The translations under genes were made by a program, and so were the position numbers. Of a DNA stretch of 45,974 nucleotides, positions 1-45,974 are shown one piece after another. Source of the stretch: Streptomyces sp. SID3212 (GTDB lineage Bacteria; Actinomycetota; Actinomycetes; Streptomycetales; Streptomycetaceae); contig NZ_WWJY01001052.1 of NCBI RefSeq assembly GCF_009865405.1, positions 1-45,974 of the forward strand, in the 5' to 3' direction. How positions within the stretch are numbered: position 1 is the stretch's first letter; each line of letters opens with the position of its first letter. The notes under the pieces are model-generated. The model saw only the letters and a program-made list of their open reading frames with translations, was not told the DNA's origin and did no database searches.

Positions 1-1052
1 CCGGGGAGCTGGCCGACCCCGAGGAGCAGGGCGCCGTACGGCTCACGCTGGCCGACATCCTGCTGCGCCGCGGCGAGCGGGCGGAGGAGACGGCGGGGCA
101 CGCGCTCGACGCGGCGCACTGGTTCGACCAGGCCGGGCTCGGCGCGGCCGGAGGAGCCACGGCACGGCTCGTCCTGGCCAGGGCGTACGGCGCGGCCGGG
201 CGCACCGCCGAGGCCGCCGAGGTCCTCCAGTCGGCCCTGCCCGACCTGCTGGAGCACGGCGATCACGTCGCCGTCCAGGCCCGCGAGACCCTGGGCAACC
301 TGCTGCGGGACCTGCGCGACCCCCGTGGGGCGTCCGAGCAGTACCTGCTGGCCGCCGAGACCGCGAAGGGCTGGGACGACCCCGGAGCGCAGGCGCACTT
401 CGCGCAGCTCGCCGCCGAGGGGCTGGCCGCCTCCGGCCTGCGCACCGAGGCGGAGACGGCGTACGGCCGGGCGCTGGAGCTATGGCGGCGGACCGGTGAC
501 AACCCGGTGGCCGAGGTGCGGGTGCTGCGCTCACTGGCCTGGCTGATGGTCCAGGACAACAGCGTCTCCGTGACCACGACGGTGCCCCGCGCGCGGAAGC
601 TGATGGAAGAGGCGGCGGACGTCCTGGACGGCGCCGAGGAACCGGGACTGCGCTACGAACGCGCGCAGACCTGGCAGCAGCTCGCCGACCTGGTGATGGA
701 GCAGCTCTACGACTACGACTACGACGGCGCGGACGAGGAGGACAGCATCGACGAGGGGCAGGCGGACAGCGAGACGCCGGAAGCGCCCACCGCCGCCGAC
801 ACGGCCGTACAGCACGAGGCGATAGCCCTGTGGGAGCGTGCCGCGGCCCTCTACGCCGGACTGGGTCAGGATGCCCTGGACTCCCGCGTCCAGTGCCTGA
901 CCCGCGCGGCCTGGAGCGAACGTGCCCTTGACCGGCAGGACGCGGCCCTGGCCCGCCTGACCGCCCTCCGGGACGAACTGGCCGCACAGGAAGGGGAGAC
1001 GGCGCGCGCTCTGGTGGCCGAGGTGGAGACGACCATCGGTCACATGCGCTGA
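1..1052 (+). CDS. Tetratricopeptide-repeat protein, C-terminal part
   Basis: The gene enters from the left edge; the first complete codon is at base 3 and the stop is TGA at 1050-1052, so about 349 residues are visible. The chain is almost all alpha-helical, with repeating Ala/Leu-rich helix pairs (AEVLQSALPDLLEHG, SEQYLLAAETAKGW, AETAYGRALELWRRTG) spaced as in TPR superhelices. A very acidic linker (DYDYDGADEEDSIDEG) lies about 110 residues from the end, followed by two more helical repeats (AIALWERAAALYAGLG, LTALRDELAAQEGE). TPR proteins act as scaffolds for protein-protein contacts; nothing here shows the partner. Its 3' end converges on the next gene with a 25-base gap. The missing N-terminus could hold another domain, so the function stays open. 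Confidence 0.85.
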   Translation, partial: GELADPEEQGAVRLTLADILLRRGERAEETAGHALDAAHWFDQAGLGAAGGATARLVLARAYGAAGRTAEAAEVLQSALPDLLEHGDHVAVQARETLGNLLRDLRDPRGASEQYLLAAETAKGWDDPGAQAHFAQLAAEGLAASGLRTEAETAYGRALELWRRTGDNPVAEVRVLRSLAWLMVQDNSVSVTTTVPRARKLMEEAADVLDGAEEPGLRYERAQTWQQLADLVMEQLYDYDYDGADEEDSIDEGQADSETPEAPTAADTAVQHEAIALWERAAALYAGLGQDALDSRVQCLTRAAWSERALDRQDAALARLTALRDELAAQEGETARALVAEVETTIGHMR

Positions 1053-1077
1053 CCGCTGACCGGTGCCGGGTTTCGCC

Positions 1078-1368
1078 CTACTGACCGAACGCGGACAGAC
1101 CGGTCCGGAGGTCGTCCAGGTTCATGACGGGCTGGAGAGACACCTTGGCACCGGTGTGGAACAGCGGCTCCACGGTGGGCGGGATCTCGGAGGCGTCCTT
1201 CATGTCGAAGACGAGCAGAAAGGAACGGTCACCTTCGCGGTCCATGAAGTAGGCCGCCTCGGGTTCGAGTTGTTCGACAACGCCCTCGATGATCTTGGGC
1301 AGCGTCCCGTCGGAGACGGCCTGGTTCGCCATCGCGGTGTCCAGTCGTGCGGTCATCATCATCCTCAT
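1078..1368 (-). CDS. Small dimeric alpha/beta-barrel-like protein, unknown function
   Basis: A 96-residue protein beginning MRMMMTARLDTAMANQAV. A GAGGGTGGAG ribosome site precedes the ATG, which supports this start over the two following methionines. The pattern (beta strand with MMMTARL, helix, AAYFMDREGDRSFLLVFDM, then PLFHTGAKVSLQPVMNLDDL) fits the short beta-alpha-beta ferredoxin-like fold of dimeric barrel proteins. Close relatives are common in actinomycetes as hypothetical proteins. No catalytic residues can be assigned. It stands alone, converging on the TPR gene and diverging from the oxidoreductase gene across about 155 bases. Confidence 0.8.
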   Translation of the reverse strand: MRMMMTARLDTAMANQAVSDGTLPKIIEGVVEQLEPEAAYFMDREGDRSFLLVFDMKDASEIPPTVEPLFHTGAKVSLQPVMNLDDLRTGLSAFGQ

Positions 1369-1523
1369 GACGCTCCACCCTCTCGGCGGACCGCGCCTGG
1401 CACCCTGTGCCTGCGCACGAGGGACAAGCCCCGGGCGCGCTCAGTCCCACCCTCCCCCGGGGCGACAACGCCCGCAACACAGGGGGCGGCGGCACGCGCG
1501 ACGCGGACCGTAGGCTCGGCTCC

Positions 1524-2429
1524 ATGAGTTTGCGCCTGAGCACAGTGATTCTGCCGATCCACCGCTGGACCGAAGGACGGGAGGTGTGGCGGCGCGCCGA
1601 GGAGCTGGGCTTCGACGCCGCCTACACCTACGACCACCTGTCGTGGCGGGTGCCGTTCCGGGACGGCCCGTGGTTCGGCGCGGTCCCCACCCTGACGGCC
1701 GCCGCCACCGCCACCTCGCGGATGCGCCTGGGCACGCTGGTGACCTCGCCGAACTTCCGGCATCCGGTGCCCTTCGCCAAGGACCTGCTCTCGCTCGACG
1801 ACGTGTCGGAGGGCCGGATCACCCTGGGCGTCGGCGCGGGCGGTACGGGCTTCGACGCCACGGTGCTGGGGCAGGAGCCGTGGTCGCCCCGGGAGCGGGC
1901 CGACCGGTTCGCCGAGTTCGTGGCGCTGCTGGACCGGCTGCTGTCCGAGGACTCCGTGACGTACGACGGCACCTTCTACTCCGCGTCCGAGGCGCGGGAC
2001 ATCCCGGGGTGTGTGCAGCGCCCCCGGCTGCCGTTCGCGGTGGCCGCGACCGGTCCGCGGGGGATGAAACTCGCGGCGAGGTACGGGCAGGCGTGGGTCA
2101 CGACGGGCGATCCGAAGCTCTACGAGACGGGGACGCCGGAGGAGTCGCGTGACGCGATTCGCGGGCAGGTCGACCGGCTGGGCGAGGCCTGCGCGGAGAT
2201 CGGCCGGGAGGTGGCCGGGGTGGAGAAGATCCTGCTCACCGGCTTCACCCCGGACCGGACCGGGCCGCTGCAATCCGTCGACGCCTTCGTGGACTTCGCG
2301 GGCAGGCACGCCGAGATCGGGATCACCGAGATCGTGATCCACCAGCCCGTCCCCGACACGGACTTCGCCGTGGACCCACGGGTGTTCGAGCGGATCGCCA
2401 CGGAGGCGCCGGCGCAGCTCGGCCGGTAG
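1524..2429 (+). CDS. LLM-class (probably F420-dependent) oxidoreductase
   Basis: A 301-residue protein of the luciferase-like monooxygenase family: a TIM barrel that binds FMN or, usually in actinomycetes, coenzyme F420. Typical landmarks are the first strand LSTVILPIHRW, AEELGFDAAYTYDHLSW near residue 30, TSRMRLGTLVTSPNFRHPVPFAKDL near 70-95, and the glycine-rich GRITLGVGAGGTGFDA just after. The C-terminal part (GITEIVIHQPVPDTD) completes the barrel. The reading frame is open upstream, but the conserved barrel begins at this ATG. No Shine-Dalgarno sequence is visible before it, so the mRNA may be leaderless. The substrate cannot be read from the sequence. It converges on kptA with a 21-base gap. 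Confidence 0.85.
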   Translation: MSLRLSTVILPIHRWTEGREVWRRAEELGFDAAYTYDHLSWRVPFRDGPWFGAVPTLTAAATATSRMRLGTLVTSPNFRHPVPFAKDLLSLDDVSEGRITLGVGAGGTGFDATVLGQEPWSPRERADRFAEFVALLDRLLSEDSVTYDGTFYSASEARDIPGCVQRPRLPFAVAATGPRGMKLAARYGQAWVTTGDPKLYETGTPEESRDAIRGQVDRLGEACAEIGREVAGVEKILLTGFTPDRTGPLQSVDAFVDFAGRHAEIGITEIVIHQPVPDTDFAVDPRVFERIATEAPAQLGR

Positions 2430-2450
2430 TCGCGGCGTGGGGCGCGCCCG

Positions 2451-3005
2451 CTAGCCGGGGAGGCGGAGGAAGCGGGGCGGTACGGAGTCGGTGAGCCAGA
2501 CTCCGTTCGCGCTCACGTGGAAGACCAGGCCGGCGCGGTGCATGGCCCCCGCGTCCACCGCCAGCACGACGGGCCGGCCACGGCGGGCGCCGACCCGGGT
2601 GGCCGTCTCCCGGTCGGCCGAGAGGTGGACGTGATGGCGGCGCATGCGGCGCAGCCCCTCGGCGCGGATCGCCTCCAGGCTGTGGGGAGCGGTGCCGTGG
2701 TAGAGGTACGCGGGCGGCTCGGCCGGCGCCAGTTCCAGGTCGACGGCGACGGTGTGGCCCTGGTTGGCCCGGATCCGGTCGCCGTCGACCGTGAAGCGCC
2801 GCTTGTCGTTGACGGCCACCGCGTGGTCCAGATCCGCGCGGCTCATCCGGAAGCCGTGCGCGGCAGCGGCGTGGAGCAGGTCGTCGATCGCCACCCAGCC
2901 GTTCGGGTCGAGGGTGATGCCGATCCGCTCGGGCTGGTGGCGCAGGTGTTTCGAGAGGTACTTGGACACCTTCACGGTGCGTCGTTCATCGGATGTTCCG
3001 GTCAT
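2451..3005 (-). CDS. kptA: RNA 2'-phosphotransferase (KptA/Tpt1 family)
   Basis: A 184-residue protein matching the usual KptA length when started at MTGTSDERRTVK. The open frame runs 40 codons further upstream, but through a DnaA-box-rich spacer. KptA/Tpt1 enzymes transfer an internal RNA 2'-phosphate to NAD, giving ADP-ribose 1'',2''-cyclic phosphate; the bacterial substrate is uncertain. Visible family features: the N-terminal SKYLSKHLRHQPERIGI and WVAIDDLL winged-helix part (residues about 12-45), then the ADP-ribosyl-transferase-like fold with LYHGTAPHSLEAI, the HVHLSADRETATRVG segment, and FHVSANGVWLTDSVPPRFL at the end. The conserved Arg-His pair, the HGT motif and the late Asn-Gly-Val-Trp are all present. 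Its promoter region holds four DnaA-box-like sequences. Confidence 0.9.
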   Translation of the reverse strand: MTGTSDERRTVKVSKYLSKHLRHQPERIGITLDPNGWVAIDDLLHAAAAHGFRMSRADLDHAVAVNDKRRFTVDGDRIRANQGHTVAVDLELAPAEPPAYLYHGTAPHSLEAIRAEGLRRMRRHHVHLSADRETATRVGARRGRPVVLAVDAGAMHRAGLVFHVSANGVWLTDSVPPRFLRLPG

Positions 3006-3058
3006 CCGAACAGCGTGCCGGTCGACCGGTCCGTCGCGCCAATCATTTGAACCCTTTT

Positions 3059-3125
3059 CGATCCACAGGTTTGATCCACAGCCAACTCGACTTATCCACA
3101 GGCAATTTGGCGATGCTGTGGACAA
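3059..3125. promoter_or_regulatory. Cluster of DnaA-box-like sites upstream of kptA
   Basis: Four 9-mers resembling the Streptomyces DnaA box (TTGTCCACA) lie in 67 bases: CGATCCACA (3059-3067), TGATCCACA (3072-3080), TTATCCACA (3092-3100), and TGTGGACAA (3117-3125), which is a perfect box on the minus strand. The stretch lies between kptA and the stop of the MerR gene, so it is free of functional coding. DnaA binding is inferred. Confidence 0.6.
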
Positions 3126-3137
3126 CGAGGGGGCCGT

Positions 3138-3902
3138 TTAACCTATTTGGGGAATATCGCTGCTTTGTCGCGTGGTTGGGGCGAGGGCGTCCAAGGTCCG
3201 TGTCTGGAGCTCCCGTTCGGTGGCCGCCGTGACAAAGGCCGCCACGTTCGCCGCGCCAACCAGCGCCTCCACGGCCTGGACCGTGGTGACGGGCAGAGCC
3301 ACCTCCCCGGTCTCGACAGGCTCCGGAGACGCTCCCTCCCTCGCGAGCCGCCGCCCGAGGTGGCGGCGGTCGGCGATCTGCTCGACCCGACCGCGAAGTT
3401 CCCTGAGGGGGCCGGACATCGCAGGGAGCGGGACACCGGCCGCGTACAACTCGGCCGCCACGGACAGCTCCTGGGGACTCGGCACCAGGAAGAGGTCGTC
3501 GCGCCCGGGAATCCTTTCCAGGACGCCGAGTTCCAGCGCCTCGGCGACCGCCCGGTCGTCCGGTTCGCCACCGAACCGCTCGTCCAGCTCCGCCCGCGAG
3601 ATCCTGGCCGCCTCCCCGTCCGTCCACGGTCCGTCCACCTCGGCGACCAGCCCCAGCACCCCGCCCAGACCGCGCCCCGTGTCCCACGCCTCCCGCAACT
3701 CCTTGATGGCGGCCAGCGAATAGCCCCGGCCCAGCAGGTCGGCGATCTGCCGCAGCCGGGCGAGGTGCGTCTCCCCGTACACGTTGGCCCGCCCGCGCCG
3801 CTCGGGCCGGGGCAGCAGCCCGCGGTCCAGGTAGCCGCGGATCGTACGGACCGTGGCGCCGCTCGCCCGCGCCAGCCCCTCTATCCGGTACTCCGCGCTC
3901 AC
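3138..3902 (-). CDS. MerR-family transcriptional regulator
   Basis: A 254-residue regulator. Its GTG start overlaps the stop of the upstream metal-hydrolase gene (GTGA at 3899-3902), so the two are translationally coupled. Residues about 5-70 form the MerR winged helix (YRIEGLARASGATVRTIRGY, LDRGLLPRPERRGRANVYG, HLARLRQIADLLGRGYSLAAI). The remaining 180 residues are an Ala/Leu/Glu-rich effector region with no cysteine cluster, so it does not look like a metal or redox sensor of the MerR/SoxR type. As last gene of a four-gene operon with hydrolases, it probably controls this operon or senses a small molecule related to it; that is inference. Confidence 0.88.
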   Translation of the reverse strand: MSAEYRIEGLARASGATVRTIRGYLDRGLLPRPERRGRANVYGETHLARLRQIADLLGRGYSLAAIKELREAWDTGRGLGGVLGLVAEVDGPWTDGEAARISRAELDERFGGEPDDRAVAEALELGVLERIPGRDDLFLVPSPQELSVAAELYAAGVPLPAMSGPLRELRGRVEQIADRRHLGRRLAREGASPEPVETGEVALPVTTVQAVEALVGAANVAAFVTAATERELQTRTLDALAPTTRQSSDIPQIG

Positions 3903-4876
3903 GCCTCCTTCCCCGGAGCCGCCCGCCCCGCCCCGGCGGCCGCACGGGCCGCGGGCGAGGACGCGAGATAGGCGACGGCCAGGCCCAGCGACCCCTCCTT
4001 CGAGGGGTGGTAGGACCGCCGGAGGTAGCGGGGTACCGCGGCGGCGAGTTCACGCCACGGGGGCAACAGCCCCTTCCTGACCCCCCTGGTGTGCGCGAGC
4101 GGCGTGTAACGCAGCCGGCCCGCGAGCTGCGGATCGTGCCGGATCAGATAGGTGGCCCCCCGGGTCCACAGCCACAGCAACGCGGGCGCGGTGACCGCCA
4201 TCGTCCCCACCCTGCGTATGTACCGCAGAGGTTCGGGGCCCCCGCAGTGCTGGTACATGTCGAACGCCACCGCCCGGTGCTCGACCTCCTCCGCGCCGTG
4301 CCAGCGCAACAGGTCCAGCATCGTCCCGTCGGCACCGGCCCGGTCCAGCGCGTCCGCGCGCAGGATCCAGTCGCCGAGCACCGCCGTGAACTGCTCTATC
4401 GCGGCGACGAACGCCAGCCGGTAGAGCAGCCATCTCCCGGCGGGGAACGGGATGCCCCAGGGGGGCCGCTCACCGAGCAGCCGGTCGAAGAGGTGGTCCA
4501 CCTGGCGGGTGTACGCCGCTGTGTCCAGCTTCTGTTCGGCGAGGTGGTCGAGCACGTAGGAGTGCTGCACGCTGTGCGTGGCCTCCTGGCCCATGAAGCC
4601 CTTGACGTCCTGGAGCAGTCGCGGATCGGTGACCAGGGGCAGAGCCTCCTTGAAGACCCGGACGAACCACCGCTCCCCCGCCGGCAGCAACAGGTGCAGG
4701 ACGTTGATGACATGGGTGGCCGTCGGTTCGTCCGGTATCCAGTGCAGCGGAGTCCGCCGCCAGTCGAACGACACCCGGCGAGGCACGATCGCGTACTGCT
4801 CCCCGGGCCCCCCGCGCTCCCCGGAGGCCCCGGAGTCCTCCGACTTCTCCTGCCTCTCGTTGCCGTCGGCCTTCAC
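3899..4876 (-). CDS. Predicted metal-dependent hydrolase (PF10118 type)
   Basis: A 325-residue protein with a GTG start that overlaps the stop of the EphD-like gene (GTGA at 4873-4876). After a charged N-terminal tail it shows the features of the predicted metal-dependent hydrolase family: FDWRRTPLHWIPDEPTATH, GFMGQEATHSVQHSYVLD and HGAEEVEHRAVAFDMY. The E-x-x-H pairs (QEATH, EEVEH) resemble carboxylate/histidine ligands of a di-metal helical bundle, as in ferritin-like oxidases. The C-terminus (SYHPSKEGSLGLAVAYLASSP) is also usual in the family. No reaction is established. Position directly behind a hydrolase/SDR fusion suggests a role in lipid or small-molecule metabolism. Confidence 0.82.
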   Translation of the reverse strand: MKADGNERQEKSEDSGASGERGGPGEQYAIVPRRVSFDWRRTPLHWIPDEPTATHVINVLHLLLPAGERWFVRVFKEALPLVTDPRLLQDVKGFMGQEATHSVQHSYVLDHLAEQKLDTAAYTRQVDHLFDRLLGERPPWGIPFPAGRWLLYRLAFVAAIEQFTAVLGDWILRADALDRAGADGTMLDLLRWHGAEEVEHRAVAFDMYQHCGGPEPLRYIRRVGTMAVTAPALLWLWTRGATYLIRHDPQLAGRLRYTPLAHTRGVRKGLLPPWRELAAAVPRYLRRSYHPSKEGSLGLAVAYLASSPAARAAAGAGRAAPGKEA

Positions 4877-6780
4877 AGCGGCGGCTCCACCCGTGCGACC
4901 GCGCGCAGCGCCCCGGACGCGACCCGGGACAGGAACAGTCCCCCACGGGCCTCCGGGGTGACCGGCACCACGGCCTGGTTACGGACCACCGCGCGGAGCA
5001 CCGCGTCCGCGACCTTCTCCGGCGGGTAGTCGCGCAGCCCGTACAACCGGGCCGCCTTCTTCCTGCGCCGCGACTCCTCCTCGGCGGAGACACCCGTGAA
5101 ACGCGCGGTCGAGGTGATCCCGGTGTTGACGAAGCCGGGGCAGATCGCGGAGACGCCGATCCCCTGCGCACTCAACTCCGCCCGCAGGCATTCGCTGAGC
5201 ATCAGGACCGCCGCCTTGGACGTGCAGTACGCGGACAGCGCCTTCGAGGGCTGGTAGGCGGCGGCGGACGCGGTGTTGACGATGTGGCCACCCTGTCCGC
5301 GCTCCACCATCTGGCGGCCGAAGAGCCGGCAGCCGTGGAGAACGCCCCAGAGGTTGACGTCCAGGACCTGCTTCCAGTCCTCGGCCGAGGTGTCGAGGAA
5401 GGGCCCCGACAGCCCTGTCCCGGCGTTGTTCACCAGGACGTCGACGACCCCGTACTCCGTGGCGACCCTCGCGGCGAGCTTCTCCATCGCCTCGCCGTCG
5501 CTCACGTCGGTCCGCTCCGCCCAGGCCTCCGGCGCACCGATCAGCCGGGCCAGTTCCGCCGTCCTGGCGGCCCCTTCGGCGTCCCGGTCGACCGCCACCA
5601 CCCGTGCGCCCGCCTCGGCGAACGCGAAAGCCGTGGCTCTGCCGATCCCGCCCGCCGCGCCCGTGACCAGCACGAGCCGACCGCCGAAGCGCCGCCCGTA
5701 CAACCCGGCCGCTCTGGCCGACGGGGCCGGCCGGACCGCCGAAGCCGCGGGCGCCTCCCGGACCGTCCCGACCGCCGTGGCCCCGTCCGGCCGCCCGCCT
5801 CCCTCCCGGTCCTCGTGCCGTGCGACGAACTCACCGATCCAGGAGGCCAGCTCAGCGGGACGCGTGCGCGGCACCCAGTGCTTGCCGGGCAGCGAGCGCC
5901 GTACGAGATCCGGGGCCCACCGGTCCAGATCGTCGTAGAGCCGCTCCGACAGGAAGACGTCGTCGGTCGGTGTGATCAGCTGGACGGGTACGTGCGCGTA
6001 GGCGTGCGTACGGGGCCTGCGCAGCCGGGCCCGCACGTTGTCCCGGTAGAGCCAGGCACCGTGCGCCGCGTCCTGGGGAAGCGAGGCCGTCGGGTACGGA
6101 GTCGCTCCCTCGGGCCCCTGCTCCATCCGCCGCAGGATCGCGGGCCACCGCCGGCCGAGAGGCCCGCGCCAGGCCAGCTCCGGCAGCGCGGGCGTGTGCA
6201 GGGCGTACACGTACCAGGACTTGGCACCCTGACCCAGGAGTTGAGCGGCACCCCGGGGGGTGGGCCGGGACGCCCGCTGTGCGATCCAGTGCCCCAGGTG
6301 GTCCAGGGACGGTCCCGATATCGAGGTGAACGACGCGATGCGGCCCTCCGTCCGTGCCACGGTCACGAACTCCCAGGACTGCACGGAACCCCAGTCGTGC
6401 CCGACCAGATGGACCGGCCGGCCGGGGCTCACCGCGTCGGCCACCGCCAGGAAGTCGTCCGTGAGCTTCTCCAGCGTGAAACCGCCGCGCAGCGGAACCG
6501 GCGCCGTCGACCCGCCGTGCCCCCGCACGTCGTACAGCACCACATGGAAGTCCTCCGCGAGCCGTACGGCGACCTCCGACCAGACCTCCTTGCTGTCCGG
6601 ATAGCCGTGGACGAGCACGACCGTCGGCCGCGCCGCGTCGCCCGACTCGGCCACGCTCAGCTCGATCCCGCCGGTCCTGACCCGCCGCTCACGCACGTCC
6701 CCGAGCCTGCCCGTACTCGTACCGTCGTTACTCAAGCCGCTGTCACTCGTACCGTTGTCACCCATGCCGCCGTCGCTCAT
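4873..6780 (-). CDS. EphD-like fusion: alpha/beta hydrolase plus short-chain dehydrogenase
   Basis: A 635-residue two-domain protein. The start chosen (MSDGG) overlaps the stop of the M24 peptidase gene (ATGA at 6777-6780). Residues about 30-320 are an alpha/beta hydrolase: VVLVHGYPDSKEVW (oxyanion HG), DVRGHGGS, and the nucleophile elbow GHDWGSV with Asp as in epoxide hydrolases, ending with a late His (GKHWVPR). Residues about 360-635 are a short-chain dehydrogenase with VTGAAGGIG (NAD(P) binding), NNAGTGLSG and catalytic YCTSKAA. This order matches mycobacterial EphD. The first 25 residues are five five-residue repeats (MSDGG MGDNG TSDSG LSNDG TSTGR) from a 15-bp tandem repeat that also covers the preceding stop codon. 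The substrate is unknown. Confidence 0.88.
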   Translation of the reverse strand: MSDGGMGDNGTSDSGLSNDGTSTGRLGDVRERRVRTGGIELSVAESGDAARPTVVLVHGYPDSKEVWSEVAVRLAEDFHVVLYDVRGHGGSTAPVPLRGGFTLEKLTDDFLAVADAVSPGRPVHLVGHDWGSVQSWEFVTVARTEGRIASFTSISGPSLDHLGHWIAQRASRPTPRGAAQLLGQGAKSWYVYALHTPALPELAWRGPLGRRWPAILRRMEQGPEGATPYPTASLPQDAAHGAWLYRDNVRARLRRPRTHAYAHVPVQLITPTDDVFLSERLYDDLDRWAPDLVRRSLPGKHWVPRTRPAELASWIGEFVARHEDREGGGRPDGATAVGTVREAPAASAVRPAPSARAAGLYGRRFGGRLVLVTGAAGGIGRATAFAFAEAGARVVAVDRDAEGAARTAELARLIGAPEAWAERTDVSDGEAMEKLAARVATEYGVVDVLVNNAGTGLSGPFLDTSAEDWKQVLDVNLWGVLHGCRLFGRQMVERGQGGHIVNTASAAAYQPSKALSAYCTSKAAVLMLSECLRAELSAQGIGVSAICPGFVNTGITSTARFTGVSAEEESRRRKKAARLYGLRDYPPEKVADAVLRAVVRNQAVVPVTPEARGGLFLSRVASGALRAVARVEPPL

Positions 6781-6789
6781 ACCGTCGTC
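6715..6789. repeat. 15-bp tandem repeat (5 units) across a gene junction
   Basis: Five units of 15 bp (6715-6729, 6730-6744, 6745-6759, 6760-6774, 6775-6789), consensus ACTCGTACCGTCGTC with a few changes each, plus a decayed sixth. They contain the stop of the M24 gene and the start of the EphD-like gene. Because the unit is five codons, copy-number changes keep frame in the fusion protein. Confidence 0.85.
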
Positions 6790-7667
6790 TCCCAGCGCCG
6801 CACGTGCGGCAGATCGTCGTCCAGCCAGAACGCGCTCTGTTCCGGATCGGCCGAGTCGGTGACCACCAGGATCTCCTCGAACTTCGCCCCCGTACCGCGG
6901 AATCCGAGGTGGGGTTCGACCGCCCACATCCCCGGGGCCGGCGGATGGTCCGAGAAGCCGTACGGGCTCCACAGCGGCGACCAGCCCTCCCGGTGCCCGC
7001 GCACGGCGTCGCTCGCCAGCCCCTTGAGCGCCTGCGTGCCGAAGCCGAACACACGCGGGGACCAACGGCGTTCCTCGACCCGGTCCACCGTGTGGGCGAT
7101 GACGCCGAACGGATACGCCCGATGACGATTGGCGTACCCCTGCTCGACCATCAGCCGGTCCACGTCCTGATAGATCGCGCGCAGCGTGCGCCGCTCCCGC
7201 ACCTCGCGCAGGATCAGCTCACGGTGCGCCCGAAGATCATCGAGGAGCTTGTCGTGCAGACCGTTCTCACCGATCCGCCCCGAGAAACCGACGTCCGCCG
7301 AGAACCCGCGGTACACCGGCGCCAGATCGAGGATGAACGGCATCCCCTCCTCCAGCCGGCGCCCGGTGGGGAAGAACTGGAGCGGTATCCGGAAGCCGGT
7401 GAACGCCGTGCGGTCCCCGAACCACGCGAAGGGCAGGTGGAACCAGTCCCGGACACCCCGGACCTCCAGCCACCGCCGCAGCATCCGCGCGGCCTCGCGC
7501 TCGGTCACCCCCGGCCGCAGCCGCGCCGCCACCTCCTCCGCGCACGCGTACCCCAGACGCTGCGTCCGCCGGAATCCTTCCAGCTCGGCGACCGATCCGC
7601 CGATCGAGCGCCCCCGGCCCCGCTCCCGCACCCGTCCTCGCCCCCGCCCGTGCTCCCGCACCCGCAC
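6777..7667 (-). CDS. M24-family metallopeptidase (creatinase/aminopeptidase fold)
   Basis: First gene of the four-gene minus-strand operon. The pita-bread fold is clear: QRLGYACAEEVAARLRPGVTEREA (N-terminal helix), LDLAPVYRGFSADVGF giving the two Asp metal ligands, the His of FGVIAHTVD, the Glu of WAVEPHLGF and the final Glu of AKFEEILVV. All five di-metal ligands seem present, so it should be a working hydrolase of X-Pro or related amide bonds. The start is uncertain: the frame is open to a TTG at 7739, and I chose the GTG at 7667, giving 296 residues. The N-terminal 20 residues are a low-complexity Arg/Gly/Glu run (VREHGRGRGRVRERGRGR) and may be untranslated. Confidence 0.82.
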   Translation of the reverse strand: MRVREHGRGRGRVRERGRGRSIGGSVAELEGFRRTQRLGYACAEEVAARLRPGVTEREAARMLRRWLEVRGVRDWFHLPFAWFGDRTAFTGFRIPLQFFPTGRRLEEGMPFILDLAPVYRGFSADVGFSGRIGENGLHDKLLDDLRAHRELILREVRERRTLRAIYQDVDRLMVEQGYANRHRAYPFGVIAHTVDRVEERRWSPRVFGFGTQALKGLASDAVRGHREGWSPLWSPYGFSDHPPAPGMWAVEPHLGFRGTGAKFEEILVVTDSADPEQSAFWLDDDLPHVRRWETTV

Positions 7668-7902
7668 CCCATCCCACGTCGCTGTGTGTGTTCGGAAAGT
7701 GACACTCCCGAATGTGACAATCCCCGGCGGCCACGTCAAGGCCGTGGGGTTACCTGTGGAAACCGGTCGGCGAGCCGGGGTGGAGGCGCCGTGCGGCCCG
7801 CCCGACCCGCACGCCCTTACGGGTTCCGTACATCTCGAGGGGGAGGCCGATCCAGCCGTCAGGTCTGACGACCCCTGTGGCCCGCGCCACTACCTTCGGA
7901 GT

Positions 7903-8997
7903 GTGACTGTGATCGCGACTGAAGGTCTGAGCAAAAGGTTCCCTCGGGTAACCGCGCTTGACCGGCTCTCCCTGGACATCGGACCCGGCGTGACCGGCCT
8001 GGTGGGCGCCAACGGAGCCGGCAAGTCCACCATGATCAAGATCCTGCTGGGTCTGTCCCCCGCCACGGAAGGCCGGGCCGCGGTGCTCGGGCTCGACGTC
8101 GCCACCAGTGGCGCCGCCATCCGGGAGCGCGTCGGGTACATGCCCGAGCACGACTGCCTGCCACCGGACGTCTCGGCCACCGAGTTCGTCGTCCACATGG
8201 CGCGCATGTCCGGACTCCCCCCGACGGCGGCCCGCGAGCGCACGGCGGACACGCTGCGCCATGTCGGCCTCTACGAGGAGCGGTACCGCCCCATCGGCGG
8301 CTACTCGACCGGCATGAAGCAGCGCGTCAAGCTCGCGCAGGCCTTGGTCCACGACCCCCAACTCGTCCTCCTGGACGAGCCCACCAACGGCCTCGACCCG
8401 GTCGGCCGGGACGAGATGCTCGGCCTGATCCGCCGGGTCTACAGCGACTTCGGCATCTCCGTCCTGGTGACCTCGCACCTCCTGGGCGAGCTCGAACGCA
8501 CCTGTGACCACGTGGTCGTCATCGACGGCGGGAAGCTGCTGCGCTCCAGCTCCACCAGCGACTTCACCCAGATCACCACGACCCTCGCCGTCGAGGTCAC
8601 CGACACGGACACCCACCCCGACGGCACGCGGACCCTCCGCGAGCACCTCACCTCGGCGGGGCTGACGCTCCACGCGGGCATGGAGGAGGGGCTGCCCGGG
8701 GCCGGGCACATCCTGCTGATCGAGGCCGCGGGGGAGGAGACGTACGACGTCGTCCGCGACACCGTCGCCGAACTCGGGCTCGGCCTCGTACGGATGGAAC
8801 AGCGCCGCCACCACATCGCGGAGGTCTTCCGCCCCCAGGCTTCCGGAACAGCGGACCCCGCTGGGACGGACCCCGCCGGGACGGACCCGGCCGGGACTCA
8901 ACCTGCCGCACACGCGGGAGCCACCGTTCCCGCGACAGCCGCCACCGCCGACGAGCAGTACGCACTCCAGAAGGGAGGAGACGGAGATGAGCGCTGA
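7903..8997 (+). CDS. ABC transporter ATP-binding protein (exporter type)
   Basis: A 364-residue ATPase starting at GTG 7903 (MTVIATEGLSKRFP), which fits the normal beginning of an ABC domain; the frame is open further upstream without family sequence. Walker A is GANGAGKST (about residues 35-43), the signature is YSTGMKQRVKLAQAL, Walker B is LVLLDEPTNGLDP, and the switch His lies in VTSHLLGEL. It is of the ABC-2 (NatA/CcmA-like) exporter class. The last 55 residues are a low-complexity tail with a DPAGT repeat. It is followed with an 11-base overlap by its likely permease, so it is the first gene of a four-gene export operon. Confidence 0.92.
   Translation: MTVIATEGLSKRFPRVTALDRLSLDIGPGVTGLVGANGAGKSTMIKILLGLSPATEGRAAVLGLDVATSGAAIRERVGYMPEHDCLPPDVSATEFVVHMARMSGLPPTAARERTADTLRHVGLYEERYRPIGGYSTGMKQRVKLAQALVHDPQLVLLDEPTNGLDPVGRDEMLGLIRRVYSDFGISVLVTSHLLGELERTCDHVVVIDGGKLLRSSSTSDFTQITTTLAVEVTDTDTHPDGTRTLREHLTSAGLTLHAGMEEGLPGAGHILLIEAAGEETYDVVRDTVAELGLGLVRMEQRRHHIAEVFRPQASGTADPAGTDPAGTDPAGTQPAAHAGATVPATAATADEQYALQKGGDGDER
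8854..8898 (+). repeat. 15-bp tandem repeat (3 units) in the ABC ATPase tail
   Basis: Three units of 15 bp (8854-8868, 8869-8883, 8884-8898), consensus GACCCCGCCGGGACG, encoding three DPAGT pentapeptides just before the C-terminus of the ATPase. The unit is five codons long, like those at 6715, 26911 and 43165. Confidence 0.85.
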
Positions 8998-9904
8998 GAC
9001 CGAAGCCCCCGCCGGCACCCCCCTGGGGGCCGACACCACCCGTATCCACAACATCGGCTACCGCAACTACGAAGGCGCCCGGCTGGGCCGCGCGTACGCC
9101 CGCCGCTCCCTCTACTCGCAGTCCCTGCGGGGCTCGTACGGCCTCGGTCGCTCGGCCAAGTCCAAGGTCCTGCCCATGATCCTCTTCGCGGTGATGTGCC
9201 TGCCCGCCGGGATCATCGTGGCGGTCGCCATCGCGACCAACCTGAAGAGCCTGCCGCTCGACTACACACGCTACGCGATCTTCACCCAGGCCGTCATCGG
9301 CCTCTACCTCGCGTCGCAGGCCCCCCAGTCCGTCTCCCGCGACCTGCGGTTCAAGACGGTCCCCCTTTACTTCTCACGCCCCATCGAGCGCGTGGACTAC
9401 GTCCTCGCCAAGTACGGCGCGATGTCCTCGGCGCTCTTCGTCCTGACCGCGTCGCCGCTCGTCATCCTCTACGCGGGTTCCCTGCTCGCGAAGATGGACT
9501 TCGCCGACCAGACCAAGGGATTCGGACAGGGGCTGGTATCGGTGGCGCTGCTCTCCCTCCTCTTCGGCGGACTCGGCCTGGTGATGGCCGCGTTCACCCC
9601 GCGCCGCGGGTTCGGCGTCGCCGCCGTGATCGCGACCCTGACCATCACGTACGGCGCCGTCAGCACGGTCCAGGGCATCGCCGTCGGGACGGGCTCGGAC
9701 GGCGCGGCCAAGTGGCTCGGCCTCTTCTCGCCGGTCACACTCATCGACGGCGTACAGACCGCGTTCCTGGGCGCCTCCTCCAGCTTCCCCGGCGGCGTGG
9801 GCCCCTCGGCCGGCCTCGGCGTGCTCTACCTGCTGGTCGTCCTCGCGCTCATCGCCGGCTCGTACGCCGTCCTCATGCGCCGTTACCGGAAGGTCGGGCT
9901 GTGA
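8987..9904 (+). CDS. ABC-2 type transporter permease
   Basis: A 305-residue membrane protein with a strong ribosome site (AAGGGAGGAG) before ATG 8987, inside the end of the ATPase gene. After a hydrophilic N-terminus (IHNIGYRNYEGARLG) there are about six membrane segments, among them VLPMILFAVMCLPAGIIVAV, IFTQAVIGLYLAS, ALFVLTASPLVILYAG, VSVALLSLLFGGLGLVMAAF, AAVIATLTITYGAVST and GLGVLYLLVVLALIAGSYAV. This fits an ABC-2 permease that pairs with the ATPase in front of it or with the next one. Its stop overlaps the next ATPase start (GTGA at 9901-9904). Confidence 0.9.
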   Translation: MSAETEAPAGTPLGADTTRIHNIGYRNYEGARLGRAYARRSLYSQSLRGSYGLGRSAKSKVLPMILFAVMCLPAGIIVAVAIATNLKSLPLDYTRYAIFTQAVIGLYLASQAPQSVSRDLRFKTVPLYFSRPIERVDYVLAKYGAMSSALFVLTASPLVILYAGSLLAKMDFADQTKGFGQGLVSVALLSLLFGGLGLVMAAFTPRRGFGVAAVIATLTITYGAVSTVQGIAVGTGSDGAAKWLGLFSPVTLIDGVQTAFLGASSSFPGGVGPSAGLGVLYLLVVLALIAGSYAVLMRRYRKVGL

Positions 9905-10812
9905 CCACCATCAACATCGAGCACGCCTCCCGCTGGTTCGGGAACGTGGTCGCCGTCAACGACGTGACCATGACCGTCGGCCCCGGCGTGACCGGACTGC
10001 TCGGCCCCAACGGCGCCGGGAAGTCCACCCTCATCAACATGATGGGTGGTTTCCTCGCCCCCTCCACGGGAACGGTCACGCTCGACGGAGCGCCGATCTG
10101 GCGCAACGAGTCCGTGTACCGGCAGATCGGGATCGTGCCCGAGCGCGAGGCGATGTACGACTTCCTCACCGGCCTCGAATTTGTCGTCGCCAACGCCGAA
10201 CTGCACGGCCTGGGCGCGAAAGCCGCCCACACCGCGCTCGCCACGGTCGAGATGGAGTACGCGCAGGACCGCAAGATCGCGACGTACAGCAAGGGCATGC
10301 GCCAGCGCGTGAAAATGGCGTCCGCGCTGGTCCACGACCCGTCGGTGCTGCTGCTCGACGAGCCGTTCAACGGCATGGACCCGCGCCAGCGCATGCAGCT
10401 CATGGATCTGCTGCGGCGTATGGGCGCCACCGGCCGTACCGTCCTCTTCTCCTCCCACATCCTCGAAGAGGTCGAGCAACTCGCCTCGCACATCGAGGTG
10501 ATCGTGGCGGGACGGCACGCCGCGAGCGGTGACTTCCGCAAGATCCGCCGGCTGATGACCGACCGGCCGCACCGCTATCTCGTACGGTCCAGCGACGACC
10601 GCGCGCTCGCCGCCGCGCTGATCTCCGACCCGTCGACGGCCGGCATCGAGGTGGACCTCGCCGAGGGCGCGCTGCGCATCCAGGCGGTCGACTTCAGCCG
10701 CTTCACCGCACTGCTGCCGCGGGTCGCCCGTGAGCACTCCATCCGGCTGCTCACGGTCTCGCCCTCGGACGAATCCCTCGAGTCGGTCTTCTCCTACCTC
10801 GTAACGGCCTGA
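9901..10812 (+). CDS. ABC transporter ATP-binding protein (second of the operon)
   Basis: A 303-residue ATPase starting with GTG in a 4-base overlap with the permease stop. Walker A is GPNGAGKST, the signature is YSKGMRQRVKMASAL, Walker B is VLLLDEPFNGMDP, and the switch region is LFSSHILEEVEQL. The C-terminal part (ESLESVFSYLVTA) ends as in other ABC-2 ATPases. It is clearly related to the first ATPase of the operon, so the operon probably arose by duplication of an ATPase-permease pair and could work as a heteromeric exporter. The substrate is not shown by the sequence; no lantibiotic, antibiotic or drug-resistance gene is adjacent. Confidence 0.92.
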   Translation: MTTINIEHASRWFGNVVAVNDVTMTVGPGVTGLLGPNGAGKSTLINMMGGFLAPSTGTVTLDGAPIWRNESVYRQIGIVPEREAMYDFLTGLEFVVANAELHGLGAKAAHTALATVEMEYAQDRKIATYSKGMRQRVKMASALVHDPSVLLLDEPFNGMDPRQRMQLMDLLRRMGATGRTVLFSSHILEEVEQLASHIEVIVAGRHAASGDFRKIRRLMTDRPHRYLVRSSDDRALAAALISDPSTAGIEVDLAEGALRIQAVDFSRFTALLPRVAREHSIRLLTVSPSDESLESVFSYLVTA

Positions 10813-10837
10813 GCGCCCAGAAAGGAGCTGTGACGTC

Positions 10838-11557
10838 ATGTACGACCCCACAGTCGCCCGGCTCACCTACCGGGCCCTGCTCGGCCGGCGCCGGGCCGCG
10901 ATCCTCTTCGTCCTGCCCGCCCTGCTGATCGTCATCGCGATCGCCGTCCGCGCCTTCAGCGGTGCGGACGACCAGGTCGCGTCGGACGTGCTGGGCGGCT
11001 TCGCCATCGCCACGATGGTGCCGCTGATCGGCGTCATCGCGGGTACGGGAGCGATCGGCCCGGAGATCGACGACGGCTCGATCGTCTACCTGCTGGCCAA
11101 GCCGCTCAAGCGGCCCACGATCATCTTCACCAAGCTGATCGTGGCGATCGCCGTGACCATGGCCTTCTCCGCCGTCCCCACGTTCATCGCGGGCTACATC
11201 CTGAACGGCAACGGCCAGCAGATCGCCGTCGCCTACACCGTGGCCGCGCTCGTCGCGTCGATCGCGTACAGCGCGCTGTTCCTGCTGCTCGGTACGGTCA
11301 GCCGGCACGCGGTGGTGATCGGCCTGGTCTACGCGCTGGTCTGGGAGACCCTCTTCGGCAGCCTCGTGGCGGGCGCCCGCACGCTGAGCGTCCAGCAGTG
11401 GGCGCTGGCACTCGCGCAGAAGATCGGCGGCGACGGCATCATCACCTCGGACGTGACACTGCCGACGGCGGTGGCGCTCCTGGCGGTCGTCACGGTGGCC
11501 GCGACCTGGTACGCGGGTCAGAAGCTCCGGACGCTGACGCTGGCGGGCGACGAATAG
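10838..11557 (+). CDS. ABC-2 type transporter permease (second of the operon)
   Basis: A 239-residue membrane protein beginning with ATG 10838, preceded by AGAAAGGAGCTG as ribosome site. About six membrane spans are visible: AAILFVLPALLIVIAIAV, IATMVPLIGVIAGTGAIG, LIVAIAVTMAFSAVPTFIAG, AVAYTVAALVASIAYSALFL, HAVVIGLVYALVWETLFGS and the last one near AVALLAVVTVAATW. The motif EIDDGSIVYLLAKPLKR on the first cytoplasmic loop is typical of ABC-2 permeases. It is the last gene of the exporter operon; a terminator-like hairpin follows after 55 bases. Confidence 0.9.
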   Translation: MYDPTVARLTYRALLGRRRAAILFVLPALLIVIAIAVRAFSGADDQVASDVLGGFAIATMVPLIGVIAGTGAIGPEIDDGSIVYLLAKPLKRPTIIFTKLIVAIAVTMAFSAVPTFIAGYILNGNGQQIAVAYTVAALVASIAYSALFLLLGTVSRHAVVIGLVYALVWETLFGSLVAGARTLSVQQWALALAQKIGGDGIITSDVTLPTAVALLAVVTVAATWYAGQKLRTLTLAGDE

Positions 11558-11612
11558 CCGAAGCGGACGACCCGAATCAGACGACTCGAATCGAGCGGAC
11601 CGCCGCGTGTGA

Positions 11613-11643
11613 CGCAACCCCTGCCCGATAGGCGGGGGTTGCG
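11613..11643 (+). terminator. Hairpin terminator after the ABC operon
   Basis: The arms CGCAACCCCTGCC and GGCGGGGGTTGCG pair around a CGATA loop, with a strong GC stem and no long U tract, as is usual in Streptomyces. It lies 56 bases after the last permease gene. Confidence 0.7.
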
Positions 11644-11852
11644 GCGTAACTGTACGCTTATCGGCTCGTTGTCCAGGTTGCGTGGAGGCAACTGGAGTTC
11701 GTGACGTCGAGCGTTCGTGAATCTGAGGATTGCCGGTGAAGGGTCGACAGCCCCGCCGGTCATTGAGTGAGTAGCACCGTGAGCCGACCTCCGCCCCTGA
11801 AGCCCGGGGAGAGGGCCGACCATCATCGGTTTCACGAACGGAAGGCATCTCC

Positions 11853-12545
11853 ATGCCATCGGAAGTCGCCTTGCTCGAATCGCGCACCATGCGCGCCGAG
11901 CACCTGGGGCGGGTCGACGCCCTCGACAAGGTCAAGGCCCTTGTCATGCTCCCGGATGGAATTCACATCCGCACAGAGGACGCGTCCCGGTACTTCGAAG
12001 TATCCACAGACGTCATCAGGCAGTTGACGGCACGGCACCGGGCGGAGCTGACCGAGAACGGGATGCGCGTGCTTCGAGGCTCTGACCTGCGAAGCTTTCA
12101 TAGTGACAACATGTCACTCTCATCGGGGGGTGGCGGAAGTTATCCACAGAGGCGCTCCAGCCTGACCCTCTACAGCCGCCGTTCCGTCCTCAACATCGCG
12201 ATGCTGCTTCGCGACAGCGACATCGCCCGGTGCGTCCGTACGTACCTCCTCGACGCCGAAGAGGGCTGGCGCGAGGGGTACGTGTCCCTGGACCGGCGCC
12301 TCACCAACGTCGAGGCCTGCCTCGGCGGAGTCGGCGTCGCCCTCCAGGAACTGGGTCCCGTCCTGAACCGGATGTCCATCCGGCTCGACAACCTGGACCG
12401 GCGACTGGACGCCACCAACAAGGTGGTGGCGGCGATGAGCCACCGGCTGTGCGCCATGTCCGACGACATCAAGCGCATCGACGGCAGGGTGGACGACGTC
12501 GTGCACGAGCTGAGGGATCTGCGCCGCGGCCGTAGGCGCCGCTGA
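11853..12545 (+). CDS. Antirepressor-like DNA-binding protein with C-terminal coiled coil
   Basis: A 230-residue protein with GGAAGG before ATG 11853. Residues about 30-70 (GIHIRTEDASRYFEVSTDVI, RQLTARHRAELTENGMRVLRG) resemble the ORF6N/Rha-type DNA-binding domain of phage antirepressors. Residues about 105-135 (LTLYSRRSVLNIAMLLRDSD, IARCVRTYLLDAEE) match the second motif common in BRO/KilA-N-like regulators. The C-terminal 70 residues form a heptad-rich coiled coil (LDNLDRRLDATNKVVAAMSH) and end with RRGRRRR. It is probably a transcription regulator derived from a phage-type protein, but it is found in many streptomycetes, so it may be domesticated. A TTATCCACA DnaA-box-like sequence lies inside the gene at 12140-12148. 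Confidence 0.7.
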   Translation: MPSEVALLESRTMRAEHLGRVDALDKVKALVMLPDGIHIRTEDASRYFEVSTDVIRQLTARHRAELTENGMRVLRGSDLRSFHSDNMSLSSGGGGSYPQRRSSLTLYSRRSVLNIAMLLRDSDIARCVRTYLLDAEEGWREGYVSLDRRLTNVEACLGGVGVALQELGPVLNRMSIRLDNLDRRLDATNKVVAAMSHRLCAMSDDIKRIDGRVDDVVHELRDLRRGRRRR

Positions 12546-12555
12546 TCCGGTAGGA

Positions 12556-12611
12556 GGCCCGTGCCTGTCCGTCCGGGCGGACGTCCGTCCCTCGGGCGGC
12601 AGGCACGGGCC
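12556..12611 (+). terminator. Long hairpin after the antirepressor-like gene
   Basis: Perfect 12-bp arms GGCCCGTGCCTG (12556-12567) and CAGGCACGGGCC (12600-12611) enclose a further GC-rich hairpin. It starts 11 bases after the stop codon at 12545, as expected for a terminator. Confidence 0.75.
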
Positions 12612-12893
12612 GCCGTACCGTACGTACCGCTCACCGCGTCGCGTACCGCGTGCTTCGTGCCGCCCGTAATTCGGTGGCGTCGAACCGGCCTACCGGGCAC
12701 AGTGGTCGGTGTTGGAGCACCACCACAGGACCGGGAGAGGAGCGCGGCGATGACGGGGAGTTGCAGTCCGTCGAGTTCCCACCAGGGCAGCGTCGCGCAG
12801 GCTCCGGAGTAGCCATCATCTGCTCCGCGTAGCCGCCGACACACCGCCCGGGGCGGCCGCTTCGAGCGCGCACACGCGCGGGCCGCCCTTCCC
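12612..12893. other. Spacer before tRNA-Ser(GCT), no gene recognised
   Basis: The gap from 12546 to 12893 has no ORF with family features. A 20-codon reading frame at 12750-12812 starts after GAGAGGAG, which looks like a ribosome site, but its peptide (Ser-rich, no hydrophobic segment) is not recognisable. The rest probably carries the tRNA promoter. Confidence 0.4.
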
Positions 12894-12982
<89 letters not shown>

Positions 12983-13035
12983 CGCAAGGGCCAGGAAAGC
13001 CATGCACCCACAAGGCACCCCGGACCTACGAAGTC

Positions 13036-13917
13036 TCAGCCCTGAAGCAGCAGCTTCTCCAGCACCACCGCGATGCCGTCGTCCTCGTTCGACGCCGTGA
13101 CCTCGTCGGCCACGGCCTTCAACTCCTGGTGCGCGTTGGCCATCGCCACGCCGTGCCGCGCCCAGCCGAACATCGGGATGTCGTTCGGCATGTCTCCGAA
13201 CGCGATCGTGTCCGCCGCCTTCACGCCCAGCCGGCGCGCCGCCAGCGATAGCCCTGTGGCCTTGCTCAGCCCCAGCGGCAGGATCTCCACCACACCGGCG
13301 CCCGCCATCACCACCGCGACCATGTCACCGACCGCCGCCCGCGCGACCCGCGTCAACTCGTCGTCGTCCAGGACGGGATGCTGGATGTACACCTTGTTCA
13401 GCGGCGCCGAGAACATCCTCACCGGATCGTCCTCGGACACCGATGCGAGCGGCCCCTCGTGCACCCGGTAGCCGGGGCCGAACAGCACCTCGCCGTCCAG
13501 GCCGTCCTGGCTCACGGCCAGCGCCAGCGGGCCGACCTCCGCCTCGATCTTGGCCAGCGCCGCTCCGGCCACCTGCCGGTCCAGCGTCACCGACGTCAAC
13601 AGCCTGTGCTCACCCGCGTGATAGACCTGCGCGCCCTGACCGCACACCGCCAGACCGTCGTACCCGAGGTCGTCGAGGATGCGCCGGGTCCACGGTACGG
13701 CGCGCCCCGTCACGATGATGTGAGCGGCGCCCGCCGCGGTCACTGCGGCGAGCGCTTCACGGGTGCGGGGGGAGACTGTGGAATCCTCACGCAGCAGCGT
13801 GCCGTCGAGGTCGGTCGCCACAAGCTTGTACGGGAACGGCGCCCCCGTACCGGCGGAGTCGCCGGCCGAGGAGGCCGAAGAAGCCGAGGAAGCCGAAGCG
13901 GCGGCGGCGTCGCTCAC
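13036..13917 (-). CDS. HAD-superfamily (Cof-type) phosphatase
   Basis: A 293-residue protein whose GTG start overlaps the stop of serS (GTGA at 13914-13917), so both are made from one mRNA. The N-terminus is a low-complexity Ala/Ser stretch from a 9-bp-like repeat. HAD motif I is [10 protein letters not shown] (the nucleophile and acid Asp pair), motif II is the Thr in HIIVTGR, the motif III Lys is in [10 protein letters not shown], and motif IV is [12 protein letters not shown]. The large insert between motifs II and III is the Cof-type C2 cap. Cof-type HADs dephosphorylate sugar phosphates and cofactors such as FMN; the substrate here is not readable. Coupling to serS is common in streptomycetes. 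Confidence 0.9.
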
Positions 13918-15191
13918 TTGGCGATCGGCTCCAGGACCTCACGCCCGCCCAGGTACGGACGGAGCACCTCGGGCACCCACACGGAACCGTCCGCCTGCTG
14001 GTGGTTCTCCAGCAGCGCCACGATCGTGCGCGGTACGGCGCACAGCGTGCCGTTCAGCGTCGACAGCGGCTTGACCTGCTTGCCGTCCCGCATCCGGATG
14101 GACAGCCGGCGGGCCTGGAAGCCGTCACAGTTGGACGCCGACGTCAACTCGCGGTACTTGCCCTGCGTCGGGATCCACGCCTCGCAGTCGAACTTCCGCG
14201 AAGCGGAGGCACCCAGATCACCCGAGGCCACGTCGATCACCTGGAACGGCAGTCCGAGAGCGCTCAGCCACTGCTTCTCCCAGTCCAGCAGCCGCTGGTG
14301 CTCGGCCTCCGCCTCCGCCGGGTCGACGTACGAGAACATCTCGACCTTGTCGAACTGGTGGACCCGGAAGATGCCCCGCGTGTCCTTGCCGTACGTCCCC
14401 GCCTCGCGGCGGAAGCACGGCGAGAAGCCCGCGTAGCGCAGCGGCAGCTTGCCGGCCTCGATGATCTCGTCCATGTGGTACGCGGCGAGCGGGACCTCCG
14501 ACGTACCGACCAGGTAGTAGTCGTCCTTCTCCAGGTGGTACACGTTCTCCGCGGCCTGGCCGAGGAAGCCCGTGCCCTCCATCGCGCGCGGGCGGACCAG
14601 CGCGGGTGTGAGCATCGGGACGAGGCCGGCCTCGGTGGCCTGGGCGATCGACGCGTTCACCAGCGCGAGCTCCAGCAGCGCGCCGATCCCCGTCAGGTAG
14701 TAGAAGCGCGAGCCGGACACCTTGGCGCCCCGCTCGACGTCGATGGCGCCCAGCGACTCGCCCAGCTCCAGGTGGTCCTTGGGCTCGAAGCCCTCCGCGG
14801 CGAAGTCGCGGATCGTGCCGTGCGTCTCCAGGACGACGAAGTCCTCCTCGCCGCCCACCGGGACGTCGGGGTGCACCACGTTGCCCAGCTGGAGCAGCAG
14901 CCGCTTGGCCTCGTCGTCGGCCTCGTGCTGCGCGACGTCGGCCGCCTTGACGTCGGACTTGAGCTGCTCGGCCTTCCTGAGCAGCTCGGCCTTCTCCTCG
15001 GGCGAGGCCTTGGGGATCAGCTTGCCGAGCGACTTCTGCTCGGAGCGCAGCTCGTCGAAGCGGAGGCCGGACGACCTGCGCCGCTCATCGGCGGAGAGCA
15101 GGGCGTCGACGAGCGCGACGTCCTCTCCACGGGCGCGCTGGGAGGCGCGGACACGGTCGGGGTCCTCACGGAGCAGGCGAAGGTCAATCAC
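13914..15191 (-). CDS. serS: Seryl-tRNA synthetase
   Basis: A 425-residue class II synthetase of full length, starting with GTG ([20 protein letters not shown]). Residues about 30-110 are the antiparallel coiled-coil arm that binds the long variable arm of tRNA-Ser. The catalytic core shows [11 protein letters not shown] (motif 2 region entry), the motif 2 segment [20 protein letters not shown], and motif 3 near [20 protein letters not shown]. It charges both tRNA-Ser genes in this window as well as others. Upstream lies a 677-base spacer, unusually long for a housekeeping gene, with DnaA-box-like sites. Confidence 0.97.
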
Positions 15192-15449
15192 CCCACAAGG
15201 CTACCGGTGCGCACCGACACCACCCCACTCGATATCGGCACGCGTGTCTCTTTGTCCTGCTTGCCGGAATTGTGCAAATTGGGAAAGTTGTGAAACGCGC
15301 GCATCCGTGAAGGAGAGGCTGACCCTGGAGGGTATTCGCCTCACGTCAATGAAAGTGATCCAATTCCCCGGAAAGGGGCAGTCGGGCCTCGCCGCCTTGA
15401 CTCACCGTCCTTGTGGGGAAGGGGACTTGGGGGCGGCGACCGCGTTGAG
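15192..15449. other. First part of the serS-pheA spacer
   Basis: This part holds no gene I can support. It includes an AT-richer stretch (15250-15300) about 60-110 bases upstream of serS that probably contains the serS promoter. Confidence 0.4.
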
Positions 15450-15768
15450 TTGTCCACAGTGGGCTGTGTGTTACCGGCAAAGTTATCCACAGGCTGTGTG
15501 GGAGTTCTGTGGATGGTGGAAGCGATCATTCCGGGGTCTGCGTGCGGGGCGAAGAATTCCCCGCTCAAACCCACTTCACACACTCATTCGGGTGGGAATG
15601 GCTCACTCTGACGAGTTGGTCGCTGGAATTGGGGTGACACGGGCGACCTGGCGCCCTGTGGACGGGAGTGGGGCGACTGGGGTGATTTGTCGACTGTGCC
15701 GGGTTGGGTTATCGACTTGTCCCCAGGTCGAGAAGCAAGCCTGTGGATAACTTTGGTCTGCATCCACA
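15450..15768. promoter_or_regulatory. DnaA-box cluster in the serS-pheA spacer
   Basis: Seven DnaA-box-like 9-mers lie in about 320 non-coding bases. Plus strand: TTGTCCACA (15450-15458, perfect), TTATCCACA (15483-15491), TTGTCCCCA (15717-15725) and GCATCCACA (15760-15768). Minus strand, read on plus as: TGTGGATGG (15508-15516), TGTGGACGG (15657-15665) and TGTGGATAA (15742-15750). They fall in two groups about 200 bases apart. In S. coelicolor a high-affinity DnaA-box cluster outside oriC (called D78, about 78 kb from oriC) limits replication initiation; from memory serS lies at about that distance, so this may be the equivalent site. Confidence 0.7.
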
Positions 15769-15868
15769 GGCTGGCAAGGATGCGCAGGCCCGAGACGTAC
15801 GCGTGCCGTGCGGAGGTGTACCGCGTGCACGTGCGCTGGGTTACGTGAGCCGGTCGCGGCCTCCGCGC

Positions 15869-16804
15869 TCAGGTCCGGCCGTCCTGGCTGCGCGCCAGCC
15901 AGTCCGCCGCCTCGATGAACTCGGCGTCCGAGGTGCCGGCCCGCAACTGCCCCGCGTCGGCCGCCGACACCCCCGCCCGGGGGTACGACCCCAGGAAGCG
16001 CACCTTGGGGCAGATCCGCTTGAGCCCCATCAGCGCCTCCCCCACCCGCCGGTCCGAAATGTGCCCCTCGGCGTCCACGGCGAAGCAGTAGTTACCGATG
16101 CCCGCGCCCGTCGGCCGCGACTGGATGAGCATCAGGTTGACCCCTCGTACCGCGAACTCCTGGAGCAGTTCGAGCAGTGCGCCGGGGCGGTCGTCGCCCA
16201 GCCAGATGACAACCGAGGTCTTGTCGGCCCCGGTGGGCGACGCGGGCCGCGCGGGCCGGCCCACGAGCACGAACCGGGTCTCGGCGTTCTCCGCGTCGTG
16301 GATCTCGGTGACCAGCGGCGTCAGCCCGTACGTCGCCGCCGCGAACTCACCGGCGAACGCCGCGTCGAACCGCCCCTCCTGCACCAGCCGCGCGCCGTCC
16401 GCGTTCGACGCCGCCGACTCCCAGAGCGCGTCCGGCAGATGGGTCCGCAGCCAGTTGCGCACCTGGGGCTGCGCGACCGGATGACCGGTCACCGTCTTCA
16501 CCGCGGAGAGCTCCGTGCCGGGCCGTACGAGCAGCGCGAAGGTGATCGGGAGCAGCACCTCGCGGTAGATCATCAGCGGTTCGCCGGAGGCGAGTTCGTC
16601 GAGCGTGGCGGTGACTCCGCCCTCGACCGAGTTCTCGATCGGTACGAGTGCGGCCGCGGCGTCCCCGTTCCGTACGGCGTCGAGGGCAGCCGGTACGGAC
16701 ACCATCGGGATCAGCTCGCGCGTGGCGGCTTCCGGGAGCGTGCGGAGGGCTGCCTCGGTGAAGGTGCCTTCGGGGCCGAGATACGTGTAGCGCGTGGCCG
16801 ACAT
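15869..16804 (-). CDS. pheA: Prephenate dehydratase
   Basis: A 311-residue monofunctional enzyme converting prephenate to phenylpyruvate for phenylalanine synthesis. The start MSATRYTYLGPEGTFTEAAL is the usual one. The catalytic periplasmic-binding-like domain (residues 1-180) shows PIENSVEGGVTATLDEL and VTGHPVAQPQVRNWL, and ends near the Thr-Arg-Phe triad (AETRFVLVGR). The ACT regulatory domain (about 190-275) contains PGALLELLQEFAVRGVNL and QSRPTGAGIGNYCF, the usual ESRP region with Gln instead of Glu; it binds Phe for feedback control. It lies 90 bases after the peroxidase gene on the same strand, but the DnaA-box spacer follows rather than another gene. Confidence 0.95.
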   Translation of the reverse strand: MSATRYTYLGPEGTFTEAALRTLPEAATRELIPMVSVPAALDAVRNGDAAAALVPIENSVEGGVTATLDELASGEPLMIYREVLLPITFALLVRPGTELSAVKTVTGHPVAQPQVRNWLRTHLPDALWESAASNADGARLVQEGRFDAAFAGEFAAATYGLTPLVTEIHDAENAETRFVLVGRPARPASPTGADKTSVVIWLGDDRPGALLELLQEFAVRGVNLMLIQSRPTGAGIGNYCFAVDAEGHISDRRVGEALMGLKRICPKVRFLGSYPRAGVSAADAGQLRAGTSDAEFIEAADWLARSQDGRT

Positions 16805-16894
16805 ACAGTCACCCTAATAGGCCGGTGGAGGTGCCCGCCCCGGGATCACGCCCCTGAGCGCTACCCGTACGGCGCCCAAGACTTGGGCCTGGGC

Positions 16895-18244
16895 CTAGGC
16901 CTCCAGGAGGCGCTGGCCCACGTACTCGCCCTCGCGTGCCCCGCCCGGCACCGCGAACAGCCCGCTCGCCTCGTGGCGAATGTACGCCGAAAGCGCGTCG
17001 CCGCGGTCGAGCTTGCGTTGCACGGGTACGAATCCCTTGAGCGGATCGGCCTGCCAGCAGACGAAGAGCAGCCCCGCGTCCGGCGTTCCGTCCGGGCCGA
17101 TCCCGTCGTGGAAGGAGAAGGGGCGGCGCAGCATCGCGGCTCCGCCGTTCGCCTCGGGGGCGGAGATGCGCGCGTGTGCGTTGCCGGGGATGACGAGCTT
17201 GCCGTCGGGTCCGACGGTGTCGAGGGCGGGCTCGGTGTTCTCCGTCCCGCCGGTGAGGGGCGCGCCGTCGGCCTTGCGGCGGCCGATGACCAGCTCCTGT
17301 TTGTGGAGGGAGAGTTGTTCCCAGTCGTCGAGGAGCATGCGGATGCGCCGTACGACGGCGTAGGAGCCGCCCGCCATCCAGGCGGTGTCCTCGGAGGACG
17401 TGGTGTCGGCCGCGGGGGTGGCCGGCACGAAGACGCGCCGGTCGAAGTCGGGCTCGGACGGTTTGGGGTTGGCGGTGCCGTCGAGTTGGCCCATGAGGTT
17501 GCGGGCCGTCATGGGGTGCGGGGTCGCGCCGGGGGTGCGGTTGAAGCCGTTCATCTGCCACCGGACCCGGGCGGCGGAGCCCGCGTCCTTCTGGAGTGTG
17601 CGCAGCGCGTGGAAGGCGACCAGCGCGTCGTTGGCGCCGATCTGGATCCAGAGGTCGCCGTCGCTGCGCCTGCTGTCGAGGTGGTCGGAGGAGAACGGGG
17701 GGAGCGGGTCGAGCGCGGAGGGCCGGCGGCCGGTCAGGTTCGTACGGTCGAAGAAGGTACGGCCGAAGCCGAAGGTGACGGTGAGGGAGGACGGGCCGGC
17801 GTCGAGGGCGACGCCGGTGTCGTGGCCGGCTGCCGGTTCCCCGGCCATCAGTGCCCGGGCCGAAGCGGACCAGCGGCGCAGCAGGGCGCTCGCTTCCTTG
17901 CGTCCCGCTCCTGGCGCCAGGTCGAAGGCTACGAGGTGGCCCCGCGCGTGCAGCGGGGTGGTGATGCCGGGCTGGTGGGCGCCGTGGAAGGCGACGGTGT
18001 CCGTGCCGACGGTGGTCAGCGCGGTGACCGGGGCGGGCTCGCTGCGACCGGCGGCGGAGGCCGCGGCTCCGCCTGCGGCGCCGAGCGCCAGTCCGGCGGC
18101 TCCGACGGCGCCCGCGGTGCCGAGGAGGCGGCGGCGGGAGACGCCGTCCGGGCGGTCCTGTTCCTCCCGGTCGTTCAGCTCGTCTCGGCCGTTCCGGTCG
18201 TTCCGGTCGTTCCGGGCGAGGTTGTTCTGCCTGGTGTCGCTCAC
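16895..18244 (-). CDS. dtpA: Tat-secreted DyP-type haem peroxidase (DtpA-like)
   Basis: A 449-residue protein with a twin-arginine signal: SRRRLLG at residues 36-42, then a hydrophobic Ala/Gly stretch to about residue 66. The DyP motif GxxDG is at 252-256 (GQLDG, catalytic Asp255), the likely proximal haem ligand is His357 (GNAHARI), and the distal Arg is in MLRRPFSFHDG. In S. lividans the orthologue in this same cluster, DtpA, is a Tat-exported peroxidase needed for maturation of the copper oxidase GlxA at hyphal tips. It lies 4 bases after the CopC-CopD gene and ends the copper cluster. EfeB of the iron-uptake system is the nearest alternative name, but no EfeU or EfeO is present. Confidence 0.92.
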   Translation of the reverse strand: MSDTRQNNLARNDRNDRNGRDELNDREEQDRPDGVSRRRLLGTAGAVGAAGLALGAAGGAAASAAGRSEPAPVTALTTVGTDTVAFHGAHQPGITTPLHARGHLVAFDLAPGAGRKEASALLRRWSASARALMAGEPAAGHDTGVALDAGPSSLTVTFGFGRTFFDRTNLTGRRPSALDPLPPFSSDHLDSRRSDGDLWIQIGANDALVAFHALRTLQKDAGSAARVRWQMNGFNRTPGATPHPMTARNLMGQLDGTANPKPSEPDFDRRVFVPATPAADTTSSEDTAWMAGGSYAVVRRIRMLLDDWEQLSLHKQELVIGRRKADGAPLTGGTENTEPALDTVGPDGKLVIPGNAHARISAPEANGGAAMLRRPFSFHDGIGPDGTPDAGLLFVCWQADPLKGFVPVQRKLDRGDALSAYIRHEASGLFAVPGGAREGEYVGQRLLEA

Positions 18245-18248
18245 GGGG

Positions 18249-20351
18249 TCAGCCGATCTTCACGTTCTTGTCGACGGTGGTCTGGTCGATGTCGGAGGTC
18301 CGCACGGTCACCTGGAGCTTCCAGTCGCCCGGCATCGGGATCTGTACCCCGTCCGCGCTCCAGTGCCCGGCGGCGAACCGCTCGGGGACGATCGGCAGCG
18401 GCCCGATCTTCTGCGAGGTCAGGGTGAAGGCCACCTTCACCTCGGGCACGTCGAGGGGCTGACCGTCCGGCCCGTCTATGTAGAGGTGCATCAGGTTGGC
18501 GCCGGACGTGCCGGGGTCGAGGGTCACCTGGACCGTTCCCTTGCCGTTCTGGCCGCCGGTGTCGAAGGGCAGGGTGACGTCGACGGGTTCGGCGGTCGCG
18601 GACGCGCTGGCGGAGGCGCCTGTCCGGTTCGCTTCCTCTTCGGCGGTCCGGCCGGGCTCGGTCGACGTCAGTACGGTCGTGACGGCGAGGAGTACGACGG
18701 CGACGCCGGCCTCGGCCAGGACGGAACGGCGGAGTCCGGAGCGTTCGGTGTCGGCGTCGCGCAGTCGCTTTTGGCGTGCTGTCGCCATCGCGGCTTGCTG
18801 GCGGGCGAGCTGGGCAACTCTATGAGTATCGCCGACCGCGGTTGTGCTCGCGGCGACGGTCTCGGACCGGGTCCCCTGTCCGGTCGAGGTCTCCGACCCC
18901 GACGCGCTTTCCGCTCCGCTCTCGGCCGCCGCTCCGGCACCGGCCAGGACCGCAGCCCCAGACCCGCTCCCGGATCCCGTCCCCGCTGCGGCCTCAGCCC
19001 CCGCACCTGCCTCTGTCTCCGCGCTTGTCGCCGCGTCTGTCCCGGCCTCCGTCGATGCCTCTGTCGGCACCGGCGTCGGCTCTCCCAGCCGTGCGGTCCA
19101 CCGCCGGGAGAAGAAGGCGATGGCGACCAGGACGGCGACCAGCCCGACCTTCACCAGGAGGAGTTGCCCGTATGACGTGTCCCCGAGCGCCGACCACGAC
19201 CCGACCTGCCGCCAGGACTGGTAGAGCCCGGTCGCGGCGAGTACGACAACGCTGACGAACGCGGTGCGCGAGAAGCGCCGTACCGCAGCGGCCTCGATGG
19301 AGGGCGCCCGGTACAGCGCGACGAGCAGTGCTGTCAGCCCGCCGAGCCAGGTCGCCACCGCCAGCAGGTGCAGGACGTCCACCGGCATGGCGAGACCGGC
19401 CTGGATCCCGGTCGACGCGTGCTCGGAGAGCGCCCAGGTGGCGGCGATGCCGGACGCGACGACCACGCCGCCGACGGTGAGTCCGAAGGTGAGGTCCTTC
19501 TTCTCCTTCGCCTCGTCCTCGTTCGTGGGCGTTTCCCGGCGGGCGTACGCGCCGAAGAGGACGGCCACGAAGAGCGCGGCGGCGCCGAGGAGGAGCAGAC
19601 GGGAGACGAGGGCGGTGCCGGACTTGGTGGTGAGGACGGCCCGCAGTCCGCCCAGGTCGAAGGCGTCGGCCAGTTCGCCCGAGCCGGTGTAGGGGGTGCG
19701 GAGCAGGAGGAGGACGAGCGTGGCGGCGGTGAGGGCGATCCAGCCCTGGACGACGAGCCGTTGCAGCGGCCGGACGGACGCGCCGCGCGGCCAGCTGCCG
19801 AGGACGAAGGCCGAGCCACCGACGAGGAGGATGAAACCGGCGTACGAGACGTAGCGCGCGACGTCGTAGAGGAAGCCGACCAGGCCGCCGCCGGCCTTCT
19901 CGGCGGGCAGGGTGGCCTCGGTCTTCGAGGGGGCGCCGATGGAGAAGGTGAAGGCGCCCGAGACGGGGTGGCTGTCGGCCGAGACGGCCTGCCAGGCGAC
20001 GGTGTAGGTGCCGTCGGGCAGACCGGCGTGCAGGTCCACGGCGTAGCTGACGGTCTTGCCGCTGCTCAGGTTCCGGATCTTCTGGGTGTCGACCCGCTTG
20101 TTGCTCGGGTCGAGGACACGGATCGAGCTGTCGCTGAGGGCGACCTGCTCGGAGAAGGTGAGGGTGACGTCCTTGGGGGCGGTGGCGACCACCGCCCCGT
20201 CCTCGGGGGTGCTGCCGGTGAGTGCGGCATGCGCCGACGCCGTGCCGGACAGCACGGTGAAGACGGTGCCGAGCAGCACGGTGGCGACGAGCAGCAGTCG
20301 CACGAGCGGCGCGGCCGGTGCGGCTCCGAAGCGCGGGGCGGTGGTCGTCAT
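18249..20351 (-). CDS. CopC-CopD fusion copper-transport protein
   Basis: A 700-residue membrane protein. Residues 1-40 are a signal peptide cleaved before His41 (ASA|HAALTGSTPEDG), which would place the CopC Cu(II)-ligand His at the mature N-terminus. The CopC beta-domain runs to about residue 140. It is followed by about eight membrane spans of the CopD domain (ARYVSYAGFILLVGGSAFVL, WIALTAATLVLLLLR, ASGIAATWALSEHASTGIQ, VLHLLAVATWLGGLTALLVA). A 70-residue Ser/Glu/Ala/Gly low-complexity loop (about 430-500) precedes another span. The C-terminal domain (about 590-700) is a beta-rich extracytoplasmic module. Fusions of this type (YcnJ-like) are thought to import copper. It follows the ECuC-type gene with a 13-base gap. 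Confidence 0.9.
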   Translation of the reverse strand: MTTTAPRFGAAPAAPLVRLLLVATVLLGTVFTVLSGTASAHAALTGSTPEDGAVVATAPKDVTLTFSEQVALSDSSIRVLDPSNKRVDTQKIRNLSSGKTVSYAVDLHAGLPDGTYTVAWQAVSADSHPVSGAFTFSIGAPSKTEATLPAEKAGGGLVGFLYDVARYVSYAGFILLVGGSAFVLGSWPRGASVRPLQRLVVQGWIALTAATLVLLLLRTPYTGSGELADAFDLGGLRAVLTTKSGTALVSRLLLLGAAALFVAVLFGAYARRETPTNEDEAKEKKDLTFGLTVGGVVVASGIAATWALSEHASTGIQAGLAMPVDVLHLLAVATWLGGLTALLVALYRAPSIEAAAVRRFSRTAFVSVVVLAATGLYQSWRQVGSWSALGDTSYGQLLLVKVGLVAVLVAIAFFSRRWTARLGEPTPVPTEASTEAGTDAATSAETEAGAGAEAAAGTGSGSGSGAAVLAGAGAAAESGAESASGSETSTGQGTRSETVAASTTAVGDTHRVAQLARQQAAMATARQKRLRDADTERSGLRRSVLAEAGVAVVLLAVTTVLTSTEPGRTAEEEANRTGASASASATAEPVDVTLPFDTGGQNGKGTVQVTLDPGTSGANLMHLYIDGPDGQPLDVPEVKVAFTLTSQKIGPLPIVPERFAAGHWSADGVQIPMPGDWKLQVTVRTSDIDQTTVDKNVKIG

Positions 20352-20364
20352 GGTGTTCAGTCCC

Positions 20365-20907
20365 TCAGTTCTGGGCCGGGTTGTACGTGGTCTCCTTCAC
20401 GGGAAGCTCGACCTTGATGGGGTCGGCCTTCTCGAAGTGCAGCTCGATGCCGATCTCCTGGCCTTGCTTCGGCTGCTGCTTGAGCTCGGCGAACATGATG
20501 TGGTTCCCGCCGCGTGCGAGATCCAGGGTGCCGCCCGCCGGGATGTCGAAGGACGTCACCTCCATCATTTTCTGGTCCTCGGTCTTGTGGATGGTGATGT
20601 TGTCGGAGAGGGCGCTGGTGACGGAGGTGAGTTTGTCGGCGGCTCCGCCGCTGTTGGTGACGACGAGGAAGCCCGCCGCGAGGTCACTGACCGGGCGTGG
20701 CATGTAGGCCCCGCTGACCTTCAGTTCGGGCGACTTCGAGGAGGTGGACGATCCGGACGAGCAGCCGACGAGTATCAACGCCAGTGCCAGGGCGGAGGTG
20801 AGACCACCGGCCACGACGAGACGCCGCGACGTGCGGGCGGCGGGCGCCGGCGCCGGGGCGGGGGCCGGTGCAGGGGCCGGGACGGGGGCGGCGGTGTCTC
20901 CCGTCAC
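20365..20907 (-). CDS. ecuC: Extracytoplasmic Cu(I) chaperone, PCu(A)C family lipoprotein (ECuC-like)
   Basis: A 180-residue protein whose GTG start overlaps the Sco stop (GTGA at 20904-20907). An Ala/Pro repeat (APAPAPAP) precedes a membrane signal with lipobox LVGC (Cys49). The PCu(A)C domain follows from about residue 60; likely copper ligands are His107, Met114 or Met115, and His136/Met138 in GGNHIMF, the H...M...HxM set of the family. In S. lividans the neighbouring-gene orthologue ECuC passes Cu(I) to Sco. The stop is followed closely by the CopC-CopD gene, so the proteins are co-expressed. Confidence 0.9.
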   Translation of the reverse strand: MTGDTAAPVPAPAPAPAPAPAPAARTSRRLVVAGGLTSALALALILVGCSSGSSTSSKSPELKVSGAYMPRPVSDLAAGFLVVTNSGGAADKLTSVTSALSDNITIHKTEDQKMMEVTSFDIPAGGTLDLARGGNHIMFAELKQQPKQGQEIGIELHFEKADPIKVELPVKETTYNPAQN

Positions 20908-21566
20908 GGGTTCTCTCCCTTGATGATCTTCGGGAGGTCCTTGGCGTAGTCGTCCGAGGACGCGTCGTCGCCGTACAGGAGGTAGCCGGCGTCGGTCTTC
21001 GGTGAGAACGCGATGACCTGCGCTCCGTGCATGGAGACGACGGTGCCGTCCTTGTTCGTCGTGGCCGGGTCGATGCCGATGCCGATGCTGCGGGCGCCGG
21101 CCTGGATGGTCTTGAAGTCTCCGGTGAGCCCGACGAAGGAGGGGTCGCCGGCGGCGGGCAGCCACTTGGCGAGCGACGCGGGGGTGTCCCTGGCCGGGTC
21201 GGTGGTGACGAAGACGACCTGGAGCTTCGCCTGGTCCGCCTTGGGGAGGGACTTCTTGGCGATGGCGATGTTGCTCATCGTGGTCGGGCAGACGTCCGGG
21301 CAGTTGGTGTAGCCGAAGTAGATGAGCGTGGCCTTGCCCTTGGTCCGCTCGCGGAAGTCGTACGGCTTGCCCTTGGTGTCCGTGAGGACGAAGTCGGGCT
21401 TGGTGAAGGGCTGGTCGAGCACGGTCGCGGCCTTGTTCTTCGGCTGCATGGAGATGTCGGCGATCGGCTTGGCGGCGTCGCTGCCGCCGTCGCCGCCGCA
21501 CGCGGTCAGGGTGAGTGCCGTCAGCACCGCGAGGGCGGCGGCGGTGGACACGGTCTTCTTACGCAT
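20904..21566 (-). CDS. sco: Sco copper chaperone lipoprotein (SCO1/SenC family)
   Basis: A 220-residue protein starting MRKKTVSTAAAL; the frame is open upstream but the signal peptide starts here. The lipobox is LTAC (Cys23). The thioredoxin-like Sco domain has the copper motif CPDVC (Cys89, Cys93) and the distal ligand His180 (VSMHGAQV). The spacing matches the S. lividans Sco protein, which delivers copper to the CuA site of cytochrome c oxidase and receives it from ECuC. The 241-base gap upstream of this gene contains a near-perfect 20-bp palindrome and probably the promoter of the sco-ecuC-copCD-dtpA operon. Confidence 0.95.
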   Translation of the reverse strand: MRKKTVSTAAALAVLTALTLTACGGDGGSDAAKPIADISMQPKNKAATVLDQPFTKPDFVLTDTKGKPYDFRERTKGKATLIYFGYTNCPDVCPTTMSNIAIAKKSLPKADQAKLQVVFVTTDPARDTPASLAKWLPAAGDPSFVGLTGDFKTIQAGARSIGIGIDPATTNKDGTVVSMHGAQVIAFSPKTDAGYLLYGDDASSDDYAKDLPKIIKGENP

Positions 21567-21708
21567 GGGAGGTGTTTCCTGGTCGAGGGGTGCGGGATGC
21601 CGGTCCCGGGCACGCGGGTCCGTGAGGGCCTGGACGGTCGGTGGTCGGGCTGTGACGGCTCCGTCCGACGCGACTCCACCACGCCACCACGTCACCATGT
21701 CGTGGTGT

Positions 21709-21728
21709 TGTGACGTCGCGACATCACA
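21709..21728. promoter_or_regulatory. 20-bp near-perfect palindrome upstream of sco
   Basis: TGTGACGTCGCGACATCACA differs from its own reverse complement at one symmetric pair only. A half-copy in direct orientation (GTCGCGACGTCAC, 21740-21752) follows 24 bp further on. It lies 143 bases upstream of the sco start, in an otherwise non-coding gap, so it could be an operator for the copper operon. It does not fit the CsoR, Zur or CRP (6-base spacer) patterns I know. Confidence 0.55.
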
Positions 21729-21807
21729 GTCTCGCAAGGTCGCGACGTCACGGCTCCAAGGCGTCACAGCTCCGCGTGCCGCGGGTGACCGGCGGGTGCG
21801 GGGCCGG

Positions 21808-22578
21808 TCAGGCGGTGCGGCGGCGTCCGGCGAGGACGCCGAAGGCCACGCCCGCGACGCCGACGACGATGCCGACGATCCCGAGGACACGGGCGGTGGA
21901 GTCGCTGGTGTCGCCGGAGGCCGTCTCGGTCTTCGAGGTGTCGTGCGCCTCGCTGCCCTCGGCGGCGGGCTTGGCCGTGGCGTTGGAGGCCGGCGCGCCG
22001 TGCTCGTCCTCGGTGGCGGCGGTCAGCTGGAGGACGGGCGCCGGGTTCTCGGGCTCGGCCGCGCCTTCCTTCGGCTCCTCGATCCACCGGACGACGTCCT
22101 TGTTGGAGTACGTCTGGATGGCCTTGAACACCAACTGGTCGGTGTCCTCGGGCAGCTGGCTGAGGGAGACGGGGAAGAGCTGGAACTGGCCGGACGGGGT
22201 GCCGCCGCCGGCGGTCGCCGTCCAGGTGACCTTGGAGACCGCCTCGGTGATCTGGTTGCCGTGCAGCTCCAGCGGCTTGGCCAGCTTGGCCTTGGTGACG
22301 ACGATCTTCCAGCCCGGGACGGGCTCCGGCATCACGGAGGCCAGCGGGTGGTCGGCGGGGATGTTCACCTCCAGCTGGGTGGTGTTGGCGTCGTCACGCT
22401 CGTTGGGGACCTTGAAGTTGACGATGGCCGAACCGCCCTTGGCGGCGACGCCGAGCGGCTGCACACTCACGTGCGCGGACGCCGGGCCCGCCAGCAGCAG
22501 GACGGCGGAGGCGGCGACACCGCCGGCCACGGTGACACGGGCGATGGTCGAACCGGAGAACTTCTTGGCTGGGAACAC
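21808..22578 (-). CDS. YcnI-family (DUF1775) membrane-anchored copper-associated protein
   Basis: A 256-residue protein: signal peptide to about residue 35 (VAASAVLLLAGPASA|HVSVQPLG), which would leave His at the mature N-terminus. A DUF1775 beta-domain follows to about 175 (VPNERDDANTTQLEVNIPAD, PGWKIVVTKAKLA, TEAVSKVTWTA). Then come a low-complexity linker and one C-terminal membrane span ending in GRRRTA. YcnI of Bacillus binds Cu(II) through its N-terminal His and a Trp, and is co-transcribed with ycnJ (CopC-CopD). The same partners are next to it here, which supports a role in copper handling at the cell surface. Confidence 0.92.
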   Translation of the reverse strand: MFPAKKFSGSTIARVTVAGGVAASAVLLLAGPASAHVSVQPLGVAAKGGSAIVNFKVPNERDDANTTQLEVNIPADHPLASVMPEPVPGWKIVVTKAKLAKPLELHGNQITEAVSKVTWTATAGGGTPSGQFQLFPVSLSQLPEDTDQLVFKAIQTYSNKDVVRWIEEPKEGAAEPENPAPVLQLTAATEDEHGAPASNATAKPAAEGSEAHDTSKTETASGDTSDSTARVLGIVGIVVGVAGVAFGVLAGRRRTA

Positions 22579-22698
22579 GGGAACACTCCACGGTGTGATG
22601 AGAAGTCAGTGATCGGGCGAGCGAGCTGATGCGATCGCGTGGGGAGGGCACGCGACGGCACGGCGACCACACCCCCGTGCCGAGCGGAGTGCGTCGCG

Positions 22699-23532
22699 TC
22701 AGGCGGCGAGAGCGAGGCCGGCCGGCGGCCCGCGCCTGATCACTGTGTGCTGGAGTGTCTCCCCCGCCGGTACCGGCGGGGGGCCGTACGAGGCACGCGG
22801 CAGGCGCGGGCCCGGATCGGGCGCACCGGGGAGTCCGGCACGCAGGGCCCGTACGAGAGAGAGGGCGGCGCGCAGGGAGCGCAGTTGAGCGTTCTCCCTG
22901 ACCTCGCCGACGCCCCGCGCCGAGAGCCGGACGAGCCGGTGCAGCGCGAGGTCGCCGTGGCGCAGGAGCCAGCCGGTCACGAGCGCGGCCAGCAGGTGGC
23001 CGAGCACCATCGGGAGGGAGGGCAGCAGTCCGTCGGCGGACGCCATGGGGCCGACGTTCATGACCATGGCGTGGGCGCCGTGCGCGGCGGCCGTGCCGGT
23101 CGTTCCCGTGGCGCCGTGCCCGGTCAGGCTGATCCCGGCGTCGGCGACGATCCGCTGCGCGTCGACGGGGCTCAGCGAGACGGGGCCCGCGCCGCAGACC
23201 AGCTTGGCGGCCATCCTGATGAGCGCGTCGTTCGTGCCCGGTCCCGTGGGCACCACCATGTGCTGCTGCCCGAACCCGAAGAGGCTGTGCAGGGCGAGCT
23301 GTCCGCCCGTCAGGGCCGCGACGACGGTGGGGGTCGAGCGCGCGCGCCCGGCGAGCGGAGCGGCGACCGCGAAGACCCCCAGGAAGCCGAGGACCAGAGT
23401 CCACCAGGGGACGGGGGCGCAGGCGGCCAGGACGTGACCCGTCGCGGACAGCAGAACGCAGACCGCGGTGAACACCGCGGTCCTCAGCAGCCGTGGAGCG
23501 GCTGCGGCGCGAGCGACGTGATCGGACGACAT
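22699..23532 (-). CDS. His-rich integral membrane protein at the head of the copper cluster, unknown function
   Basis: A 277-residue protein starting at ATG 23532 (MSSDHVARAA); the frame extends 32 codons further upstream without membrane features. Visible spans are TAVFTAVCVLLSATGHVLA, WTLVLGFLGVFAVAAPLAG, ALTGGQLALHSLFG and LPMVLGHLLAALVTGWLL. Between the third and fourth span is a loop rich in His, Met and Gly (LTGHGATGT, AAAHGAHAMVMNVGPMAS), the sort of sequence that can bind copper. It lies 120 bases before the YcnI gene on the same strand and may belong to the same transcription unit. I do not recognise a family with an assigned function. Confidence 0.7.
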   Translation of the reverse strand: MSSDHVARAAAAPRLLRTAVFTAVCVLLSATGHVLAACAPVPWWTLVLGFLGVFAVAAPLAGRARSTPTVVAALTGGQLALHSLFGFGQQHMVVPTGPGTNDALIRMAAKLVCGAGPVSLSPVDAQRIVADAGISLTGHGATGTTGTAAAHGAHAMVMNVGPMASADGLLPSLPMVLGHLLAALVTGWLLRHGDLALHRLVRLSARGVGEVRENAQLRSLRAALSLVRALRAGLPGAPDPGPRLPRASYGPPPVPAGETLQHTVIRRGPPAGLALAA

Positions 23533-23765
23533 GGCCGGGTCATCATCGCACTGCGCCCCGGGGCGGCGCAGGGCAGGTCCGGAAGGTCGTTCTCCGACCA
23601 GTTCGCGGGCCCGTCCGCCGCCATACACCGCGGTCCCCCGTCCACGCGTCCGCCGAACGGGGGCTAATGGGGGCTATCGGGGCCATCCGGTCGTCCGCGT
23701 GCTTACGGCACGCAGAGAGGGGCAATACGTATCGGTATGTCGAGCCGTGGCCGGGAGGCTGGAGC

Positions 23766-24359
23766 ATGAGCATCTGGTGGTCTCTGCACCTGCGGCGCGA
23801 AGCCGCGAGCGTCCCGCTGGCCCGGCGCCTGTTCCTCGGCACGATGGAGACCGCGGGCGTCGACCCGGACGTCTCCTTCGACCTGTCCGTCGCGCTCAGC
23901 GAGGCCTGCGCCAACGCCGTGGAGCACGGGGGCGGCGAGGGGCCCGGCGAGGCGCCGGGGGCGTACCAGGTGACGGCCTATCTGGACGGCGAGAAGTGCC
24001 GTATCGAGGTGGCGGATTCGGGTCCGGGTTTCCCCGCGCGGCGGATGGTGCGCCGTACCACCCAGGTCGGCGGGGTCACAACCTCAACGGCGACCACGAC
24101 CTCAACGGCGTCCGCGACCTCCACCGCCTCTGCCGGCCCCGTTCCCGGCCCCGTCCCCGCCGCCGTGCCGGCCGGGGTGACGGTGACCGTACCGGTGGCC
24201 CCGGCCCCCGCCCTGACCGCCGAGAGCGGCCGGGGTCTGTGTCTGATCGAGCAGCTGGCCGACCACGTGCACTTCCGCAACCGGCCGGGGCGCGGCGCGG
24301 TGGTCAGCTTCGACAAGATCCTCAAGTGGCGGGAGGGCGCCCTGCTCCGCGCCATGTGA
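23766..24359 (+). CDS. Anti-sigma-type ATP-binding protein (HATPase, RsbW-like)
   Basis: A 197-residue protein with GGGAGG 8 bases before ATG 23766 (MSIWWSLHLRREAASV). It has the GHKL ATPase boxes: N box ALSEACANAVEHG, G1 box EVADSGPGFP and G2 box ESGRGLCLIEQLADHV. Between G1 and G2 lies a 50-residue insert that starts with a TSTA repeat (18-bp DNA repeat) and becomes Pro/Val/Ala-rich, so the ATP lid is unusually long. Streptomyces has many such small kinase-like proteins that bind sigma factors or anti-sigma antagonists. A GAF-SpoIIE phosphatase gene lies 1.6 kb away and could be a partner; this is inference. Confidence 0.85.
   Translation: MSIWWSLHLRREAASVPLARRLFLGTMETAGVDPDVSFDLSVALSEACANAVEHGGGEGPGEAPGAYQVTAYLDGEKCRIEVADSGPGFPARRMVRRTTQVGGVTTSTATTTSTASATSTASAGPVPGPVPAAVPAGVTVTVPVAPAPALTAESGRGLCLIEQLADHVHFRNRPGRGAVVSFDKILKWREGALLRAM
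24081..24134 (+). repeat. 18-bp tandem repeat (3 units) inside the ATPase gene
   Basis: Units at 24081-24098, 24099-24116 and 24117-24134, consensus ACCTCAACGGCGTCCGCG, coding for three TSTA-containing hexapeptides in the loop before the G2 box. The unit keeps frame. Confidence 0.8.
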
Positions 24360-24379
24360 GCACGGAGCAGGACGCCCTC
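24333..24379. terminator. Bidirectional hairpin between ATPase and aminopeptidase genes
   Basis: GAGGGCG-CCCTGCTCCG (from 24333) pairs with CGGAGCAGG-ACGCCCTC (ending 24379), about 16 bp with one bulge on each side. The stem overlaps the last codons of the ATPase gene and lies between convergent genes. Confidence 0.7.
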
Positions 24380-24427
24380 CTGGTTCCGGTACGTGTCTCC
24401 ACGTACCTTCACGTACCTGCCCGGCGC

Positions 24428-25900
24428 CTAGTTCTTCAGCGCCGCCATCCACGCCTCGACCTCGTCGGCCTGGCGCGGCAGTCCCGCGGACAGGTTCCGG
24501 TTCCCGTCCTCCGTCACGACGAGGTCGTCCTCGATCCTGACCCCGATCCCCCGGTACTCCTCCGGCACCGTCGTGTCGTCCGCCTGGAAGTACAGCCCCG
24601 GCTCGACGGTGAGGCACATCCCCGGCTCCAGCGTCCCGTCGGCGTACGCCTCGCGGCGCGCGGCCGCGCAGTCGTGGACGTCCAGGCCGAGCATGTGGCC
24701 GGTGCCGTGCAGGGTCCAGCGACGCTGGAGCCCCAGCTCCAGGACCTTCTCCACCGGCCCCTCCAACAGCCCCCATTCGACGAGCTTCTCGGCGAGCACG
24801 CGCTGCGAGGCGTCATGAAAGTCGTGGTACTTGGCGCCCGGCCTGACCGCCGCGATCCCGGCCTCCTGGGACTCGTACACCGCGTCGTAGATCTTCCGCT
24901 GGATCGCGCTGTAGCGGCCGCTGATCGGCAGCGTACGGGTGACATCGGCGGTGTAGAGGGTGTGCGTCTCCACGCCGGCGTCGAGGAGGAGCAGGTCGCC
25001 GGAGCGTACGGCTCCGTCATTGCGCACCCAGTGCAGGGTCGTGGCGTGCGGTCCGGCGGCGCAGATCGAGCCGTAGCCGATGTCGTTGCCCTCGACCCGG
25101 GCGCGCAGGAAGAACGTTCCCTCCAGGTAGCGCTCGCTCGTCGCCTCGGCCTTGTCGAGGACCTTCACGACGTCCTCGAAGCCGCGCACGGTCGAGTCGA
25201 CGGCCTTCTGGAGCTCACCGATCTCGAACTCGTCCTTCACCGCGCGCGCCTCGGAGAGATGGACCCGCAGCTCCTCGTCGCGCTCCGCCGTGACCTTGTC
25301 GGTCAGCGCCGCCTCCACCGAGGCGTCGTGACCGCGCACGACCCGCACGGGCCCGGTGGCCTCCGCGAGTGTCGCGGTCACTTCGCGTACGTCCTTCGCG
25401 GGCAGGCCCAGCAGCTGCTCCGACTCGGCGAGGGAGTGCCGGCGGCCGACCCACAACTCGCCCTGGCCGTCCAGCCAGAACTCGCCGTTCTCCCGGTCGG
25501 AGCGCGGGAGCAGGTAGAGCGCCGCGTCGTGGCCGTCGTCCTGGGCGCCGTTCTTCCGCGGTTCCAGGACGAGGACGCCGTCGTGCGTCCGGTCGCCGGT
25601 GAGGTACGTGTACTCGGTACCGGCGCGGAAGGGGTACTCGGTGTCGTTCGACCGCGTCCTGAGGTTGCCCGCCGGGATCACCAGGCGCTCACCGGGGAAG
25701 CGCGCGGAGAGCGCGGCGCGGCGCGCGGCCGTGTGGGACGCCTGCGCGATCGGCTCCAGGCCGTGCAGCTCGGTGTCGGCCCAGCCGGACTTCATGTTTT
25801 CCGCGAGCTCGTCGGACACGCCGGAGTACAGACCGTTCTTCCGCTGTTTGATCGGCTTCTCTTCCGCTTCCGGGGTCTCCAGGGGGAGCTCCTCAGCCAC
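24428..25900 (-). CDS. pepP: Aminopeptidase P (Xaa-Pro aminopeptidase, M24B)
   Basis: A 490-residue protein starting with GTG 25900 (MAEELPLETPEAEEKP), preceded by GAGGAG. The open frame runs further upstream without family sequence. The N-terminal AMP_N domain (about 60-190) contains RTRSNDTEYPFRAGTEYTYL. The catalytic domain shows LLLDAGVETHTLYTADVTRT (two Asp metal ligands), GTGHMLGLDVHD (His), TVEPGLYF (Glu) and VRIEDDLVVT (Glu), so all five dinuclear Mn ligands are there. It removes an N-terminal residue before proline. No signal peptide: cytoplasmic. It converges on the ATPase gene and lies 107 bases downstream of the SpoIIE-type phosphatase gene. Confidence 0.93.
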   Translation of the reverse strand: MAEELPLETPEAEEKPIKQRKNGLYSGVSDELAENMKSGWADTELHGLEPIAQASHTAARRAALSARFPGERLVIPAGNLRTRSNDTEYPFRAGTEYTYLTGDRTHDGVLVLEPRKNGAQDDGHDAALYLLPRSDRENGEFWLDGQGELWVGRRHSLAESEQLLGLPAKDVREVTATLAEATGPVRVVRGHDASVEAALTDKVTAERDEELRVHLSEARAVKDEFEIGELQKAVDSTVRGFEDVVKVLDKAEATSERYLEGTFFLRARVEGNDIGYGSICAAGPHATTLHWVRNDGAVRSGDLLLLDAGVETHTLYTADVTRTLPISGRYSAIQRKIYDAVYESQEAGIAAVRPGAKYHDFHDASQRVLAEKLVEWGLLEGPVEKVLELGLQRRWTLHGTGHMLGLDVHDCAAARREAYADGTLEPGMCLTVEPGLYFQADDTTVPEEYRGIGVRIEDDLVVTEDGNRNLSAGLPRQADEVEAWMAALKN

Positions 25901-26007
25901 GTCTTCTCCTCGACTCGAGTACGACTCTTCATACGACTCTGGACCGTCCTTCCATCGTATGTGCGAAGGAAAGAGGGTCCAGGTCGATGTGACGGGCTTG
26001 TGAGCAA

Positions 26008-27525
26008 TCAGTCGAAACGGACCGCGAGCATCACGACGTCGTCGGCGGATCCGCCCCGGCCGGTCACCCCCGCCGCTGCCCCTGCCGCTGTTCCTGCCGC
26101 CGCCCCCGCAACCTCCCCCGGCAGCACCGCCCGCAGGACGTGGTCCGCGACCGCCCCCGGATCGTCCCTGGCCGCCTCCGGCACACTCGCCGCCGCCGCG
26201 TGCAGGCGCGCGAAGGCCCGGTCCATGGGCTCGCCGGTACGCCGCAGCAGCCCGTCGGTGTACAGCAGCACCGTTTCTCCTGGCTCCGGGAAAACCTCCA
26301 CACTCGGCGCCTCCCAGCACGCCAGCATCCCCAGCGGCGCGGACAGGGACGTCTCGACGAACTCGGTGCGCCCCGCCCCCACGATCAGCGGCGGGGCGTG
26401 CCCGGCCCCGGCGAGCACGACCGACCCGTGGGCGGGTTCGGCGTACGCGAAGAGCGCGGTGGCCGTACGGGCAGGCTCGGTGAGCCGCAACAGCAGCTCC
26501 AGATCGGACAGTACGGCGACGGGGTCCTCGCCCTCCAGCACGGCGTACGCCCGCAGGGAGGCCCGCAGCCGCCCCATCGCGGCCACCGCGCCCGGCCCGG
26601 AGCCGCTCACCGACCCGACGGCCAGACCCACCGCGCCCTCGGGCAGGGCCAGGGCGTCGTACCAGTCACCGCCGCCGTACGGCCCCGTGCGGTGGCGCGC
26701 CGCGAGCCGGACGCCGGGGACGCGGGGCAGCCGGCCGGGCAGCAGTTCCCCGGTGAGGGTGGCCGTACGGGCGCGGGCGCGCTCCAGCTCCAGGAGAAGG
26801 GCGAGGTGCTCACTCGCGTACCGGGCGTAGAGGCCCACCAGATGGCGTTGCCGTTCGACCGGTTCGGCGGGTTCGTCGTAGAACCAGACGACGGCACCGA
26901 GCTTCTTCGGGTCCGACGTGTTCACGTCCGCCGTGTTCGTGCCCGCCGTGTACAGGTCCTGCGTGTTCACGTCCGCCGCGTTCCTGCCCGGCGTATCCAG
27001 GTCCGCCGCGCCCGCCGTCGCGAGCGGTACGGCGTAACTCGCCCCGTACCCCAGCCGCGCCGCCACCTCGCGCTGGCGCGGATCCAGCTCCGTGTCGCCG
27101 AGCAGGTCGGGCACGGCGACGGGTTCGGCGCGGCCGGCGGAACAGTCCAGGAGGCGCCCGTACGACGTGGCCCGGCGCGGCACCGTCTCCAGATGCCCCA
27201 GCTCGGCGTGGGCCAGCCCCAGGCCGAGCGTGGTGACCGGGCCGAGGCCGTCGCCCGGTTCGCACACGACAAGACCGCGCCGGGCGCCCACGAGGGCGGC
27301 CCCCGCGCGCAGGACCTCGTTCAGCGCGTCGTCCAGGGATCCGGTGCCGGCCAGGCGCTCGATCAGCTCGTGCAGGGTGGTGAGATCGGACACCCATCCG
27401 GCCAGCCGGTCCTGGAGCAGCAGCCCCGGCGGGGGTGTGAGGTCGTCGAGTGGTGCGGCAGTCTGCGCGGGGGCGGAAGCTGGTGGATCGATTCCAGCCA
27501 CTTTCGGCAGGTTCGGAGCGCTCAT
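26008..27525 (-). CDS. GAF-domain SpoIIE-type serine phosphatase
   Basis: A 505-residue protein with start MSAPNLPKVAG. Residues about 40-230 form a GAF domain (LHELIERLAGTGSLDDALNE, GAALVGARRGLVVC, REVAARLGYGASYAVPLA). An unusual insert of about 35 residues before the last GAF strand is made of five-residue repeats (ADLDT, ADVNT, ADVNT). A short coiled linker (LALLLELERARARTATLTGE) leads to the PP2C/SpoIIE domain (about 270-505): GGDWYDALALPEG (metal-binding Asp), SVSGSGPGAVAAMG, TALFAYAEPAHGSVVLAGAG, LLYTDGLLRR and SADDVVMLAVRFD. Such enzymes dephosphorylate anti-anti-sigma factors. In VSGSGP the usual GDV/D..GHG Asp seems replaced by Ser, which may reduce activity. The GAF ligand is unknown. 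Confidence 0.88.
   Translation of the reverse strand: MSAPNLPKVAGIDPPASAPAQTAAPLDDLTPPPGLLLQDRLAGWVSDLTTLHELIERLAGTGSLDDALNEVLRAGAALVGARRGLVVCEPGDGLGPVTTLGLGLAHAELGHLETVPRRATSYGRLLDCSAGRAEPVAVPDLLGDTELDPRQREVAARLGYGASYAVPLATAGAADLDTPGRNAADVNTQDLYTAGTNTADVNTSDPKKLGAVVWFYDEPAEPVERQRHLVGLYARYASEHLALLLELERARARTATLTGELLPGRLPRVPGVRLAARHRTGPYGGGDWYDALALPEGAVGLAVGSVSGSGPGAVAAMGRLRASLRAYAVLEGEDPVAVLSDLELLLRLTEPARTATALFAYAEPAHGSVVLAGAGHAPPLIVGAGRTEFVETSLSAPLGMLACWEAPSVEVFPEPGETVLLYTDGLLRRTGEPMDRAFARLHAAAASVPEAARDDPGAVADHVLRAVLPGEVAGAAAGTAAGAAAGVTGRGGSADDVVMLAVRFD
26911..27015 (-). repeat. 15-bp tandem repeat (7 units) inside the GAF domain
   Basis: Seven degenerate 15-bp units (26911, 26926, 26941, 26956, 26971, 26986, 27001), consensus GTCCGCCGTGTTCAC on the plus strand. 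Units three apart match best, giving a 45-bp higher-order period (CGTGTTCACGTCCGCCG at both 26917 and 26962). Translated on the minus strand they give pentapeptides like ADVNT. Confidence 0.85.
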
Positions 27526-28214
27526 GGCAACCGGCTCACCGGCCGGTACGCTCGGCGCGTTCCGTGCAATAGCATCGCAAACCCCCACGTCATTCTGCGC
27601 GGCTATCCATGCATCCACTCCATGGATTCACATCTACTCCCACAAGTGGGGCAATGTCCAGCATTGCCCTGGTGGGGCGGCGGCTAACTCGACCAGCCTG
27701 AACTTGGCGAAAAAATGACCCCCCTGATCAGGTTTTGCGATCGACTGAGTGAGTTCAACCTGGGGGATCTGCCGGGGCTGAGTTCACCTACGGTCCGGGT
27801 GGAGCGTCATTCCGAACGTGATGGGTACGTAAACGGTGACGGACAGGGGCAGTTGGGACCGCCCCGGAACCTGGCAGCAGGCCCGGGCGTCTTGTCCGCC
27901 GTAGGCCGCGCACCCCATCCCCTCGGAGTGGCGAGGAAAGTACGGAGTACAGCGGGAGAGCAAGCGCCATGCGCACGCCACCCCTCGCCACACTTTCAAA
28001 GAGGACAGCCCGCGGGCCCGACAGGTCGTGCCCGGCCCCGAGGCGGCGTCATGCGCCGCAGGCCTGGAACGCCTGTCCGTGCCCCCGGGTGCGGCGCGGC
28101 ACAGCGCGAACGAAGCGTCGAACGCACAGCGGATGTACGCACAGCGAAATGATGCACACACATGGTGTCAGTGTCATGTGGACCTCGGCGTTCAACGGAA
28201 AGGAACGAGCGCTC
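27526..28214. other. Long divergent spacer with hairpins
   Basis: This 690-base gap lies between the divergent GAF-SpoIIE and prim-pol-like genes. No coding frame here has family features. It has a small hairpin (ATCCATG...CATGGAT, about 27604-27625), a strong one (27639-27676), and an A-tract (GCGAAAAAATGACC near 27710) that may belong to a promoter. Confidence 0.4.
27639..27676. promoter_or_regulatory. Strong inverted repeat upstream of the GAF-SpoIIE gene
   Basis: GGGCAATG (27649-27656) and CATTGCCC (27662-27669) form a perfect 8-bp stem with a TCCAG loop. It is continued after an internal loop by CCCAC (27639-27643) and GTGGG (27672-27676). It lies 114 bases upstream of the phosphatase start and could be an operator or an RNA hairpin in the leader. 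Confidence 0.5.
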
Positions 28215-28898
28215 ATGCGCGAGATCCTCGGAAGGCGACGCAGGCTCCGGTTCCGGCGTAGGGGGAGGCCCGCCCAGCTCGACGCGGCCCTCACCTACGC
28301 CTCCTCGTGGAGATGGCCCGTCCTGCCGGGCGCCGGCCTGACGGCGGCCGGCGCACGCGGGACACGCGGTTACGGCTGCGCCTGCCCCGACCCCGATTGC
28401 GCCGTACCGGGCGCACACCCCTTCGATCCAGGACTGCTGGCGGCCACCACCGACGCGCGCATGGTGTGCTGGTGGTGGGGCAACCGCCCGACGGCTCCGA
28501 TCGTGCTGGCCACCGGCGACAGCGCGCCGTGCGCGGTGAGCCTGCCGGCCGTCGCCGGTGCGCGCGCCCTGGCGGAGCTCGACCGGATGGGCATGCGCCT
28601 CGGCCCGGTCGTGGCAACGCCCACGCGCTGGTCGCTGCTGGTTTCCCCGTACACCCTCGAACAGCTCGGCGAGCTGCTCTACACGAAGGACTGGGTGCCC
28701 AGTTCGCTTCGCTTCCACGGCTCGGGCGGCTATCTCATGCTGCCCCCGTCCGAGGCGGCCGGCGGACAGGTCCGCTGGGAGCGGGCCCCGCTGCCCGGCT
28801 CGGCGGCGCCGTGGCTGCCGGACGTGGAGGCGGTCGTGGACGCGCTGGTCGAGGCGAGCACGAGCGCGCCGGACGGCGGGAGCAGGCTCGCGTACTGA
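28215..28898 (+). CDS. Prim-pol-like protein (bifunctional primase/polymerase N-terminal family)
   Basis: A 227-residue protein with AAAGGAA 10 bases before ATG 28215 (MREILGRRRRLRFRRRG). Residues about 22-180 resemble the archaeo-eukaryotic primase-polymerase domain annotated in actinomycetes (LDAALTYASSWRWPVLPG, YGCACPDPDCAVPGAHPFD, WWWGNRPTAPIVLATG). The usual strand with the catalytic Asp-hydrophobic-Asp right after the TG motif is not visible: here it reads DSAPCAVSLPAVAG. A later RFHGSGGYLMLPPS segment corresponds to the final core strands. It therefore may be an inactive, regulatory relative. The protein stands alone with its own terminator. Confidence 0.72.
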   Translation: MREILGRRRRLRFRRRGRPAQLDAALTYASSWRWPVLPGAGLTAAGARGTRGYGCACPDPDCAVPGAHPFDPGLLAATTDARMVCWWWGNRPTAPIVLATGDSAPCAVSLPAVAGARALAELDRMGMRLGPVVATPTRWSLLVSPYTLEQLGELLYTKDWVPSSLRFHGSGGYLMLPPSEAAGGQVRWERAPLPGSAAPWLPDVEAVVDALVEASTSAPDGGSRLAY

Positions 28899-28962
28899 GA
28901 GGTGAGCGCCGCGAGGCGAGCGCCGAAGGTGAGCGCCGAGAGGGCGCCGAGAGGTGAGAACC

Positions 28963-28993
28963 GAGAGCGGTACGGCGCTGCCGTGCCGCTCTC
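28963..28993 (+). terminator. Hairpin terminator after the prim-pol-like gene
   Basis: GAGAGCGGTACGGC (28963-28976) pairs with GCCGTGCCGCTCTC (28980-28993) over 14 bp with one G-U pair and a 3-base loop. The 60 bases before it carry degenerate repeats of GAGGTGAGCGCCG. Confidence 0.75.
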
Positions 28994-29141
28994 ACCTCTG
29001 TTGTCACTCGTATGTCACTCGTACGGGTGTGAGCGGGCCCGAGAAGTGGGGAATTGGGCGCGCGGTGCGGCCGGACGGCCCATTTCGCCGATATCTTTCG
29101 CCCGACCGTCAGGAATTTCCCCGCACCGGCAGGTGGCCCCC

Positions 29142-29762
29142 ATGAATCTGCGCGCGATCGGGCTCACGGCTGTGGTGGTGTGCACCGCACTGCTGCCGTT
29201 CGCCGCCTCAGCGGGACCCGCTTCCGGTCCGGCGCCCCTCCCGCGTTCTCTCGCCCCGTCGGCCGCGCCCTCGGTTCCCCTCCCGTTGCCGTTGCCGCTG
29301 CCGCTTCCGGCTTCACATCTGACCGGAATCGATGGGTCTCCGGCGGCGGGTGACCGGCCGGTCGCGGGAGGCGGTGCGGCGGTCCGTACGGCTGAGCGGT
29401 GCGGCCCCGAAGTCGCCTCCCCCGAGGGGATCGAGGCCCAGTCGTGTGTCCTCAGCGGGGGGCGCGACACCTGGGCGCGTACGTACTACCGCAACGCGAC
29501 GGGGCGTGAACTGAGTGCCGTACTGAGCCTCATGGGCCCCGGCGCACGGACCGTACAGACGTATTGCGCGGTGGCGGCGGAGGACGAGCCGGCCACCTGT
29601 GAAACCCCTCGTGAACCGTCCCTGGGAGAGGCCTCGCGGTATCTGGCGATGGCGGAGTTCGCGGCTGCGGCGGAGGGTGGGGCGGAGGACGGGCAGAGCG
29701 CGGACGACGCGCCGCTGTTGCTGCGGTCGGGGAGCAACTCCCCGGGCCCCGGGGGCCGTTGA
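29142..29762 (+). CDS. Secreted protein of unknown function
   Basis: A 206-residue protein starting MNLRAIGLTAVVVCTALLP with AGGTGG as ribosome site; the frame is open upstream without features. A Sec signal peptide is likely cut near FAASA|GP (about residue 24). Then follow a Pro/Leu-rich low-complexity stretch (PLPLPLPLPLPAS) and a globular part with four cysteines (RCGPEVASPEGIEAQSC, YCAVAAEDEPATC), probably two disulfides. The pattern CGPEVASPEG...SCVLSGG..TWARTYYRNATG looks like a small beta-sandwich. I know no function; homologues with the same Cys pattern appear common in streptomycetes. Confidence 0.75.
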   Translation: MNLRAIGLTAVVVCTALLPFAASAGPASGPAPLPRSLAPSAAPSVPLPLPLPLPLPASHLTGIDGSPAAGDRPVAGGGAAVRTAERCGPEVASPEGIEAQSCVLSGGRDTWARTYYRNATGRELSAVLSLMGPGARTVQTYCAVAAEDEPATCETPREPSLGEASRYLAMAEFAAAAEGGAEDGQSADDAPLLLRSGSNSPGPGGR

Positions 29763-29790
29763 GCGAACGACCCGGTCCGGTCACGCGAAC

Positions 29791-29830
29791 GCCCGGCCGC
29801 TGGCGACGGGGGATGCACCAGCGACCGGGC
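29791..29830 (+). terminator. Hairpin after the secreted-protein gene
   Basis: GCCCGGCCGCTGG (29791-29803) pairs with CCAGCGACCGGGC (29818-29830) with one mismatch, followed by TTCT. A small dyad (GTGACA-GG-TGTCAC, 29915-29928) follows in the spacer. Confidence 0.7.
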
Positions 29831-30030
29831 TTCTAGAACCGTAACAAGAGATCGGCGGTTAGCAAATTCGATCCGGTGTATTCGGACAATGAATTACCTG
29901 CCGGTAGGGAGGATGTGACAGGTGTCACCGCCCCCGGGGAAAACACCGCGACGGTGGTACGGAGACGGCGAATGGTGTCGTCCGGTGTCGGCGTACCGGT
30001 GTCGCCGTACCGCTGTCGACAGCGTCACCC

Positions 30031-30996
30031 TCAGCTGAGCGTCACCTGGCGGTTGGTGAGCCCGCCGCGCGCCCGGCGCTCGTCCCCGCTCAGCGGCGTG
30101 TCGGCCGCGAGCGCCACGGCCAGCCGCTCCGCGAACTCCGTCGCGGGCTTCTCGCACTCCTCCGCGCCCATCGTGCTCGGCAGGTCCCAGACCGGCACGG
30201 TCAGCCCGTGCGCCCGGAAGGAGCCCACCAGCCGGGTCCCCTCGCCGAGGCCCGACGTCCCGGCCGCGTGCAGCCGGGCCAGCGCGTCGAGAAGCTTCTC
30301 CTCGGGGTAGGGCATGACCCAGCGCAGGTGGTTCTTGGTGGGCGTCTCGCACCAGTACGCGGCGTCCGAGTGCGCCAGCAGGACGGTCGGGATCGCGGCC
30401 TCGTTGGCGCGTTCCAGGGAAGCGGTCACCTCGGCGGCGGCGTTCTCCGCGTCCGGCACCCAGAACTCGAAGCCTGGGTGCACCACCGGGCGGAAGTCCG
30501 CCTCGGGGTCCAGGAGGTCCTGGAGGCGCGGTCCGTCGGCGGGCGCCCGCTCGGAGGCGACGGGCGAACCGGGCTCGGCGGTCAGCGCACGCCGGAGTGT
30601 GTCGGCGAGGTCGCGGCTGAGATCGCCGGACGAGGTGTCGTTCTGGAGCGCGAGCAGAACGGATCCGTCGTCGCGGCGCAGCGCCGGCCAGGCCATCGGC
30701 AGGACGGTCGCGAGCGTCACGGACGGCACACCCTCGGGCAGCCCGCCCCTGAGGGTCAGTTCGACGGTCGCGGCGGGCACCAGCTCGCGCAGCGCGACCC
30801 AGTCGCACTCACCGGCCAGGCCCTCGAAGGGGCGCTGCACCAGCTCGGTCACGGCGTGCGCGGCGGAGCGGCCGTGGCAGGCCTTGTAGCGGCGGCCGGA
30901 ACCGCACGGGCAGGGCTCGCGGGCCCCCACCACCGGGACCGGTCCGTCCTTGAGCTGCGCCGTGCTGGCCTTGGTCTGGGGGCGCTTCTTGGCCAT
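30031..30996 (-). CDS. DUF5926-type protein with N-terminal SEC-C zinc motif
   Basis: A 321-residue cytoplasmic protein, start MAKKRPQTKASTAQLK. Residues about 29-42 carry the SEC-C motif (CPCGSGRRYKACHG: Cys, Cys, Cys, His), as at the C-terminus of SecA, where it binds zinc and contacts SecB or the ribosome. The other 270 residues match the actinomycete DUF5926 family in general layout (PFEGLAGECDWVALRELVPA, TVELTLRGGLPEGVPSVTLA, YWCETPTKNHLRWVMPYPEE). The function is unestablished. It has its own promoter region of about 230 bases shared with the convergent ATPase gene end. Confidence 0.85.
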   Translation of the reverse strand: MAKKRPQTKASTAQLKDGPVPVVGAREPCPCGSGRRYKACHGRSAAHAVTELVQRPFEGLAGECDWVALRELVPAATVELTLRGGLPEGVPSVTLATVLPMAWPALRRDDGSVLLALQNDTSSGDLSRDLADTLRRALTAEPGSPVASERAPADGPRLQDLLDPEADFRPVVHPGFEFWVPDAENAAAEVTASLERANEAAIPTVLLAHSDAAYWCETPTKNHLRWVMPYPEEKLLDALARLHAAGTSGLGEGTRLVGSFRAHGLTVPVWDLPSTMGAEECEKPATEFAERLAVALAADTPLSGDERRARGGLTNRQVTLS

Positions 30997-31224
30997 GGTG
31001 AGGCTTTCTCCCGGTAGCGGCGGTGCGGTGTCGGCGCGAGCCTAGCCGTACCGGCCGGGGGAGTGGGTCCTCCGTACGGGTGTACGAACGGACGCGGCGC
31101 CCACCGCACGCTTCCCGCCACGCCCCACCGGGGCCCCGGCCAGGTCGGCCGGACGCCTGAACACCCCGATGCACGGACGCCCGTACGCCTGGGCGCCCGC
31201 ATGCACGGACGCCCGGACCTGCCC

Positions 31225-31764
31225 TCAGCCCAACTCGTCGAAGGCGTCCGCGAAACCCAGATCGCCGACGTCGAGCCCGACGTCCATCCCGGGGCCAGTG
31301 ACGCGCGTAGCGAAATCATCGCGGCGGTGTCCTTCGGTGACGAGCACCCACACCGTCACCTCACCGGACGCGCTGTCCCGTACACCCCAGTCCTGCGCCA
31401 GCGCACTGATGATGTTGAGCCCGCGCCCGCCGCGCGCCGTCACCGACGGTGTCGCCGGGACGGGCCGGGTGGGACCGCCCCCGTCCGTCACCTCGACCGT
31501 CAGCCGGCCCGCCTTGTCGACGTGCCAGGCCGCCCGGATGTCCCCGTCGCCGATGTCCGTACGCCCCAGCGGCCTGCCGTGCCGGCAGGCGTTGCTGAGC
31601 AGCTCGGAAAGGATCAGAACCGCGTCGTCCACCACTGCGTCCGACATCCCGCCGCGCCTCAACTGCTCACGCATCCGGCGTCGTGCCGCCCCTACGCCCG
31701 CAGGACCGTGGGGTACGGCCATGCTGGACGACGTGGGCGCCTCTTGTGCCACCAAAACCGTCAC
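31225..31764 (-). CDS. Anti-sigma-type ATP-binding regulatory protein (HATPase)
   Basis: A 179-residue protein. A perfect AAGGAGGT sits 8 bases before GTG 31764 (MTVLVAQEAPTSSS), which fixes the start although the frame is open to 31851. The GHKL boxes are LILSELLSNACRHG (N), LTVEVTDGGGPTRP (G1) and ARGGRGLNIISALAQDWG (G2). It is a small serine-kinase-like regulator of the RsbW/SpoIIAB type. The C-terminal 25 residues are acidic (MDVGLDVGDLGFADAFDELG) and might mask the site. Nothing next to it identifies the target sigma factor. Confidence 0.85.
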   Translation of the reverse strand: MTVLVAQEAPTSSSMAVPHGPAGVGAARRRMREQLRRGGMSDAVVDDAVLILSELLSNACRHGRPLGRTDIGDGDIRAAWHVDKAGRLTVEVTDGGGPTRPVPATPSVTARGGRGLNIISALAQDWGVRDSASGEVTVWVLVTEGHRRDDFATRVTGPGMDVGLDVGDLGFADAFDELG

Positions 31765-31928
31765 CCCCGAGACCTCCTTAGCCCCACGCCACGATGTGAA
31801 TGCCCCATTGGCCTGGACCGGAAACCGGCCACAGGAGAGCCGTTGACGCACTCATGACTCTCGAACACAGTTCGAGCGCGCCGGTGCACTCCCCGGGCGG
31901 CGAACGCGCCTGGAGATCTCGGAAGATC

Positions 31929-32765
31929 TCAGACAGGGCGGCCCAACTGGGACAGGACCTGTTTGGGCCGGTTGGTGATGATTGCCTCGACTCCGAGGCG
32001 TACACACAGGTCGACGTCTTCCGGCTCATTCACCGTCCAGACGTGGACACGGTGGCCCGCTCTGTGCAGGCGGGCGATGTAACCGGGGTGGTTGCGGACG
32101 ATCCGCATGCCGGGACCCGCGATCCGCGATCCGGCCGGCAGCCGCCCGTCGCGCAGCCGGGGGGAGACGAACTGCATCAGGTAGACGGTCGGCAGCTGGG
32201 GGGCGGCGGAGGCGATCCGGTGGAGCGAGCGCGCGGAGAAGCTCATGATCCGTACGGCGGACTCGTGGGGCTTCTCCCCGCTCCGCACCGCCCCGTCCGG
32301 TCCCGGGGTGGGACGGTCCAGCCCGAAGCGCCGCAGCAGTTCGAGCAGCCGCTCCTCCACCTGACCGGCCCAGCGGGTGGGGTGCTTCGTCTCGATGGCC
32401 AGCTGGACGGGGCGACCGGCGTCCGCGACCAGTTCGAGGAGCCGCTCCAGCGTCAGTACGGAGGTGAACTCGCGGTCCCGCCAGTCCGGGCTCTCCTCGC
32501 TGTCCCGCCAGGAGCCGAAGTCGAGCGCGGCGAGATCGGCGAGCTCCAGGGCGGAGACGGCGCCGCGTCCGTTGGACGTACGGTTCACGCGACGGTCGTG
32601 GACGCAGACGAGATGGCCGTCGGCGGTGAGCCGTACATCGCACTCCAAGGCGTCGGCGCCGTCCTCGATGGCCTTGGTGTACGCGGCGAGGGTGTGCTCG
32701 GGGGCGTCCTCCGAGGCTCCGCGGTGTGCGACGACCTGAATACTGTGGTGGCGGGCTTGGGTCAC
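31929..32765 (-). CDS. Glycerophosphodiester phosphodiesterase
   Basis: A 278-residue TIM-barrel enzyme with GTG start (MTQARHHSIQVVAHRGASED). It hydrolyses glycerophosphodiesters to glycerol-3-phosphate and an alcohol. Catalytic landmarks: AHRG (His14-Arg15), the metal-binding Glu-x-Asp in ALECDVRLT (about 41-43), and His in VCVHD (about 56). Later strands AIETKH, SFSARSL and VHVWTVNEPEDVDLCVRLGV with EAIITNRP are complete. No signal peptide, so it is probably intracellular and works in phospholipid turnover. It is divergent from the HtrA gene. Confidence 0.93.
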   Translation of the reverse strand: MTQARHHSIQVVAHRGASEDAPEHTLAAYTKAIEDGADALECDVRLTADGHLVCVHDRRVNRTSNGRGAVSALELADLAALDFGSWRDSEESPDWRDREFTSVLTLERLLELVADAGRPVQLAIETKHPTRWAGQVEERLLELLRRFGLDRPTPGPDGAVRSGEKPHESAVRIMSFSARSLHRIASAAPQLPTVYLMQFVSPRLRDGRLPAGSRIAGPGMRIVRNHPGYIARLHRAGHRVHVWTVNEPEDVDLCVRLGVEAIITNRPKQVLSQLGRPV

Positions 32766-33016
32766 CGCGTCATGGTGCCATCGTGCCGGGGTAGGCGGGT
32801 GACCGGCGGGAGTGCTGCGGCCGGTCGGTCAGAGGTGCAGGCGTTTTGTCCGTAATAAAGAATGATGGTACGACGCACAGCTCCTGCTTACAGTGGCCTG
32901 ACGTGCTGTGGGAAAAGCTGTGCGCAGAAACTTGCGTGCGAACCGTACGGAATTCTGGCCGACGACCCTGCCGATGACCTTGCCGACGACTGATGTGGAA
33001 CCGAGGAGAACGAGCT

Positions 33017-34531
33017 GTGAGCACCGAGAACGAGGGCACTGGGGCCTCAGGCGCCCCGTCCGTACCTCCCGTGCCGGATGCCGCTCCTGAGGGCACGCCC
33101 GCGTCCGCACCGGCGTCCACACCGGCTCCGGCCGGCGACTACCCGCCGCCGGGGCAGACGCCTCCCCCCGCCGGGAGCTACCCGCCGCCGGGGCACACCC
33201 CTCCCCCCTCTCCCGCCTCTCCCCCCTCCCACGCGCCCGCGGGCGCTCCCGGGGCTCCGGCGGACGCTCCGACATCGGCGCAGCCCGTGGTGGGCGCCTC
33301 CTGGCCGCCGCCCCCGCCGGTGCTCCCTTCCTACGGAGGCGGTGGCTCGTACGGAAGCGGCGGCGACGGCCCCGAGTGGGGCAGCCCGGAGCAGCCGCGG
33401 TCCAGGCCCGGCGGCAAGCGCCTGGGTCTGTTCGTGGCGGCCATGGCCGTGGTCGCGCTGGTCGCGGGCGGCCTCGGGGGCGGTCTCGGCTACCAGATCG
33501 CGAAGAACGACGATGACGGGGCCGGCTCGACGACGGTCTCGGCAGCGGACGCGCCGAAGGACTTCGCCCGCGCGGCGGACACGGTCGCGGCGGTGGCCGG
33601 CAAGTCGCTGCCGAGCGTGGTGACCATCGAGGCCAAGGGCGGCGACGGCGAGGGCGGTACGGGCACCGGCTTCATCTACGACAAGCAGGGGCACATCCTG
33701 ACCAACAACCACGTGGTGGCGTCCGCGGCGGAGGGTGGCGACCTCACGGCGACGTTCTCGAACGGCAAGAAGTACACCGCCGAAGTCGTCGGCCGCGCCG
33801 AGGGCTACGACGTGGCCGTGGTGAAGCTCAAGAACGCCCCCTCGGGCCTGAACCCGCTCCCGCTCGCCGACTCGGACGCGGTCGCCGTCGGCGACTCCAC
33901 GATCGCGATCGGCGCCCCCTTCGGCCTCTCCAACACCGTCACCACCGGCATCATCAGCGCCAAGAACCGCCCGGTCGCCTCGGGCGACGGCACCGGCAGC
34001 AGCAACTCGTACATGAGCGCCCTCCAGACCGACGCGTCCATCAACCCGGGCAACTCCGGCGGCCCCCTGCTGGACGCCGGCGGCGCGGTCATCGGCATGA
34101 ACTCCGCGATCCAGCCCTCGGGCAGCGGCGGTACGGGCCAGGGCCAGGCGGGCTCCATCGGCCTCGGTTTCGCCATCCCGATCAACCAGGCGAAGAACGT
34201 CGCCGAGCAGCTCATCAAGACCGGCACCCCGGTCTACCCGGTCATCGGCGCCACCGTCACGATGACGGAGGGCGGCAGCGGCGCCACGATCTCGGCGGAC
34301 GGCCAGGGCGGCACCCCGGCGGTCACCCCCGACGGCCCGGCGGCCAAGGCGGGCCTGAAGGCGGGCGACGTCATCACCAAGTTCAACGACACCCCGATCG
34401 ACAGCGGCCCGACCCTGATCAGCGAGATCTGGACCCACAAGCCGGGCGACAAGGTCACCCTGACGTACAAGCGCGCGGGCAAGGAGTCCACGGTCCAGGT
34501 AACCCTGGGCGAACGCAAGGGCGAAAGCTGA
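33017..34531 (+). CDS. Membrane-anchored HtrA/DegP-type serine protease with PDZ domain
   Basis: A 504-residue protein with GTG start after GAGGAG. Residues 1-135 are a cytoplasmic Pro/Ala/Gly-rich region (YPPPGQTPPP repeated as YPPPGHTPPP). Residues about 136-158 form one membrane anchor (LGLFVAAMAVVALVAGGLGG). The extracellular trypsin-like domain has the full triad: His232 (TNNHVVAS), Asp265 (GYDVAVVKL) and Ser347 (INPGNSGGPLLD). A PDZ domain (about 405-495) includes GPAAKAGLKAGDVITKFND and ends with VQVTLGERKGES. HtrA proteases degrade or refold misfolded exported proteins, often under CseBC/sigma-E envelope stress control in Streptomyces. The gene ends 83 bases before tRNA-Ser(TGA). Confidence 0.94.
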   Translation: MSTENEGTGASGAPSVPPVPDAAPEGTPASAPASTPAPAGDYPPPGQTPPPAGSYPPPGHTPPPSPASPPSHAPAGAPGAPADAPTSAQPVVGASWPPPPPVLPSYGGGGSYGSGGDGPEWGSPEQPRSRPGGKRLGLFVAAMAVVALVAGGLGGGLGYQIAKNDDDGAGSTTVSAADAPKDFARAADTVAAVAGKSLPSVVTIEAKGGDGEGGTGTGFIYDKQGHILTNNHVVASAAEGGDLTATFSNGKKYTAEVVGRAEGYDVAVVKLKNAPSGLNPLPLADSDAVAVGDSTIAIGAPFGLSNTVTTGIISAKNRPVASGDGTGSSNSYMSALQTDASINPGNSGGPLLDAGGAVIGMNSAIQPSGSGGTGQGQAGSIGLGFAIPINQAKNVAEQLIKTGTPVYPVIGATVTMTEGGSGATISADGQGGTPAVTPDGPAAKAGLKAGDVITKFNDTPIDSGPTLISEIWTHKPGDKVTLTYKRAGKESTVQVTLGERKGES

Positions 34532-34614
34532 CCTCCCGACACCCCCACCCCGCCCCCTCCCCGTCCCCCGGCCGGTAAGCTGTCCCCGCTCCCGAGCAAC
34601 ACTCCCGGAGCAGA

Positions 34615-34704
34615 GGTGGGTTGCCCGAGCGGCCTAAGGGAACGGTCTTGAAAACCGTCGTGGCAGCGATGTCACCGTGGGTTCAAATCCCACACCCACC
34701 GCCA
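34615..34704 (+). tRNA. tRNA-Ser (anticodon TGA), integration target
   Basis: Acceptor arms GGTGGGT (34615-34621) and ACCCACC (34694-34700), discriminator G and encoded CCA (34702-34704). The anticodon loop CTTGAAA gives TGA at 34649-34651 on a five-pair stem (ACGGT/ACCGT). A long variable arm and T arm with TTCAAAT follow. Its 3' part from the anticodon stem on is the left attachment repeat of the element that follows. Confidence 0.97.
34644..34702 (+). repeat. Left attachment repeat (attL core) in the tRNA 3' half
   Basis: This 59-base segment recurs at 37915-37972 with one missing A and one C-to-G change. It covers the anticodon stem-loop 3' side to the acceptor end. Confidence 0.92.
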
Positions 34705-34724
34705 GGTCAGAGAAGCAGCAGCTC

Positions 34725-34758
34725 AGAGGGCGAGTCCCCGTTTCGGGGACCCGCCCTC
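34725..34758 (+). terminator. Terminator after tRNA-Ser(TGA)
   Basis: AGAGGGCG-A-GTCCCCG, loop TTT, CGGGGAC-CC-GCCCTCT. The stem is strong, 21 bases after the tRNA and inside the element. Confidence 0.8.
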
Positions 34759-34814
34759 TGTGTTCACCCTGTCTCACCCGATGCCCCTGTTTCCCGGTAC
34801 CGACCAGGGCGTGT

Positions 34815-34832
34815 GGGCCATGTGCGGGCCAG
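34815..34832 (+). repeat. 18-bp arm-type direct repeat, left copy
   Basis: GGGCCATGTGCGGGCCAG, identical to 37828-37845 in the same orientation. It lies 112 bases inside the left attachment repeat and may be an integrase or excisionase arm site. Confidence 0.75.
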
Positions 34833-34840
34833 GGTCGCCC

Positions 34841-35707
34841 CTACTCATCCGCCCGAAGTCCCTGCTCAACGAGGAGGTTCGCCGCGGCTGATCCTCCCTT
34901 GAGGAGCTTGGCGTAGAACCGGTAGAGCACCGCGAGACTGTGGCCGGCACGGTAGGCGGCCTCCACCGGATCCATCCCCGATTTGATCCACAGCGAGATG
35001 GCTGCATGCCGGAGGGAGTACGGAACCTCGGCCAGCGCGGTCTTGAGCTCCTGTTCGCTGAGCACCGCCGTCCGCGCCTCACTCCAGACCTCGGAGTACT
35101 CGGTCGACGCGATACGGCCGCCGCGTGCCGCCCTGAACAACCGGCCGCCGGGCCCCACGCCAAAGCGCGCGATGTGGGACCGGACCATGCGCACATATAC
35201 CGGCGGGACCGGGACGGCTCGTACCGCCTTACGCGCCGGGTGCTTCAGGCCCCGCTCGTCGTGCGACTTCCCGCTGTCCGTCCAGCCGCTCCCCACCTCG
35301 GGATGGCTCTCCGACACCAGCACCTCGCCCCACGCCTCCGGCTCGCTCTCCGGCGGCAAGACGAAGTCCGACTCCCGCAGCGTCGCGGCCTCACCCGGAC
35401 GCGTGGCCAGGTAGTAGACAGCCCCGTAGAAGGCTTCCAGATGTTCACCGCGTGGCCCTTGAGCGGCTACGGCACCGAGCACGGCCCGAGCGAGCCGAGG
35501 TCCGGGCACCCAACGGAAGTCGACCTCGTCAGACGGCCAGGCTCGACGGGACCACACCCCGACCGTCCGGCCCAGGTCAGCGCAAAACCAGCCCCAAATG
35601 CCCGCAGCTCCCCAAGCTGATGTGTCCGTAGGTTGGACTCCGTAGTTCTCGTGGGTAGTTGCCCCAATCGCCCCCTCCCCGCGCGGGCTCTGCCAGACTC
35701 CGGTCAT
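34841..35707 (-). pseudogene. Phage-type tyrosine integrase, N-terminally truncated
   Basis: The frame gives up to 288 residues from ATG 35707, but only the region from about residue 55 on looks like an integrase. It is the catalytic domain with the first Arg (YLATRPGEAATL), Lys region (GLKHPARKAVRAVPVP), the Y-x-L-R box (VPYSLRHAAIS, the form usual in actinomycete integrases), His (AGHSLAVL) and nucleophile Tyr (YRFYAKLL). Usual relatives have about 100-200 more N-terminal residues with an arm-binding and a core-binding domain; I find no trace of these in the three minus frames upstream. It lies beside the left attachment site, its expected position. It is probably unable to recombine alone. 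Confidence 0.75.
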
Positions 35708-35960
35708 GGGGCGTTGCGCTGGCGTGACACGGCAGGGACGAGCGTGCGGCAACCCGGCCGGATGGAAGGGCTACTGCCATCTGCACGATGGTGGAGGCCA
35801 ACGAAGCCGAAGCCCACGTGTCTCTACGCCTCCCCGGCCTCCGCGCATGCCGGCGCGTCCAGAACCGCCAGGCAGGCGGAGAGGCCAGCTGTGGTGGCTG
35901 CGATGGTGCTTCATGAGTTGGTTCGAGGCGCTGCGAAACGCGATAGGCCGACGCTTGTGA
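35706..35960 (+). CDS. Small Cys/His-motif protein in the element
   Basis: An 84-residue frame starting at a CATG shared with the integrase start on the other strand. Residues 4-27 show a zinc-like motif: CAGVTRQGRACGNPAGWKGY then CHLH, i.e. C-x3-T-x2-G-x2-C-x10-C-x2-H, widespread in small bacterial and phage proteins of unknown role. A basic Pro/Arg-rich middle follows, and the end (GQLWWLRWCFMSWFEALRNA) is amphipathic or membrane-seeking. No clear ribosome site precedes the ATG, so it may be leaderless. It is the first plus-strand gene of the element, 221 bases before the AlbA_2 gene. Confidence 0.55.
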   Translation: MGRCAGVTRQGRACGNPAGWKGYCHLHDGGGQRSRSPRVSTPPRPPRMPARPEPPGRRRGQLWWLRWCFMSWFEALRNAIGRRL

Positions 35961-36181
35961 CTGTGTTGGCGGGGCCGTCTCAGGGCCGTTCGAGGTCGCT
36001 CGACAATGCCCAAGGACGACCACGACGACCACCAGGCGCACGAGCCCACCGCCCTTGAGCAGCGAAAACCCAGCTCCCCAAGATCCCCGACAAGACTCAG
36101 GGCAAGAAGAGTGTCCTGTGTGCTGATAGAGCACCAGAATCAGCGTGCGGTACGAGCAACGCGTCGGGCATCCTGAGGGGC

Positions 36182-37483
36182 ATGCCAAACCTTGCTCATC
36201 CCCTTTTCAGCGCCACTGCCGAAGCGATCGATGCTGACATGGTCCGAGGCTTTTTGTCTTTGGAGTTGCAGGAGAGCTTCACCATCGACTACAAGCGCAA
36301 TATCGAAGCTGCAACGGACACCGTTGCTGCGATGGCCAACACTCACGGTGGCGTAGTCCTCATCGGTGTCGACGCACACATCAAAGACAAAAACCTTCCG
36401 GGTGACCTGGTCGGTGTAAAGCCAATAGACAAGGATCGATTGGTCAGCAAGATGGCCACGACGCTCGACCCGCCCTGGTGGACACCCGACGTTATCCCGG
36501 TCACCGTCGATGGCAAACTTCTGTTGGTGGTACGGGTTGACCCTGACGGTGCGCCCCGGCCGCTGCTTCACCAAGGGGCAGTCAGGGTCCGGCTTGATGG
36601 GCGCAATGAGATTGCGGACCGGCGCCTGGTACAGGTGCTGTTCCAGCAGGCAGCCGAGGCTCCGGTTCTCAACTACGCCAGCGACCCGCGGTTCGCACCA
36701 GACAATGGTGGAATTGAGCACCGAGACGCCTATCGCGGCGCTCCTCCGGACCTGGTCATCCGCGCTGCCGCCTCGAGACCCCTTCGACCCAACGCTGTCC
36801 GGCCCAGGTTGCACGGTACGACAGTTGCCGCGCTGATCAAGGCACTCGGTGGGTCAAACACTCACGGATGGCAAGGGGTCAGCCAGCGGATGGCAGCGCT
36901 TGCACAGCAAGTGGACCCACAGGAGGTCCCTGTTGGGTGGGCCATCGATCCAGAGCGTGGGCACTCGGGGTTTGTCCGACTCGAAGCAGGACACACCCTT
37001 CGCCATGACCTGCACTTCAGGGACCCGGCCCTACGGATGGAGTGCACGGCCTCGATTGCCGGTGCTGGCAACAGTCTTGAGGTCTTCTTCGATTTGCTCT
37101 TCTGGTCCAAGGGGCAGCTGGTCGCGGGTGATCTATGGGTTCAGGCTTGCTACGAAGCAGTCCACAGTCTCGTGCACTATGCCCTACCCACCCTCGCGGA
37201 GGGCCTGCTCGGGACCGCTGCCCTTCCCCCGCCGCCCATCGAGTTGCACGTCGCCCCCGGTAAGCAACACGCACCCTTGCACGTACTCAACCTCGACTCC
37301 CTCGGTCAGAGGACGGGGGGCGGCGATGTTCGTCGAGGTAGCGATTTCCTCCGCGAGGACCTCGTAGCTATCGGCGATCTACCGGGCGCCGTCACGGAGG
37401 CTCTGCGCAATATCGCACTGGACTGGCGCTACCTGCATCCGACGCTTCCTCCCCTCGCCAACGCCGTTCCTGAGCCATTTTAG
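36182..37483 (+). CDS. Schlafen AlbA_2-domain protein with unrecognised C-terminal half
   Basis: A 433-residue protein, the main cargo of the element. TGAGGGG lies directly before ATG 36182, a rather short spacing. Residues about 25-160 match the AlbA_2 domain: ESFTIDYKRNIEAATDTVAA, MANTHGGVVLIGVDAHIKD, then VIPVTVDGKLLLVVRVDP and GAVRVRLDGRNEIADR. The acidic-x-Lys (DYK) and NT-x-GG elements are typical. Such domains bind nucleic acids and occur in helicase-like, toxin-like and defence proteins. Residues about 190-433 (RPRLHGTTVAALIKALGG, YEAVHSLVHYALPTLAEGLL) carry no HATPase, helicase or winged-helix motif that I can see. No membrane span is obvious. A defence or regulatory role is possible, not shown. 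Confidence 0.8.
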   Translation: MPNLAHPLFSATAEAIDADMVRGFLSLELQESFTIDYKRNIEAATDTVAAMANTHGGVVLIGVDAHIKDKNLPGDLVGVKPIDKDRLVSKMATTLDPPWWTPDVIPVTVDGKLLLVVRVDPDGAPRPLLHQGAVRVRLDGRNEIADRRLVQVLFQQAAEAPVLNYASDPRFAPDNGGIEHRDAYRGAPPDLVIRAAASRPLRPNAVRPRLHGTTVAALIKALGGSNTHGWQGVSQRMAALAQQVDPQEVPVGWAIDPERGHSGFVRLEAGHTLRHDLHFRDPALRMECTASIAGAGNSLEVFFDLLFWSKGQLVAGDLWVQACYEAVHSLVHYALPTLAEGLLGTAALPPPPIELHVAPGKQHAPLHVLNLDSLGQRTGGGDVRRGSDFLREDLVAIGDLPGAVTEALRNIALDWRYLHPTLPPLANAVPEPF

Positions 37484-37914
37484 TTGCCCCTCTAACGATG
37501 CTGTGTCTGAGGTGAGTGTTTAACTGCGTGACGATACAGACGAACCCTGGCGAGTAAGTACGGACGCCCGCAGAGCACCAACGCAGTTGAGAAGCACGCC
37601 AGCCCAAGGCAGCACGCCCACCCAGGTTGCTTCGGGACGAAGAGGTCGGGATGGCGCAGCTGTGCTAGATGCAAGAGATCTACCACGGTCGACGATGGGA
37701 GACGGCGGGCGCATCTGTCGGACGGGGTCGGCAAGTCACACGCACCTTTCTGACCCCCAGCTGCACTGTAGAAGCGAGAGTCGATCCAGCCAACTGGTTC
37801 TGAGAGCGCGCCTCGCAGGGGGACCATGGGCCATGTGCGGGCCAGCTGCGGTAGTTGGCGCGGAGAGACGGCCTCCGATGCAGTTCAGGGCGCTGCTGAG
37901 GCTGAAGGCGTAGC
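37484..37914. other. Right end of the element, no gene recognised
   Basis: The 430 bases have short frames on both strands but none with recognisable features. The best is a minus-strand frame (37492-37827) with one hydrophobic stretch (GWACCLGLACFSTALVL), without clear ribosome site. Confidence 0.35.
37828..37845 (+). repeat. 18-bp arm-type direct repeat, right copy
   Basis: Identical to 34815-34832 and in the same orientation, 69 bases before the right attachment repeat. Confidence 0.75.
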
Positions 37915-37972
37915 GGTCTTGAAACCGTCGTGGCAGCGATGTCACGGTGGGTTCAAATCCCACACCCACCGC
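37915..37972 (+). repeat. Right attachment repeat (attR core), tRNA 3'-half remnant
   Basis: A 58-base copy of the tRNA-Ser(TGA) 3' half. The anticodon loop has lost one A and there is a C-to-G change in the variable arm; no 5' half is present, so it is not a tRNA gene. Confidence 0.92.
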
Positions 37973-37978
37973 AGCGAA

Positions 37979-38011
37979 CGGTCCCTGACCAGGCAGTACG
38001 GTCAGGGACCG
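37979..38011 (+). terminator. Perfect hairpin beyond attR, the original tRNA terminator
   Basis: CGGTCCCTGACC and GGTCAGGGACCG form 12 perfect pairs around a 9-base loop, six bases after the right repeat. After excision this hairpin would follow tRNA-Ser(TGA). Confidence 0.8.
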
Positions 38012-38174
38012 TAGCCGTGCCAGGCGCCCGCCGGCCGCCGTCCGTCCCCTTGGCTCCCGCTCGATCGGGCACGGAAGGGGTAGCGGTAGATTTCTGACAG
38101 GGCCGGATGTCGAAAACGAATTTTCTGCGGATGCCGGTTCGGACTAGTGGTCCCGCCGGCCCTCATTCGATATA

Positions 38175-38208
38175 GCGGCCCCTGACCATGAATACGGTCG
38201 GGGGCTGC
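38175..38208. terminator. Second related hairpin
   Basis: GCGGCCCCTGACC and GGTCGGGGGCTGC pair with two G-U pairs around ATGAATAC. It resembles the hairpin at 37979 (same CCCTGACC...GGTC core) and lies 17 bases after the stop of the convergent gene at 38225. Confidence 0.65.
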
Positions 38209-38224
38209 GGCGTTTACGCAGACC

Positions 38225-38704
38225 TCACCGGACTGGGATGCTGCTCGATATTGTCAGATCTGATCGCGCTGCCTCGTGAAGGACATTGAGCGCCTCCACC
38301 ACGGGCATCGAAGGGAGTTCGGCTACGCCGCTGGTGGGGATCTGGGCCGCGGTTAGCAACTCCCACGTCCGCTGATTGGCCGCGTGAGCGGCAGTGGCAG
38401 CCTTCTCGTTGCTCAGCAGGAAAAAGGTCTCGAAGAGGATCGATCTTCTGTTCTCGTTCTCCTCCATCTCGTTCAACGCGTAGACCGTGTCTCCTCCTTG
38501 GTCGCGGGCCCGCCCGGCAGCCATGGCGGCCCTATGGATTCTTTTGGTACAGGTCAAGTATTCGATGTATGTGTCAAGCTTCCGCTCGTCCCACCGCGTG
38601 GTCATCTCTCCTCGGAAATTGGCCCGTTCAGTCGCAGTTGTTGCGAAGTAGGAAGTCAGGGCGCCGACGAGGACGCTGACCAAGGTGAAGATCTGGGTGG
38701 CCAT
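38225..38704 (-). CDS. Small membrane-anchored protein, unknown function
   Basis: A 159-residue protein with start MATQIFTLVSVLVGALTSYF; an in-frame TTG three codons upstream is the alternative. One N-terminal membrane span (residues about 3-22) is followed by a charged, helical cytoplasmic part (TERANFRGEMTTRWDERKLD, TYIEYLTCTKRIHRAAMAAG) and a helix pair ending in ARSDLTISSSIPVR. This layout is frequent in short streptomycete hypothetical proteins. It lies just outside the right attachment site and is not part of the element by position. No functional motif is visible. Confidence 0.7.
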   Translation of the reverse strand: MATQIFTLVSVLVGALTSYFATTATERANFRGEMTTRWDERKLDTYIEYLTCTKRIHRAAMAAGRARDQGGDTVYALNEMEENENRRSILFETFFLLSNEKAATAAHAANQRTWELLTAAQIPTSGVAELPSMPVVEALNVLHEAARSDLTISSSIPVR

Positions 38705-39114
38705 GATTGACAACGTACCGTCGCTGGAGGCCGTGGTATGGGCATTTGAAGAGGCGCATCTCCTGCTCAGCGGGGACCAAGACCAATCCGACTCAGACGG
38801 AGAGGCTGCCGTAGCAGTACACGGCCGCTGCTGATGCGCTGAAAATCAGGACGAGAATCGCGCAGAATTTGGACAGAGGCGCGGGCGGGGGTGTTCGGCA
38901 CTCTGACAGGGGTTGTGTCCCTGCGGTGGCCAGCGTTGGGGTGTCGTGGGTTTGTCAGTTGTTCTTCATTTGAGTGTTGACGGGGGCGGGGTTGGCTGTT
39001 TTGTAGGTCAATTCGCTTGTGGGGCACAACCCTTTTGGTGGGGGCGGGGTCCAACCTCTTGGCGGCGGGGGGCGGGTCCTCGCTATGGGGCGTGACTTTG
39101 GGCCCGGGGTGACC
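38705..39114. other. G/T-rich spacer upstream of the FG-GAP gene
   Basis: This gap holds no gene I can support. From about 38880 the plus strand becomes unusually rich in G and T with many GGGG runs (for example near 38985, 39040 and 39065), and the bias continues into the next gene. Confidence 0.45.
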
Positions 39115-40659
39115 ATGTTGAGATTCAGGAGCCAGGACGTGAGTGGTACGCGTTTTGTTGGGGGAACTGGCAGATGTGTCGGGGTTCGGAATTGGCGGGG
39201 GTCCGGGGTGGTTGTGGCGGCTCTGTTGTTGGGTGTTGGGGCCACGATCACCGCTACCGGGTCTCCCGCCGGGGCCGTTTCCGCCGCTGTGGAGGCGGTT
39301 CGTGACGACTTCAACGGTGACGGTTATCCCGACCTCGTCGTCTCCGCTCCCGGGGGGACCGTCAGTGCGCAGAAAGGGGCCGGTTATGTCGCCGTGTTGT
39401 ACGGGGGCGGGAGTGGGCTCTCCGGTTCGCGGCGGGCCACGTTCAGTCTGAGTACCCCCGGTATACCGGGGGTCGTTCAGGCCGGCGACGGGTTTGGGCA
39501 GGTCACCGCCTCCGGGGATCTGGACGGGGACGGCTTTGCGGATCTTGTTGTCGGTATGCCCGGTCGGGACGTTGGTGATATGGGGGACGCGGGGGCCGCC
39601 GTTGTGTTGTGGGGGTCCGCCGGCGGGCTTCGGGCCGACGGGGCCCTCTGGCTTCAGGACGACGTTCCGGCGGCGCGCGGTCGGTTCGGGATGGGGTTGG
39701 CCACCGGTCGGTTCAAGGGCGACGGGATCGAGGTCGCCCTGCTGAGCGCCAATCGTCTGTCGACTTATGTGTTCGCGGGCGCGGTCGGCGGCGGGCGTAC
39801 CTCGGAGGCCGTTCCCGTGGACTGGAAGTGGAGGGAGGAGTTCACCCCCACCGGCCTCACCTCGGGCGACTACAACAACAGCGGCTCCGACGACCTGGTG
39901 CTGCTCGGGACCGTCACCAGCTACGAAGGTATCCACCCCGTGTACACCGTCGGCGGGGCCAGCTACCTTCCCGGTGGCCGCGACGGGCTGACGTACGGCA
40001 GAGGGCTTTTCGGCGGTCCGGTCGGTGCCTCCGGTGACATCAACAACGACGGCTACGCCGACCTCGTCTTCGGCTCGCCCGCGGACAGCGACGACCTCAA
40101 CGAATGGCTGCTCGACGGCGGTACGGTCGACGTCTTCCTCGGCGGGCCCAGCGGGCCGGACACCCGTGAGGACGTCTCCCAGCACTGGAACCAGACCACC
40201 GTCGGCGCCTCCGGCGACGACGCGAACGGTGATCGTTTCGGCGGTGCCGTCACCGTGGGGGACGTCAACGGCGACGGCTACGCCGACGCCGCGATCAGCG
40301 CCCCCGCCAACGACATCAACAGCCTCACCGACCCCGGCACCGTGTGGGTGATGCGCGGTACGGCCAACGGGCTCACCCCGAGAGGCCTGGCCAGCTTCAG
40401 TCAGAGCACGCCGTCCGTCCCCGGTGACAACGAGGACAGCGACCGGTTCGGGGGCGCCCTCCGGCTCATCGACGCCAACCGCGACGGCAAGGCCGAGCTG
40501 GTCGCCTCCGCGCCCGGCGAGGACACCGGCGACGGCGCCGCCTGGGTCTTCCCCGGTACGGTCAACGGGCCTGTCGGCAGCGGGTCCTGGTCCTTCAACG
40601 GCGCCACGCTCAGCGCGCCCGTTCCTGACGCCCGGTTCGGGGAGACTCTCGCCCCGTAG
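39115..40659 (+). CDS. Secreted FG-GAP (integrin-like) beta-propeller protein
   Basis: About 514 residues if started at ATG 39115 (MLRFRSQDVSGTRF); the frame is open from 39019. A Sec signal (GSGVVVAALLLGVGATITAT) ends near SPAGA|VSA. The mature protein has six or more FG-GAP repeats with calcium loops: DFNGDGYPDLVVSAPGG, DLDGDGFADLVVGMPG, DYNNSGSDDLVLL, DINNDGYADLVFGSP, DVNGDGYADAAISAP and DANRDGKAELVASAPGE. These form the seven-bladed propeller known from integrin alpha chains. Bacterial ones are secreted or cell-surface proteins of mostly unknown binding role. Codons in the first 230 residues often end in G or T, unlike the second half. A strong terminator follows. Confidence 0.88.
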   Translation: MLRFRSQDVSGTRFVGGTGRCVGVRNWRGSGVVVAALLLGVGATITATGSPAGAVSAAVEAVRDDFNGDGYPDLVVSAPGGTVSAQKGAGYVAVLYGGGSGLSGSRRATFSLSTPGIPGVVQAGDGFGQVTASGDLDGDGFADLVVGMPGRDVGDMGDAGAAVVLWGSAGGLRADGALWLQDDVPAARGRFGMGLATGRFKGDGIEVALLSANRLSTYVFAGAVGGGRTSEAVPVDWKWREEFTPTGLTSGDYNNSGSDDLVLLGTVTSYEGIHPVYTVGGASYLPGGRDGLTYGRGLFGGPVGASGDINNDGYADLVFGSPADSDDLNEWLLDGGTVDVFLGGPSGPDTREDVSQHWNQTTVGASGDDANGDRFGGAVTVGDVNGDGYADAAISAPANDINSLTDPGTVWVMRGTANGLTPRGLASFSQSTPSVPGDNEDSDRFGGALRLIDANRDGKAELVASAPGEDTGDGAAWVFPGTVNGPVGSGSWSFNGATLSAPVPDARFGETLAP

Positions 40660-40676
40660 TGGCCGACTCCGGCGGG

Positions 40677-40716
40677 CGGAAGGGGTGCCTCCGGTGTGGG
40701 GGGGGCACCCCTTCCG
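40677..40716. terminator. Bidirectional terminator between FG-GAP and protease genes
   Basis: CGGAAGGGGTGCC (40677-40689) and GGCACCCCTTCCG (40704-40716) form 13 perfect pairs between convergent genes. Confidence 0.85.
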
Positions 40717-40746
40717 GGCTGTTCGTGGGTGCGCGTAGTTGGTGTG

Positions 40747-41646
40747 TCAGGCCTTCTGGGCGCGGTCGTACACCTTCTTGGCCGTGGCCCCGAAGATCTC
40801 CCCGTACATCTTCGTCGGAGTCAGCGAGTCCAGGGACGCGTTGACCGAGACCAGGGTGCCCTTGCCGGTGGTGGTGCTGAAGCCGGCCAGCCAGGGGCCG
40901 CCGCTGGAGCCGCCGGTCATGTCGCACGGGATGGCCTGCGTGCCGTCGGCCTTCTTCGCCGTGCCGACGCACCGGAGGAGTTCCTCGCCGAGCTGCGGAC
41001 GGGTCGCCGAGTAGCCGAGGGCTGAAATGGTGCCGCCGACGGGGCGGTTGAAGGCGATGGCCTGGCCGCCCACGACGTCGGTGAGCTTGCGGCCGTTCTT
41101 GTCGGCGTCCACGACCAGCGCGGACAGGTCGTCCGTGGAGTCGTACACCCACGTGCGCGGCGTCGCGGCGCTGCGGACCGCGAACGTACCGTACGGCCTC
41201 TTGCCCTTGTGGTAACCGGGGACGAAGACCATGTCGGTGTTGGTGTTGCCGGGCGAGGAGCCCCGGCGCACGCAGTGGGCCGCGGTCATCACGGCCGAGC
41301 GGTTGGCGCTCTTCACGGCGGTGGCCGTGCACCACGTGTCGGCGCCGTTCGCGTTGACGAAGAAGAGCCGGCCCACCGTCTTCAGGGCAACGCCCTTGTA
41401 CGGTTTGGCCTTCGGCCCGGTCGGACCGAGGTCCGCGGACTTCCCTACGGCCTTGATGCGCGCGGCTGTCCAGTAACTGACCGCCGCCTTGCGCTCCTTG
41501 ACGGTGTACGTGAGGACGGAGACCGGGTCGGGAGCGGCGGCCGTCACCGACGCGGGAGCGGCGAGGACGAGGACCGTACCGGCGACGGCGAGTCCCGTGG
41601 CCCGGCCACGAAGCCGCCGGATGAGGGAAGTTGAGGTCTCGGACAT
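40747..41646 (-). CDS. Secreted trypsin-like serine protease
   Basis: A 299-residue protein with GAGGAG before ATG 41646. The signal peptide (residues 1-38) has RRLRGR followed by TGLAVAGTVLVLAAPASVTA. Triad: His124 (VMTAAHCVRRG), Asp173 (TDDLSALVVD) and Ser247 (TGGSSGGPWL). Cysteines in WCTATA and AHCV, and in LRCVGT and IPCDMT, should form two disulfides. Residues 40-85 may be a propeptide (LTYTVKERKAAVSYWTAARI). It resembles V8/glutamyl-endopeptidase-like trypsin-fold proteases often secreted by streptomycetes. It is convergent with the FG-GAP gene. Confidence 0.9.
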   Translation of the reverse strand: MSETSTSLIRRLRGRATGLAVAGTVLVLAAPASVTAAAPDPVSVLTYTVKERKAAVSYWTAARIKAVGKSADLGPTGPKAKPYKGVALKTVGRLFFVNANGADTWCTATAVKSANRSAVMTAAHCVRRGSSPGNTNTDMVFVPGYHKGKRPYGTFAVRSAATPRTWVYDSTDDLSALVVDADKNGRKLTDVVGGQAIAFNRPVGGTISALGYSATRPQLGEELLRCVGTAKKADGTQAIPCDMTGGSSGGPWLAGFSTTTGKGTLVSVNASLDSLTPTKMYGEIFGATAKKVYDRAQKA

Positions 41647-41781
41647 GGTGGGTGTCTCCTCGGCGGTGCGGCGGCAACAGCGGGCACGGGCGGACGGTGC
41701 GGTGAGTAACGGTGGGGTGTTCGTCCGGCAAGACCGGCGGACCGGGGCCTTCGGTTGCGCTGTCGGTGATCTGTGACAGAA

Positions 41782-41859
41782 GCAGGTCACAGCGGGTCGC
41801 AGGTCACAGCGGATCGCAGGTCACAGCGAGTCGCAGGTCACGGCGGGTCGCAGATCACA
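41782..41859. repeat. 17-bp tandem repeat downstream of the enolase gene
   Basis: Four units (41782-41798, 41799-41815, 41816-41832, 41833-41849), consensus GCAGGTCACAGCGGGTC, differing by one or two bases, plus a partial fifth. They end 12 bases before the enolase stop codon, between it and the protease promoter. Confidence 0.9.
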
Positions 41860-41871
41860 CGCGAGCCGCCG

Positions 41872-43464
<1,593 letters not shown>

Positions 43465-43484
43465 CCAACGGGGTAAAGTGCCCT

Positions 43485-43907
43485 ATGCCCACCTCGGAAG
43501 CCGCCGCCATTGCCGCCGAACTGCGCACCGCGATGGGCAAGTTGACCCGGCGCGTCAAACACGAGGACCACATCCCGCTCGGCCAGGTCGCCGTGCTCGG
43601 CGCGCTCGACCGCAGCGGCGCCATGACCACCAGCGACCTCGCCGCCGATCAGCGCGTACGTCCCCAGTCGATGGCCCGGGCGGTGGGGCTGCTCATGGGC
43701 CAGAACCTGATCACGCGCCGCGCCCATCCCACGGACGGCCGCAAGTCGCTGGTCGAGCTGTCGGACGCGGGCCGGGCCGCCCTGGAGGCGGAGCGCGGGC
43801 GCAGGGCCGGCTGGCTCGCGCAGGCCATCGAGTCCGAACTCGCTGACGAGGAGCGGGTGTTGCTGGCGCGCAGCGCCGCCCTCCTGGAGCGGCTCGCCGC
43901 GCGTTAG
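43485..43907 (+). CDS. MarR-family transcriptional regulator
   Basis: A 140-residue regulator started at MPTSEAAAIAAELRTAMGKL; the frame is open upstream through the repeat array. The winged helix spans residues about 35-100: HIPLGQVAVLGALDRSGAMT, TSDLAADQRVRPQSMARAVG (recognition helix), LITRRAHPTDGRKSLVELSD (wing with DGR). The end is the dimer helix (AQAIESELADEERVLLARSA). It is divergent from the enolase gene and probably controls itself and eno through the shared repeats. The last codons and the stop lie in an 18-bp repeat shared with the convergent TetR gene. The ligand is unknown. Confidence 0.9.
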   Translation: MPTSEAAAIAAELRTAMGKLTRRVKHEDHIPLGQVAVLGALDRSGAMTTSDLAADQRVRPQSMARAVGLLMGQNLITRRAHPTDGRKSLVELSDAGRAALEAERGRRAGWLAQAIESELADEERVLLARSAALLERLAAR

Positions 43908-43973
43908 CGGCCGTCCGCGCGTCAGCGGCCCTCCGCACGTTGGCGGTCGTCCGCGCGTTGCCGGTCCGCCGCC
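43902..43973. repeat. 18-bp tandem repeat holding two convergent stop codons
   Basis: Four units (43902-43919, 43920-43937, 43938-43955, 43956-43973), consensus CGTTAGCGGCCGTCCGCG. The MarR stop (43905-43907) lies in unit 1 and the TetR stop (43922-43924, minus strand) at the equivalent site in unit 2. Units 3 and 4 encode the DRQRADDRQRAEGR tail of the TetR protein. Confidence 0.85.
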
Positions 43974-44593
43974 GGGAGGACCCCGAGTGTGGTTCCGGCA
44001 GTGCGGTACAGGAACTCCTCCGCCCGGGACCAGGACCAGCCGGACTCCGTGACCAGCGTGCGCCAGCTCGTCGGGCCGAACCAGAACCACAACATGTCGG
44101 CGACCTCCTCGCGCGGTGTGTCCCGGACGGCGGGGGACAGGTCACGCAGGTGCTGGGCCGCCTCGTCGAGCGCCCGGCGGTAGGCGGCGGTGGCGCGCGC
44201 CCAGAGGGCCTCGCTGTCCTCGTGCACCGGGAGCGCCCCCCTGATGGCCTCCAGGACCGTGAACTGGCCCTCGTTGCCCGTACGGGTCCCGTGGGCCAGC
44301 GCCTTCAGTACGGCCTCCGGGGTCGTCACCGCCAGGAGGTACGTCACCGTCGCCTCGTAGCCGGAGTCCACGACCGCCTTGTCCACGATCTGGTCCAGGG
44401 CGCTCGACTTGCTCCCGACGCTCGCGAAGACGGTCTTCGAGGCGACACCGGCCGCCTGGGCGATGTCGGCGACGGTGACGCGTCCGTACCCGCGCCGAGC
44501 GAACAGTTCCACCGCCTGCCCGAGGATCCGCTCGCGCGTCTCGGCCGCGGCCTTCTTCCGGAGCGGGGAGCTGTACAGGCGCTTGTCGGTCAT
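43922..44593 (-). CDS. TetR-family transcriptional regulator
   Basis: A 223-residue regulator, start MTDKRLYSSPLRKKAAAETR. The helix-turn-helix spans residues about 18-65: RERILGQAVELFARRGYGRV, TVADIAQAAGVASKTVFASV, GSKSSALDQIVD. The ligand-binding part includes TVLEAIRGALPVHEDSEALW and EEVADMLWFWFGPTSWRTLV, with several aromatic residues suiting a hydrophobic ligand. It is divergent from the SnoaL-like gene with 113 bases between, so that gene is its likely target. The C-terminal tail is repeat-derived and probably unstructured. Confidence 0.9.
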   Translation of the reverse strand: MTDKRLYSSPLRKKAAAETRERILGQAVELFARRGYGRVTVADIAQAAGVASKTVFASVGSKSSALDQIVDKAVVDSGYEATVTYLLAVTTPEAVLKALAHGTRTGNEGQFTVLEAIRGALPVHEDSEALWARATAAYRRALDEAAQHLRDLSPAVRDTPREEVADMLWFWFGPTSWRTLVTESGWSWSRAEEFLYRTAGTTLGVLPAADRQRADDRQRAEGR

Positions 44594-44706
44594 GGCGTCA
44601 TGCTATCGCTGGCCTATTCATTAGATGGCTTGTAACCTGAATTTAGGCCTATCGAGCAAGCAGCATCGACCAAGCAGCAAGCAGCAAGAGACAGGTGGCA
44701 CCACGG
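44594..44706. promoter_or_regulatory. Divergent promoter region of tetR and the SnoaL-like gene
   Basis: This gap is AT-richer than its surroundings (about 44610-44650). It has an imperfect inverted repeat with arms GCCTATTCA and TGAATTTAGGC, a plausible TetR operator, and a short AAGCAGC repeat near 44680. Confidence 0.45.
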
Positions 44707-45276
44707 ATGAACGCCGACGAACTCGCCCACGGGCTCTTCCGGATCCTGGAGACCGGGGACCCCTCCCTGGCCGCCACCGTCGTCGCCGACGACAACCACA
44801 ACCGCGAGGCGGCCGTCGCCCCGTCCGCCTGCGCGATCCCCGGCCCGGCGGGGACCCTCGCGTCGAGTGCCTGGATGCGCCACGCGTTCAGTGAGCTGCG
44901 CTTTCCCGTCCTGGGGGTCGCCGAGAGCGACGGTCAGGTGTGGGTCAGGCTGCGCATGCGGGGGCGTCACACGGGTCCGTTCGTACGGTTCCGGAACGGC
45001 GCGCTCGACCAGGCCATTCCTCCCACCGGACGGCAGATCGACTTCGAGCAGGTCCACGTGCTCGGCGTCCGTGACGGCAAGGTCGTCAGCCACGAGGCCG
45101 TACGGGACGACGTCACCATGCTCGGTCAGCTCGGGGTGTTCCCGCCGAGCCCCGCCGTGGGGCTGCGGATGGTCGCCTGGCGCCTTTCCGGGCGGGCGAC
45201 GCGCGCCGCGGCCGCGGTCTCCCAACAGGCAGACCGGGCCGCGGAGGCGTTCCGTTCGGGGGTCGTGACGTCGTGA
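44707..45276 (+). CDS. SnoaL-like (NTF2-fold) ester-cyclase-type protein
   Basis: A 189-residue protein, start MNADELAHGLFRILETGDPS after AGGTGG; an in-frame GTG four codons upstream is possible. Residues about 5-135 fit the NTF2/SnoaL cone: DPSLAATVVADDNHNREAAV, AWMRHAFSELRFPVLGVAES, GQVWVRLRMRGRHTGPFVRF, PPTGRQIDFEQVHVLGVRDG, KVVSHEAVRDDVTMLGQLGV. The family includes polyketide cyclases, but also many proteins acting on small hydrophobic compounds. The last 45 residues (GRATRAAAAVSQQADRAAEA) are helical and extra. It is probably controlled by the divergent TetR protein. Confidence 0.85.
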   Translation: MNADELAHGLFRILETGDPSLAATVVADDNHNREAAVAPSACAIPGPAGTLASSAWMRHAFSELRFPVLGVAESDGQVWVRLRMRGRHTGPFVRFRNGALDQAIPPTGRQIDFEQVHVLGVRDGKVVSHEAVRDDVTMLGQLGVFPPSPAVGLRMVAWRLSGRATRAAAAVSQQADRAAEAFRSGVVTS

Positions 45277-45301
45277 CGACCACCGTGACGTGAGGGACGA
45301 A

Positions 45302-45974
45302 TCAGTTGGTGCGCGCGGGTACGGGCGTGGCCTCGACCCGTACCGGTCGGTCCGGCCGGCCCGCCCCGCGTCCCTCCCGGCTCGTCCCCAGCAGCGTCGC
45401 CGCCAGGACGAGCTGCACCGCCAGGACCAGCGCCTGCGTCACCGGTGACTCGACCGTCAGCACGGCCATCGTCGCGTTGAACCCGAGGTGGACCGCGACG
45501 GACGCGACGACTCCGGCACGTTCGTACGCGTAACCCGTCAGCAGCGCCACCGGGACGACGCTCAGCGAGAACATCAGGCCGCTCCAGCTGAACAGCCCCA
45601 ACTCGGCCTGCACCGTGCCCTCTATGAAGAACAGCGGCAGATGCCACACCGCCCACACCGCGCCCAGCAGCACACCGGCCCGGACCCGGCTCATCGACGC
45701 GAGCAGCCGCGGGTACGCCGTACCGCGCCAGCCCGGCTCCTCGGCCAGCGGACCCGCGATCAGCATGCTGACGAAGAACGGAACCACCCCGCCCATCGTC
45801 GAGATCAGCTCCCTGCCCTCGGTCAGGCTCACCCCGGGACCGCCCAGCAGGTCCGCGAGCAGCGCGCCCACCACCACGCTCGCCGACGCCAGGGCCAGCA
45901 GGGGCAGCGCCAGGAACACCCGTACCCCCTGCCGGTACGGCACCGCACGCGCGGGCACCGGCTCGCGGCGGCGG
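45302..45974 (-). CDS. CPBP-family intramembrane glutamic protease, N-terminus cut by window edge
   Basis: At least 218 residues are visible and the frame runs out of the window, so the start is unknown; a GTG at 45958 is possible but the family is often longer. Membrane spans: RVFLALPLLALASASVVVGA, VVPFFVSMLIAG, VRAGVLLGAVWAVWHLPLFF, SGLMFSLSVVPVALLTGYAY, VVASVAVHLGFNATMAVLTV, VTQALVLAVQLVLAATLL. The catalytic motif EE-x3-R is in GPLAEEPGWRG, with the later His residues in VWHLPLF and VHLGFNA. Relatives include CAAX prenyl proteases Rce1 and bacteriocin self-immunity proteins. The natural substrate cannot be told. Confidence 0.88.
   Translation of the reverse strand, partial: RRREPVPARAVPYRQGVRVFLALPLLALASASVVVGALLADLLGGPGVSLTEGRELISTMGGVVPFFVSMLIAGPLAEEPGWRGTAYPRLLASMSRVRAGVLLGAVWAVWHLPLFFIEGTVQAELGLFSWSGLMFSLSVVPVALLTGYAYERAGVVASVAVHLGFNATMAVLTVESPVTQALVLAVQLVLAATLLGTSREGRGAGRPDRPVRVEATPVPARTN

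Follow-up and report, generated by a model that had tools for sequence, protein, structure and literature searches.

Streptomyces hyphae contain many chromosomes, and the limits on initiation of replication in them are poorly understood. In S. coelicolor, a cluster of DnaA boxes called D78 (Smulczyk-Krawczyszyn et al. 2006, J Bacteriol 188:6184) is said to lie about 78 kb from oriC. Reportedly, DnaA has a higher affinity for this cluster than for oriC, and initiation increases when the cluster is lost. In Escherichia coli, datA uses IHF, and the DARS sites reactivate DnaA, an action opposite in sign to that of a cluster whose loss increases initiation. PMC4451416 describes datA as an intergenic DnaA-box cluster more than 450 kb from oriC, on which a higher-order DnaA complex is formed, and reports eight intergenic DnaA-box clusters on one chromosome of Bacillus subtilis. 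DARS1 and DARS2 of E. coli appear in PMC4585315 as non-coding groups of DnaA boxes that act on the DnaA cycle.

The element described here, located in the spacer between serS and pheA of Streptomyces sp. SID3212, is of the datA/DARS type in being an intergenic DnaA-box cluster outside oriC, and differs from datA in its distance to the origin. Loci of the datA/DARS type have a bending-protein site (for IHF or Fis) between their boxes; in the present element two conserved blocks between the box arms, M1 and M2, are candidate sites. The likeness to D78 consists in the density of perfect boxes, an about equal distance from the origin and the same genus, whereas helical phasing of the arms and the blocks M1 and M2 are features of this element that are not known to have been described for D78.

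The window, i.e. the whole stretch of DNA that was analysed, comprises 45,974 nucleotides. The serS–pheA spacer occupies positions 15192–15868 (677 bases) between the start of serS at 15191 and the stop of pheA at 15869, both on the minus strand. A first-pass annotation of this DNA had noted seven DnaA-box-like 9-mers on both strands of the spacer, and all of them were found at the positions given there. With TTRTCCACA taken as the perfect box and its mismatched forms as weaker boxes, three are perfect (TTGTCCACA once and TTATCCACA twice), and the other four are weaker. The gap between the two groups is nearer to 250 than to the 200 bases given in the annotation, the inner perfect boxes being 259 apart from start to start. 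The features are as follows.

3072–3125, no strand assigned: second, smaller box group (TGATCCACA, TTATCCACA and an opposite-strand TTGTCCACA) beside a kptA-like open reading frame
13914–15191, minus strand: serS, seryl-tRNA synthetase, downstream of the element (named from the earlier annotation and the synteny of relatives)
15450–15768, no strand assigned: the whole element, two DnaA-box arms with conserved blocks between them
15450–15458, plus strand: R2, perfect box TTGTCCACA of the serS-side arm
15483–15491, plus strand: R1, inward-facing perfect box TTATCCACA in the serS-side arm
15508–15516, minus strand: weak box CCATCCACA with the core TCCACAG
15518–15533, no strand assigned: GATC dyad, partly kept, beside the right arm
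15657–15665, minus strand: weak box CCGTCCACA of the variable middle part, shared by some relatives
15684–15694, minus strand: block M2 (GTCGACAAATC)
15710–15724, minus strand: block M1 (consensus GGGGACAAGTCGACA; the window copy has one mismatch)
15717–15725, plus strand: weak box TTGTCCCCA, overlapping block M1
15742–15750, minus strand: L, inward-facing perfect box TTATCCACA in the pheA-side arm
15760–15768, plus strand: outer weak box GCATCCACA
15869–16804, minus strand: pheA, prephenate dehydratase, upstream of the element in the serS direction (named from the earlier annotation)

When up to one mismatch to TTRTCCACA was allowed, the window contained 13 sites compared with a mean of 5.6 in shuffled sequences, and one of 100 shuffles reached 13. 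Perfect sites occur 54 times in the 7.98 Mb of the window's own genome. At this rate the Poisson expectation for three perfect boxes in 301 bases is 0.0020 (P = 1.4 × 10−9), and P is still about 4 × 10−5 once every stretch of that size is allowed for. Across 80 named loci, the 700 bases preceding serS contain 4.6 perfect boxes per kb, compared with 0.11 per kb for the remaining 1.58 Mb. These data confirm that the DnaA-box cluster in the serS–pheA spacer is real. Taken one by one, the four weaker boxes are not notable and are common enough for chance. A lone perfect TTATCCACA at 12140–12148 lies inside a plus-strand open reading frame (11853–12545) that gives weak Pfam matches of coiled-coil type only and adjoins a tRNA-Ser gene (12894–12983). 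In many of the named loci, a pair of boxes 25 bp apart is present about 8–11 kb downstream of serS.

For its proposal the annotation had named conservation between Streptomyces species as a check, and the boxes are indeed kept. The comparison began from 110 serS loci taken from among the matches listed (L010 to L119, L010 being the window itself). An inward-facing pair of perfect boxes, 200–340 bases apart, precedes serS in 109 of them, L047 being the exception. To these loci, of which L119 is Streptantibioticus by its title, 100 further regions were added from 121 genomes of the genus without a locus among the matches listed. Under a slightly stricter rule, both arms are present in 199 of the 201 distinct genus-level regions; the remaining two are L047 and L101, the latter failing by a context letter only. 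The same rule was applied to 40 regions from other genera of the family (40 of 93 such genomes among the matches listed). Here both arms were found in 27 and missing in 13, nine of which are devoid of perfect boxes over the final 1 kb before serS. Arm spacings in the other-genus regions are less regular than at genus level, and the right boxes stand in the order TGTGGACAA, TGTGGATAA in 16 of the 40 compared with one of the 199 genus-level regions, 146 of which show the reverse order.

A strict pattern, TTATCCACA-N(244-274)-TGTGGATAA, was found in 341 of 393 Streptomyces genomes, with one or two matches per genome, and the reversed pattern, used as a control, gave zero matches in the same 393 genomes. 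Double matches, among the matches listed, are overlaps of tandem left boxes at one place per genome. In a class-wide sample, the strict pattern was present in 23 of 28 Streptomyces genomes versus none of 268 genomes of other families. The idea that nine-base words have simply fallen together, to which the frequency of single weak boxes lends some colour, is refuted by the recurrence of this pattern and the empty control; we assign it practically no probability.

Read in the direction of serS, the element consists of the outer box, L (AGTTATCCACAGG), M1 (CTGGGGACAAGTCGACA, whose opposite strand holds the weak box TTGTCCCCA), M2, a variable stretch, the GATC dyad, the weak box with the TCCACAG core, R1 (CACAGCCTGTGGATAAC) and R2 (TGTGGACAA). 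In 105 of 199 regions, GCATCCACA is replaced by an outer box of the form TYRTCCACA that shares the strand of L and lies 12–13 bp beyond it. Several distances are nearly fixed: 25–29 bp between L and M1 (182 of 184 regions), 22 bp between the TCCACAG-core box and R1 (177 of 179) and 30–31 bp between R1 and R2 (142 of the 157 regions with R2). The full form of the GATC dyad occurs in 75 of 199 regions and GATC in 151. AGATCT is the ATP-DnaA box of E. coli. A box of this type is not claimed for the element, ACAGATCT being present in just 82 of 199 right arms.

The exact M1 15-mer was found in 12 of 20 genomes, at the serS–pheA locus only, and a general motif was rejected for this reason. With one mismatch, M1 is present at the serS locus in four more genomes and at five other places; in four of the 20 neither form occurs at the locus. 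Since M1 and M2 share GTCGACA, which is no usual DnaA box, one might suppose that conservation has another cause, such as a structured RNA, binding sites for some unrelated regulator or a small gene, with the DnaA boxes being incidental; TTGTCGAC was not found in 17 origins, some of which were parsed short. The perfect boxes are, however, among the best-kept letters of the spacer. An Rfam search of 12800–17000 matched nothing except tRNA, so a structured RNA was rejected, and a hidden gene is disfavoured because the conserved blocks are split by stretches of varying length. This explanation is therefore very improbable.

From gene order, the annotation had expected serS–pheA at about the distance of D78, and in relatives the locus does lie about 80–90 kb from dnaA as a rule. 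Measured from the start of serS to the DnaA ATPase domain, the distance is 77–137 kb (median 86 kb) in 56 of 60 genomes, with both genes on the same strand and dnaA downstream of serS; the 60 were hand-picked from 151 genomes among the matches listed for having serS on a large contig. Four genomes were left out of the distance: G010, with dnaA on the opposite strand at 80.6 kb, and G130, G112 and G025, in which dnaA is at the contig start and serS near the contig end. The window's own genome is split into 1270 contigs with dnaA on a separate one (C1075), and its position is inferred from the relatives. In S. violaceoruber NRRL S-981 the distance is 81.4 kb.

The published cluster names H24, H69 and D78 would imply intervals of 93 kb (24 + 69) and 9 kb (78 − 69). 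The box groups that occupy comparable positions in NRRL S-981, three in number, are separated by 94 and 9 kb; their absolute positions are 3–5 kb off the distances in the names. It is mainly because of the matching intervals that we call the locus D78. The S. coelicolor counterparts of serS and pheA are SCO3961 and SCO3962. By position, the element is most likely the orthologue of S. coelicolor D78; the locus has thus most likely already been published in that organism, and what is described here is its member in another species. For the helical phasing and the family-wide anatomy, no report was found in the literature searched, which did not include the 2006 D78 paper.

Three complete genomes (G004, G063 and G127) were mapped for further box groups. 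In all three, perfect boxes cluster around dnaA, with the recurring groups at most about 86 kb away, which distinguishes them from the clusters of B. subtilis. One group is located 19–21 kb from dnaA on the side away from serS (3/3 genomes), in the interval between crgA and a rhomboid gene as named in G063. At about 970–1200 of the corresponding loci (L281, L282 and L283; crgA–rhomboid in L282), two inverted TTATCCACA boxes, 33–43 bp apart, are conserved. A second group, also in 3/3 genomes, lies 33–35 kb from dnaA on the serS side, before dnaB as named in G004. Around 1000–1150 of L284, L285 and L286 (before the dnaB helicase gene in L284), TTGTCCACA and an inverted TTATCCACA stand 80–91 bp apart with weak boxes between them. 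The third group, 66–68 kb from dnaA on the serS side, is present in G004 and G063; in G127 there is no such pair. Its two loci (L287 and L288) carry the three boxes of the group at 3072–3125 of the window, at identical spacings. Separately, one Streptomyces genome, G066, matches the DnaA ATPase domain at full strength (246 bits) in an additional place (C1:3712208-3712693), remote from the usual dnaA. With several further box groups near dnaA, the serS–pheA element need not be the main site.

Box strength differs between the origin and the element. For the 1 kb after dnaA (the oriC region, counted as a fixed length in all 20 genomes) the means are 0.35 for perfect and 10.5 for one-mismatch boxes. 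For the element (about 350 bases) the means are 3.25 perfect and 2.2 one-mismatch boxes over the 199 regions, counts that are favoured since both arms had to hold a perfect box for a region to be picked. Initiator titration calls for such an arrangement, in which the strong sites lie away from an origin whose own sites are weak. On box strength, a second, oriC-like origin is disfavoured, the boxes of the element being few and strong and the weak ones sitting in the dnaA–dnaN region.

That the spacing of the two groups may matter for looping, as the annotation had suggested, is supported by the helical phasing of the arms, which is new in this analysis. The distance between L and R1, taken in each region as the smallest candidate between 225 and 330, changes in steps: 256–261 (141 regions), 268–271 (34), 278–281 (11) and 288–291 (5). 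None of the 199 regions shows a distance of 262–267, 275–277 or 282–287. The rest are found at 250, 273–274 (three regions), 294, 302, 303 and 312, of which 250, 273–274 and 294 are off-step exceptions. Distances between M1 and M2 (27–29, 38–40 and 48–49) and between M2 and R1 (202–206, 212–218, 222–226 and 232–237, with one at 194) step likewise.

Among L–R1 changes of at least 4 bp between independent pairs on a tree, which was built from the same region as the distances, 20 of 26 deviate by no more than 2 bp from a multiple of 10.5, with 13-bp differences scored against phasing; a period of 11.0 with the same tolerance of 2 bp accommodates 16 of 26. Background indels of 4–30 bp, taken from the flanking DNA of 33 related pairs, are near whole turns in 152 of 376 cases (Fisher P = 0.0003 for 20/26 versus this background, P = 0.002 versus a flat expectation), and in 38 of 122 cases when only lengths not divisible by three are counted. 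At a period of 10.5 the Rayleigh value reaches 0.83 when all 199 rows are used, but 0.50 when the 24 distinct values are. On the pheA side, which served as a control, 14 of 34 changes are near whole turns and thus unphased; the anchor used there is present in only 84 of 199 regions. A mutational bias to indels of 10–11 bp was rejected as the source, as the background indels of the 33 flank pairs show no such peak (lengths not divisible by three: 4 bp, 15; 5 bp, 10; 7 bp, 16; 8 bp, 14; 10 bp, 7; 11 bp, 8). A mix-up of tandem left boxes was also rejected, since 17 of 20 changes measured from M2, independently of box choice, are near whole turns. A looped complex would need such phased spacing and a plain sink would not. 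The whole-turn spacing of the two halves suggests that DnaA may join the arms into a loop.

Phasing was also seen, weakly, between R1 and the start of serS, where 33 of 55 independent changes are near whole turns (P = 0.005 versus background indels, but 0.044 versus the flat expectation). Together with the unphased pheA side and the location of the spacer upstream of serS and downstream of the co-directional pheA, this would fit a role of DnaA as a transcription factor for serS, in which a far-upstream control region makes seryl-tRNA synthetase follow the level of DnaA, any titration being incidental. However, the boxes lie about 90–600 bases ahead of the start, away from the promoter, and 79 different distances to serS were counted among the 199 regions. 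Such a role would also leave unexplained why the element and the other groups are near dnaA, and we regard it as unlikely.

The presence of conserved non-box blocks between two phased arms, and the locus specificity of M1 (exact 15-mer in 12/20 genomes), could further be read as signs of a datA-like site, at which a looped DnaA complex would speed the hydrolysis of DnaA-ATP and a bending protein at M1/M2 would replace IHF. Simple titration already accounts for the strong boxes and the position, and we regard this reading, too, as unlikely.

The observations made here on the boxes, on how they are conserved and where they lie in relatives, on box strength compared with oriC and on the phasing of the arms lead us to conclude that the spacer probably contains a strong predicted DnaA-binding element, most likely the D78 orthologue, which would titrate DnaA with its arms looped. 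Two arms of inward-facing boxes, about 260 bp apart and with conserved blocks between them, would offer sites that DnaA fills ahead of the weak boxes of oriC. Situated about 80–90 kb from dnaA, each copy of the element would be replicated soon after initiation and remove DnaA, so that re-initiation is held back. DnaA presumably occupies both arms and joins them into a loop, and the resulting complex would act as the regulator. According to PMC13270200, domain I of S. lividans DnaA interacts with itself and has been proposed to link distant box groups in oriC.

Titration explains why the boxes are strong and near the origin; by itself it leaves the phasing, M1 and M2 unexplained. A more elaborate version is rather unlikely: in place of a passive sink, a phased DnaA loop, its inward-facing arms both kept to one side of the helix and a protein bound at the GTCGACA blocks M1 and M2, would form the actinobacterial counterpart of datA and possibly touch the serS promoter. 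That nearly all boxes of the origin are weak, and that a few loci outside it hold the strong ones, is in line with initiator titration in Streptomyces. The phasing of the arms yields an extra prediction beyond those of a plain sink, and directs attention to the blocks M1 and M2.
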